Below are positions 1 through 64,000 of a stretch of 64,000 nt of DNA, in pieces. Position 1 is the first letter of the stretch; the number at the start of each line of letters is the position of its first letter. The notes beneath the pieces are model-generated. The model saw only the letters and a program-made list of their open reading frames with translations, had not been told where the DNA came from and did not search any database. The translations under genes and the position numbers were made by a program. Source of the DNA: Bryum argenteum. Lineage: Eukaryota > Streptophyta > Bryopsida > Bryales > Bryaceae. The stretch spans positions 16,272,597 to 16,336,596 of the forward strand of contig CM073324.1 of assembly GCA_037043015.1 (NCBI GenBank). Direction: 5' to 3'.

Positions 1-1955
1 GTGTTGGATCAATGTGCATCCAATGTCCAAAATGTTTGGCATTTCGTTTTAAAAAAAAAAAATACCATTTGTTGTTACAATGGCAAAATTGCCAATGAAC
101 ATGTTAATCACCCAATTGTCCATCCAATGCTCAATGAGCTTTATATGGGCACTACACCTAAATCTCGAGAGTTTATTAAATATATTCAAAGTATAATCAA
201 GCTTTTGCATTTACGAGTATGAGAAGTAAGTTTCAATCTAGCCAAGTTGAAGGAAGAGGGGTATATACTTTTCGTGTAAACGGAGAATTATGCCACCACA
301 TTGGAAATTTACAACCCGATTTAGACCAAGGTGCTAAATTTGCACAAATTTATTTCTTGGATGATGGTTTACAAACGAATCGTCGTATGGAGATTTTTGA
401 TGATCTTCATCGTGATACTCTTAATAACATTCAAGAAGTTTTAGAATCCGTAAATGCATTAGTTCGAGGTTTTAAGTCTTCGGCGTGATGTTCTTCAAAG
501 GGGATCAAACATGGGACTTCGTATCTCTCGGTGAAGTTCCTTCGGGAGACATCCCCGTCGATATAATCGCCAAGTAGTTCCAGAAGTTGCTGCTATTGTT
601 CTTGACGAACAATACATGAATTTAGGTAGAGATATTATTCTTCACCAACACGGTGGAAATTTACTACGAATAAAAGAAATTCACCCAGCGTACGATGCTT
701 TATCCTATCCTTTGTTATTTCCTGAGGGACAATGTGGATGGTCACCGACTTTTAAAGCAAATACTTTGGAGTGACTTTAAAGTCATATGTCCAATATTTG
801 CTTCAAAAGCGGCCGAATCTAATGTACTACATAGGGGTTGTAGATTATTCCAAAGATATGTGGTAGATCAATATTTACGTGTAGAACATGAAAATTTGTT
901 ATTCATTAGACAACATCAAAATGAACTTCGTGCAGAATGCTATCAGGGGATTGTAGATGCTTTGCAGGAGGACAATAGAGCACGCATTGGGCGTCGCATT
1001 GTCTTACCCGCAACATTTATTGGCTCCCCTCGATACATGCAAAAACTTTTTCATGATAGTATGGTTTTGGTTAGAGTTTTAGGAAAACCCGATTTGTTTG
1101 TGACAATGACGTGTAATCCGACTGGCTGAGATTCTTAAGGAGCTTGAACCAGGTCAAAGTCCTCCAGATCGTCCGGATGTTGTTGTACGTGTTTTTGAAC
1201 TTAAATTAAAAACTTTGATGGATGAGATTACCAAGAAGAATGTCATGGGAGAGACAATTGCTTTTTGTTACACTCTTGAGTTTCAAAACGTGGTCTTCCT
1301 CATGCACACATTCTTCTTTGGTTAAAAGACAAGGTCAATGACTGTCACCTTATGGATAGAATAGTATGTCTTTGAGATTCCCGATTTAGATAGACAACCT
1401 CAATTGTATGCATGATTTTGCCAAACATATGATGCATGGACCTTGTGGTTTGGACAATCCCAATTGTCCATGCATGGAAGACAATAGTAGATGTACAAAA
1501 ACTATCCTATGCAAGTTCGAGATACTACCGAGGTAGATGGTGATGGTCATGTTTTATACCGTCGTCGAAACCAAGGTCGATATGTCGAGAAACGTGTACA
1601 TGGACAAATCGTTCGCTTAGACAATCGATGGGTTGTACCATACAATCCATATTTGATAGGTCGATTTAATTGTCACATTAATGTGGAAATTTGTAGTTCG
1701 GTAAAAACAATCAAATACCTCCACAAGTATATTTTTAAAGGTCCGGATCGTGGTATTGTAGAAACAGATGAAGTTGTAGATGAGATTAAAGATTTCTTGG
1801 AAGGTCGTTATGTGGTCGCCCAAGAAGCATGTTGGAGACTTTTTGGTTTTGAAACTAACAATAAGAGTCATAGTATTTGTCGTTTACCCGTTCACCTTCC
1901 CGGTCAACAATATGTTACTTTTGAGGAGGCAACATCTTTGCAAACCGGTGATTGA
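1..1955 (+). pseudogene. Helitron Rep (HUH endonuclease) region, frame-disrupted
   Basis: The Helitron_like_N and Rep regions are recognisable in several frames. About 1-222 carries a segment ending in an NPIVHPMLNELYMG-like stretch, with HPMLNELYMG being visible. About 219-488 carries GRGVYTFRVNGELCHHIGNL. About 695-1129 ends in LFVTMTCNPTG. The HUH motif is in RGLPHAHILLW at about 1287-1321, with the two His codons at 1301-1303 and 1307-1309. The paired catalytic tyrosines are visible as KYLHKY at about 1713-1730. At least three frame changes separate these pieces, and some could hide short introns. The catalytic residues are still readable, but no single open frame joins them. Confidence 0.85.
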
Positions 1956-3994
1956 TCAAAATGCCGAGACTAAACTCACTAAGTTTTTTGAGCTCAATCG
2001 CCACATTCGTGCCTTGATTGCTTCTGGCAATCAAGGCAATCATATGCTTCTTCGTTACATGGATCTTCCACTCCATTACAAGTGGGATGTGAATAAAAAC
2101 ATGTGGGAAAGAAGACTACGTAATATTAAAGTTTTTGGTAGGATAAATATGGTTCCCATGGGTACCGAAGTATTTTACTTACGTTTGTTGTTGACTCATG
2201 TTGAGGCACCAACTTCATTTGATGACCTACTTTGTTTTAATGATATTGTGCATTTAACGTACAAAGCCGCTTGTATTGCAAGAGGACTTTTACATGATGA
2301 TATTGAGTGGGAAAATTGTCTACAAGAGGCAACTCTCATTGCGTTGCCTAAGCAAATTCGGCGGTTGTTTGCAACACTTCTTGTGTTTGGACAACCACTA
2401 GATCCTCTTAGTTTATTAAGGAGTCATCTTGATGCTATGTCTGATGATTGGCGCAATGATCAAAATCGCTATTGCAAAGCGATTTTGTCCATTGAAGAAT
2501 ATTTGTCATCATCAGATAAACATCTTACTGATTTTTTAATATCGAAGAATTGAATGAGTTTGGTTATCCAAACATTGTTGATGTTGGTAGTGATACCAAT
2601 GACAATATTGATTTTGATAACCAAAACATTACTTTTCTAGAAGAGGATGTAGGTAGACTCAACGAAGAACAAAACATTGTTTTTAATGCAAAGACCTCTG
2701 CTTTAAAATTCGATTCTTCAAATAGGCTTTTCTTTTTAGATGGTCCTGGTGGTACAGGTAAGACTTTTTTGTATAACACCATATTAGGTTATCTTCGTGG
2801 TCGTAATGTCAAGTGTATGGCAATGGCAACAAGTGGAATTGCCGCATGCCTTTTGAATGAAGGGCGAACGGCACATTCATCTCTTGCTATTCCTTTACAG
2901 TTGCACAATGCATCAATTTGCAACATTAGTGCCCAATCTACATTAGGTCAAAGCTTACGTCAAGTACAATTGATTGTACTTGATGAAGCTTGTGTTGGAC
3001 ATCGTTTTATGTATGAAGCTATAGATAGATCTTTGCGAGATATACGCGGTATAGACAAATCAAATGGCGGTGTTGTAGTTTTATATGGTGGTGATTTTCG
3101 CCAAACTTTGCCCGTAGTTATGCGTGGAGGTCGCAAAAACAAGCTGAGGGCTTGCTTGCGACATTCATATTTATTTCCACCGATGCAACATTTTCATCGA
3201 CCACTAACATGCGTTTGCAAAGTCAACCGGACTTTCAACGATTTTTGCTAGATATTGGTGAAGGCAAAACCGGTCCAAAGGTAGATTTACCGCCCGAATT
3301 AGTTGCTCCTGGAAATTCTTTAGATGGTCTCATTAATGCTATTTTTGATGATCCGGTTGATTTTTCTGAACGTGTCATTTTGGCTGTTCGAAATGATAAT
3401 GCTCAAGAAATCAACCGAAAAATTACCGATCATTTACCCGGTGATGTGCATCAATGTTTTAGTGCTGACTTTGTTCACGAGAATGATGAACATGCTCATC
3501 ATTATCCCGTAGAGTTTTTGAATTCTTTACAATTGACCCGGTTGCCTCCTCACCAATTAGATCTTAAATGTGGTCAATATTTGATGTTGCTAAGGAACTT
3601 GAATCCGGCAAAAGGTTTGTGCAATGGTAGTCGTTTGCGTCTTTTGCAAGTGTCTTCCAGTGTGTTGTTGTGCGAAATTGTAGAAGGACGCTATCGTAGC
3701 CAAGAGGTGTTGATTCCTAGAATCACCCATCATTGCAATGATAGCCGCTTGCCATTCACACTTTGCCGGAAACAATTTCCTGTCACTGGTGCTTTTGCCA
3801 TGACAATTAACAAATCGCAGGGCCAATCATATGATCGAGTCGGCATTTACCTTCGTAATGAAGTATTTAGCCATGGTCAATTATATGTGGCATTGTCTCG
3901 TGGTAGACATCCTGCAAACATTAAGGTTGCCAATGACAACAATGAAGCCGTGAGAACGGTGAAAAATGTTGTTTATCATGAGGTTTTTACATGA
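1780..3994 (+). pseudogene. Helitron PIF1-like helicase region, frame-disrupted
   Basis: This is the superfamily 1B helicase half of the Helitron protein. Visible motifs are Walker A GPGGTGKT (about 2742-2765), Walker B LIVLDEA (about 2970), GDFRQTLPVV (about 3090) and, in another frame, FAMTINKSQGQSYDRVGIYL followed by LYVALSRGR near the C-terminus (about 3790-3905). The three open segments (about 1780-2553, 2550-3251 and 3152-3994) are in different frames. All helicase motifs remain, which points to moderate rather than extreme age. A host PIF1 gene is unlikely, because the Helitron Rep region lies directly upstream and a Helitron terminus lies directly downstream. Confidence 0.85.
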
Positions 3995-4997
3995 CATTGT
4001 CATGTATAATATATTATTAATTCCTCTAAATTTTTACACCAAAACAAGTGGATGGAAAAGTTAAGAGTTTGTTTCAAACTCTGCATGTTTAGGGTTCATG
4101 CACGCTTCGGCGACGTCCCCTTCCATCCAATTGTATTCTTTTGGTGTTTATCATTATCATGTTATTGTTTCAAATGAGACATCTTACAAGCTGTGTAAAT
4201 GAAGATTGCTATACATAACCGGTCAAGAACCACAATTGACATGTAACACACAAAAAACATGCATAAAAACAAATGTGATGAACATATTCTCAAGCCTTCA
4301 AAGTTTAGACTCTAAATTCTTCTTTTTGAAGACACTATAAAATGTCGATTTTCGAAAAAAATTGTCACAATCTTTTTCCTATCCTACAAGATGAAAATGC
4401 ACCTAATATGTTCGAATCCGAAGTCGGAATTCAAAAAAAAAATGTATTTTGGGAGATAATAACTCACTGTTAAATTAATTCTGCACAAAATACAGTTTCA
4501 TCCACACTGGATGAAAATATGTGCGATAGATGAAAAATCGCGAAGGGATGACAAATCTCACAGTGGATGCAAATCGCGCGTTGAATGGAAAAAATGTTGG
4601 GGATGCAATGGATGAAAAATAGGTTATGGATGAAAGTTGTTGCAACCTCGCTCCCCACTTCAATTCTTTTACCACTCACATTTTTCTCAAAAATGATCGA
4701 AATGAAGCGCCGTTTGTTGCATCATACTTGAAAATGTTAAGATTTTGTTTGAGGAATGTCTGCTTCGGTCATATTGCATTCTTTTGGTGTTCAATTATAT
4801 TGTCTCCCTTGAAGCAATGTATCATTCAATTGAAAAAGGTTATACTTTTGATTTTACAATTCAATGAATGTATATTTTCCAATGCAAACATTCTTTTGTT
4901 ACCTTCCTTATTTTTTTACTTTCCTTTTGTGTAATAATATAAAAACCACATTAAAATGGTTGGACTAATGCGTTGCAACGCAAGCGCCAACCGCTAG

Positions 4998-5682
4998 TTT
5001 ATTAAAAAAAAATAAAATCGTAGCTTGTTCTCAATTACCAAATCTTTGTAACTAAAAGATTCAAAATTTCTTGCCCATAGTACCAAGTAATTCTCACTTT
5101 GTCATTTAAACACTATTAGAAAAATCTTTTATCCCTAATTTTGAAATTTTCAGCTTGCAATCGCTATTCTTCATAGTAGTAAGGTGTAGGACGTCATGGT
5201 TGGAAGTACACAAATTTAATGTATACAATCCTTGCAATCTTTAAAGCTCAAAAACCTAAACTTTAACTTTTTATCCTTGTCCACATATGAGAAGTATTCA
5301 TTTAGTTAACAAGGTGTAAATGTAAAAAAAATATATATATATATATATATAAAAAGAAAAAAAGAAAAAAAGAAAAAAAAGTTTTTGATTTGCCTCAACT
5401 TAGAATCCAGTACTTCAATATATTATACTAGTATGATTTTCATCGTCCCGACGGGAAAGGTCTTTACATGGTATTTTTAAAAAAGTATCCCGTGTACCAT
5501 TTCCTCAAACGGTTTTTTTTCTCCCTTTTACTCTCTCTTTATTCATATTTTTTCAATACATAAAAGAAGGTAGGTAGGTTGGTAAGTTCGTAGGTTGGTA
5601 CATTGGTGAGTAGGAAGGATTGCCAAACAGTATTTTATTATAGAAGTAGATTTCCTAAACGACAACTATTTGTTCCTTGCTG
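4998..5682. other. AT-rich spacer
   Basis: No gene is seen. The stretch holds an (AT)n run and an A/AAAAG-rich tract at about 5325-5380, and a few GTAGGTTG-like short repeats near 5568-5600. Confidence 0.6.
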
Positions 5683-5698
5683 TAAGTTTCTTTGAATT

Positions 5699-6214
5699 TT
5701 AACCCCTAAAGGCCCAAGGGGTTTGAAGAAAAACTTAGATGTGTTATAAAATATGGATTTGGTAACCGTCATGAAGTAGCGCTCTAAAGATAGTATAAAG
5801 ACCTTAAACCCTAAATTAGATCTATACGGTTAAATTTCCTAAAATAAGTAAAATTTGTTTCATAATTAATCAAAAAGAGTAAAACTTTGAAAATCAATAT
5901 AAAATGCAATTTCTATTATTAGTAGTTATATGATAAAATGGAGAGAGGCCACAAGTAACCTATGAGAAACCTTATTAGTTTCCCAAAATAGTAAGTTTTC
6001 TCACACTAAGAAAACTTTGCCCTGTTTGTGTTTGAAGGCTTATTGTGAACAATCTATGAATCGAAATAGGGTTCTGTAAATTGGATGTGGTTCCCAACTT
6101 ACCGAACTTCTGGAATGTTAAAAAAAATTCCAAAAAAATCTTTTTTTATCCGGGTAAAACTCCTCAACATTTGGGATGGACCATAAAATGGTTGATTGGG
6201 CTCTTAGGGGTTAA
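5699..6214. mobile_element. TTAA-flanked MITE, copy a
   Basis: The left end reads TTAACCCCTAAAGGCCCAAG and the right end is the reverse complement of TTAACCCCTAAGAGCCCAA. These are inverted ends directly bounded by TTAA on both sides. There is no coding capacity. A 19-base direct repeat, TAAGTTTCTTTGAATTTTA, also spans both junctions (starting near 5683 and near 6212), which is longer than the 4-base TTAA duplication of the family. Similar ends recur at 6889, 35902, 40758, 41891 and 61264. TTAA targets with CCC...GGG termini are typical of piggyBac, and Kolobok elements also use TTAA. The assignment is inference, since no transposase is present. Confidence 0.6.
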
Positions 6215-6549
6215 GTTTCTTTGAATTTTACATTTAAAAAATAATAAATAAAAATAATTGAGAATAATGAAGTTTGATGCTTCTAATTTGACTAAAATCC
6301 CAAATGTCCAATTTGACTTTTGAAGACCTCCACGGGGTAAATATGAGTATTACATAACTCAATGCATCCATTGGTGTAAATACTTTTGAATTTTTTTAGA
6401 TATTTCAAGTCCAAAAACAATGTGAATATTTGAGAGTAGATGAAAATATATTCACCCTCATTTTCAAACTTATGATAGTTTTAAGCAATTATTTAGTAGT
6501 CTATGTTCATTGTTAGGGTTATTCTTATGATGATCAAAAAATCATAACA

Positions 6550-6773
6550 AGTTCACTAAATTTGATAATTAGTGTTAGATACACTAATTTACATAAGCAT
6601 GTTATAAGTTTTTACTATTGTTCAATAATTTTACCCACTATATTGGCCAAGATGGGGGCCCTTATATAGTATCAGAATCAATGCTCTTGGTAATTTTTTA
6701 AAGCAAAAGTAAAAACTTATAGCATTTTCAAATCTTATAATAATCTTACACTAATTTTTAAATTTAGTGTAGT
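6550..6773 (+). mobile_element. MITE with TTTAGTGTAGT ends, copy 1
   Basis: A 224-base AT-rich element with inverted ends (CACTAAATTTGATAATTAGT at the left, AAATTTAGTGTAGT at the right) and an internal GTATCAGAATCAATGCTC segment. The same element lies inverted at 22871-23095, and its right part at 46162-46293. No coding capacity and no clear target duplication. The superfamily is not assigned. Confidence 0.65.
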
Positions 6774-6888
6774 CACCTTCCTGCTCAATATATATATCCC
6801 TAAATTTCTTTGTGTGTTTTTGGAGCTTGAAACCTCAAAACTGTGATTTTTTAACTCTATGCACTCCCTCGAGTATGAAGCAAATTGT

Positions 6889-6972
6889 TTAACCCCTAAA
6901 AATCCAAGCGTTTCCTCGACCTATAAAATCAAAAACTGCCATTTTTCACCTTCGTTGGGAAATGGGGAAATG

Positions 6973-7023
<51 letters not shown>

Positions 7024-7857
7024 CTGGTTTTAGACTTTGAACCGTAAGATCTTGTACCTAACTTGTATACAAAGTACTGGTCAAAATTTCAACCGTTGGA
7101 TGTTTGTCATTTGTGAGATCGTAACAATCAAAGTTTGTCCAACACTTCTTTTGCCGTTGTGTGAGAGGCATTGTCTAAATGGTGCCAAGGGCAACTTGAT
7201 GATTGTTACTCCACATTTTTCTGTCATTTTTTTTCAGGTAGGTAATCAAGTTGGGTACGCTCATGCAAAATTTTAGAGACCAATTCCACTTTTTGACCTT
7301 AATGTAAATTATTTTATGAAAGAAGATCTATAAACAACAATATAGTAAAACAAGCACCACGTATGATATATTTAGTTTGAAAAAAATTTGGACGGTGAGT
7401 AGGTGCATTTATGAGAGTGTGAATTTTGAAAAAAAGAATCTTGGAAAAATTCCAAAATCTCAAATTCTGGCAATCTTTAAAAGAAAAAATTGTAAAAGTA
7501 CTAGAAATTGTGAAGATTATTTTTGAAAGTTTTGGAGGCTACCCTTGTAAAATTGGTAAACTTTTTGACTTTGGACACTTTAGAATTTGAATAGTAATTT
7601 GGTAATGAACATATTTCCAAAAAAGAATACATAAAAAAAATCATTAATTAAATTGCCCGTTTTGGACTTGAAACCTAAAATCTCTAGATGAAGGTTATAA
7701 AATTAAAATTTGGCTTTGCAAATTTTACCACATACACATTAGAGTATGGGGAGCACCCAATAAAAATATTAGGCAAAAATATCAATTTAAATCTTTAAAA
7801 TGAGGTGCCCAAAATCTCAAAAAACTGAATCGGTTTTCCTGGATTTCAAGGGGTTAA
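6889..7857. mobile_element. TTAA-flanked element, copy b (about 970 bases)
   Basis: The left end TTAACCCCTAAAAATCCAAG matches the reverse complement of the right end (TTAACCCCTTGAAATCCAGG) at 16 of 20 positions. TTAA bounds both sides. A run of about 45 T lies inside at 6979-7023. The right half resembles the sequence directly downstream (7878-8330), so the element either ends inside, or has captured, an older duplicated repeat. No transposase is seen. Confidence 0.5.
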
Positions 7858-8335
7858 CTACATAAACATCCACCCGTAATATCTTATTCGGATACTTATT
7901 TTTAGTCAATGGTCCAAAAACTGATTGTTGGATGATTATCATTTGCAAGATCATAACATCCAAAGTTTGTGCAAAAGTTTTTACAGAAGCTTTGAAGCTT
8001 GCTCTTATAAAGTTTGGAAATTGCCCTTGTGGAATTGGTAAAGTTTTTGACTTAAGCCATGTGAAACTCAAATATTGCCTTGGTTATGAACATAAATCTT
8101 TAAAAAACATATCAAAAAATATCAAAAAATCTCAAAAATAAAAAGTTTTCTCTGCTAGCCGAGGGTGTGAAAACTAAAATATGCGTTAAAAACCTCTGCA
8201 ATTGGAATGTGTCTTTGCACTTTGTTGCACACACACACACCTTGTAGTATAGGAACACTAAGTAAAAACCATAGCCAAATATATTGATTCTAATTCAAAA
8301 ACATGAGGTGCCCAACATGGCAAAAGACCATATGA
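7043..8335. repeat. Diverged tandem duplication
   Basis: Blocks of 7043-7830 recur in the same order in 7878-8335. One pair runs from CCGTAAGATCTTG near 7040 and CCGTAATATCTTA near 7875, through a shared CAAAGTTTGT stretch. Others are AAATTGGTAAA.TTTTTGACTT and ATGAGGTGCCCAA. The second unit is shorter (about 450 against 790 bases). The copies are clearly homologous by eye but too diverged for a coding reading. No gene is seen. Confidence 0.55.
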
Positions 8336-9300
8336 GTTTGCGAGAACAGATAGTACATAATGTATTGAAATCGAGTGTCATAATCGGTTATCGTAGGATA
8401 TTCCTGAACTATGGTTTGAAAAAATCTTTGTCATGATGCATTCAAGTCTTGCAAGAAATTACATTACGAGTTCACACGTGAGAATATGTTGAATCCTAAG
8501 TTGCAGAACGTGGGGTCACTTTTGAAGACAATAATAACCACAAGTTAAATAATGCAAAGCTACTTACAAGACACCTTGAACGACAAGTCAAATGACGTGG
8601 CGTTATTGTTGAAGTACGAGTTGAAGATCGTGGGGTATTTCAAAAGACACGTTGACCAACGTGTTATATGAGTGGCGTGATTCTAAAAACTCGTTGAAGT
8701 ACATGTTAGATGAGTGAGGTGGTTTGAAAAACACGTTGAACTACCTGTCACACTTCAAAAAGAAATAAAGTGGCCCTCTGAGTTGTAACGACAAGTGGTA
8801 GTGCTTAAGGGCAAGTATGTGTAGCTTTAGAGACACTAGAAGTCCTATACTGCATGTGGAGCGAATTCATGAGTCAAGCTCTGAGGTCAAATATGCGATG
8901 ATGTAAAAATGAGTTCAATAATTTGGCGTGATCTAAACGACATGTTGAACTATCTCTCAACGATCACGCTTAAGAAATAAATATGTAACGCTCTTAAGTT
9001 GTAACGACACGTAGTGATGCTTGAGAGGCACATATGTGTCGCATTAAAGACACTATAAATCAAAGGACCAAAAATAAATATGTTACAGGAGAGACACATT
9101 TCGAAGTTAAACAACCGAAGTCAAATATGCATCCGATGAGACACATGTGTGTAAAATCAACGATCAAGGGCAAGCATGCACCTCTGTGAAAAAACATAAG
9201 TAAAATGACCATGAACAAATATGAGTTGCTTGAGATACACGTGTTTCGCCAAGGGTCACGCTTGAAAGGCAAATATATTTTTTGTCAGTAATACCCATTC
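8336..9300. repeat. Decayed tandem repeats, no gene
   Basis: About 8775-8895 and 8990-9110 share the same order of words: AAGAAATAAA, TTGTAACGACA, GTGATGCTT-like, CATATGTGT-like, AGACACTA, and a GAGGTCAAATATGC / GAAGTCAAATATGC pair. Around 8500-8760 there are many ACGTTGAA/CACGTTGAAC words. Period about 210 bases in the clearer pair. Confidence 0.45.
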
Positions 9301-9837
9301 ATCTAAAATTTTATCACCTCTAAGTTGATTCATTACGACTTTTCTTGTAAGTCATATCCTCACTACTAGAAGATTGCTTTTTGACTTTAATAACCCCTTA
9401 GTGACAATGAAGAAGATATATGGGAGTAAAATTGAAACGTGTGAAGTCATGATTGACCCATGACCTTAACTAGTAAACATCCCAAGTCCCCCCAGGACCA
9501 AGGGTTATCGTGCAAATTCCAAGAGTTGCAACCGAAATTAACATAATTAGCTACTACTCAAAAGTCCCACCATTGGTGTTATGACCTTTGGGCATACATC
9601 CAAGAAATAAGTCGAACGAACACTCTCTTCACGCGGGTGTGTAAATAAGTTGAAGTTTCTCTTCTTCTACTATTAAAAAACAAAAAAAAATCTTTAGAAA
9701 TTCATGCAGAAAGGCAAATTTGAACAATAAGTATAGCAGACCGTGACTAGGAGGATTAATTTTAAAATAAATGGGTATGACGTCACTACTGACTGAAAGA
9801 CTTCAAGATTTCACGGAGTTATGGCACCGTATGTTTA
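9301..9837. other. Spacer, nothing recognised
   Basis: AT-rich sequence upstream of a sharp GC increase near 9840. No gene, RNA or clear repeat is seen. Confidence 0.5.
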
Positions 9838-10865
9838 CTAAGGAATGAATGGAGCAACCGAAGCGCGAGGACCAAGGGGCATAACAGACAATTCACCTTC
9901 ACCGGAGCACGAACGCGTTCCCCAGGGTGGGGTTCCCAGTTCCCCGGGCAGCTGCCCGACTACTACGAGCGCGTTCCCGCGGGTGGGAGCGCCCCGTTCC
10001 CCAGACAAGTCTGCGATCCTGAGACCCGGGAAGGGATGGGGCCGGGCCGGGCCGGGCTCGGGCACGGCGTGGCTGCTTCTCACCGTTGTTGGGAAGGCTG
10101 CTGGGGATGTGAGCCCGCCCCCTCTTCTCTTCTGCTGCTCTGGTGCCTTGCCTGGCTTGGCCTTGAACACAACACTGAGTTCTCCTTCGCCGCAACACTT
10201 AAACTGGCTATGCTAGTGCAGCCGCAGGCAGCGATGGTTTCCGCGCTTGTGGGTTGGTGAGAGCCACTTTGGTCTGGGTAGTTTGTTTTCCGCTTTGGGC
10301 GCCTGGTGGGTGGTGGCGGCGCTTTCGATTCGGTTACTGGGTTGCTGCTCCGCCCGCCGATTTGAGCAGCCAGGAGGAGCCGTGAGCATGGTAAAGCTTT
10401 TGCTCCTTTGCCGTCTTGTTTCGCGCGAGCTTGCCTTTTCGGAGTCGCCGCGGCGGCGCGTGCTCATGGTTGGGAGATTAGGGGAGCGATCGCGAAAGGC
10501 CAGGGGAAAGGCGTCTTCGACTGGCGGTGGTAGGTGAAGAAGAAGGCGAGTAACGAACGGAGAGCCGACGAACGAACGCCACGCCCGGTGAGTGTCTTGT
10601 GATGTGATGTGCGCGGGCCCGGGCGAGATCGGATGCATGCGCTGAAGGAGAGGAGGACGAGCAGTTGTTGGGTTGTGAGCATAGGCATGGTGAACCACGC
10701 GGGGGTGGGCTTTGGAAATGTTGGCATGGCGTGAGGAAGAGGGCGTTTGGTTGGATCTTGGTCGACTTCTTGTAGGAGCAAGCAGAAGCAGAAGCAGCCT
10801 TTCGCTGCGGTTAGGGAGGGAAAGGTGGTGGGCTCCGGCCTTATCGGAACGTTGTGCGGCGTTTT
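9838..10865 (+). promoter_or_regulatory. CpG-rich promoter and 5' leader of the EPL-like gene
   Basis: The sequence changes abruptly from AT-rich to GC- and CpG-rich near 9840 and stays so into the coding start at 10866. Two GC-rich direct repeats lie at about 9907-9945 and 9965-10005 (CGCGTTCCC...GGGTGGG). A good donor, CCCG|GTGAGTGTC (10587/10588), and a possible acceptor, TTGTAG near 10771, suggest a leader intron; that is inference. No TATA box was placed. The several open frames here on both strands look like GC-driven shadows. Confidence 0.5.
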
Positions 10866-13800
10866 ATGGAGGCGAAAGCTGTTATGACTGCGGCGATGTC
10901 ACGGCGATCTCGTGAGCATCGCTCCAGCAAGAACGTTATCAACGCCACCGGTACGATCCAAGAGTCATCGAGCTCTCTTGTTGCGTCCCAATTAGATATC
11001 CGGAGGTCCTCTCGTCTCACGCGCTCTTCTCTCTCAAATCCTGGCGCCGTGTCTCTTTCCAAGGGCCTAGATGCCCGCGCCAATGTCGCCAAAGCGCTCA
11101 TGTCTGCGGGTAACTCCTCTGTAATCGTCGCCGAGAGCGTTGAAGCGCTGAGGGCGGACGACGTCGTCGACGAAGCGGGTGGTCACACCGTCGTCTCTAG
11201 TACGGTTCGCCAACCGCATGTCGTGGACGCTAATCATGTCTCTCCACTTCCAGGACCAGATGCGGCCGGGCAGGGGAGACCGTTGAGAGGGCGACCGCGA
11301 GGAAGACATGTGGCACCCGTCAAGAAGATCGCTAAGCGCGCGAAGCGTTTGCAGGAAGTGCCCCTGTCTGAGAGCGACGGAGCGCGCATCCTAGGCCGGA
11401 GAATCAAAGTTTTTTGGCGCGATGAGAATAAGTGGTTCTACGGAGTAGTGAAAGCATACAATAGAGGCAGGAAATCTCACAAGATAGTCTACGATGACAA
11501 AGAAGAGGAGTGGCTGAAATTGCACGAAGAGAAATTCAAACTGCAGGTCTTGGATGGAGAGGTCTTCGGTGTGCACGAGCCTGTCCTTTCCAGGCCGTCT
11601 GAAGAACCAACTAGTAGAAGCTCCTTCGGAGCGAGTTCTAGGTTGACCAAGTTGAAGCATGTGAATGCTGCATCTTCAGCAAACGGAGGGATTCCGGCCC
11701 AGAATGGTTTCATACGAGAGGACGAGGATGATTACCCAGGGTTCCGCAACGGTAGCAGAGATTTCCTTCAACAATCCCCGGAGGCCGGAGTAGTCAATGC
11801 CGGAGGAGCAGTCGAGGAATTCGAGGGCGCAACACCGATGGTGTGCGAAAGCGTAGATCTTGAAGACCCGTATGCGATAGATCACACGAGCATTTCGGAT
11901 TCTCTGGTGATGTTTATGAGGTCGAAGCAAAGTCTCGCGGAGTCGAGGAAGGTTTTGGCAACAACTAGTCCGCCTTTACCACCGTCTCCTCAACCTGCAA
12001 CTGTGGCTGCAAATCCAATAGAGGTATCGTCCAGCGTGGAACCATCATCCTCCTCGGATAAAGTAGAGATTTCTAATGTTGTAATCACCTCTTCTCCTTC
12101 CTCCAAGGCATCCCCACTCCGTCCTGTTGTCTGTGATATTGCGTGCACACTTGACGAAGAAAGAGGGGTGTCTGAAGGAATCTCATGTGAGGATGGGAAG
12201 GGTTCTCTAGTTTCTGAACTAGTTGAAAACAACACACAAAAGGGTGGGGAGGACTTAGACTTAGACGCTCTCTCCGACCCTGAGGATCCATATGCTATAG
12301 ACCAGACAAGTATTTCGGATTCTCTGGTGATGTTTATGAGATCCAAACAGAGTCTCGTGGAGTCGGCGAAGGTCGTTGCGATTCAGTCTCCACAACCTGC
12401 TGTCGAGGTATTTCCATCTGTGATGGATTGTTTAGAAATCTCTGAGGTTTCTGCACTCGTTTCTTCCGAGGCTCCCATTGTCTTTTCTGCCTTTTCGTTT
12501 TCTGAGGGATGCACGTTTGAACAGAGAGGAGCGCCTGAACGGATCTCATGTGAGGATGGGAAGGGTTCTTCTGCTTCACTGAAGACTGGAGATGTAGATA
12601 GTACAACTGAGCCAAATGCGTCAGACGTCTTGGACAGCAGTGAAGGTGGCGGGCTGCACTTTAATGGGCAGCAGCACGTTGAGAGTGAGGTTATTGAGAA
12701 CTTGGTTTCGAGTCCTTTGGACGTGGTTGAGGACGATGTGAGGCCTGAAACTCCCGATCATGCGCAAGACGCCCATGATATTGACTCCGACAATGGAGTG
12801 ATCGAGCACAGAATTCTAATAAAAACTTATCCAGAATATGGGTCTTCTGTGATTGTGGCATCAGAGATTGAAGACTATGACCTTGACATGAGGGTAGAGA
12901 GAATCGAGCGGTTCATTTCGTGGTATATTGCGAGGGATCTGGTGAAGATAGATTGCAGTATACCCGGGCCCAACTTCTCATCGTGGATTGTCGACGTAGA
13001 TAGTGAGTGGAAATGTGTTCCTTACCTCACGCTTTTCTTGTTGGAGAGGGACATTTCTCAAACAAGCCCCTGTCTTTTTCCTAGGGATCATATCTCTAGG
13101 TATATTGCATTGCGAACATCGAGACTTGTGCTCCAAGGATCTCGTACCGATTCACCTCTGTTACTGACAGAGCGCGCAGGAGGATTCGTTGAGGCGAATC
13201 CACCCTGTCCAGAGTTGCCGTGTTCATTTAGTGAGCTAGAGCCTTGTCAGGCGGTAATATCTGAGCAGCCTCTTGATTCGATAGTAACTGAGCAGCCTAC
13301 TGAATCGGTAGTACCTGAGCAGCAACCAGGTGAGGTTATTTGCCTCCCGGATCCTGAGGTCCTCGACAGTGGGGTCGAGGAACTGCATCTAGTCGGGGAC
13401 TTAGATATAGATGATGTGGATTTACCACCCAGTTTTGAAGAAGATGCCTCGGCTGCACCCCATGAAAACCCTGCCGAGGTAAACAAACCTTCCGACTGAT
13501 GACCTTTCTGATGTCTTTTCAGGGGTTCTTTTTGATTAGTTGTGTGCAAGCTTTTCAAACATGCTCCTCTTCTTCGTGTTGCAGGATGACTTTGTCGGTG
13601 ACACGGTCTTGGCAGTCGGTTCTGGAAGTGCCGTAGGGCTCACGGAAGTACAAATTGGAATTGTCGAAGGCGAAGATGAAGGCGGTCTTGCCTGTTACAG
13701 GTAACTGATGAAGTCTTTAACAATCCATCTCTACTGCAGCGTAGTTCTGTGTTACGTGTTCGATATGGCACTACTTTTCGCCATCCTCTTGAAATATGCT

Positions 13801-16681
13801 TTTGATAGTTGCTTTTGAGACTCTGAAGTATAAGAAGTACAGGTCTCGGCCGTATGACGATGATACAAACTCTGCTTCTTTGTTCTCGTCTTTCAACAGG
13901 AGCTGGAAGTCCGTAAAGCGTGGGTTCTCGCAAGTGACACCGGAAGATTTGGGAAGCGACGGGTTAGGAGCCGGAGACAGGCTCCAGGGGTTGCTAGAGA
14001 GTGAGCTGGGCTGCATGGCGCTAACGAAGCGGCAGAAGGTGCAAGTGGAAAGCTTGAGTAGCAAGGATTTCGACTACGAAGGCGAGAAAGACTTGTCACC
14101 ACAGGAACGTGTAGACAAAAAGACAAGAAGTGCAGATACGGGAGAATGCGATTCGGCAGTTCCAAGAGTGAACGTGCTGAAGCTTCGGAAGTGTTCCACC
14201 GGCAAAGGTGGTTGGCGTGTGGCAGGAAACTCATGCATGGCCGATCGCTCTGGCGATGGAGGGGAGCCTCTTACACCTTCCTCCACTGCAGACAGGAAGC
14301 GATCGTTCAGTGAATGTTTCGAGTTTAACCAACCCGAGAGTCCGGAGGAGAATGGTCACCAGGATGCCGATGGGCACGAGTCCGGTTGCAATACCGAGAA
14401 GGCGAAGGTGAAGGGGTTGTGGTCGAACTGCGAAGTGTCTTCCATAAACGATGTGACCTTCAACCCGCGGAAGCGGTTCAAGAACGGTTCCACTAGTTCG
14501 GGCACCAGTGAAGACTCCTATGCAACTCATTATCGAACAGAAGAGACATACCCCAGCAGCAATCTGACTGACCACGTCTATCCAGATTCTGTTTGTCGAG
14601 GATGCATAGCAAACGTGCTTGTGGTGCAGCATGACAGAGGCTGGAGAGAGTTTGGAGCTACCATCGAGCTTCAATCTTGTCACGGCCAAGGCTGGATGCT
14701 GATCATATCTGTGCGTGGCCAGAACACATATGCGTTCAAAGCGGAGCATGCTATTGTAACTGGAAGCACGAATCGCCATACTCATGCAGTAGTATGGAAA
14801 GGTGGGAAGGGCTGGAGCTTGGAGTTCGATGACAAGAAGCAGTGGCAGATATTCAAGGAGTTGCACGAAGAGTGTTATCGCCGAAACGCAAAAACGTCTT
14901 CTGTTCGCCAGATTCCGATTCCTGGTGTCAGGCACATTGAAGACATTGCACCGAGGAGCCCAAATGGTCACTTCGCGCGCCCATACTCTAGGTACATCAG
15001 CACCGGAGAAGATGAAGTGGAGATGGCTCTCGGGAACAGCCGTGTGGTGTATGACATGGACTCCGAGGACGAGCAATGGCTTATCCAGATTAACCACGAA
15101 AGGGCAAGTGCACGAGGAACGAGGACTCGGCCTCTGATCGCTGAGGAGACTCTGGAAAGGCTTATGGACAAGCTGGAGAAAGACGCTTATCTGTATCAGC
15201 AGGAACATAAGACGACGGAGTTGGACCCCAACGACGTTGATTCAGAATCGTGTATGGGACTCGCTACTCCGGAGGTCATCAAGGTCATTTACAGCTACTG
15301 GTTGGAAAAGCGAAAGCGGAAAGGCATGCCATTAGTGCGCCACTTTCAGGTATCTTTTTCGTCCTTCCACTGTTACCTTCACGCTTGTTCCTCCCGTCAT
15401 ATTGTATTGAATACTTGTGCGATTTTTTTTTCTCTTGTTACATGGGAGTGTCTGCAACATGTTGTTTCTTTTATTGCTAACATTGCAACATTACTTTGTT
15501 CAGCCTCCGGCGTGGGAGCAATACCAGAAGCTGCTGAGATTATGGGAACAGGAGATAGCAAGGCTGCAGCAGGAACAGCCTTCTGCGAGCATGCAGCAGC
15601 TGACAGAAGCAGTGAGGAAGCCTCCTTATTTTGCATTCTGCTTGCGACCACGAGGGCTGGAAGCACAGCATAAGCTATCCAAGCAAAAATCTCACAGGAA
15701 GCAGAGTTGGCCTGGGACGGCGCCTCGACCATGGGGTGGAATGGGCAGCTTGGATGCCCTTGGTAGACGGCAGTATTACACGGAGCCAGGAAACGGACTG
15801 CCGCCTGGTACAGTCCCACCCTTCTTTTCCTTTCCATTCTATTTGTCACATGAGCGATGCTACACAAGAACCTCGCTTTTCTTGAACCTCTTTGCTGTTT
15901 AATATTTACGTACACATCTCGTACTTTTGAGATTACCCCAGTACAATCATAACGAAAATGCACTGTACGTCGTTTTGCAGGGCCAAGAAGACCAGGTCGT
16001 CCTCGCCTGTCAGATACAGTGGGAGCCAATCTGACAGGGGCCTTCAACATGATGAGGGAGCCAGGAGGAGCAATGACGTTCCGGAGCGGGTCTTTGAACG
16101 AGTACGCACAAAGAAGGGCAGGGAAGAACAAGAAGAGTGGCCGAAAGGCACGGAAGCAGCACTTATTGGCGGCTCAAGAATCACGGCGGAAACGCTCGAT
16201 GATGCTGGGGGAGTTGCAGGAGGAACAACCAACCGACCTAGCATTGTTAGCAGCAAGGAAACGGAGCACGGCCGAGGCTCTTCGGGCACGAGCTCAAGCA
16301 CTCTATGCAGTTGCAGATGCAGCAATGCACAAGGCTGTTGCAGCAGTAATAGCAGCAGACGCTCAGCATGCTGCAGAGCAATCGAAAGAACTGGAAGAAG
16401 AACAAGACTCCCCACCAGGAGCTTCAACTACTGGTGAGCAGGGACCTACTTTTGGGTCGTGGCGCCGAGGAGTTGCCATGAGCAAAGCATCGGCAAGTCA
16501 TCGACCAGGATTGGAAAGCTACGGGGAGGATGCACTCCTCCCAGTGGCGAGCTGGAGCCAGGAGCTCGGAGCAGGCCTTGGCACGAGATTATTGAACAAG
16601 GAGGCGGAGGTGGAAGGTATCATGGCTCCACTGTTAGGCAGGATGAGAGGAGAGGGCATGGTGGCCATGCCCACTAGGTAA
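10866..16681 (+). CDS. Enhancer-of-polycomb-like chromatin protein (Tudor + EPL)
   Basis: Plant EPL proteins are thought to scaffold NuA4-type histone acetyltransferase complexes. My model is 10866-13478, 13585-13700, 13843-15349, 15504-15807, 15981-16681, which keeps frame and gives about 1746 residues, near the usual plant EPL size. A Tudor-like domain lies at about residues 173-225 (GRRIKVFWRDENKWFYGVV ... IVYDDKEEEWLKL). The EPL region in exons 3-4 has VVYDMDSEDEQWL, PEVIKVIYSYWLEKRK and PPAWEQYQKLLRLWEQE. An AT-hook, RRPGRPR, opens the last exon (about residue 1514), followed by an Ala/Glu-rich coiled region. The start is the first ATG in frame (MEAKAVMTAAMSRRS). The acceptor at 13843 is the weakest junction, with a poor pyrimidine tract. 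Exon 1 contains an internal repeat (separate entry). Confidence 0.85.
11853..12575 (+). repeat. Internal coding duplication in EPL-like exon 1
   Basis: DPYAIDHTSISDSLVMFMRS and DPYAIDQTSISDSLVMFMRS are encoded exactly 420 bases apart (codons near 11865 and 12285). After each copy comes an ISCEDGKGS segment (12178-12205 and 12541-12567), preceded by ERGVSEG and QRGAPER. A unit of about 120-140 residues has therefore been duplicated in frame, with small indels since. Nucleotide identity stays high in the SDSLVMFM block, suggesting a fairly recent event or conservation. Confidence 0.8.
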
Positions 16682-17436
16682 AGTGACAGACACAAGAAGA
16701 TGATTTTACGTAGGTGACAGTTTTGCTGCATGCGACGACGATGGAAATACGCATGATGATGATGATCGATGGGATGATGATACCACAACTATGGGGCCTG
16801 TTTTTTGGTGTTGTAGTTGTAACATGTTGTACAGGACTGGAGGTTTTATTGCTGACAGGAGACTTATCTCGTTAATTCCCTGGCTGCTCTTGCTGCCTGC
16901 GTTTGTGAATTTTAATTGTATCCTTGCATGTCTGCCAGGGTGTACATTGTTATCTCTCCTTCATGGATTTGTACAGTGAAAAAATGTTAGGGTGCCTCCT
17001 TAAAACTGCAAAAGTAAAAGTTTTGCATCATGAAGCATGCTAACTTTCAGGCGCTCTGTAGTGGTTGGCTTTCACAGCCTTACCATTTCCAGCAAAGCTG
17101 GAATTTAGTAGGCACCACCGTTTCTATTTTCGACACAGTCAAAATTTGGTATTCCCGTCTGTTTCCTCGGTTTCCTCGCGTTCCTACTTCCTTCAGAACC
17201 TTCGGGATTTTGTGCTGGATGTACAGTACCCAGCAAGCGAACAGTCTTGGAGCGAATTGGTATTACAAATTCAGATTTGGGCCAAATCACGGAAATCACG
17301 GCTGGAGATGTAATTTTGAACTGGTATTTCAAGTGCAGATATGGGCCTAATCACTGATAGAAAATCGCATTGGAAAGATAATGAAGTGTACTTCAATGTA
17401 AGAAAGTTTTACAACAAGCCTTTGCAGGGTTTTCAT
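16682..17436 (+). other. 3' flank of the EPL-like gene
   Basis: Probable 3' UTR and downstream spacer. A GATGATGAT-rich stretch lies at 16755-16785. No gene or clear poly(A) signal is assigned. Confidence 0.4.
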
Positions 17437-17747
17437 TATGGTAGAGCAGCCAATAATAGCGCAGTGCCGAAAATGGAGCCCTCCTAGTAATCTTCACTTG
17501 TCACGTACATAATAGCTTCTCCATACAACAGTACCATGTACACACTGCAAAGATTATAGGGCGTCATTTTAGGGCACCATTTTAAGAACACCTATATTTC
17601 CATCTTTGGAAATTCATCACTTACTGTGATTCCACTTGCTCTAGTTTTCTACTAACTTTCCCCATGCACAAAAATTGCTTGCATTGGCAACCATCCTGTA
17701 GATTTTTCTGTGCTGAAAATTGCACCATCATAGGACACCTTACCATA
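17437..17747 (+). mobile_element. MITE with TATGGTA...TACCATA ends, copy A
   Basis: A 311-base element whose ends (TATGGTAGAGCAGCC and the reverse complement of TATGGTAAGGTGTCC) form imperfect inverted repeats. A closely similar copy lies at 40159-40483 and a more diverged inverted copy at about 44193-44442. No coding capacity. Confidence 0.65.
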
Positions 17748-18379
17748 ATTATCTTAGGATACACTACATACCATCGTGTGCAACCACCTTTGTGCTACCC
17801 TCAGTTATGGGGCCCTTGGCCCCTAGACCTCGAGGCATGCTTCCATACGTCTATGCATGTCCCCATATGCATGCGTCTAGGCATGCCCCCGTACGTTTAG
17901 GTGCAAGGAGCAACGAGGATCCCAATTATTTCCTTAGAGATGTGTTCTCACGCTTGTTCAATGGATTCATCTCAATTATTTCCTTAAAAATGTCTCATAC
18001 AAAGGATTCAATTGGTCTTGTTGGTTGTGTGGAATTGGTCCATTTTGTACAAAGTCCTTTACAATCTACCATAAGTTTTATATAGGTAGTCTTTAAAAAT
18101 CTCAAATTTGTTATTGTTGACATTTTGGAACAAATCAATTGACTTTCATGTATACACAAAGTCTCGTAACCAGCTGTTTAAAATTCTTGTCAAATTCTCA
18201 TTCCCAAGTCACCCTACTCCTAGCAATTGTGTTCAGCAAGTTTGCAAACTAGCAAACATTTGGAATCCTTGATTGTATTTCCTACAGATTTTTGTATGGT
18301 TCAACTCACAGTTAATGATATTATTATCATCAAACGTGCACATAATCGAATTCATTGCAGTATGTTTCAAAAAGGAGTA
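17748..18379. other. Spacer, nothing recognised
   Basis: No gene is seen. Near 17820-17900 there is a cluster of short palindromic words (GCATGC, CTAGGCATG, TACGT) in a local CATGC-rich patch. Confidence 0.4.
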
Positions 18380-18549
18380 GATACAGCCGGTGTTGTCTTA
18401 TCAGACAAAATTCCTATTCATATGTCAGACAAAATTTAGATGAGATGTACATTTGATCCATTGAAAATGTTTTAGATGTACACCTCATCTAAATTGTATT
18501 TGACAAATGAATAGGAATTTTGTCTAATAAGACAACCCTGGATACAGCC
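18380..18549. mobile_element. Foldback MITE with 9-bp target duplication (Mutator-like)
   Basis: The 152-base element at 18389-18540 is almost entirely an imperfect palindrome. The left arm contains TTGTCTTATCAGACAAAATT, and the right arm is the near-complement ending AATTTTGTCTAATAAGACAA. It is flanked by a perfect 9-base direct repeat, GATACAGCC (18380-18388 and 18541-18549). A 9-base duplication is the mark of the Mutator superfamily. No coding capacity. Confidence 0.75.
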
Positions 18550-19666
18550 CAACGTGCCCTCTTTGATTCCATCGTTGAACATGCATCCGTTTCTTTTGGC
18601 AAATTGTCATGTTCTCACACCACGTTTTGTAGGAATAGTGATTCTTAAAAAGACAAACTTTGGCACTAGTGCCAAACAGACATATCTATGTAGGAGTGCC
18701 AAAATTGCAAGGTGTGAGTGATGGTATATATGAGGAGTGAATATGTGGTTTTGATATGAATCATATATATATATATATATATAATAATGGTTACCAACAT
18801 ATACCTCAAATCTATATAGGTATTGTGTATTGTCTTTCTGTGATATATTGTCTTAGTTGTGATGGTATGGAAAAGATGACACCTAGTTTATCACAAACAA
18901 AGAATACAAAGAGTACCGCATCAATCCGACACTTCATTTTTCAAATAATTTATCCGTTATATAATGTTATATAAACTGCATTTATGCCATATTAGTCATC
19001 AATGTCCAAAGACATACACCACATTCATCGCACCATTTTGAGCATCCCCAACCAAACCCTTCAAATGCACAGTTGGAGTTGGAGCGCACTAGCTACTTTC
19101 AAACCTTATGACTTGAGCTCTATGCAAAAAGTGAGACACTAGGTGCCAAATAATCCCCTTGAGATGCTATTTTTGAGGGCCTTTATATTTTTTGAGCAAC
19201 CCCTATTCCACTTCACTGTTAAGTTTAGGAAATCGTAGTAACTTTGTTTTTGTACGACAAAGTTGTTTGTTAGTGACTTATGGGTATGTTGGTTTGTGAC
19301 TTATATTGATTTCTACTATATTACCAATTTGATGTTACTATTTATGTTCTTATTGACTTTTAATGATCTTCATTTAATAATTTTACTGACTATCTTTGAC
19401 CTCCGCATCACCCATTTGAGCGTGACCCGTTGGGTCTGCGACTCCAAGGGGGGACATCTCTTGCAAAAGTGTACGAATGTCCATTTGGAGTGTGAAAGTA
19501 GAGATGCTCTTTTTGTAAGATTTCTTGCTTGTTGGAACGGATCATGCCCTGCATCAAAGAACTCGGAGTAACGTGGAGGCTAATGATAATTGATAAGATT
19601 TACAATTAGTGAATATAATAAGTAACTATGTACCAATCTCTAAAATAAAAGTAAAGATGATAATAT
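18550..19666. other. Spacer, nothing recognised
   Basis: AT-rich, with an (AT)n run at 18764-18782. A moderately GC-rich patch around 19395-19570 has a short open frame that resembles nothing I know. Confidence 0.4.
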
Positions 19667-19739
19667 TTAACCCCTAAAGTATCATGAGTCCTCTTTTGGG
19701 CTGATTAGGCTCTCAATAGCCTCCCAATTACAATTTCAG

Positions 19740-20840
19740 CTCGCATGAATTTTGAACCTCTTATAAATTGTAGAATTTTTCTATACCTTTCCGAATAGTC
19801 ATTTCATGCTTCAATATTCCTCATACTTTGGGAGATATACATGGTCAAAGTTTGAAAACTCTATTTGAAATCTCCCCGAAACTGCCCAAACTGCAATATA
19901 TGCTTATTTATTCTCAAACTTTGCCCAAAAATAATTTAATTGCAGAAACTTCATAAATTCACGAGAAACTAAGATTTTTTTGATTTTTTTTTTATAATTT
20001 TTGTTTTTCTACTTATAAAGGAGGTTGTAAGGCATGATGTTACCATTTGGATTTTCAATCCAAATTTTTAAAAAATGTCTTTATTATTGTCAAAGAATGG
20101 TCTTTGTACTTGAATTTAACCATACCTCTATGGAAATAATCATGTATATTTTTAGGTCTTATAGGTTGCGTGATGGTAAAAATTGTATAGACGTGTTCCT
20201 AACTCACCTAAGAATAGGAATTTAAAGTGCCTCTAGTTGAAATTATTATCAATAATGGCGCTCAAAACTTTGCTCACCCCCTTTACAACAAGCCAATAAA
20301 ACTTTTTATTCAACTTAATGAGACCTTTTGCAAATTCTAGAGTTTTTCCATAGCTTTCCAAAAAGTCCTTTTGTGCCTCAAAATTCCTCGTACTTTAGGA
20401 ATTATTCACGGTCAAAGTTTGAAAACACAATTTGAAATATGCCCAAAACTGTCCACACTAAGGTATATGCTCATTTATTCTCAAAATCTACTCAAAAAAT
20501 CACCAAAATTTTAGATTTTACTTTTTTTCATTTTTTTATTACATGTAAATGAGGTTTCAAGGCATGATCTCATCATTCGGATTTTTAGTTCTAAAGAATC
20601 TTCACATGCCATTTTTATTGGCAATTATTGGCCTTTGCAGTCTAATTTAACATACCTCCAGGTGAGTTATCAAGCATCTCTTTGGGTTGTATAGGTCGCT
20701 TGAGGGTAAAAATGGCATACACATGTTCCTGACTTACTTAGGAACAAAAATGTAAAGAGCCTCCTATCAAATTTTCTACCAAAAATGGTTTCTTTGGCCC
20801 TCAAGAAACTAGTTACCCTTTTCAGAGCACACAAAAAAAA
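19740..20840. repeat. Diverged ~0.55 kb tandem duplication
   Basis: Unit 1 (about 19740-20290) and unit 2 (about 20320-20840) share long ordered blocks. Examples are GGTCAAAGTTTGAAAAC followed by TTTGAAAT, TTTATTCTCAAA, AAGGCATGAT followed by CATT.GGATTTT, AGGTTGCGTGATGGTAAAAA against AGGTCGCTTGAGGGTAAAAA, and TGTTCCT(A/G)ACT. Identity is perhaps 70% by eye. No coding frame survives in either unit. A lone TTAACCCCTAAAG motif at 19667-19679 sits just upstream. Confidence 0.6.
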
Positions 20841-21306
20841 CTTCTTCTCTGACTTCGAACATTATGATCTCACAATTGGTAAGGAATTTGAGTATGAGCT
20901 TTAACACACATACACATTCAAGTTGAGTACCCTGCGAATGCATACCTAAAAAGTTAAGACTTCATAGCCATTTTGAGGCAAGTAAACTTAAGAGGTCAAT
21001 TTGTCTAAACCATCACCTAACAAGTTCCGGTGTCACAAGAGTAATCATGCAGTAATAGAATTAACTTCAAGTCACATCTCTAGGTTATAATCCCCAATAC
21101 TCCGCATTAAACATGTTATTAGATCATGAAGTTATATCATGATCATTATATTGTTGGAAACAGATCAAATTCTCAATTTATTTCATCACTTGCATGAATA
21201 GGAACTCATAATGCTCAACACATTCAACAACCGATAGGTTCTGATTTACCAACAGCATCTCCTCCACAAGAAATTCAATATCTACACTGGCGATCGGGGC
21301 TTGTAT
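20841..21306. other. Spacer and 3' flank of glutaredoxin gene
   Basis: No gene or repeat is recognised. The segment next to 21307 is the probable 3' UTR of the minus-strand glutaredoxin gene. Confidence 0.4.
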
Positions 21307-22519
<1,213 letters not shown>

Positions 22520-22867
22520 GATAACTGGAATTGGAATGAGCGTGAAACTGAAACAAGATCTTTGCTGCGAAATGTTTGTTGATGAGTGAGTAAGTGATTG
22601 TTGTGTTTGCAGGAGCGAGTGAAAGTAAGTAAAGTGAAGTGACGAGGGCGGGGAAGGTGAAGTGGAAGTGGTGGTGCAGGGGAAGCTACTGCGGGGGGAG
22701 GCGCCACTTGGAAAAAGGATGGTGCACACGAGCAGCGTCGCATGGCAACGCCATCGCCACCCGGCCCGTTGCTTCCCCCGAAGAAACCGACTCTTCCGAC
22801 CATTCCTGCTTTCAAGGCCGCCCCGGATATTTCCACTTTTAAGCTTTTTACAATAGGCTCAATAAAC
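22520..22867 (-). promoter_or_regulatory. Promoter/5' leader region of the glutaredoxin gene
   Basis: GC-rich sequence directly upstream of the start codon on the minus strand, ending where a MITE begins. No core promoter motif is placed with confidence. Confidence 0.35.
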
Positions 22868-22870
22868 CAC

Positions 22871-23095
22871 ACTACACTAAATTTGATAATTAGTGTTACA
22901 TTATTATAAGATTTGAAAATGCTATAAGTTTTTACTTTTGTTTACAAAAATTTACCAAGAGCATTGATTCTGATACTATGTAAGGACCCCCATCTTGGCC
23001 GATATAGTGAGTAATATTATTGAACAACAGTAAAAACTTATACCATGTTTATGCAAATTAGTGTATCTAACACTAATTATCAAATTTAGTGTAGT
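22871..23095 (-). mobile_element. MITE with TTTAGTGTAGT ends, copy 2 (most complete)
   Basis: A 225-base element, inverted relative to the copy at 6550. Its termini are perfect inverted repeats of about 28 bases, starting ACTACACTAAATTTGATAAT. It inserted about 350 bases upstream of the glutaredoxin start codon. No clear target duplication. Confidence 0.75.
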
Positions 23096-23664
23096 TGGTG
23101 GAGTAGACAAGGAAATTAAATTTTAGATTTTAGGCAAGAAAATTTATTATGAGGAGATTGGCCAATAGATAAAAAAAAATTATTTTGTATGTTAGATTAG
23201 TTCTGAAATTTGGGAGTGGAAGCTGTAGGTGAGTTTGAAACAATATATCATGGAATGTACATTTTGGATATATTCTTGAAGTTGGAAGCTACAATGTACC
23301 TGTTTGCTTGAATGTCTCTTGTGTATGGATTTTTATCGTTTTTTTTTTTTTTAGTCTCTTTGTCTTAGAGTTTTTTAGCGGACTTGCCAAAGGGACAAAA
23401 TTGCAATTGACTAAGTGAAGCTCAATTTCCTTCTCCAAGAAAGTGGTTACTAACCAGCCACCCTCAGCCGCTCGCCAAAAGTAATGACCCTTTCAGGGCA
23501 TTCGTAAGGGACTGGTTAAAGGGACAAGACTCGCTACACGAGGCAATGGTCATATTCCTTTCACAAGGCTATACGGCCCGCCACCTTTGCGCCAAAGGAA
23601 TCACTTGAGAGCCACACCCATCACTATTTGTCCAACTTCTACTCAATTTCCAATAAGAGTACCT
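23096..23664. other. Spacer with weak duplicated words
   Basis: A T-run lies near 23340. Two loosely similar stretches (around 23383 and 23510) share AAAGGGACAA, an AAGTGAAGC/ACGAGGCAA-like word and ATTCCTT. No gene is seen. Confidence 0.35.
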
Positions 23665-23965
23665 TAAAATGTTTGGACCATTGGTCTACAAGTACTTTTG
23701 AATTTTTGTCATAATGTAGTAGAAGGCGAAATATAACAAATTATTTAGCAAGGACAAATTCAGGGGTGTAAATTCAAAGAGGTGCTACATATAGCAACCC
23801 CTCCTCTCTTGACCATACTTAACTAGAGAGGAGGGGTTGCTATATGTAGCACCTCTTAAATTTTTCACCCTTCCACACTAGTCCTTGCTAAATTATATGT
23901 TTTATTCCGCCTTCCACTACACAAATTTCAAATGTCCATGGGTTTAATGGTTTTGAGGTTTTTCC
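23665..23965. mobile_element. Foldback element with long arms
   Basis: A perfect 30-base inverted repeat (23779-23808 and 23826-23855, starting GAGGTGCTACATATAGCAAC) with a 17-base loop forms the core. The arms extend imperfectly outward for about 100 more bases each: TGTAGTAGAAGGCG, ATTTAGCAAGGAC and ACTTTTGAATTTTT on the left have counterparts on the right. A single-stranded copy would fold into a long hairpin. No coding capacity or certain target duplication. Confidence 0.7.
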
Positions 23966-24024
23966 AAAAGGTGAGATGTAATCTCTCCCAAAACTCAAGT
24001 TAAGTTAAAATAATGAACGTATTT

Positions 24025-24304
24025 GAGTGAGAGTTGGATGAATAGCCAAGTGAGAGTTGGATGAATAGCCAAGTGAGAGTTGGATGAGTAGCCAAGTGAG
24101 AGTTGGATGAGTAGCCAAGTGAGAGTTGGATGAGTAGCCAAGTGAGAGTTGGATGAGTAGCCAAGTGAGAGTTGGATGAGTAGCCAAGTGAGAGTTGGAT
24201 GAGTAGCCAAGTGAGAGTTGGATGAATAGCCAAGTGAGAGTTGGATGAATAGCAAGTGAGAGTTGGATGAATAGCCAAGTGAGAGTTGGATGAATAGCCA
24301 AGTG
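24025..24304. repeat. 23-bp minisatellite, about 12 units
   Basis: The unit contains GTGAGAGTTGGATGAGTAGC and repeats head to tail about 12 times. Outer units on both sides carry GAATAGCC while the central block carries GAGTAGCC. One unit near 24250 is one base short. Because 23 is not a multiple of 3, all three minus-strand frames are open, giving a spurious repetitive protein of about 118 residues. Confidence 0.9.
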
Positions 24305-25110
24305 AATAGGAGGGATGTGAAGTACGTTTGGTTGAAATGCATTGAGGCCATACTACATTGAGGCCATACTACATGCCTTGCTACTCACCTAAATATCACT
24401 CTTGCATTTTGTTTACTTGACATGGAGCAAAAATGGAGATGGCAATGATGGATGGTTCAATGTGTATCGTGAATAATTTTGTAAGCTGTAGATCATACCA
24501 AAATCTTTAGGAAAACGGTCGTTAATTTTGTAAGCCGTAAATCATACCAACATGTTTAGGAGCATGTGATAAGAGCATTCAAAAGTCCATCACAAAGAAC
24601 CATCATAAATTAAATCCAACATCAACATTTCTTACGATGCTCAAACTAAGTATTTAAATACTCATGTTGTCTCTAAAAAACACCATAATTTTCCAATGTT
24701 GAATGCAATTTCGATGGTATGGATTACTCATCAATACCAAAATACCAAAACTTGGAGTATTTATGAAACAAATGTTTGAACCAAATCATGGTGTTTTTCA
24801 GAGACAGAGAGGGGTAGTTGTGTGTGAGTACAGAGAAAGAATGAGTCATCCAAACCGACGGACATCGTTGTTAGATTCTTCTCTCCTTTGCGGGTTCGTG
24901 ACTAGCAGATTCCTCACAAGGAATATGCGACTTTCAAGCATAAATTCAGTATGAGTTATCAACGAAGGCAAAATCAAACTACAAGATCAATATAGACACA
25001 TCCAACAACAGAGAAATGGTGATAGAAAAGGATCACTGATACACCAAGCTTTCTATTTAAACTGAAAAACTGTACACTCATTGCTACAGAAAGTCTTCAG
25101 CTAACAGTTC
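24305..25110. other. Spacer
   Basis: A 16-base tandem duplication, ATTGAGGCCATACTAC (24341-24372), is the only repeat noted. No gene is seen. Confidence 0.4.
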
Positions 25111-25690
25111 TCAATACCATTTCAACAAAAATGAAACACTAAATGCAAGCAGCAAACCTGCCAATAGGAGCCTCCAGGAGCAATTGATACAACAAATCTC
25201 GTTTGGGGGAGGTAAGCGTTGCCTGCATGCTGATTGTGGTTGTTGCTGTTTTTGCAGCAAAAGGCTAAGAAAAGGAAATGAAGGCATATGGTACCCTTTC
25301 AGCCCAGATTCGTTCCACTTTCTGAAACCTCTGGCCCATGCCATTGCTGCGGTTGCGCACATCTTTCTTCCGAGTCCGTTCTACCATCCCGCCAGCTCCT
25401 CCACAGCTGTCTGGAACTGTCTCTCTCCTCTCCCTCTTTCTCATCAGCTCCACCCTTCCTGTTCCTTCTGCTCGTCTCTTTCCAGGTTGCAGTTTGTCGT
25501 CCGCATTACTGTCGCACCTCTCTGCCTCGCTTGGCAGTGCACTCCTCGCCATTAGGAACCGAATCCAATCGCTCTCCTGCCTTTACACCGCATACAACCG
25601 TCAGCTCAGATAACGATAATCCTACCCCTGGGCACATACTGATACCTATTACTATTGAGATTGCTCATCACACACGCCTGTTGTGAGTAT
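25111..25690. other. GC- and CT-rich island of unknown nature
   Basis: Composition rises to gene-like levels at about 25180-25580, with CT-rich runs on the + strand. A minus-strand open frame (25111-25362, 83 codons) ends in a hydrophobic stretch, RLLLAGLLLAFSVSFLLKWY, but resembles no family I know and has no visible codon support. It could be a short tail-anchored protein, an exon of an unrecognised transcript, or chance. Confidence 0.25.
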
Positions 25691-25739
25691 ACCTCACACT
25701 CTTGTAAAATAAAATATAAGAACCACAACCTTCTCCTGA

Positions 25740-26700
25740 TACTTTTGATAATACGATTAGCAGAAACCGATGCATGAATAACACACAAATGCGGTGCAGA
25801 TAAAGGTATTCTTTAAACTCAAGCATCCGACTATCAGTAACCAAGCGACGCTCTTTTTAACTATAGCAAGATATACTTCAAAACCTTCAATGCATACAAT
25901 ACCGGCGCTGATAGAGGTTTCGGTATCAAAAATAATATTCTACACAGCTCCGCATACAGGTCCCAACCAACGCAGAGCGGAAAAATTGACTGCTAGAGAT
26001 GCTCCGAAATCGTGTACCTTATGGCTCAAAAAACTTGCAAAAGCAAAATATTGAGAAGCAGTCGTCAAGATGGATAAAAAAATAGCTCGTCGTCGATAAA
26101 GGACCAGAAACCTAGAACATATCTCTCTTTCTTCCAATACTTCCAGGAATAATTTTATCCACGCCTCGAATAATAGGAATGTCTTCTACTACTAAAAGAA
26201 TACGATTAGCATGCAATCGTCAGAGTAAGTAACACACTATTGCGGTGCTGATAGAGATGCTCTTAGCATCCGAACTTTACAACTATCACCTCCGCATACA
26301 GTATGCACGCAACGAGTTCTTTATATAGGCTCGCTATCGACTCCACACATTACTCTCGAGGCAACGTTTTCTTTTTCGACAGTAGAGATATACTTCATAC
26401 AAAACACACTATATCGGTGCTGGTAGAGGAAGTCTGTTTACTCTAATATCGAAGCAGATAAACTATCATCTCCGCAGAAAGTATCCAAGCAACGCAGTTC
26501 TTTTACGTATTGAGATCCTCACGCAGAACAAGATGCTCCGGAATCGTTACTTATAATCACTCAAAAACCTCTCACAACCAAAATATTCACAGCTCGTCGT
26601 CGAACCAAGATCATTTCAATCAATCCTCTGTTTCTTGTAAACTGCTTCCGGCACTATTTCTACGTAAAAATAGAGGTAAACAGAAGAATCTGAATGAGAA
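25740..26700. repeat. Decayed tandem repeats upstream of the aminotransferase
   Basis: Related words recur: GCGGTGCAGATAAAGG (25794), CCGGCGCTGATAGAGG (25902), GCGGTGCTGATAGAGATG (26244) and TCGGTGCTGGTAGAGG (26415). Also recurring are TAC.ATTAGCA, CCGCATACAG/CCGCAGAAAG followed by CAACGCAG, and GATGCTCCG(A/G)AATCGT (25999 and 26531). These are several rounds of old duplication with irregular spacing. No gene is seen. Confidence 0.5.
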
Positions 26701-27125
26701 TATGGATTACTTTTGAATGCAAAACTCACCGCGGTCTTCCTGTATCCCTGAAATGTGATTGATACACCCGCTCGCGAAGATTAAGTAACAAGCTTCTACC
26801 GGATTCTTAAAAGGGGCTCCAGCTTTAGGGTTTTCTGAATTGGCCTGGCGATGCTTGCTCGACAGATTCGGGCAATTTTGCCAGCTGGGCAAATTACGTG
26901 TCACCTCAATGTGATACGTGGCACTGTATAACTTTTTACATCCCGCGAGAAAGTAAACGTTACAGGAAAAGTAAAAGTAAGGGTTCAAAGGAAACGATGG
27001 TTGTGCAGGTGCATGCACTGAAACAAGAGGAAGGGGACCGAGCTTCATCGTCGCCATAGCCAGGAATTCACCGTCCCGGTTGATTTGGTTGCAGGAATTT
27101 GGAAATAGAGCAAAAGTATACACGA

Positions 27126-29307
27126 ATGCAAGGCTTGATTGCTTCTCCGGTTTGCAGCTTTCGATCATTAACCTCGTCGTTGCTTCGGGCAACGCCAGTT
27201 AGAGTTGTGGCCATGGCGTCGAACGGCGTGGCGCAGGAGCCTGTTCCCGCTCCTGCTCAAACAACGCCCTCACCTCCGAAGGTACTGCTCACTGCCTCCG
27301 TGAAATTCATTGATTCACGTGGTTGTTAGAATTTCCGTTTTTGACAATCCTGAGCTGCATTGTGGGAATTTTGTTGGATTCACTAGTTGTGATTGTTATT
27401 CGGACTCGAAAGAATGATTCTGAAAGAATAACGGAAAGATTTTTCGTTAAGATTATCTTTTGAAAGGAGCGGATTTTGCAGCGGAATTGTAAGTTTTGTT
27501 AATTGGAAGTAAAAGCGCCGGATGCATATTCAGTTTCTTTCCGTTATTGATCGATATCTGGAGTGTCATTCGTCTGCGTGATGTGAAGATTATGTGTAAG
27601 AGTAAGATGCCTTTGAATTTTGAGTGACTGAATGACCTAAAACTGAGGTTTTATAGGTGGCCATACGATTGTCTAGGAATGTAGGGTTTCGCAATTAGGT
27701 TGCTGTGGTTTGCTTTTGAGATCGAGTACCAGCAGAAGCTTTGGATTTCAACTTTGTCTTCATCAATGGATTACCAATCGTGAGCTGCATTTTAAAATTC
27801 TGGTAGATGCGCAATGTACCAGTTATGATTGTTGTTTGGAGTTATAAGAACAGTCCTGCTGTTAGATTTCTCAGGATCCAGTGGAACTTTATATTCCATG
27901 AATAGCCGGCTGTATGAAGCTCCTGTTGTTTCCTCTTTTGATTAATTGTTGTGCGTCATCCGGGAACTGTACGCAAGGGTGAGACGCCTTTAGGTTTTGA
28001 ATGATAAGCTGACGTTTTCTAGGCGATTGTACAATTGCGTATTTAAAGTCCAGGTTGCGCAACCTGGTTTGTTTAGTAATATCGAATATTGAGTGGGTGA
28101 AAGTACTAATAGAAGCCTTGGGTCTGACCAGGTTCAAGTTGCCAAGCGGCTAGAGCAGTTCAAGACAACAATCTTCACAGAGATCAGCATGCTCGCATTG
28201 AAGCACAACGCAATCAACTTAGGCCAGGGCTTTCCGAACTTTGACGGTCCAGATTTCGTAAAGAAAGCCGCGATAGAAGCCATCCAAGACGGAGGGAAGA
28301 ATCAGTACGCAAGGGGGTTTGGAGTACAGCAGCTAAACGCAGCAATAGCAGACAGTTTCAAGAAAGAAAGCGGCATCACAGTTCACCCAGATAAAGAGGT
28401 CACAGTAACATCAGGATGCACAGAGGCAATAGCTGCAACAGTCCTCGGATTAGTCAACCCAGGAGACGAGATCATTCTCTTCGAGCCTTTTTACGACTCC
28501 TATCAGGCAACAGTATCCATGTCCGGAGCCACGATCAAAACAGTCACTCTGCGTCCTCCTCATTTCGCAGTGCCAGAGAACGAGCTTCGGGCGGCTTTTT
28601 CAAGCAACACCCGGGCGATTCTTGTCAACACTCCTCATAATCCCACAGGGAAAGTGTTCTCTCGAACTGAGCTTGAGCTTATTGCTTCTCTCTGCAAGGA
28701 ACACGACGCCCTTGCCTTTGTGGACGAGGTTTACAACAAGCTCGTCTTCAAGGGAGAGCATATCTCGTTAGCTTCTTTGGACGGTATGTACGAGAGAACT
28801 GTGACATTGAACTCTTTGGGGAAGACATTCTCTCTTACAGGATGGAAGATCGGATGGGCTGTGGCGCCTCCTCACTTGACTTGGGGACTTCGTTTGGCAC
28901 ATTCTTATTTAACTTTTGCCACAGCCACTCCATTCCAGTTTGCAGCTGCAGAAGCGTTACGTGCACCGGACGCGTTCTACACTGAGCTTATTGAAGACTA
29001 CAGTGCGAAGAAGGATATCCTTGTTGATGGATTGAAGAGCGTGGGGTTCACGGTTTATGAACCTGAGGGGACGTACTTTGTTATGGTTGATCATACTCCT
29101 TTTGGGTTCGAGAGTGACGTTGCCTTTTGCAAGTACTTGATTGAAGAAGTAGGGATCGCTGCTATCCCTCCGAGTGTGTTCTACACGAATCCGGAAGAAG
29201 GGAAGAACCTTGTCAGATTCGCATTTTGTAAAGACGAACAAACGCTCCGAGATGCTGTGGAGTTGCTGAAGACCAAGTTGAAAAGACCTGTATCATCTGT
29301 CTCTTGA
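27126..29307 (+). CDS. Kynurenine-type (KAT/CCBL-like) class I/II aminotransferase
   Basis: A PLP-dependent fold-type I transaminase that likely moves amino groups between aromatic or sulfur amino acids and 2-oxo acids. It is closest to plant kynurenine--oxoglutarate transaminase-like proteins. Exons are 27126-27281 and 28132-29307 with an 850-base intron, giving 443 residues. Key features are NLGQGFPNFDGP, the TSGCTEAIAA loop, NTPHNPTGK (Asn about 222), VDEVY (Asp about 250) and the Schiff-base Lys about 283 in NSLGKTFSLTGWK. The first exon (MQGLIASPVCSFRSLTSSLLRATPVRVVAM...) is Ser/Arg-rich and looks like an organellar transit peptide. A second Met at residue 30 (MASNG) could give a cytosolic form. 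The catalytic domain is intronless. Confidence 0.92.
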
Positions 29308-29886
29308 TTTATCTGAGCAATTTTCTTGTAATCTAGTTCTCTCGATTGGTGAAGCATTATGATCTCAGACATGAGTAGGAGTTCCACCTCAAGGGCCTCA
29401 GCAACTTTGGACGGGCCATCATTTGTTATATAAATTAAATACTTCCTTTGCGGAGCATTACTGTCGCAGTGCCAGATTCCATCTTATTTGGATACTGGGT
29501 GAAGTTTGCATCATATCTGCCTCCAGATCTGCACATTATGTTCTTCCGTTTTGCTTCTCCCATGTCGAAAACCAAATGGACTTTTCCTCTGCTATTTTTG
29601 GCGTTTTCCCTCTTATTCATGGTGATGGATAATGTTGGCTTTGAGATAGTGTTGTTCACTTTCCTCTAGGAGTTTAAGCAATGTTCATGGGATTGTGTAA
29701 GAACGATACCATGCAAATGGAGAATACAAACCTTATCATGGTTTCTGCACATAAGATTTCAGGTTTGAAGATAAAGGAATAATATTAGTGATAGAATTTC
29801 CAATCCTCATTACAGTTAAAACTACATCATGAAAAGAAACTATACAACACTCCCCCAGAAAGCATTGATCGCAAACAGGAAGAAGC
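29308..29886. other. Convergent 3' flanks
   Basis: Spacer between the + strand aminotransferase and the minus-strand UBZ-like gene, which converge. It presumably holds both 3' UTRs. No other gene is seen. Confidence 0.45.
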
Positions 29887-32614
29887 CTACAATTGTCCTC
29901 CGAAACTCATTGATCCTAATCCTTCCCAAACACTGGCTGAACCCACAGCCTCTGCATCCACTCCTACTCCTCCTTCGTCCCACCAGCCACCACCATCCGC
30001 ATCTGCAACAACCAAATATACATTTATGCTTTCTACATGCTTACCATGAGTTTAATTTACCCTTCATTTTCATTACTAAATAGAAACGTTGTTGTATGAA
30101 TATATGGCAGTTTTGCGGTGCTTCACTTAAAAAGCTTCAACATGATGGTGTCATTGTTAAGGCACATACTCGATGGTTCTGTCCTACACGAATGTATCAG
30201 ACATTGGCACTAAATAGAGTGCTCACATACACCGATTCATTATTTTCTTTCATGGATCTTGGACGAATGTAAAATTAACAACGAACAGAATGGAGTAGCA
30301 CATAATTAATGGTTTCATTGCATGAGAGGGAGTGGCACGTACAGTGGTTGAAGGTAGAGCTTATCCTCTTGCTCGTGTCGCCACCATTCTCCCGTCTTCT
30401 TCGATACCTAGGCTCATCTCCAAGCACTAGCACGCTCTGCTTGGGTCTGGAGTTCATGCCAGGCTCTGCATACAAACTCAAATAAGTTCTACATTCACCA
30501 TTGCTCTCATGCGTTTGCTCATTAACATGATTGCTACCTTGAAAACCGTCACGATCTTCGACTGTTCCTCTGGATTGCTCTTGAGACACCGAGTCTGTTT
30601 GAGATGTCTCCTGTAAAATGGAAGAACAGAACTGGTCACGTAAGCCAAAAGAAACGCCAAACACTCGAACGTAAGATAGATTATTACCATAGCGTCTAGC
30701 TCCGACTCCACATGCGCTTGCAGCATCTGCATTGATAAAGCACCCGGAAGATCGAATGATAAGTACCGTACACGTAGGACATCTGTTTTGAAAAGGGATC
30801 ACTTACTTCATATGAGCTAAAAGCACGATGATATATTGTGCAGTGAGTTCAGATGAGACGCTTTAAATACAAGGCTAAGTCATATTTGAAGCAGTCTGTT
30901 AATTGATGGCAAAGATATCGAGTGGAATATCTTGCATTTGTAGAACTTCTGATTTGAAGCAAACACTTGCTTCATATGGGTCATAGCAGTTCGGCAATTG
31001 ATGGATATTGAATGAAGTACCTCGCGAGGGAAGTAGTTGTGGCAGATGGGGCATCTCTCTCTCCTCATTGACTCCTCAGTATGCTCCTCAACATGCGCTC
31101 GTTTCCGTTTTCTATTCATATCACTGATCTCCTCAAGCAGATCAACTGCAGTTTCGAATTCTTCGTCTGTAGGATTTGAATCCTCCGTCAAGTCAATGAA
31201 GTTAATGCTCGGATCAGTCCTTTGCAGGTGTACATTCTCAGTAGCTGTTCTGCGAGGTGTGAAGAACTTGTCGTGCATGCTTCCAGAACAGCTCGACTCT
31301 GCAATTTCTTCACGTCTCGATGTTGCGCTACATCCAGTGTCCGTATCTTGCTGGGAGCTTCTGCGAGATTCAAGAAAATCATATTGTTCATTTTAACAGC
31401 CAATTAACACTACTTTTCTTCATGTGATCGTGAAAGTAGCTGAGACAAAATCAATAGTAAAGTCAAACCATATCAAAACCTCGACTCTATGGAGCCAAAT
31501 ATTACAGAATTAGTAAAGTATGATACGGAAATCCTCTTAACGAATGTCGCCATTATGCAAGGGAATCAGTAATGACCAATTCGTCTGAGGAAATGCAGTA
31601 ATTAGATTACCTGTTGCGAGTTCCATGGCCCAGCCTCTCTCTGACCGCCAGAGTCAGACCAGCATCCACAACGCATCCCTGTATCACAATGAACAAAAAA
31701 ATCAGGTGTAGCTTCCTTATTGGAGGATTAGTATATCAAGTGGCTGCGTGCTGAACCTGAAGGGATCCTCGTTTCTCAGATTTCCGATCCAGAAACTCCA
31801 AGAGGGGAACGGAGCGTCCCTGGTCTGATTGTGCAGCCCTGAACAAAAAGTTACATCAGCTAACATAGAAATACCATGATTGTCAACAATCACATCCTGT
31901 GCAATAAAGAATGAGGAACGTCTGTCGCCTTTGAAACTATCAAATGAGGAATGACTAGAGCTATCAATTTCATAATTCGACGTAATGGTTTGAATCTATA
32001 CCCTATGCCCTAAACTGAGGAATGTTTCTCGCTTCTAGAGCCATCAATCATATGAATGTAGGAGGTTAAATTTTGAAGAGTTTGAGATTTGGTCCCTGAT
32101 TGCAGGAAATTATCTCTTAAAGAGAAAGCTAAGAAATCATCAAGAGTTCCCCTTCGTGAGATAATGTGCACCCATCTTCTCATATGCAAGTCTGCTTACT
32201 CTGGTGGTTTCTTGTATTGAAAGACACGAATGTCCGTCGCCTCTAGAGCTAATAAATTCATGATCCGACATAACTGTGAATTTGGTTTGAAATCTTACCT
32301 TCTGACTCAAACATGAGGAATGTCCATCGATTCTAGAGGTAAGAGGTTGGATTTATGAGAATTTATAATTTCCTCCCCGATGAGAACTTGCATTGTAGGA
32401 AATTGTCTTTCAAACAGAAGGCTATGAAATTGTCTTCGTTACTTTTCAGAAGAAATTCACGCCCATATTTACAATCTGCTTACTCTGGCGATTTCGTGCA
32501 TTGAAATGAAAGGAGTATGAAAGAGGAGTGTACTTGGAGAACATGGAGGAGATGGAGCGTTGGCCAGGGAGCGGGGACTTGAGCTCTTGGCCTGCTGGAG
32601 GCTTTCTCGCCATG
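29887..32614 (-). CDS. Candidate PCNA/SUMO/ubiquitin-binding adaptor (PIP-like, SIM-like, UBZ-like)
   Basis: Not recognised by name. My exons (minus strand) are 32614-32535, 31838-31757, 31678-31611, 31360-31021, 30726-30688, 30610-30538, 30465-30343 and 30002-29887. All have GT-AG junctions and stay in frame, giving 306 residues. A PIP-box-like QRSISSMF sits at residues 18-25 (normally two aromatics at the end, here Met-Phe). FIDLTED (about 132-138) looks like a SUMO-interacting motif with its acidic tail. CPICHNYFPREMLQAHVESEL (residues 180-200, split by an intron) resembles a UBZ4 finger, but the fourth ligand position is Glu instead of Cys. A basic patch (RYRRRR) and a conserved-looking tail (WWDEGGVGV, VWEGLGSMSF) follow. 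Probably nuclear and linked to DNA-damage tolerance; that role is inference. Confidence 0.65.
31905..32470. repeat. Intronic tandem duplication in the UBZ-like gene
   Basis: Intron 1 (31839-32534) contains two related ~270-base units. Shared blocks are CGTC.CCT.T(A)GA.CTA near 31920/32240, GAGGAATGT..CTCG.TTCTAGAG near 32015/32315, and GAAATT.TCTTTAAA(C)AGA. TCTGCTTACTCTGG appears at 32190 and at 32475, the latter next to exon 1. Confidence 0.5.
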
Positions 32615-33827
32615 GCTGACTACCGTACTGCTTCTGCTGCTTCTCGCAATCCGTTGCGACGAAGAAGAGGTCGACGAATTTGGGGGCAGAGATCGCGTAA
32701 ATGACTACAGTAGTTTGAATCTCTGCGAAGACGATGTTCCGGTTCGGTGGTGGCGGGAACTCGCGGCGGGAAGGGTTCCGTTTCCCGCCACAACTGAAAG
32801 CTTTTTCATCCAGTAGTTTCATCCTCATTTTGAACTTACTCTGTTAAGATCCCTTTCTGGGTAGAATTAAAAACAAGAGAAACCGATACAAAGTCAAGGA
32901 CGACAAGTTTTCAGCACAAAGGGAAATCTGTTAACACCTCCAAAAATATGAGTCAAATAAATACAATTCAGTGAGATATAAAAGCTAATCTCATAAAAAG
33001 TCTGAGCTAACTTGGGTCGGATTGTAGAGGTATATCATTAAATACCTCAAAAATTGTCTTTAGCACAAAGGTCTTCCACCGATTGAAATTCCTCACTCAC
33101 TTTCTACAACAAGTTCGTTCAACAATTGAGCAACAACCTCCGCCGCCAAACATTCTGAACTCATTCTCATACCTCATTCTAAAACTTAACATAGAAATAC
33201 CATAAATTAAACAATCGGGAAAATGACTAATATCATTTATTCATGATTCCAACATGGTAAACTATATTCATTCCATCATGAAAGTACTTATACTCAATAA
33301 TGTCTTTGTTTCCCACAAAACTTAGAACATTTTAAAAGTTGAAAGCCCAAATGGCATGATAGAAGTTGCTCTAGAGTAGGGTATCAAGTGAGAAGAAAAG
33401 GCGTGAAGGTACCATTATATGCTACTGTAGGCATTTAAAACATCACATCAAATCATGGGATGCCAGTGATTCATTCTGCAGTACCCAATATATCCATATC
33501 TTTTTACTGTTTGTTTAAATTGACCACTTAAATTTAAAAGGCTCAATCATATTCTATGTTTTATCCCCTAAAACTGCCCTCTTTGATGAAGTGAAACATT
33601 GCTCAAAAATGATTCAAATTTCACATTTAACAATCTCAAATGAGAGCAATTTTCATGCATGAGGAAAGTAAATGGAAGGATGGTCAATAGAGGATACACA
33701 AATTTTGAACTTTTTTACAATTTGTTATAGGTTTTTTCTAAAATGGTCCCCTGATTTGACACCCTGTGATGTTTGGGATGAGTACATGATAGTGTTGAAA
33801 TATGAAACCATTTTATATGTCTATGAT
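32615..33827. other. Spacer
   Basis: AT-rich beyond the short GC-rich promoter/leader of the minus-strand UBZ-like gene (about 32615-32830). No gene or clear repeat is seen. Confidence 0.4.
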
Positions 33828-34795
33828 TTAACCCTAAGCGCCCAAAGGGGGTTTAGAGCGTCGAAACATAATTTTCTTGCAAAGTGTGATGAATGAAAAT
33901 GAAGGCAAGCTAGCTAGATCTCAACTGTACAATCTTGTATTATACTTGTTATAGGTCATGTGACTCAAATTTGGAGTCATGAGGCATGAGATCGTAACAT
34001 GTTAATACTCAAAATAAAATATAGAATTTCAGTACTCTCACTTTGAAGTGAAAATGCTATCAACAAATAATTTGCTATGAAATGTTCACCAACTACAAGG
34101 ATGTCTAGCCTCATATTAGCAACACTCTTGTACAAAGAAAACTCATAAAAAGAAAATTCTTTGCTCAAATAATAGCCTTGCAAAGGTGAAAATTAATAAA
34201 ATATTTACAAATAAAAAATAGTCCAAACCTACAAACCTTGCGCTCAGATTCTTGCCTTATATTTTCATAACACCTTTGATTGGGTCAAGGTTTTCACCAC
34301 TTAAACTATACTCTATTTCAAACTTATTCCAAACAACGAAGTTGAAATCCAACGACAGATGAAGTAGATATAGCTCCTCAAAAACCATACACTTTTTCAC
34401 TTTTTTCATAGTAGAAACATCATTGAAAATCCAATGCCAAAAATATATGGATTAAAAGTCTTTCAACTATAAAGTTGTTATATTTCATCTTAATATCATG
34501 ATTATGTAAAACTATTTTTGATTTCTCATCATTGCCTCACATTCTACTTAGCGGACAAATACCTTGCCCCATGCTTAAAAACTCAAAAACAAGAACCACC
34601 TTCACTAAAATGCACGCCATTTATTCATACTTCACTATATGGGTTTGCAATTTAAAATACATAAACCGGACTTAATTTGGGACCCAAACCGATTGATTTT
34701 GTCCAAAGCACAGTCTAGATAAAGAAGTTATGGCTCTTCAAATTTTATACCTTTCATCCAAAATGTCTTTTTTTGACATCTTGGGCGTTAAAAAG
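33828..34795. mobile_element. Possible old TTAA element (tentative)
   Basis: TTAACCCTAAGCGCCCAAAG at 33828 matches the family's left end. A weak mirror, CTTGGGCGTTA, lies near 34778-34788, giving a length close to the ~970-base copy at 6889. The right end is poorly preserved. The inside is AT-rich with no gene; CACTTTGAAGTGAAAATG near 34040 recurs (CACTTCAAAGTGAAAATG) at 45431. Confidence 0.25.
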
Positions 34796-35298
34796 TTTAG
34801 GAGCGTAGCCCTCCATCATTGATACTCCTCCATTTTAGAAGGCCCAAGGGTGACAAGTCAAGGAATTGCGTAAATTGTGCCCAACAAACTCAAGGAGGGT
34901 TGCTTTTTGAGGGAACAAACGCTTGTCCCACCTCCTTTTGCTCCAAATGAAAGGCAATGTTTTTTACACGCCGTCCCCACAACAACGAATTTTAAATATT
35001 GCTTGTCCTAGGATCAGTTGATTTTATTTTTTTATTATTATTTAATTTAATTATTTATTTATTTTTATTTTTTTTTTGTCCCCAAATTTTCTTAAGAACA
35101 TAAAAAATGGAAAAAAAAAAAAAAAAAAAAAAAAAAAAGAATCTAAGATTCGATATATAGATATGTACACAACTTAGATAACATACATACATAGGTACTA
35201 GATCCTAGGGTTACATACTTCAAAGTATATTGTAAAAAGAGAATTTTTACCTTGCATTGAAAAAAGGGTAGCTTTGAGGGTAAAGCATGCAAATATTA
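34796..35298. other. Low-complexity spacer
   Basis: T/A-rich with a run of about 29 A at 35110-35139 and ATTTATTT runs near 35030-35070. No gene. Confidence 0.5.
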
Positions 35299-35664
35299 GA
35301 GAAATCCGCTAAGTAGTCCCCCGTTTGGACCCCGGTTAGTCCCTAGTCCCTTGTTTCATTCCCTATTTTCAGTTGTCCGCTAAGTAGGATGGATTGGGGA
35401 CCAAATGCACCAAACTAGGGGACCAAATGTGAAGTAGGGACCTTCACACACACAGATGAACAGCAATCGTGCTCCTTCGGTCTTCCGCGCATCACGTTGC
35501 GAACTCAACACCGAGTTGAACTGGGGACCAAATCTGAGAATACCATCAAAATCATGCATTTTTGAATTTAGTCCCCAATTCGATCTTAGAGTAAAAATTT
35601 GGTGCTCAATCCGACCAAAACGGGGTGTTTTGGTCCCTAGCCCGTTGTACTTAGTGGATTTCTC
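35299..35664. mobile_element. MITE with GAGAAATCC ends and TA flanks
   Basis: A 366-base element. GAGAAATCCGCTAAGTA at the left matches the reverse complement of the right end at all but one position. It is bounded by TA on both sides. Several copies of GGGGACCAAAT and its complement lie inside. TA duplication points to the Tc1/mariner group; the TIR sequence itself is not one I can name. No coding capacity. Confidence 0.6.
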
Positions 35665-35901
35665 TATTGCCTTGAAACTACAGGGGTTGAGTTTTCAGTA
35701 CATGAATTCAAATGCATGCGGTTCCATATGAGAGTAATTTGCAAGGCTTGTAGTCCTTTATTATTTTAAAAAGAATAATTTTTGTAATTTGAATGATTTG
35801 GATCTGCAATAACCGATATTTTTAACCATTCAAGAGCCAAATTCTTTTGCATAGATATAATCATAATAATAATAAAAATAATAATAATTCAATCAAAGAA
35901 A

Positions 35902-36112
35902 TTAACCCTTAAAGGTCTGAGCGTGCCGTGACGACCAGTAGAATACGGTGTATTTTGGTTGTATTTGGAGTGAATGCACACCTTTAATGGGTTTGAGTTC
36001 AAAGAAGAAGTTGACATTTGAATTAATGCGGTTCTAGTGAGCTATTACGATTCCGCAAATCCTAATTATACGACAACGTACATACTATCCCCAAGGGACC
36101 TTTAAAGGTTAA
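35902..36112. mobile_element. TTAA-flanked MITE, copy c
   Basis: A 211-base element. Ends TTAACCCTTAAAGGTC and the reverse complement of TTAACCTTTAAAGGTC, with one mismatch, bounded by TTAA. No coding capacity. Confidence 0.6.
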
Positions 36113-37314
36113 AGGTCAGTTGGTGAACGGCAAATTGAAATTCAGCTTGTCAAAAACAAAGTTTGCCTGTCCCAAAAACCAGGCTACTAGAAAAATCACC
36201 ATTGAACTCATGGCCCCAAAGAGACCAAACAAACACTCAATAACGTGCAATGTACCCATTGGACCCATGATTCTCGTCCCTTCACACTTCGAGGAATCCA
36301 ATGCTTTTGACCTTTAGGGAAGGCAGGTGGCAAGCCCAACTTTCTCAAAACCCACCCACAAACCCAATTGTGTGCCGAAAAAGCAAAAAAGATGACCACT
36401 TGGTATAATACTCGGCGCCATTCCAAAAAATGACCTAAAACCAAGGGACCTCTGGAACCCTAAAAAGGACAAATCTACCACATGCATAGATCTGGGAGAC
36501 CGGGGGTCAGTGGCCTGACACCCACAGTTACATTTGAGGAGGAATCCCGTGATGGATTATTGATTGTCAAGTGTGTACAAGTACAAAAGCATTCAGGGCC
36601 GCACTCCAGTAGTACTGCACTGCTCAGCTATGCCTGGAGAGGCAGGATTTTGTTTCTTCAACTAGAGCAGCAAAAGCTTAAAGCCTCAATAACCAAAGAT
36701 TAAGTAAGAATCGTGCAAAACTAGAATATAACACTGATTGTGCTTCACTATCCTCCCTTTTTGCCGGTTTCCTTGATCCAACGTTGCAATATACCTGCCA
36801 ACCAATACCCCACTCTTAATACACCAAAATACCCAGGTAACTGACAACAGAAGTAATCACTTTTCGAGGGATGAGAATCCAGTAACAAGAGAGGGTGATA
36901 GTGATTCTGCAATGGAAGTGACGATTCGACCAAAAGGGAGGTTGATGTTACAAGAGTACTGATACTCCGGAGAAGCATAAGAGGATTTGTGACATGACAG
37001 GATGGCTGTTTTGGTAAGTCGAAAATGGCACAATCCGTAAGCTTGAATGATGTGATTCTCAGAATGAGACAAGAGGCGCACTGTTCACAACGGACCAAGC
37101 AACTGAAAACAGAAATGGGGGGGGGGGGTGTTCGGAGTGAGATGGAACCAACCTCGTGAGAAGCCTTGAAATCTCCCGTTGGAATCCGATCCTCAATATT
37201 GTACACAGGCAAAACTAGTCTAAGATCGATCGATCGACTGAAGAGAACAACGCCACGCTTCAGTTATGAACAACGGGAAAACTACTTTTTTCTATACATT
37301 GAAGAATGCTCCGA
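36113..37314. other. Spacer and 3' flank of the pseudokinase gene
   Basis: No recognisable gene. A G-run (37120-37129) and the probable 3' UTR of the minus-strand kinase-like gene are the only things noted. Confidence 0.4.
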
Positions 37315-38625
37315 TCAGCCTTGCTCGGAGTTCGTATCATCGTCTTGGAGCTCGAGCTGCGCCCACAGCATATTCGCTGACGATTTCGGACCCACAGACT
37401 CCGGGGTGAGCTTGAGAGCCTCAGTGAGCATGGTGACGACCCGGCGCATGGAAGGGCGGCGGTTCCTCGCCGCGAGGCACAAGGAAACGATCCTGCAGAG
37501 CGCCTCCAAGTCGTCGTGCTTGTGAGACTTCAAGGTTGGGTCAACAATGTACCACACCATCTTGGGGTCGTTCAGATACTCGTTCGCCCAGTCCACCAGG
37601 GAGCCGTGATGATCGCTGTGCGGGACGCGCCCACTGATCACCTCCAGCATGAGAATCCCGAAACTGTACATGTTGCTCTCGAAGTCCGGGCTATGGCGGT
37701 CCGCGTCCGCGTCCTCGTACCCAATGTGCACATTCGTGCTCCCCAGCCAGGAACTCGATTTGCGGCGATCTCCGTCGCTACGCGCCATGGCCATCTTCGA
37801 TACTGCGAAATTCGCCACTTTCGCAGCGTAGTCGTCTGTGAGAAAGATTGCGTGCGAGTCGAGGTTCAAGTGACTCGCGGGCGGCACGAGTTCGTGGTGC
37901 ATGTAGGAGAGTCCATACGCCGCGCCCATGATGACCCGCATCCGCGTCGCCCAGTCCAGATGCTCGCTCTCCTTGTTGTGAAGGTGATCGTACAGCGTGC
38001 CGTTGCTGGCGTACTCAAACACTAAGATTCGCGTAAAGACTGGAGTTTCTTCCGAGCAGTAGCCCACGAGGTTCACCAGATGCTGGTGCTTCATCCGCGC
38101 CAGAGCCTCCACTTTGCGCCGAAACGAAAGCTCCTTCTGCGCAGTCCAGCTCTCGGACGACACTCGCATCATGGTCGCCGCGATTTCCGTCCCGTTCGAA
38201 AGCGTCCCCTTATACACTACGTTGTCATTTGACGACCCGATGATGTTGCTGAAATCCTCGCAGGCAGCTTCAACCTCCTCCCGTTTCAAGAGCGGCGCGG
38301 TCGTGTCAAAAACGCGCTGCAGCTGTCCGCTCATCCCTTGCTTCCAGGGACTCACGGCTGTCGAACGCCGCTTGTGACGGAAGTACGCAATAGCAGAAAC
38401 TGAGATTAGGATCACGAGAACGAGCGCGGATCCAAACCCCAGTAAGTAGATCCAGTACCTGGGTTTGCTACCACCACCACCATCCATCTGTCTGGGTGGG
38501 TCACCGCCATCGAGCTCCCGCCGTGAGCTCCCATCGTGCAGTATTCGCCCCGACACTGTCGCCGCGAGCGCACCCACCCCCACAAGGAACCCACACAACC
38601 GGCTCCTCATCTTGGCACTCACCAT
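37315..38625 (-). CDS. LRR-less receptor-like pseudokinase (MDIS2/MRH1-like)
   Basis: Single exon, 436 residues. A signal peptide (about 1-26) is followed by only ~30 extracellular residues, one transmembrane segment (about 57-82, WIYLLGFGSALVLVILISVSAIAYF minus a few residues) and a kinase-like domain (about 112-405). The kinase fold is visible (HQHLVNLVGYC, LVFEYASNGTLYDHLH, YSFGILMLEVISGR, RRPSMRRVVTML). Catalytic residues are missing: the VAIK Lys region reads EIAATMM, the HRD Asp position reads SHLNL (251-255) and DFG reads ANF (271-273). This is the pattern of the MDIS2/MRH1 branch of LRR-VI-type receptor kinases, which normally carry LRRs outside the cell; here none are present and no LRR exon is seen upstream. 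Probably a membrane scaffold or co-receptor. Confidence 0.88.
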   Translation of the reverse strand: MVSAKMRSRLCGFLVGVGALAATVSGRILHDGSSRRELDGGDPPRQMDGGGGSKPRYWIYLLGFGSALVLVILISVSAIAYFRHKRRSTAVSPWKQGMSGQLQRVFDTTAPLLKREEVEAACEDFSNIIGSSNDNVVYKGTLSNGTEIAATMMRVSSESWTAQKELSFRRKVEALARMKHQHLVNLVGYCSEETPVFTRILVFEYASNGTLYDHLHNKESEHLDWATRMRVIMGAAYGLSYMHHELVPPASHLNLDSHAIFLTDDYAAKVANFAVSKMAMARSDGDRRKSSSWLGSTNVHIGYEDADADRHSPDFESNMYSFGILMLEVISGRVPHSDHHGSLVDWANEYLNDPKMVWYIVDPTLKSHKHDDLEALCRIVSLCLAARNRRPSMRRVVTMLTEALKLTPESVGPKSSANMLWAQLELQDDDTNSEQG

Positions 38626-39558
38626 CGCTACTATCCAATTCTACACCCTAACAATCTGTCGACCTCCATAACCACCACCACCTGCTGGTCACAAACCATC
38701 GCCACCATGACAGAAGCTTACAGAGCGAGCACACAAACCTCCGATCATTCAATCTCTCTCACCATAGTTGCACCCAGTGCTACAGTGAGTGGCTATGGAA
38801 ACGGGAAAGGAGCCGATTCTGCTAGCCGGGTGGATGGACGGCAAAAGGGAATCCAGCAAGAGACGACGGAAGAAATCAAGGACGGAGGACTGGGCCAGTC
38901 TTGGTGTGCAAGGTCCAGCCTTTGCCTTCGGAAGGTGCACGGAGGCTTCATTTTTCATGACTTAGGGGGGGGGGGGAGCTACCATAAGCTATCTTCCTTC
39001 CTTCCTTGGACCGCTTTTCTCCTTCTTCCGCTTTTTTACTCTTTTTTCTTTACTTTCTGTCGTTGCTATGATGATGTTGGATTGTTGGGTCTCTCACTCT
39101 CCATCATTGTGTGTCACGGGTGAGGTTCCGTTGTCAGTGCAATTAGTGTGGCTCGCACCAAAAATGTTTGGGGTACCCAAGATTGTTCTTTACTACTCTC
39201 TTGGTGCGGTGTGGCTTTTACCATTCATTTCTTGAGATGGAATGTTCATTGAAGATTATGGTGCTATGTTGATATGGCAAAGAATCGCAACAATTCGTCT
39301 TCCTTAAATGTATGCGATTGTAGACTATATTCCTCATCATAATGAAAACTAAATCTGTTCGTTGGTTATTATTGTGTGCGTACCGACAGTTTACGGTTAG
39401 GTAATCACAAACTTTTTTCCTTACATCCAAAGTGACTAAAGTGGAAAAGAGAAAGCAAGGGAAGAAGATAAAAGCGTAGCGGGAAATGAATATCTAGATG
39501 ATGTGATGGTGGCGATGGTTTGTGACCAGCAGGTGGTGGTCACAAACATACATATCTC
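38626..39558 (-). promoter_or_regulatory. Upstream region of the pseudokinase gene, bounded by a 35-bp inverted repeat
   Basis: A perfect 35-base inverted repeat (38674-38708 and 39506-39540, containing GCGATGGTTTGTGACCAGCA on the right arm) brackets about 800 bases upstream of the start codon. A G-run (38966-38974) and CT-rich tracts lie inside. No gene is recognised in between. Confidence 0.5.
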
Positions 39559-39815
39559 CAACTAGAAGTGACAAGAGGCTTGCGGCGAATCGAGGAAATG
39601 GATATCAATTGATATGGAGATACATAACATACTTGCAAGTAGAATTGACCAGAGTGTAACATACAGCAAGACGAGGATAGTGGGTGTCAATATCTAAAAG
39701 GACACAAGACAAATTTGGGATTAGAAGTGACAAGCGCGTGCCACAAGACACAAGACGTGGATGTCAATTGATACAGAGTCATATGACATATTTGCAACTA
39801 AAAGGGAGTCAAAGG
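39559..39815. repeat. Decayed ~90-bp tandem repeats
   Basis: Three or so units start (A)ACTAGAAGTGACAAG / AGTAGAATTGACCAG / ATTAGAAGTGACAAG, and pass through CAAGACG.GGAT and GTCAATTGATA or similar to ACATA.TTGCA. The fourth is cut off. No gene. Confidence 0.5.
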
Positions 39816-40158
39816 AAAATGTATAAAGATACAGTCAAATGGTATAGAAACACATACTATCCTTGCACAAAGTACATACAAAGCACATCTTTGATAAATA
39901 CATGTTATAAAAAAAAATTCAAAATGTTAGACAAGAAATTCACTTTTACATAACACATCTTTCTCAAATAAAATATCATTGAGGGCCCTAATACCGTGGA
40001 AAATTGAAGGAAAGGACCGAGGGAGTGGCTTTCCAGCTGGGCTGGGCTGCTGTAGTGATTGCATTGTAACGAATTACATGTGGGACCTTTTATAGAATCA
40101 TGTTCTCAGTTGGTTGAGCTTCAAAGCCCATCACAATCCTAACCCCACCCTGTTCACG

Positions 40159-40483
40159 TATGGTAGAGCAGCCAAAAATGGCGCAGTGCCGAAAATGGAG
40201 CCCTAGTAATCTTCACTGTCACGTACATAATAGCTTCTCCTTACAATAGTACCATGTACACTCTGCAAAGATTGTAGTGCGTCACTTTAGGGCACCATTT
40301 TAGGAACACCTATATTTCCATCTTTAAAAATTCATTACTCACTGTAGAAGAGTCGAAAAATGATGATTCCACTTGCTTTAGTTTTCTACTAATTTTCCCC
40401 ATGCACCAAAATTGCGTGCACTCGCAACATTCCAGTAGATTTTCTGTGCTGAAAATTGCGCCATTATAGGACACCTTACCATA
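40159..40483 (+). mobile_element. MITE with TATGGTA...TACCATA ends, copy B
   Basis: A 325-base copy of the element at 17437, very similar by eye (for example GCAGTGCCGAAAATGGAGCC and CACGTACATAATAGCTTCTC are intact in both). Inverted ends TATGGTAGAGCAGCC and TATGGTAAGGTGTCC. It has an extra ~15 bases (GAAGAGTCGAAAAAT) relative to copy A. Confidence 0.7.
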
Positions 40484-40757
40484 CGCGTCTTCCCTTGGGA
40501 GAAAAATATCATTAATTCCTAAAGTCGAAATCGACCACAATTGACCTTAAAAAATTATGTCGTTTTTTGTAAAAACTTAATATAACTCAAGATTCGTATG
40601 GTCAAATTTGATATGATTGGTGTGTAGGCTAATTGGATAATTCTGAACAAGATCTTACAGCTGAATTTTTCTCAAAATCAAATTTTATGAATATTTTTGT
40701 TCATGGATTTGAAGATGTGGTCGTCTCAAGATTAGTGTAGAGTTGCTCCTGTAAGAG

Positions 40758-40999
40758 TTAACCCTTAAACGTCAGACCCAGCCCGAGGGGTTGGGTTTTT
40801 TTTTGAGAGAATCTTGCTCATAACTTACACTCCATTATACCAAATGGAATTTTTAAAATTCCAAACTGAGCACCTTAAAGAGATCTATACTTTCTTAGAA
40901 TAGAGCTCACGCAAATTAAAAATAGAATAATGCTAAAAATGGAGTTTAAAAGAGATTTCGGGTGTGGTATCAGGACAACATATGACGTTTAAGGGTTAA
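40758..40999. mobile_element. TTAA-flanked MITE, copy d
   Basis: A 242-base element. The ends TTAACCCTTAAACGTC are perfect 16-base inverted repeats, bounded by TTAA. It shares CAGCCCGAGGGG-like internal sequence with the 80-base copy at 61264. No coding capacity. Confidence 0.7.
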
Positions 41000-41230
41000 T
41001 TTTGATACATTGGATCAAGGTTACCGGAGTACAAGAATATTTTTGTATTTTCATAATTTGGCCACATACTTTTGGCTAAATATGCTCGTACTTATAGGTT
41101 ATTTTTTGTACTTGTAAATACCCATCATCAGAAGATTCTAAAATACTTTAGAAGTGAAAAATCTTTGTATGTATATGAAAAGGTTTGTTATAGCATATTA
41201 TCTGTATTATCATGGTATCCATGTATTGGA
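41000..41230 (+). repeat. Dispersed repeat shared with 61200-61480 (inverted)
   Basis: Ordered blocks shared with the reverse complement of 61200-61480 are AAGGT.ACCGGAGTACA, GTACTTATAG, AAATACCCATCATCAGAA and TATGTAT.TGAAAA. The 61 kb copy is interrupted by an 80-base TTAA element that is absent here, so this copy serves as an apparent empty site. The identity of the repeat itself is unknown. Confidence 0.6.
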
Positions 41231-41704
41231 TGGCAAGGAAAGATAAGAGAATTGTAAGTTACTCCTTGCCATTGGCAAATGTGTATATTTGACCTCTTCT
41301 TGCAATGTGTGTGTGTCACGATGGTGGGACTATTAACTACCTACATGATGAATATTGTGTTGATTTCTCTTGTTATTGTGGTAAGAATTTACAAATATGT
41401 TAATTCCTAAAGATCTTTAAAATCCAAATCGGGTTTCAAGGGTCCATGTAGGAACAATATTTAGTCAATTTTGACCGTTATAATTTCACAAATAAAGAAG
41501 AATCAACCGTTCAAATTTAGTATGCAAGTTGATATTTAAATCAAAGGTTCGATCTTCTAGATAATGCTTAGATTGAGTGTATTTGATCTTGAAGTAGAGG
41601 TCATTTTTGTAAACTAGGATCTTTAGAAGATAAACCCACCCCTATGAGTGCACAGAAAGTGTTCACAATCTTTTCAAGTTATCAAGTTTATCTTCTCAAA
41701 TTCC

Positions 41705-41751
<47 letters not shown>

Positions 41752-41890
41752 GAACATACATTCCAATGTTCGAGGAGAAATCCAACCACTATCCTCCTTT
41801 ACAAAAATCTCAACCGGTTTTGAAACACTTTGACCAGTTTTCATGAAACTTTTGTTAAAAATTTCTATTATACTTTTCAACAAGCCGATT
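41231..41890. other. Spacer
   Basis: A run of about 38 T at 41710-41747. A degenerate TTAATTCCTAAAG motif at about 41400 may be a lone old TTAA-family end. No gene. Confidence 0.4.
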
Positions 41891-42136
41891 TTAACCCCTA
41901 AAGGTTCTTGATGCAAAATTGTAAAAATGGACATTCCCTTACTTCAGGCCTAAAAACTCTCAATCTAAGAATTATTTGGAAGATCCAACCGTAGGATCTT
42001 GAAATTAACTTAACCTTCCACTCACTTGCCAAAATTGTACCGTTGATTCTTCTTCTGTGAGATTCTAATGGTCAAAGTTTGCTGATTTTTGGACTCCAAA
42101 AAGCAGTTTTCGCTTTCCTGGACCGTTAGGGGTTAA
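41891..42136. mobile_element. TTAA-flanked MITE, copy e
   Basis: A 246-base element. The left end TTAACCCCTAAAGGTTC mirrors the right end (reverse complement TTAACCCCTAACGGTCC) with two mismatches, bounded by TTAA. The flanks just outside share AAGCCGA on both sides. No coding capacity. Confidence 0.6.
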
Positions 42137-42701
42137 GCCGAAATTGAAACATTCTAAATAATACTAACATATATTTAGCATATTTAGTGTTACCACCAAA
42201 TGTGATAAAAAAGGGAAGCTTCTTTTGAGGCCTAAATAAGGCAGAACAGGACCCATAAGACCGTCTCATAATTACAGGCGACAAAGGGCCGTGAATACTT
42301 GCACTTCACACGGACATAGCCTTGATTTCTTCATATATCCGGCTGAGAACCGCCGGGCTTCACTGATTCCTGGCGGGATCCACGTCAAGCCGTTATTTTT
42401 GGCGGGAAGCTTGCTGACTGTGCGGCTTTCAAGGGGCTTGACTTTTTAATTCTCGGCTACCCTATGAACACTAGCTAGGGTTGACTTTTTGTCATTTGCT
42501 TAGTCACTTTTGTAAGGAAAAGTCATTTGTCAATCTATGTACACTTTTGTGTATAGCCATTGTTTGAGCTTTACTCTAAAGCATGAAAGAGGTAATTGAA
42601 ATTGTCTAAATATCAATAAAAAACGAAAAAAGAAAAAAAAAATCTTTACGGTGTGGCTCTCCAAATTACCTTAAATTTAGAAAATTAGGGCAATTTTGAG
42701 T

Positions 42702-42877
42702 TACAGTGGTACTTGGGTAAGATCAACCTCGTTAAGATCAACGTCTAGTTAAGAACATTGTCCCTGTCCCTGTCCCTTTATTATGCAAAGAGGCATTGTT
42801 TCATTATGGTCAACGCTTGTATAAGATCAACGTTTTTGTATGTCGAAAAACGTTTATCTAATCCAAGCACCACTGTA
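42702..42877. mobile_element. pogo/Tigger-like (Tc1/mariner) MITE
   Basis: A 172-base element (42704-42875) starting CAGTGGTACTTGGGTAAGAT and ending with the complement of CAGTGGTGCTTGGATTAGAT. It is flanked by TA on each side. CAGTGG termini plus TA duplication fit pogo/Tigger-like elements. The ATCAACGT/ACGTTGATCTTA words mirror each other further in, and CCCTGTCCCTGTCCCTT is a short tandem run near 42760. No transposase. Confidence 0.75.
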
Positions 42878-43385
42878 TGTAAAAGATTTTTAAACTTCTA
42901 GGTTTAACCGTTACTTGTACAAATATTATTTTTTCACAAAAATTAGTTTATGGTGATGAATATTTAGAGGATTCTAGTTATAAAATTATGTATGTTGTCT
43001 AGAATTAAAGTGGTTCCCCATTTGGTTTCCCCATGTGTATGATTGAGGGTATCGTTTTTTCCCCACCATATATTCTAATTATAATTATTCTCATGGAAAT
43101 TTCAAAGATTGAGTTGGAAACTCAATCATGTGTGCTAGTAAAAATAGTATAGATTATCTCCTTATATGTGCATGTGAAGGATATTATAGAAACGATAGCA
43201 GAATAAATATTACTTATGCACAACATTGTTGAAGTAATTGTTCTATGAGCGTATTTATATTCATCAATGATGCTATGATGCAATAAATTCTATCTTATGT
43301 TAAGGTATATAATATGGTGCTAAAAAATGACTCAATTTTTAGCATGGGAAATTTATAAGGAAGTTTCCACCTTGGTCTAGCTCTC
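42878..43385. other. AT-rich spacer
   Basis: No gene, RNA or clear repeat is seen. Confidence 0.4.
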
Positions 43386-44060
43386 TTCTGTGTATGGAAA
43401 AAGACTATGGAGTTAGAAATGGGCGCTTGGAGAGAGATTCAAAGAACGAGAAAGCATCATTTGGCGGAAGCTTGATTGGTAGTCGAGAGGAAATTCTTAG
43501 CGATATAGATACAAGGTGACATGTTCTGCTCTGTCAAGGCGGGCTACCCGGCTTGGAATCCAACGTCATGCGCTAACTTCCTACCAAAGAATTTAGTAGA
43601 AGACTAGCGTCTTGAAGAAAAGAATTACTCAAGGGGAGATGAGGTCACCTCATGTCTGTATCTATTTGTATCAATACGTGGTGTATTGCGACTCTTTCCA
43701 CCGCAATCTCCACGCAACTGGGCGTTGACGCCAAAACACGATAGTTATATGAGATACTTAGTACTAGGGCGATTCTCCGTCCGAGTCAAGCTTAATAGGC
43801 GAGAGAGGCACACCTGCTCAGACCAAATGTTATGCACCAGATGACAATCCTCATCGACTTGCCCACCAATTTCAAATTGGAAAAGGACTTACGAACCCAA
43901 GCGAGATTCTAGACCAACCGCGAGTAACAAAGGCCTCAACGCCTTGTCTTACTACCTTGCCTTCATAGCAGCATTGACACGTTCCACTTTTATAGAAGAC
44001 ACTAGCTTTAGTAGTTGCTACGACAATTCTCTTTCCGATTAGAGCTCTCCTGTTACAAGA
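43386..44060. other. GC-shifted insert, possible organellar fragment
   Basis: About 670 bases with clearly higher and even base composition, lying between strongly AT-rich flanks. It has no long open frame on either strand, no inverted ends and no internal repeat. The texture (for example TCAAGGCGGGCTACCCGGC, CAACTGGGCGTTGACGCC) recalls plant mitochondrial non-coding DNA, so a nuclear mitochondrial insertion is one explanation. A captured host fragment or decayed transposon is equally open. Confidence 0.3.
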
Positions 44061-44192
44061 AAATAATCATAGGAATGGTTGAGTTACTTATGTTATGGCT
44101 ACTTGTTTACTCAATTACCGTGGAAAAGGGCTTGATCAAAAATCTATAAGGACGTTACTAGTGCAAACAGTTTTTGTGAATGGGAAAAATTA

Positions 44193-44442
44193 TTGGAAAG
44201 ATAATATAGAGAAAGTGGAATCATCATTTCTCAAATCTTCTATATTAGCTATGAATTTTTGTATATAGATGTATAGAGGGTATATAGATGTTTCTAAAAA
44301 TGGTGCCTTAAAGTGACACGTTTAGATGTTTGCAGTGAATACATGGTATTGATATGCGGAAGCTATTATGTACCCATGAGTGAAGATTGCTATAGCTCCA
44401 TTATGGGACCTGCTCCATTTAAGACCATTCTACTATAATAGT
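44193..44442 (-). mobile_element. MITE with TATGGTA...TACCATA ends, copy C (diverged)
   Basis: Inverted relative to copies A and B and more diverged. AAGTGGAATCATCATTT, AAAATGGTGCC.TAAAGTGAC and GAAGCTATTATGTAC correspond to the complement of copy B in the same order. It lies about 300 bases from the 5S-headed unit. Confidence 0.55.
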
Positions 44443-44739
44443 GATTAACTTGTATTTACAAATACATACAAATATCTGATTTAGGGTTTCGTTGCATACA
44501 AATCATCCAATCCTATCATGAACTTATTTGAGGAACAAGTAGGTGCTATTCTAATTAAGAAATTATGTACTAATCCAAAAGCATGCACTCAAAAATATAG
44601 ATATGAACCTCTACATGGTCACTTTAGATAAAGTATCATATTTGATCATTTATTTTTGAGTTTTTTGAGTGGAAGTAACAAATTTTGAGAGCTTTGTGGA
44701 AAATTAATATTGATAGTGTTATATTTTTGTGTAATGCAT

Positions 44740-44995
44740 GGAGTAATTAAATGGTGATGCGGTCATACCAAGGCTACTACACCAGATCCCATCAGAACTC
44801 TGAAGTTAAGCGCCTTTGGGCCGGAATAGTACTGGGATGGGTGACCTCCCGGGAAGTCCCGGTGCTGCATCCATTTTAAAATCCAATTTCCCCTTGTCCG
44901 GTGGCCATCGGGATATTAGCATTACGAACGGACACTTCATTCACGCCGGCTCCTTAGAAAGGGACCGGAGTTTCTATCTATCTGGAGTAATTAAA
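44740..44995 (+). mobile_element. 5S rRNA-headed retroposon-like unit (SINE3-type candidate)
   Basis: A 232-base unit (44752-44983) lies between perfect 12-base direct repeats GGAGTAATTAAA (44740-44751 and 44984-44995). It begins two or three bases before a nearly full-length 5S rRNA sequence, continues with about 110 bases of unrelated sequence and ends in TTCTATCTATCT, a simple tail of the kind seen on SINEs. A unit with an internal Pol III promoter at its 5' end, a non-5S body and a flanking direct repeat of this length fits LINE-mediated retroposition. The inference is strong for a single copy, but a family has not been shown. A Cassandra-type LTR fossil also carries 5S sequence, but there the 5S lies inside a TG...CA-bounded LTR, which is not seen here. 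Confidence 0.6.
44755..44873 (+). rRNA. 5S rRNA sequence (isolated copy, probably retroposed)
   Basis: Full-length 5S: starts near TGATGCGGTCATACC, includes CACCAGATCCCATCAGAACT and GAAGTTAAGCGCC (box A region), CTGGGATGGGTGACCTCCC (box C) and closes with GGTGCTGCATCC. The terminal stem (GATGC/GCATC) can pair. TTTT follows at 44874-44877, a possible Pol III terminator, although the direct-repeat evidence suggests that transcripts of the parent read further. There is no second 5S copy in the window, unlike the usual tandem arrays. Confidence 0.85.
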
Positions 44996-44999
44996 GGAA

Positions 45000-46161
45000 T
45001 TTGTATATTGACACTTTGTCACTAACCTATAGTATAGTTGAATTGTTCTACAATAAAATGCAAAATTGAATGAATTATACTAAGGCTCTTGCTTATGGCT
45101 TGGTAGTCAAAAGAGTTTCGGGCCTTAGCTTCAAAATAAAGGAAGGAAGGAATAAATAAGATTCAAGACTCCTTTTTGGGTTGGTGTGAATAAATACATG
45201 TTTGATTTACCCGCATATGCGCGCAAGACATAACAACACTGGTGTAGGATAACTAACCCCCCGTAAATGGATTTACATAGGAACACTTAACTCCTAAACT
45301 TGTCAAATGTTGCATTTGATTATTTTAAATGACAACCCAAAGCTCTGACAGAAGAGCCATATTTTCTTCATTCAAACTTTGTTTTGGATGAAATTTGTTG
45401 GTTGAGCGCCAAATGGTTTGTTGGTAGTAATTTCACTTCAAAGTGAAAATGATGAAATTTTGTCAAAGAGTCTACTACAAGTTTGTACGGTTGAAATCCA
45501 AATAGCTTACTTTTTTCATCCTTGACACTTTTTCTAAAATTGTGTTTTTTGCTAAACATCAAAGGGCGTCTAGGGGTTATTTAATCTTCTACTTATGGTT
45601 TAGCAGTCACAGTATTGTAAAAGAATATGCAAAATTCTCTAGCTTATAGCATGATAGTCAAGGTGTTGTAGGAATAAATGGAAGATCGGTGAAGCAATAC
45701 TTAGACTCTCGCTCATGGCTTGGAAGTCAAAGTGTTTATAGTATAATTGTGAAATTGGTAAAGGACTAGTTAACCCCTTGCTTATTGCTTGCTAGTCAAA
45801 GAGTTGTACAAGAAGATGCAAAATTAGCAAAATAATAGTTAGCCCCTTCCTTGGTAGTTAAAGTGTTGTTAAATAACATGTTCAATTGGCAAATGGAATA
45901 CTTCGAGCGTTTTTGGATCATGAATGGTATGAAAACACTTTTCTTTCCCCAACTACCAATCCCTATGCGTGTCTTTTTGTCGACATAGTCTTACAACTTG
46001 GAATAGCCATGTGGAGGAGTGACGTAGCTCTTCTTGACATATTCTTTAAAAAAAAAAATGGTAAAATCAAATGAGTACCACTTTGTCTTACCTATGTATG
46101 GTACCGTAATCAAAGTGTTGTAGAATTAAACTAGAAACTGTCACATCAACATTGACTCTTG
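45000..46161. other. Repeat-rich spacer
   Basis: Recurrent words such as CTTGGTAGTCAAAG / GCTTGCTAGTCAAAG / GGCTTGGAAGTCAAAG with GTTGTA follow each other at about 45100, 45650, 45720, 45790 and 45850, spaced roughly 70 bases in the later part: old tandem units. A doubtful TTAA element may span 45287-45580 (TTAACTCCTAAAC to GTCTAGGGGTTAT). No gene. Confidence 0.4.
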
Positions 46162-46293
46162 TTGGCCAAGATGGGGTCCTTATATAGTATCAGAATCAAT
46201 GCTCTTGGTAAATTTTTTTAAACAAAAGTAAAAACTTATAGCATTTTCAAATCTTATAATAATCTAACACTAATTATCAAATTTAGTGTAGTA
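46162..46293 (+). mobile_element. MITE with TTTAGTGTAGT ends, 5'-truncated copy 3
   Basis: The right 132 bases of the element at 6550, same orientation, from TTGGCCAAGATGGGGTCC to AAATTTAGTGTAGT. The left half is missing. Confidence 0.7.
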
Positions 46294-46730
46294 GATGGTT
46301 ATGAACAAGACCTACAGTTTAATTTCTCAAAATCAAACAGTTTCATACAACGACTTCAAAAACGAGTATTTGGCAGTATTAGGCAGTCACTGTAGAGCAG
46401 TCTGCTGTGGGGATTAAAAAGAAAATACCTTCTTAATAAGAAACATAGATGGTTGTAAGGCGTGTATTGTCTGGATTGAAGTCGACAATAGTAATGACAA
46501 AAATGAGCTGTTCTACCTTCCTTCCAAAAAAGTCTCATCTGGCGAAGTACAGACCTGACTCTATTATTGTACCAGATTATTGCAAAAAAAGTACCAAGTG
46601 CTCCTTTGTCATGCCAGGGCACATTCAGCAAATCTAACGAGACAATCTCCGTCAAAGTTCAAACCCCACAAACTACCTCGGAAAGTATCAAAACTTGGAG
46701 AACGCCAAAATCACAAGTGCTGGTACCACC
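46294..46730. other. 3' flank of HISN4
   Basis: Spacer and probable 3' UTR of the minus-strand HISN4 gene. No other gene is seen. Confidence 0.4.
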
Positions 46731-49700
46731 CTATAAGAGTCTTGTTTCAACGCCCGCACTGACCAGGTGCTCCTTCACGCTTGAAATTTGTACCTGCATA
46801 TAGTAGGGAACAAAAATATCTTTATACTTGTCCAAACAAACACTTTATCGAACATGACTCTATCCGGTGCCATATACTCCATATATGCAACTTTCGTATC
46901 GTCTACAGAAAGAAGGTTCACAGTGGTCCTCGACCTTCGTGTTCTGGAGCTTAGTACCATTTGATGCAAGGCGCAAAACATTCTTAACAGAAAATTTCGG
47001 CAACTTACCTCCTTTCTGTGGAAGATTCCTGCGGCCAATGCAGCCGAAGCTCTAGTTTGATGAAAGACCTCTGAGAAGTGTTCTGGACTACCGGCACCAC
47101 TACTGGCAATGACTGGGATCGTGACAGCGTCTGATACGAGCTTCACAAGATTGATGTCGAATCCTTGACCCTGACCTGTTAATGAAAACAAGCCATCAGC
47201 ACCTGATTAGATAGAAAGCATCGAGGAAAGATGATGATAGTCAAATTTGAGAATAGTTAGGGAGCTGGAACTAGTCGAATTTGTCTCCCATAGTACACCT
47301 TCCTAATCACTCTGATATTAACTTGCCAGTAACATAATTTCAACCCAGACTGACATTCCAAGCAAGAATCAGGCAATCCATATTATTACGTTCCAGTAAG
47401 CTGTAAAGCTTTCGTTTAGTGTGAATGTCAATCAGAAGAGAGCTTGCACGACAGCAGAAATAGGGAGTTGGGGGTGTGTAAACCTTACAAACACTTGTGA
47501 AGAAAAAGAAGAAAGGAAGGAACTAGTATTACCGAAACGTTACATACGAAAATAGCGAGGTAGGTCAAAAGTCATACCATCGCAGTCGATGCAGTTCAAA
47601 AGAATCTCTCCCGCCCCAAGATCCTGAACTGCTTTAGCAAGCTCATAAGCTCCTATAGGTCTCATTTCACGGCCACCCTTCACCTGCATACGAAAAACTT
47701 AAAATGCTTCATAACCAGCCTGCGGTTTGTAGGTTCAAGATTCAACCACTAGAAATTTCAGAAGGGGGAACCTACCGTGCACTGATACCAGGCGAATTTC
47801 TCTCCATTCGGACCTGCCAAACAAACAAAAATGTATAGACCATGAGCAAGAGTCTACAATGTGAAGAATAAAGAAGAAAGCCAATAAGCTGGTAAATTAC
47901 TTTCAGGCAACGGAAGAAGTCCTGTGATGAAAGGCCGAACCTGGTTGCTGAACTTCGACGGTTCTGTAGGGAACTTCAGATGGATCATTGACGTAAACTT
48001 TCTTTGGGTCTATGCTGACAACAACAGCCTGCACAAGCCAGCCGTATCACCCTCTTAACATAACCGATACTCTATCAAGCAGAAGTAAATGAGAAGATCT
48101 TGACGATTTCATCTGAGGTACAGATATAAATGGTACGATTCCTATCAATCAGGTATTCTATGAGCTTTAAATGCGAACAGAGTTGTGGAGATTGTCTAAG
48201 GAACATACTGATGCTGTCATGCGAAATTCTAGTCTACTCTTGGAAGCACAGCATACCTGATTCCCATAAACGTAAGATATTTGCTCCAAGCTGCTCTTGC
48301 CTGATTTGACCTGAAAAAGGCCAATCGCAATAACATTAATCTTCAATCGAAGTGTCTGCTAAAGCTTAAAGCATCTATATATATGCCAGCAGTCCAGTCT
48401 TCTGCAAATAACACTTTCTAAATTTGTCCAATATAAGTGATGTGCACCACGACTGAAACTGAAACCACAAACATTTGCAACCCTCCTCCATGCTACGAAC
48501 AGTTCTAGCAAAAGGCGGAGTACCCCTGAGCGAATATACTCCTCAGCAGCATATACAGCATCACTTCCGATGGAGATCTTGTCAGCGCCAGATCTGAAGT
48601 ACTCTGAGGCCACTTCTAGACAGGAATAAAATCTGATCATGCATGTTGGAATTTTAGAATGTAAGGTTCCTTTAGAAAACATGACCACATTCAGAGCTTT
48701 CCAGACACATTCTAGATACCTGGTTAACATTTCTCTAAGTTCTGTTGAGAGGAATCATCAAGAAATTACGTTCATTACATTCTATCTCGTTCGATTTATG
48801 TGCATTCTCCTCTGAAATGGTAAACTCGCCTATTCACAAATTTTAGGCACGATAACATTAGAGGAAAGGGTCCACCATCAGATAACACACTAACCTGCCG
48901 TGTACATCAGTAAAGTCGGAGATTCCACCACCCACTGTAAGAGGTACAAACACCTGCTCAGAAGTACGCTGAAGAACCTGCACCCATCAAGTTCGATTCG
49001 TACATGAATTATTAGATGGTGTCAAAATCCCTTGCAAACAGTAAAACCACTTTTTATGCGTACCTCAAGCATTGGCGTGTCACCCAGAGGAAAGTCTCGA
49101 AAACCAGTGATGTTCAAGAAGGCTACCTATCAGGAAAAGGTAAAATTCAGTCAGTACCGAGGTACATACGAATTACTTATAAGAGAAATCGCCAATAACA
49201 ATACATTGTGCTCCTTGCAGAATACCACGCTGATGCAAAAGTATCATAACAGGTGAGACTGAACGTAATCATATCAGTAGCTGAGATTGGAGGGTAGCTA
49301 CAGGGTCTTATTATACTTACTTCATCAGCCCCTTCATGAAAATAGCGCCCAGCTAGTTCCACAGGTTTTCCGAGATTTCGGACCTGAACCATTTTCAAAG
49401 GCACTGATCTGCTTAGACTCAGAAACTCAATAGTGATCTGCACATAAAGTTTCGAACTACGAAAAACAACAATAGCCTTCAAAGGAAAGTATCTAACAGA
49501 GGCCCAGCCATTAGACAAATACCAATTCTGATATCCAGAACTACCACGACAACTTTCTTAATCGATCATAAGTATTGCAGGCGGTGAGATCATAAAGGGG
49601 AGAGCAATCACCTCACGTGTCTCAGTTTGTTCTCGGACATCGTACTGGTCACCCTTGGTCACAACAAGGTCCCCTGTGTCATTACTTCGCACGTCAAGAC

Positions 49701-52305
49701 ATGCAATAACCTGCAACCGAGAAGATCGTGAGAGCTACTCTTACGGTCGTTCTGATCCTTCAAGAAGTACGAAGAGGTGTTTAGCACGAGACAGCATTGA
49801 ACAAGTGGGTCTCAACACCATTCTAATTCCTGTGAACTCACCCTCTTTGCAAGAGCAGTTGCAGGCTTATTGACTGGCTCGCTTGCCAAGCGTTCCACGT
49901 TCTGGTGTATATGAGACACACAAGACGTAAGATACCGAAACATCTCAAAAGGCTTTCAGATGTACATTGTGAAGTCCGCTGCAATCAGTAGAACAGAACA
50001 ATTCCCATACCTGGGCAGCTTCGGAGTGACTTCCTCCTAGAAACCTCCGGACGATGTCTAAGCCTACAACTGCAAAAGCATAGAGCTCTACACTGTCAGA
50101 ATACAATCAACGAATCTAGTAATCAACGGAAAAGCACGCACATCAAATAGTGCATGCTCATGCATGGGTTGTATGAAATTGTAGACGACCGAACCTCACA
50201 CTCGACCAGACCTCATCAACTTAAAAATCAAAAGTCAAGACTAGCAAACCGAGCACGCACTCCAGCATCATGATCAACAAAAGCATGTGCTCTTTACATA
50301 GAAGAAGCTCTTCCACACAACATAGCAATCACATGATACAGCAGGATAACATGGATAAGATGAGTTAATAGACGCCTTCAAAGTCTATGCAAGATCTACA
50401 ATTCAGTGAAGGACATACCGCCACTTTTCTCTGGATGAAACTGCACTGCATATAGATTACTCTTTCGGACGGCTGAGATAAAATCAATCCCATAATTGCT
50501 CGTCGCTAAGATCCAGTCCTTGTTCTCCTCACTCTGCACGAACAATTTCCAATTACTTCCTCCACTGATCTCAAGCCAGGACGAAGTTCCACATCTACCC
50601 GATTGACAAATTTCAACAATTCTGGGCAATTCTCAGTGTTTAAACCCAAACCCGAGAAATGTTACAGACCGACTGAACATACTTGAAAACACCGAATTTT
50701 AAACATTTCAGCCTAATAAATTTAAACCATCCTCTACATCTACAGATGGTTGATATCATATCGTAGGCAGCATACTTGAGAGAACTTATAAAGTGATAGT
50801 CACAACCGAACAGAACAGGAGAAGGTATATTCACTTCGTTGGTCAAATATGCATGACGGACGCTAACCAGAAGATAAAGATGAGAATCGTATGACCACAT
50901 ACAGGAGTAGCTCGATACGAGTGCACAAAGTACACATGACGCCCGTTAACACCTTCTAATAAAGAGGCAGAGTTTTGCTGCAGCTGCAATCCGTTCCATC
51001 CGATGTGAGGCACACAAAGTCCCGTTGAAGAGTCAAAACGGCCAACCACACCTGGTATTATACCGAGTCCGTCTGCTCTGCACCCAACCCACTGACCTCC
51101 ATCATGCATTGCTTTATGGTTGTGGGAGTTGCATGACTCAACTCTGTCGAAATAAACTTTGAGGTATCTCCAACACTAGAGATTTTTAGCAGGTCAATCA
51201 CATTCCAAAAAAACTGTGGTACACAATAGCAGGAGAGAGAGACATTACCACAATCGCCCTCCTCACTCCGCTCAAATAAGAGCTGCAATCCCAAACAGAT
51301 ACCAAGAAATGGCCGGTCTTGTTTGATATAAGATATGAGCGGCTCCGCAAACCTAGTGACGCAAAGTAAAAGAACGATTAGATTGCAGTATAATTATGTT
51401 ACTTCTCGATAAAGCCTTAACTGGCCCTCGATAAAGTTCAAGATCATAACACGTGCAGAAGTAAGCCAGCCTAACCCTCACCCTTTGGCATTCAACACGT
51501 CCATGGCAGATTTGAAGGAGCCAACACCTGGAAAAATAAGCCGCTTTGCCTTGAGAATATCTTCCGGTTCATTGACCTACACAGACACCATCCATTCGAC
51601 CTCAAAAATTGCAACTTCCAATCCAGCGGGTTGACTGACGATGCAATTTCGCAACGTTGTATTAAAACCAGCCAGAGCCTAACCTCACGAATTTTGAAGC
51701 CAAGTAAATGAAGAGCATTCCGAATACTCCGCACATTCCCAGCTCCATAATCCAGCAGCGTAATCTCTGCAATTCGTCAAGCCAGCACTCATCTCACTTG
51801 CAATCTCTGCAAAGAGAGTAAGTCTAAATTGTTTCACGAGAAAGTCAAGACACACTACTCTACCTTCCTCGAACTGTTCAAAATTGCAATGGCAAAAACC
51901 ACCCCGTAAACCCTAAACCCTTCTGAGGAAATACGAACGTAATCAAGTTTCAGTAAATGTCATATGTTTTGAGCGAAATGTACTTGAATTTGAAGTAAAA
52001 ATTCAATCGTTCTTAGCAGGTAAGCAAAAAAAAATTCTAAAGATCCATTTCAGCCTGTAAAGCTCACCATTGTCAACTTCGTCATCGCCGCTACTGGCCA
52101 CGTCCATGGCAGAAGCTCGCACCACCAGTGGCGGGCAGCGGGCGGGGCTGGAGCGCCGAAGCAAGGACACAGCAGCAGGAGGAGCTGCGGAGAGCCGCGA
52201 TTGCAGGCGCAGGTCTCCGCCAGTGCGCAAGGGCACAAGCACAGGCGACTGGGTTGGAGTGTGCGTGGACATAGAAGGAAGCAGTGAGGGCAACGCCATG
52301 GCCAT
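46731..52305 (-). CDS. HISN4: Imidazole glycerol phosphate synthase HisH-HisF (plastid)
   Basis: A bifunctional enzyme of histidine synthesis: a glutaminase releases ammonia, and a cyclase forms imidazole glycerol phosphate and AICAR. I traced 19 exons, all in frame: 52305-52068, 51766-51684, 51576-51482, 51352-51249, 51075-50903, 50533-50419, 50069-50011, 49901-49842, 49710-49612, 49383-49321, 49126-49064, 48977-48895, 48632-48524, 48310-48257, 48028-47941, 47813-47776, 47683-47578, 47175-47009 and 46793-46731. The product has 619 residues. A Ser/Pro/Arg-rich plastid transit peptide (about 1-65) precedes HisH, with the nucleophile in LGICLGLQ (Cys158) and QFHPEK (His264, Glu266). HisF has ACLDVR (Asp315) and [10 protein letters not shown] (Asp473), plus phosphate loops LTVGGGI and VIASSGAG. 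Nothing essential is missing. Confidence 0.96.
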
Positions 52306-52920
52306 AGCTTGATCACTGCAGGTGCAATATGAGACTACAAAAACATGACACTGCGCCAGATTCTAAGAGACGACGCTGCACAATGCAGACTCCTGGATAA
52401 GAAATGTGCAGAAACTTCGGAAAGCTTTCAACAAACGATTGTGCGAAATCACTGTGTCCGACACTGTGCCTCAAGCGAGGCGAGATGAAGAACACGAAGA
52501 ACGCTAAAACCTGGGTTCGGCGTTACTGGAGTGCCGAGATTCGATCCCGGGACGCTAAAACCCCTGTAGGGTCTAGCGAGACTGTACCCGAGTACGCTAT
52601 ACCCCTGAGGGAATTGGCGTTAGTGTACTTGGCGAGATTCGATCCCAGGATGTGGAGGCGTCGGAGCATCCAGGGGACCTCAACTTAGATGCGGCGGTAA
52701 GTGATTTGTACCAATCAGATTCAATATCCGGTTGAAATCCTTTTGACACCGGCCATTTTACGGAGGCGTTCCATATGGCGGGCACGGATGGAAATCCCTT
52801 CAGACGCTACCCCGGTATCCACTAGCCTGTTCACCCTGAGCACGCCCGACGACAAAGAGAATTTCGAGTGAGTGCTCCGAAGAATTCGAATTGCGCATCA
52901 CTTCGCTTTTTGCAGCAGCA
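52306..52920. promoter_or_regulatory. Divergent promoter region between HISN4 and the DAAT-type gene
   Basis: The two start codons are only 615 bases apart, facing away from each other. Between them, about 52499-52665 holds three related words (ACGCTAAAACCTG, ACGCTAAAACCCCTGTAGGG, ACGCTATACCCCTGAGGG), interleaved with two copies of GAGATTCGATCCC(G/A)GGA. Their function is unknown. No TATA box was placed. Confidence 0.5.
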
Positions 52921-54840
52921 ATGGAATCATCTTCGCAGAAAGGGTAAGTAGAATTCGCACTCGCTTTCTAGTTCAGCTCGCTTTGTAGTCGGTAATCAAA
53001 TTGCCTGGAAAATCTGTATCTCTAACTGAAGATTCGATATAGTAAGAGTATCACCGCAGAACTGATCACCTCTGAATGGAAATTTTAGTTCAACTCTCTT
53101 ACGGAACCTCAAAATCTACAGTATTCATAGTGTTATCAGCTCATCAAACTGCGAATTCTAAAACCTAGTATGGAATTCTCTCAAAAAATTGCTGTTTCGG
53201 TGCCATTGTATTCCACCAGCCCAACGTTAGGCTCTTGCAAATATGAGCTCACAATTGTCGAAACCCTTAACCCTACAGCCGATAGGCAGCGCCAGTTCAA
53301 ATTGTGCAATCGGCATTTGGTGATCTGTATGTTTGCTTTGATTGCCAGGGCGATTGATACATCAGGAGCATCGACAAATGGTGAATCCAAAATTAGTATT
53401 CCCGTACTTGGTCTTCAAGAGGTGAGAAGCGCTACTGGAAAAGGTAACATCATTCGCTTCTGTTTGAAATCTACTGATGATGCTGTGACGGTCAACAGGT
53501 CATGGCGATGTTGCAGAAAGAGGCCAGCCAGGAGCGATTCAAGTCATTCCGATCCATGTATTCAAGTGTTGTCGGTGCCATAACGACGGACGTAGCGGCC
53601 ATGGTAGTCCCGTTGGATGATCACATGGTGCATCGAGGCCACTCCGTCTTCGATACTGCCATTCTTGTGAACTGGTATATCACCCCGCCATTTTTATTTG
53701 AATTTGAATTCTGCAGTGACGCTAAAATTTGAATCTGATGCAGGAATTTGTATGAGCTCGATGCCCATCTGGATCGCTTTCTTCGATCAGCCGCGAAAGC
53801 GAAGATCACCCCGCCATTTGATCGCGACACGATTCGAGAGATTCTAATGCAAACGGTGGCCGCAGGGCAATGTCGGGATGGAATTCTTCGTTATTGGATG
53901 TCTGTCGGACGAGGCGACTTTGATCTCTCATCGCAGAATTGCACCGAGGCGACGCTGTATGCATGTCTGTTGGAAGCTGACATGCCTGAGGATATAGCAC
54001 CTGATGGTGTCAAGGTACTCTAATCTCTCTCATGCTGGACACCATGATAAGCAATGTGTGGAAAGCAACATGTGCTTGTTTGCTGTGCAGGTAATCACTT
54101 CGTCTGTGCCGATCAAAGACCACTTCTTTGCCACAGTGAAATCTACGAACTATCTGCCGAATGCGTTGGTGGCGAGAGAGGCGGAAGAGAAGGGCGCATC
54201 AGTGGGCATATGGTTAGACGAGGAAGGCAACATAGCCGAAGGCCAGAACATGAACGTGGGATTTGTCACCACCGACGGGGAATTGCTGCTTCCTCCTTTC
54301 GACAGAATTTTATCAGGGTGCACGGCCCGACGAGTGCTGGAGCTTGTGCCCAAACTCGTGGCGAAGAATGCAGTTCCAGGTCCAACCATCTTCTCATCAG
54401 GAGCCGGTTCATCTTCCTTGATCTTGCTTTGAGCAATACGAATCCTGCACCTTTTTGACTGTTTGAATCCTTGCAATTGGAACTGGTCAGGTTTGACGGG
54501 CATGAGGATGACGAAGATTCCAGTAGCAGAAGCGAGAAAAGCTGCCGAGATGATGCTCATCGTGAGCGGGTACTTGATCTTGCCTGTTGTGGAGTGGGAC
54601 GACAAACCTGTTGGAAATGGTAAGCTTCCATTTCTTTCTTTAATACTGTGGTTTGTTCTGTTTGGCATAAAACTGATATTTAGACCAGAAGATATGTATG
54701 TTTTCAGAAGAGTTTGTATTCTTCGTGCAGGAAAGCCAGGTCCTGTGGCACTGGCATTACATGGAGTTCTGAAGGAAGATATGTTCTCATTCCCATCTGA
54801 TCGACTCACTCCTGTGGCACGCCCAAAGTACGATGCTTAA
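52921..54840 (+). CDS. DAAT: Class IV PLP aminotransferase (D-amino acid transaminase / aminodeoxychorismate lyase type)
   Basis: A fold-type IV PLP enzyme. Plant relatives act as D-amino acid transaminases, and the family also includes aminodeoxychorismate lyase of folate synthesis. Exons are 52921-52943, 53349-53421, 53499-53674, 53744-54014, 54091-54379, 54491-54619 and 54731-54840, all in frame, giving 356 residues. Motifs are MVHRGHSVFDTA, LYELDAHLDRFLRSA, the catalytic Lys198 in FFATVKSTNYLPN, AEGQNMNVGFV, SGCTARRVLEL and AAEMMLIVSGY. No convincing transit peptide is encoded from this ATG, although plant relatives are often plastidic. An RGHSVF in place of the usual RGHGVF is a small oddity. 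The exact substrate cannot be read from the sequence. Confidence 0.9.
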
Positions 54841-56299
54841 GCATGGGAATTTGTACATATACTCAAAACATGGCCGAAGGTCAATCCTCCATATACCCAA
54901 ACAGTCTAGACTTTTGCTTCTTCATGTAAATAGTGGAGCAACTTGAGGATGTGATTTTCACTTTGAATTTATCTCCAAATCTTTAAATCATGGTTTTGTT
55001 GTCTGTTACATACATCCAACATGTACGTTTAATATAATGTATGTCATAATTGTTCAAATAAATTGTCAATTGCAACTCCTAGTATTATTCTAACATAATA
55101 TGTCTAATTATATCACTAAGACAAAGATAACGTGTAAAAAATTCATATCAAAATGTGCTACTTCACGTATGTTTTTCGAGAACAATTCATTTTCTCGCCA
55201 ATTAAAATTTGGAGGAGCTTGCTTTATGAACAATCCAACGTATTGTATCATGAATGGTCCACAATCATAACCATTCTTTCTTGTGGTACCTGCACATTAT
55301 ATAAATGAATGCACGTATTAAACATTTTTAAACTAGACATGATAAACCTCGTTTTATCATTCAAAAATAATTGCAAAAAACCTCTTTTTTTTAAAGTGAA
55401 AATTGGATTTGACTATCAAACATCCACAATTTGGATGTGGGGTCCTTAAAGAGTTAAAGCTTTGTTTTAAAACAATATTATGTTAAATAGTGAAGCTTTT
55501 CAAAAATGCAAACTTACTTGGAGTATAAAATATATATGAATATAAATACAAATACGAATATATAATTGGTCGGACCATATCAAATTGTTGCTAGTTTGCG
55601 TGGATTTTGCATTAGTAAACGCAAAGTGTCTATGGGCACATTCACGACAGGCGATAAGAAACAATGTAAAAACAATGAACGATAATAAGATAAGTTTGAG
55701 CTACAACAGATTGGAGTAGATCTAGTGTGCAAAGGAAAAAAGTCGTAGACAACGAATAACCTGTAGGCTTTGAGTTCTTCCCTCTTGCGCTGCTGCTACT
55801 ACTATTGCCGTAGTTGCAAGCAATGTATATATGTATATAAGTTATTTACCTTTTAAAACGTAAGTGTGTACCTCAAGTTCCAAAATTTCATTTTAAAAAA
55901 ATAAAATAAAATAATCTTATGTTCTTATAGGCTTCTTTGAGATGCTCTTGCAACCATGCAAATATTAAAAAACTGCATCTCATGATACACAAGTTACTAA
56001 AGTAGAGGAAAAATATATCACAAGAGAATGGTTCACATCCATTAAAAGAACAATAAATTTTTAATCACATTGCACAATTGAAGCTATAAATTTATTCTAC
56101 TTATATTTTTGGAGATAACAATCATAAACCAAACACTCGAGGTGATGAAAATGCTATAAGTTTTATGCACGTACTTCTTTATGTATTTCTCAACATGACG
56201 GTGTTAACCTGCCACTGTTTTATGATGCAAAATGCAACAAGAAGTCATAGTTGTTCCCGCATCAATGTAAAACTATGTGGTATTACACCTATTTCTTGA
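54841..56299. other. AT-rich spacer
   Basis: 3' flank of the DAAT-type gene followed by about 1.3 kb without a recognisable gene, RNA or repeat. Confidence 0.45.
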
Positions 56300-56690
56300 A
56301 AAAGTGTGAAACAGGCGGTGACAACAACCTCCACCAACCACTCAGAGTTGCTTGCTTTTCATGAGGCCAATCGAGAAGCTCTAAGGCTTCGCAATCTCCA
56401 CATGTTATTGATAACCAATACGATCATAAACATTCCTATCAATCCAACTATCCGAAATGAAAGGATAATGCAGCATGTGTGGCGCAAGTGGGTGTTGGAT
56501 TTATTAAAAGCGATTAAGTGAAGTACATTGATCATTAGATTTTCTACTACACACAAGCATTGGTCACCAGTGGTCAAATTCAAGTGCAAAAAATTGAATT
56601 TACCTACAATGTTGCCTATCTTCTTACAAAGATCCTGCCAACCCACACTCACCGTCGATTTGTACAAGCTTGACATTATATGTTCGTTTG
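56300..56690 (+). mobile_element. Ty1/copia retrotransposon fossil (RNase H end only)
   Basis: A short remnant of the 3' end of a copia polyprotein. The stretch AVTTTSTNHSELLAFHEANR resembles the copia RNase H region, and a little downstream a YNVAYLLTKILPT-like segment resembles the end of the polyprotein. No LTRs, integrase or gag are seen. It is broken in several places and looks old. Confidence 0.55.
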
Positions 56691-57720
56691 TGAGACTTTT
56701 GAGGTGTGTTCGTTGATCATAATCGGTAACATGATGAGGATGACATATCACAATAAGGCTCTAATGGGACCTAAATCAATTTGATCTTTGAAATATTGAT
56801 GGTAACATTCGTAAATTTAACCATGTAATTGAAACTATTTTTTGGTTGTTATATATTATATGGAATAAAATATAAAAAGCAATCAACTAATCATTTATAT
56901 ATATTTGATTAAAGATCTTTGATCAAGCATTAATGACGTCAAATGTGAGAAAATGAACTTCTCAATTTCCTATTTTCGACGTTATTAACGTTTACAAGAT
57001 TTCAATCTTGATATGAAAACTAGGATTTGTATATACAGGTGAAAGTTGTAAATTTCTTAGTTTGTATTTATAATGTATATGGCTCAAAGATTCAAAATTA
57101 ATGTTTCAAATGAAATCTCAAAAAACAACTAAAAGTAAGTTCAAATTTAAACATTTAAATATGTCTTAGCATTTCAATCTGACGTGAAATGAAATATTAA
57201 AAATATCAAACCCTTGAGTTTTAGTGAATTTTTGAGGTTATTACAATTTCATTATTTCTGGGGCAGATTTTAAGAGTAAACAAGATTGTATAACAATCTT
57301 GTGGATGATTTCAAATTTCCCTAATTCAAGCAACAAAAACTTTTTTTTTCCATGGTCCCAATTTTCCTTTCTTTGCCCCCACATTGCCAGAAATGCCATC
57401 ATGTAATGTTCACATTACCAAATTGTATTCAAAATTTTGTAAACTTCACCTTACCCAAACACCAACAAGCTCCCCTAGACCTGAAACCAAATACGGACTG
57501 GTAGTTTAAAAGTGGAGCTCTTCTCCTCTAACTTGTGTTCCACGATGAAAGTTTATATAGAGAATAGCAAAAGAAAAATATAAAAGTTCACCTCCACAAC
57601 TTGGTACATAAAATGGGGCAAACGACAGATTTTAAAATAGGGCAAGGACCTTTTTAAAGCGGATCAAGCTACCATCATAACTGTGAACATTCTAGAGGCC
57701 AGTGGACCGGTCGCCTTGCC
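56691..57720. other. AT-rich spacer
   Basis: No gene, RNA or clear repeat is seen. Confidence 0.45.
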
Positions 57721-57780
57721 GCCCTTGAACCCTAAACCCTTCTGCCTTCCCAGCTCTTCTTAAACCCTAAACCCCGCTCC
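57721..57780 (+). promoter_or_regulatory. Telo-box pair upstream of the FKBP gene
   Basis: AACCCTAAACCCT (57728-57740) and TAAACCCTAAACCCC (57761-57775) lie about 125-170 bases before the start codon. AAACCCTAA telo-boxes are common in plant promoters of ribosome-biogenesis and growth-linked genes, which suits a nucleolar-type FKBP. Direct function here is inference. Confidence 0.6.
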
Positions 57781-57899
57781 TCAACGGCCTGATAGTTCCA
57801 TACAATCCTCCCTCCGGAGAGTGATTGCCGCACTTCTCACTCTGCTCTTTCTCAGCTTCTCATACCTCGAGTTTCAGACCCCGCAAACCTGCAGCTGCA

Positions 57900-60307
57900 A
57901 TGACGTTCTGGGGTGAGCTCAATTCTTTACCCTTGTCAATTGCTCCATTCTCTTGTGCATTTTCTGCCCGCGATGGCTTTTACCAGTCCGTATTTGGTTT
58001 CAGGTCTGAGGTGTTTGCTGCCTCTTTCAGCTTCTTGGTGTATTGACCACTTTCATGCTTCTTGCAGGTGTTGAGATTCATCCGGAGAAGCCTTACAATT
58101 ACGCTGATGAAGATGGCATGACCAAGCTTCACCTGTCTCAGGTATTTGAATTGACTCGTGGTTTGTCAAGCTGTCTGGTCTTCGGGTTTTCTGAGCTTTT
58201 GCTCTGTCTGATGGATTCATTTGTATCAGGTACTTGTAACGATTCATTTTTTGATTTTGGAAGGTTTTGGGTTTTTGTAATTAGACTGACATGGTTTCAA
58301 TGTTTGTCGGCAGGCTACTTTGGGACTGGAGTGCAAGGGAAAGCAGCGCACAGTGGTGAAGTGCAAAGTTGGCGAGAACCCAGAGGTTCTTCTGTGCTCG
58401 TTGGTGCCCGGAGTATCAGAGTCGTGTGCTCTTGACCTCTTGTTCGATCAAGATGTGACATTCTCTGTCTCTGGTGCTACCAGTGTGCATCTTACCGGCT
58501 ACTACATGCCGATCGAGGAGCCTTACTCTTCAGAAGAAGAGGACTACGACTCGGAGGAGGACGGTTTTGAGTTCAGCGGAGACGAGGATGACGAAGACGT
58601 CAGTGACCTTGAAGCTCAGCCCAGCTCAGGTACAAATCCTCTACTATTCTCTCTTCAATCGCTGGTATTGGATCTGTTGCATTGAAAATGGAGGTGTACC
58701 AATCGCGTTTTCGTTCGCTTTCCATTGATGATATTGTATATGTTGCAGTGAAAATTGAGGAAGTGAAAGAACCCGAAGTTAAGGCCGCAACAAACGGTAA
58801 CAAGCGGAAGAAGGGTGACTCTGCTGTGAAAGCTGCCAAGGCTGAAGACACCGTCATGGGCGAAGATGACAGTGAGGACGAAGACGGATTGCCGAAGAAG
58901 GCAGCCACTGAAGAGACTCCTGCGAAGAAGCAGGCTGTTGCCGGGTAAGCTTTCCACTTGATTGCTGCTCTACACTAAGCCTGAGAGTGTATCTTTCTAG
59001 TTCTGCTTCTTCCTCAATACCAAGCCGGATTGTTTTTAATACTAAGCCTGGTTACTTTCAGTACCGAGCCCGATTGTTCTCGGTACTCAGTCTGATTGTT
59101 TTCAGTACTACGCCTGAATTTTTCTTCACTAAGCTCAACTGTGATTTTGAACCTGATTGTGTTTCAAAGTAATTCTGATGGATGTAATGCATTGTGAGCA
59201 GTGCAAACGGGGCTCCGACACCAAGTGCCGCCACGCCGAACCCAGACACACCAGCCTCAGGTGGAAAGAAGAAGAAAAAGAAGAACAAGAAGAACAAGCA
59301 CGCAACCGAGACACCTGAGGGAAAGACAAACGGAGAAGCAGCCAAGACCACCGAGTCACCCGCAGCAGCTAAGACTGCCGCATCGCCAGCAGCAGCTAAG
59401 TCGCCAGCAGCAGCGAAGGAGGTAGCTTTGAAGAAGGAAATCAACAAGAAGTACCCAAACGGTCTTGAGGTCCAAACACTAGCCATCGGAAAGCCTGATG
59501 CGAAGCAAGCCGCTGCAGGAAAGAAGGTAGGTGGCAAGAAGTAGAGCACCAGCTTAGACATTAAAAAAAAAAGATGTGAAAACATCTGCAATTTTGTAAC
59601 GCTCGTCGCCTCCCATTTTTATTAATAGAAAATTACAAAGTCTTCATTTCTCTGTTTCCATCTACTTGTCTCAGGTGGCCATGCAATACATTGGGAAGTT
59701 AAAATCGAACGGCAAGGTCTTTGATTCCACTGTTGGCAAGAGAGCATTCGAATTTAGGTTGGGCGTTGGCGAGGTTATCAAGGGCTGGGACGTTGGTGTT
59801 GATGGTGAGTCCCTTGTCAATGCAAATGTGCCCCTATTTTCCTTTGTCCTTGTTTTTGTCTTCCCTTCTATCCTTCTGTCGCCCCCCCCCCCCCTTTTTT
59901 CTGTCAGATTGTTTCCCTGCTTTCCCTGTTTCTTCTATTCTCTTTCATGTTTTGTCTCTCTTTGATTCTTGTTTCTGCTTTTTTCACCAGTTTCTGCTTG
60001 TCAAACCTGCATTCGCAGTTTGAGACTCAATAATCTCTTGAGTTTCCATGTGCTTTTTTGACATGAACACTGGCTACAGGAATGAGAGTTGGTGACAAGA
60101 GGAGGCTGATTATTCCTCCACATATGGCGTATGTCATCTTTCCTTGCTCCATTCGAACTATGTAGTTTCTAACCTCGATTCTATATTGTTTGTACAGTTT
60201 TCTGAGTATATTTTGGTGCATGCAGATATGGGGCGAAAGGTGTTCCTGGAACCATTCCTGGAAATTCGTGGCTCACCTTCGATGTGGAGCTTGTAAATGT
60301 GAAATGA
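57900..60307 (+). CDS. FKBP53: Nucleoplasmin-like FKBP peptidyl-prolyl isomerase / histone chaperone
   Basis: A nuclear prolyl isomerase of the FKBP43/FKBP53 type, whose plant members bind histones. Exons are 57900-57912, 58068-58141, 58314-58629, 58749-58944, 59202-59526, 59675-59804, 60080-60128 and 60226-60307, all in frame, giving 394 residues. Order of parts: a nucleoplasmin-like N-terminus ([16 protein letters not shown], about 1-100), an acidic stretch ([20 protein letters not shown]), alternating basic and acidic segments with [10 protein letters not shown] and [10 protein letters not shown] repeats, and an FKBP domain (about 285-394). The FKBP domain has [37 protein letters not shown] and [16 protein letters not shown]. 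The symbol is by family resemblance; FKBP43 is the alternative. Confidence 0.93.
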
Positions 60308-61263
60308 TTTCGCTAGACTGGGGTTCCGCTCATTTAGTGTAGGTTGGGTGGCGAGCAAGTGGTAGAGTGCAGCACTAATTTTTGGGTGGTTAATGCCATC
60401 CTCGGCAACTTTTCTTTAGTTTCTGGCTTTGGAGAATCCAAATGATCAAACACTGTCTCTTTCATGTATCATTTAGTTCATTTATGACGCTGCTGCTGAT
60501 TTTTGTGCCATTGTTGTGGAGTTCACTGTGCCCAATGCTCCAATCTTGACATCTCATGATATTGTGTACACCGTGTATCTGTTATGGCGGCCGAATCTTC
60601 ATCAAGATTAATTTTACTCAATCTGTCTACTGTAGACTGTAGCGTGAAATGTCTATTTCTGTTCCACGAGTGGGATTGTCACCTCATACGACTCCCGAGA
60701 AGATGCTATAATCATGTACACATGTTTGTTATGAAACTTAACCCTTCAAGGACAAATCGATGTTCGTTATGAAACTTCAAGGACGACGCTGGCAATCAGG
60801 CCTCGGGAAGGTTACAGGCTGAGACACTCCGCTGTCCCCGCCGGGGACCTCGTCCTTGAACCGAATTGCTTCGACAGCACCGACTTGAGAAGTTCTTGTC
60901 GATTAGCTACAAACAGCAGCAATTTCACAACCCACGAGTACGAAGACAAAAAACCGCAATTCAAATCTTACAGAGGAACTTTGAAATTGCCCTCAGCTCC
61001 TTCGCTTGAGACATACCCTCTTTGAGCAACTGTAGAATGCACCCGGAACTTACACCGCGGTACTTCGCTTGGTGTCCACTCCTGCCACTGTGTCCCAAAC
61101 TATATCATCCTATGTTGTTGGTTGTAGTGAGCCTTCCAAGTTCCAACAAAGGCCGACAAACTCCGTGATTCCAGGGTTGTAGGCATGGTTACCGGAATAT
61201 GTCCAGAGAATATGTAGTATTTGTTCGAGAAATTTTCACATACATATGCATATGTTGTACTTC
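60308..61263. other. 3' flank and spacer
   Basis: Probable 3' UTR of the FKBP gene, then a moderately GC-rich stretch (about 60780-61190) with no recognisable gene. ATGAAACTT..CAAGGAC occurs twice at about 60731-60755 and 60770-60785, the first copy split by AACCCTT. Confidence 0.4.
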
Positions 61264-61480
61264 TTAACCCTTAAACGCCCAGCCCCTCTGAAAATACACT
61301 AAAAAGCATGCCCGAGGGGCATGCTTGGGCGTTTAAGGGTTAAGCATTTGGAATGTTCTGATGATGGGTATTTCCAAGAACAAAACATAGTCTATAAGTA
61401 CATATGAATTCACCTAGAAGTACGTAGTGGAAATTTGATAATACAGGAACATTACTGTACTCCGGTCACCTTAATTGGTT
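61200..61480 (-). repeat. Dispersed repeat shared with 41000-41230
   Basis: Inverted copy of the 41 kb repeat, containing the 80-base TTAA element. TTGATAATACAGGAAC...TGTACTCCGGTCACCTT at one end corresponds to the start of the 41 kb copy. Confidence 0.6.
61264..61343. mobile_element. TTAA-flanked MITE, copy f (80 bases)
   Basis: The shortest family member. Perfect 18-base inverted ends, TTAACCCTTAAACGCCCA, bounded by TTAA, with a small inner palindrome GCATGCCCGAGGGGCATGC. It interrupts the dispersed repeat shared with 41000-41230, where the matching position reads CTTTAG without the element. Confidence 0.8.
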
Positions 61481-62239
61481 GGTTGTAGGCAGCGCAGATA
61501 TGCGTGGTGGCTCACATGACTGACATTTTGTTGCCAAAAACAACTACATCCTCAACACAAACAAAACCATGTGAACTGCTTGCTCTGCTCAATAAGGAAG
61601 CTCAACGTGTTGTACCAAGGCACTTAAGGTACTGTGTAATCTGCAAGTATAAAAGGTTTTCCTTTCCTCCGACATCCATATCAGAACTTCCCGTTCGAAT
61701 GTTGGCAAACATGCAAAGGATGAGCACATCTCCATCAACTAATGCATCCAGCAAGGGTTTAAATTAAAACAAGAACAAAAGGTTTTCAGTCGACAGCACA
61801 GATTTTAATAGATTCCAATTTATACTAAAAGTTTTTGGGTTTTGTGACGTTTATTAGATTTTGCAGGATTTGAGGGTGATTATAGGATACAAAGATACAT
61901 AAACGATTCTTTTGGTGTGGGAAGTAGAGAAAATGTGTGCAGAGCAATGTCAACTAAGTGGATAGAGGCTTGTTCCAGTAATTGTCATTTTAATGATATG
62001 TTGGCATCAGTTCCGAGATACCAACTCTGCTCTACTACTACTAAGGTAGGAGTCGTGAAAACCGTCCAGCCCCAAAAACCGCACAATAGGTTTATGGGTA
62101 GGGTCTGTAGAACCGTCCGTTCATGGTAAACTGACAGGTTTTGGGAACCATCCACTATTTTTAGCTCCCACCATTGTTAACCGGGGATTTACCTAGCCAG
62201 TAAAAGAGTAAATCTGCTAGTAGCCTATTAAGACCACTA
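61481..62239. other. Spacer, nothing recognised
   Basis: An open frame of 87 codons (61504-61767) resembles no family I know. CCGTCCA/CCGTCCG words recur near 62065 and 62115. Confidence 0.35.
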
Positions 62240-63720
62240 GACTTTAGAGTTCTGGGATAAAATCCTGTTCTGGGATGAAATCCTGTCCTGGGATGAAATC
62301 AGTGTCGCAACCCTTGCTAGCTCACCTTGGCTTACACCAACTTTTTCCCAACTCTAGCAAGTGTCACGAGCGCTAACTCTGCACATCCCCTACATGCACA
62401 AAGTTAGCTCTCCATACCAACCACCGAGCTCACCGCTTGGTTATCAATCCCTCTTACTCATGCAACCGGGACTCAACCCCTTCGTAGGTAGCCAATGGTT
62501 AGGTGCGGACTTCCACTTATGTCCAAGGCCCAACTTGGTGGCACTCCCATACCACGCGGCCTAACCGCACTTGGTGGTGTCTCCTCACCACCGCCCATGA
62601 CCACCATGGTGACCCCAAGGCCACCAATTAATCACAACGCCGGCGGTGAGACACCACCCCCACATCGGTAGCACTCATGGTCCTCATTTTGCCTATATGA
62701 GTCCCCGTGGTGAAGCCCCAACACTAGCTCCACCCACCGTGCCTCATTTTGCACTTTGAGTCCCCATGGTGGAGCCCCAACACTAGCTCCACCCATTGGG
62801 ACTCACCTTGGCTTGGGAGTCCCCATGGTGAGGCCCCAACACTAGCCACACCACTCGGGACTCCCACCTTGGTCACCACCAAGGCACCATGGGAGTGGGG
62901 AGGGAGACCAGCCCTCCCCATAGTATACTCTGTGGGATTCGGCAGCCCCCTGGTCCTAGGTGAAGGGCTGGACCCTCACACCTCTTAGTTTTGGAAGACC
63001 ACCCAATCTCCCAATGCCTTAGCCGCTGGAAGGCCCCGGGAGACTTCCCGAACCTTCCAGGGCTCGTATCTACCTCGTCCCGCATCCAAACGCGACGAGC
63101 GACCACTCTATCGACATCTACTCGTCAAGTAGATGCCGATAGACACCTTACTTGCCTCATTCCGACAAGTATTGAGGGAGTTATGCCCCTCTGAAGATTC
63201 GGGAGTCCCGGGCCAGCTTCCCAGTCCAGCACTGTCCCTGGACAGCACTCCTTTTAGTCCCACAATCTTCCAACTCCCATAACTTTTAGCTCACACCTCC
63301 AAATGAGGTGCTCCTTAGCATCCCGGAATCGTGGCAACATGAGCTTCCATAATCTCATGTCCATTCCCTCGTGGCTCCTAGTCTCCGTGGGTGAGAGGCG
63401 TCTCCAACGCCCGGGGTCCTCTCCCACACTAGGCCCACTTAGGTTCCCTTCACCTTGGCACCCCAAGGCCCGGGCGTCACTCCGGTGTCCCCCTTGGGCC
63501 CTTGGTGTTGCGGGCACTCCTCAAGGAGAGGTGCGCGACACCTGTGCTGGGATGGATTCCTGTCTTGGGATGAAATCCTGTCTTGGGATGAAATCATGTG
63601 GATGGATGAAGGCAGCTAGGGTTGGAGATTAGGGTTTGGCGGCCAGGGTTTGGAGGAGTTTTTTGGAGCTCTCTCTCTCTCTCGTGCTGGAGCTAGGAGT
63701 GTGTGTGTGGTGTGTGTGTG
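62240..63720. repeat. GC-rich repeat block of unknown type
   Basis: CTGGGATGAAATCCTGT-like 21-base units occur at both edges (about 62251-62301 and 63550-63595). About 62697-62870 holds three ~60-base units around GAGTCCCC(A/G)TGGTG and AGCCCCAACACTAGC. CT/TC and GT microsatellites lie at 63670-63722. The even, CC/GG-rich texture could be an LTR or a satellite-like unit, but I cannot place TG...CA ends or a primer-binding site. No gene. Confidence 0.4.
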
Positions 63721-63896
63721 GAGTGTTGGATAGTGACAGGAACTACGGCTTAGGTCAGTTCATGGTACCTGGAAGGACCAGGTAGCACTGCTAGGGCAGG
63801 AAATGCTTGTACCACTATCATTTTTTTTCAATGACATTATGAAAGGATTTGTATGTAAATGTGTTACACTTAAGTGTTGAGATTTCTGTGTTAGCG

Positions 63897-63990
63897 TTGG
63901 GAGCAGTATTGGGAGCAGTATTGAGAGCAGTATTGGGAGCAGTATTGGGAGCAGTATTGAGAGCAGTATTGAGAGCAATATTGGGAGATA
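63897..63990. repeat. 12-bp minisatellite
   Basis: About eight head-to-tail copies of TTGGGAGCAGTA / TTGAGAGCAGTA, close to the window edge. Confidence 0.85.
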
Positions 63991-64000
63991 GTATATAGAA

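Follow-up and report, generated by a model that had tools for sequence, protein, structure and literature searches.

Recurrent 5S rRNA-headed SINE and LINE insertions in the moss Bryum argenteum, probable products of template jumping

Chimeric retrogenes made by LINEs have been characterized by five features in the sections of PMC2104539 drawn on here; the same text places the truncation sites of such chimeras at random in mammals and at specific positions in the fungus Magnaporthe grisea, where template switches also occur at specific positions and one tripartite case carries 14-bp repeats. For mammals, excerpts of PMC13174262 give 27 5S/LINE-1 insertions, 20 of them with duplications. Among 5S-containing SINEs, the origin passage of PMC3272025 proposes that HaSE3 arose by a template switch from the RNA of a tRNA-derived SINE to 5S rRNA, and a drawing in PMC3234267 shows AmnSINE1 as a 5S promoter, a tRNA region, a Deu-domain, and a tail. 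In plants, SINEs derive from tRNAs, according to part of a review (PMC9033089), and a passage of PMC10886601 speculates that the Cassandra element originated from a SINE3 inserted into an LTR. Among the literature titles and abstract openings listed, we found no plant or bryophyte 5S chimera.

We analyzed a 64,000-nucleotide stretch of the B. argenteum genome (assembly GCA_037043015.1, contig CM073324.1, positions 16,272,597 to 16,336,596, forward strand; here called the window). It contains an insertion, locus L001, bounded by a direct repeat that matches at 12 of 12 positions, or at 13 of 13 if the T before each copy is counted. Between the repeats lie, in order, TG, a 5S rRNA copy, TTTTAAAA (44874-44881), and a 102-base body ending in TTCTATCTATCT (Table 1). 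RF00001 is the sole Rfam match at the gathering score in the window (44755-44873, 109.1 bits, model positions 1 to 120). The duplication scores 13; by chance, 2 of 600 mismatched flank pairs scored ≥11. Thus, the complete 5S head, non-5S body, (ATCT)n tail, and perfect 12-base duplication described in the initial annotation were borne out base for base. The AAAA linker may represent oligo(A) on the 5S RNA, bases added by the reverse transcriptase, or gene flank. In folding comparisons, neither the 5S head nor a 70-base stretch including the hairpin (z = −0.92) was more stable than its shuffles. Elsewhere in the window, overlapping open frames at 674-3994 resemble what is probably a decayed Helitron, with a PIF1-like helicase domain (E = 3.6e-53) in 2532-3248. 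A kinase gene of the window is closest, among named relatives, to Physcomitrium patens (69%) and Ceratodon purpureus (67%), with liverworts near 55%, in keeping with a moss host; for an aminotransferase gene, the best named relatives, a fern (76%) and seed plants (about 75%, with Marchantia at 72%), gave no guide to the host. Entries without a species name reach 95% (kinase) and 98% (aminotransferase).

Table 1. Features of the 5S-headed insertion, in window coordinates
Feature	Position	Strand	Basis
Left target-site duplication GGAGTAATTAAA	44740..44751 (13 bp with T at 44739)	+	Sequence, repeat scoring
Extra bases TG at joint between duplication and 5S 5' end	44752..44753	+	Sequence; probably nontemplated
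Complete 5S rRNA copy	44754..44873	+	Rfam, 109.1 bits; identity over 120 bases to heads of L007, L009, L010, L012, and L019
TTTT, putative 3' U-tract of 5S transcript	44874..44877	+	T3-T5 after other full 5S ends
AAAA, putative linker, varying among loci	44878..44881	+	Locus comparison
SINE 3' 102 bases (positions 255-356 of 356-base SINE)	44882..44983	+	Alignment
Hairpin CCGG..CCGG in SINE 3' domain	44946..44968	+	Putative LINE recognition element
Tail TTCTATCTATCT, common to plain and chimeric SINE copies	44972..44983	+	Sequence comparison
Right target-site duplication GGAGTAATTAAA	44984..44995	+	Sequence, repeat scoring

Searching the assembly (259 Mb, 25 contigs) with the body gave at least 40 matches (40 of 129 candidates were scored). 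About half of the 29 new body loci contain a 356-base SINE that starts with GGCACCACAAGCC and ends in (ATCT)n; the others are 5' truncated. At ≤2 mismatches, a 27-base 3' motif of this SINE occurs 2,380 times genome-wide and a 27-base B-box-like stretch 1,725 times, while the reversed control patterns of both had no match in the genome. The copies that we read mostly lack 5S. The SINE 5' region contains A-box-like and B-box-like stretches. No tRNA was identified in the SINE head by ARAGORN (10 loci) or by Rfam, either at the gathering score (20 loci) or at E ≤ 5 (2 loci), and a scan of 20 of 30 body loci at the Rfam gathering score found no RNA head; we therefore call the SINE tRNA-like by motif only, because the tRNA finders do not recognize its head.

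Plain, 5S-free copies of the SINE start at positions 251-258 in 10 of 42 listed rows, and position 1 is also a frequent start. The copies that start at 251-258 (L035, L041, L046-L049, and L054-L057) mostly carry duplications of their own. This cluster of starts suggests an RNA cut or a strong reverse-transcription stop. At the other extreme, 11 of 14 plain full-length copies with a duplication score of ≥9 carry 1 to 4 mostly A bases at the 5' end (the 14 are 17 rows minus L099, a 5S chimera, and L052 and L004, which have no convincing duplication). The SINE appears scarce on one contig, C1: among the matches listed, there are 18 exact 3' motifs up to 38.6 Mb of C1 versus at least ∼80 in the first 19.3 Mb of C2, and 4 exact B-box-like matches on C1 versus roughly 95 on C2. 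A sex chromosome or a different history is a possible explanation for this scarcity.

To describe the 5S heads, we used a sample of 51 distinct dispersed 5S loci (L001-L030, L088, L089, and L091-L109) with 55 5S segments. Four low-scoring places among the 46 Rfam 5S places (one each on C1 and C3 and two on C6) were left out; the one on C1 is also the sole one of 39 pattern places outside the sample. Most segments are complete: 42 of 55 start at 5S position 1, 41 end at position 120, and seven end at 56-78. Among the 46 segments that reach position 118 or later, T3-T5 comes next in 39, and at least one A follows the T-run, also in 39. Of the seven 5S fragments that lack a U-tract, six are followed by 0 or 1 A and one (L025) by four; although the numbers are small, the paucity of A after these fragments favors the A-run as a feature of the 5S RNA end. 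Some 5'-shortened heads (L092, L094, L102, and L103) align from 75-77, and fragments L089 and L106 end at 75 and 78, respectively. Positions 75-78 may be a 5S cleavage site, albeit one search pattern started at position 75, which biases this comparison.

Six heads (L001, L007, L009, L010, L012, and L019) are 100% identical over 120 bases. Linkage among 5S variants is limited to four pairs found together in 3 or 4 segments, the strongest being 30T with 58T (4 segments). Nearly all full heads begin with GTGATGC; plant 5S rRNAs start with GGATGC or GGGTGC, one base shorter. Searches with the unit, with Rfam 5S (47 of 8,049 candidates scored), and with two 5S patterns yielded dispersed copies only and no canonical 5S array or rDNA unit; the pattern scans gave 21 and 39 places, none in an array. 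A 5S array may be missing from the assembly, may have been masked, or may differ too much from the patterns used, and the same searches of the assembly did not find the working 5S gene of the moss. Because that gene was not found and the GTGATGC start is one base longer than expected, a single 5S-like source gene for all heads is possible. A literature search with the 5S letters of the heads found no paper.

What follows the 5S differs among loci. In 16 of the 51 loci (three of them diverged, at 74 to 86% identity), the 5S is followed by the SINE starting at its 5' end; in 19, by a truncated SINE or a related 3' domain; in five, by a second SINE family; and in one, by a poly(A) LINE. In the remaining 10, no partner was recognized. 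The partner lies in sense orientation in 41 of 51 loci, and none of the 51 has an antisense partner starting within 60 bases. Alignments to the SINE start at 1 or 3 (the 16 loci), 43, 124, 250-276, 293-294, and 324-331; among truncated partners, 10 of 19 start at 250-270 of 356 and the rest at 43, 124, and 274-331, in a sampling that favored the 3' end. Many 5S joints fall at or near start points of plain SINE copies. The second SINE family (L013, L029, L093, L094, and L100) has a 3' domain like GAACGGACACTTTATTCACGCC, similar to that of the first SINE, and its tails include (TTC)n or TTTA-type repeats, among others. In one chimera, L023, a 256-base element whose inverted ends are AACCCCAATTCTGTTAAAATG and CATTTTAACGGAATTGGGGTT splits the SINE part; similar ends are present in L035.

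The linkers vary as well. In L010-L027, the bases between the T-tract and the GGCACC of the partner are AA, AGAAAA, AAATAA, AAAAAA, AAAGAA, AAAAA, AAAA, or AATTAA; L019 has AGGAAAAAATA before GGCACC and lacks a T-tract. Each of the six identical heads has its own combination of partner and linker, a diversity that a single source element would not produce. Two linkers recur: TTTAGAAAA in L012 and L089, and another, of five A, in L023 and L103. Five composites (L006, L025, L089, L099, and L101) contain two 5S pieces, which fits double jumps.

Duplications enclose the 5S and its partner together. Scored around the whole composite, 24 of 50 loci reached ≥10, compared with 4 of 600 mismatched controls; for ≥8, the figures were 30 of 50 and 37 of 600, respectively. 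Some of the weaker duplications (scores of 8 and 9) may be due to chance. L099, with a 5' flank of <20 bases, was left out of this test, and L009 and L023 lie beyond the 480 bases that the test reaches. An earlier run on 30 loci, with a 700-base reach, gave scores of ≥8 in 21 of 30 loci versus 11 of 119 control pairs. After adding L009 and L023 (from the 30-locus run) and L099 (by eye), 18 of 51 loci have no duplication, several of which are diverged or have no recognized partner. In loci with a duplication, 0 to 3 extra bases separate it from the 5S. Two separate, side-by-side insertions were considered and ruled out because the duplications enclose the whole composite.

The LINE-containing composite, L009, consists of 5S, TTTAAAAA, and the 5'-truncated 3' end of a poly(A) LINE within a 16/16 duplication. 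With L009 counted, five copies of this LINE show 100% identity (rounded) across 620 or more of 671 bases. Pfam found no domain in the short LINE piece and a zf-RVT domain in a longer copy (30.4 bits; cutoff, 27.5). Members of this zf-RVT family lie at C3:25497887, C3:27022191, C10:3735977, C9:8027870, and C5:11713498. The family looks recently active, as judged from several copies that appear identical (rounded) over hundreds of bases and have different 5' truncations.

The anatomy is composite, duplications enclose the entire composite in many loci, partners and junctions vary, and the recognized partners share the sense orientation. We interpret these observations as very probably the outcome of bipartite retro-insertion by template jumping, recurrent in this moss and with two or more SINE families and one or more poly(A)-tailed LINEs as donors. 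At the window locus, a LINE reverse transcriptase would begin at a nicked target with the 3' end of a SINE RNA as template and would halt near SINE position 255, a frequent 5' end of the sampled SINE copies. The enzyme would then jump to the 3' end of a 5S rRNA and copy to its 5' end, and the joined cDNA would be inserted with a 12-base target-site duplication. More generally, on reaching an RNA end or a stop, the reverse transcriptase would either finish or jump onto the 3' end of 5S RNA. The acceptor 5S RNA would end in U3-U5, in many cases with a short A-run; a U3-U5 end fits the end of a Pol III transcript. We infer the jump itself, the order of copying, and the independence of the events.

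The initial annotation had raised the idea of a plant SINE3-type family. In its full form, this reading has a 5S-headed master spreading by its own 5S promoter, with the 3' parts later lost or exchanged. The loci do have the SINE3 features of a 5S-derived 5' head, a LINE-type tail, and target-site duplications, and the heads are flush at the same 5' base and near-identical in several loci. In addition, L001, L002, L003, and L006 join the SINE within 4 bases of one another (at 255, 257, 258, and 258, respectively), and the linker common to L012 and L089 is not a homopolymer. However, the 100% identical heads stand before different partners and linkers, including the LINE and the related SINE, and the bodies vary: L001 has the variant GGCTCC and L002 and L003 have GGCCCC, both of which are also present in plain copies. 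The one consensus across many copies that marks SINE3 was not found: partners, junctions, and linkers differ, with weak tree support on the question of a common origin.

That tree was part of a comparison of 28 full-length SINE parts, 12 chimeric and 16 plain, in which L095 was relabeled by hand from plain to chimera. L031, L053, L090, and L061-L087, which repeat other loci, were left out, as were copies starting after SINE position 4 or ending before position 350. Nearest neighbors had the same label in 14 of 28 cases (shuffled mean, 13.8; p = 0.55), and the tree required 8 label changes versus a shuffled mean of 9.4 (128 of 500 shuffles were as low). Joint support stays below the threshold for every branch, and in formal terms the tree is also compatible with a single origin. 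Thus, in a weak tree, the SINE parts of chimeras do not cluster apart from plain copies. L012 and L089 are a possible re-amplified pair. Besides their linker, they share one substitution seen in no other row; on the other side, their SINE parts, which differ at 18 of 357 sites, do not group, and one or more exclusive substitutions are common to the members of 20 of 378 pairs. A single 5S-SINE master was rejected, based on the differing partners, junctions, and linkers together with the SINE parts being intermixed in the weak tree. We therefore regard a true SINE3 family as unlikely: what stands of the proposal is retroposition of a 5S-containing unit in a land plant, but the same head occurs on different partners, at different positions, and with different linkers, rather than in a single family.

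Alternatively, 5S RNA could have been ligated to SINE RNA, and the finished chimeric RNA then reverse transcribed and retroposed in the normal way. The anatomy would be the same as that from template jumping, so ligation is compatible with what can be read from sequence alone, and excerpts of PMC13174262 name RNA ligation as an alternative for U6/LINE-1 chimeras. The double-5S composites and the A-rich bases at the joints, however, fit run-off and jump more simply, and 1 to 4 mostly A bases are also present at the 5' ends of 11 of the 14 plain full-length copies described above; we consider ligation very unlikely. There is next to no chance that L001 is a one-off retroposed read-through 5S transcript with 5S spacer as its body, as the initial annotation also suggested: the 5' position of the 5S, the tail, and the duplication would suit it, but the body belongs to an abundant SINE, whose 3' end it forms and whose copies, where read, mostly lack 5S, and joints of this kind were found at dozens of loci. 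A Cassandra-type LTR setting was rejected for the 30 loci L001-L030 with 1.5-kb flanks, in which none of the 5S copies falls within direct repeats of ≥80 bases; L025 was the one locus among them reported to have a further 5S piece of ≥30 bases, right next to the first.

Returning to template jumping, we tentatively extend it, with confidence a little short of an even balance, to a view of the genome as a standing nursery of newborn 5S-headed SINEs. LINE machinery would keep jumping onto 5S precursors with U3-U5 ends and short oligo(A), in ∼1 to 2% of SINE insertions; none of the products would have become a clear family, because in most of them the 5S terminator would still separate the promoter from the body. 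For the rate, we set the 35 SINE chimeras (16 + 19) against the 2,380 copies of the 3' motif at ≤2 mismatches; it is an order of magnitude only, because the 35 include diverged or related elements that the motif misses. A retained T-tract should stop Pol III before it reaches the SINE part; since T3-T5 follows 39 of the 46 full 5S ends, this would explain why no clear 5S-SINE family has grown. It also offers a testable prediction on why 5S chimeras rarely become families. If the extended view is true, one plant genome preserves repeated instances of the step by which 5S SINEs are assumed to be founded, a step also suggested for Cassandra. Accounts of how SINEs acquire a new Pol III promoter usually work backward from finished families. 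The moss loci present many 5S-SINE joints, apparently of the first generation, at single-base resolution; double jumps are among them, and the donors include SINEs as well as a LINE.

As for known systems, the moss chimeras share four of the five chimeric-retrogene features given in the sections of PMC2104539 cited above: a full-length cellular RNA as the 5' part, though not every 5S segment is complete; a 5'-truncated 3' part, mostly a SINE here, where the listed feature is mostly a LINE; the same orientation of both parts; and direct repeats flanking the whole chimera. The M. grisea chimeras of that text (WEIRD RNA, Mg-SINE, and MGL LINE) are alike in joining a cellular RNA in sense orientation to a SINE or LINE, with duplications, but in the moss the acceptor is 5S rRNA and the donor is mostly a full-length or truncated SINE. 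The mammalian U6/LINE-1 and 5S/LINE-1 chimeras are, as excerpted from PMC13174262, also single-event bipartite insertions with duplications; their 5S is typically antisense and truncated, whereas the moss 5S is in sense orientation and mostly complete, and its donor is usually a SINE. HaSE3 of Helicoverpa armigera and AmnSINE1 likewise have a 5S region ahead of SINE-type sequence, but the passages cited describe them as one-consensus families, in contrast to the many different joints and no clear family of the moss, and the donor of HaSE3 is given there as tRNA derived, whereas the moss SINE is tRNA-like by motif. The Cassandra TRIM also has a 5S sequence in a plant retroelement, yet inside its LTRs, while the moss 5S is the 5' end of non-LTR insertions (30 loci); the moss loci show a direct route for 5S uptake by a plant retroelement. 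Going by the portions of the literature cited here, a mechanism already described in mammals and a fungus, and put forward as the origin of an insect 5S SINE, appears in a host and form that we did not find described, with 5S rRNA as the sense, mostly complete head of SINE and LINE insertions in a moss.
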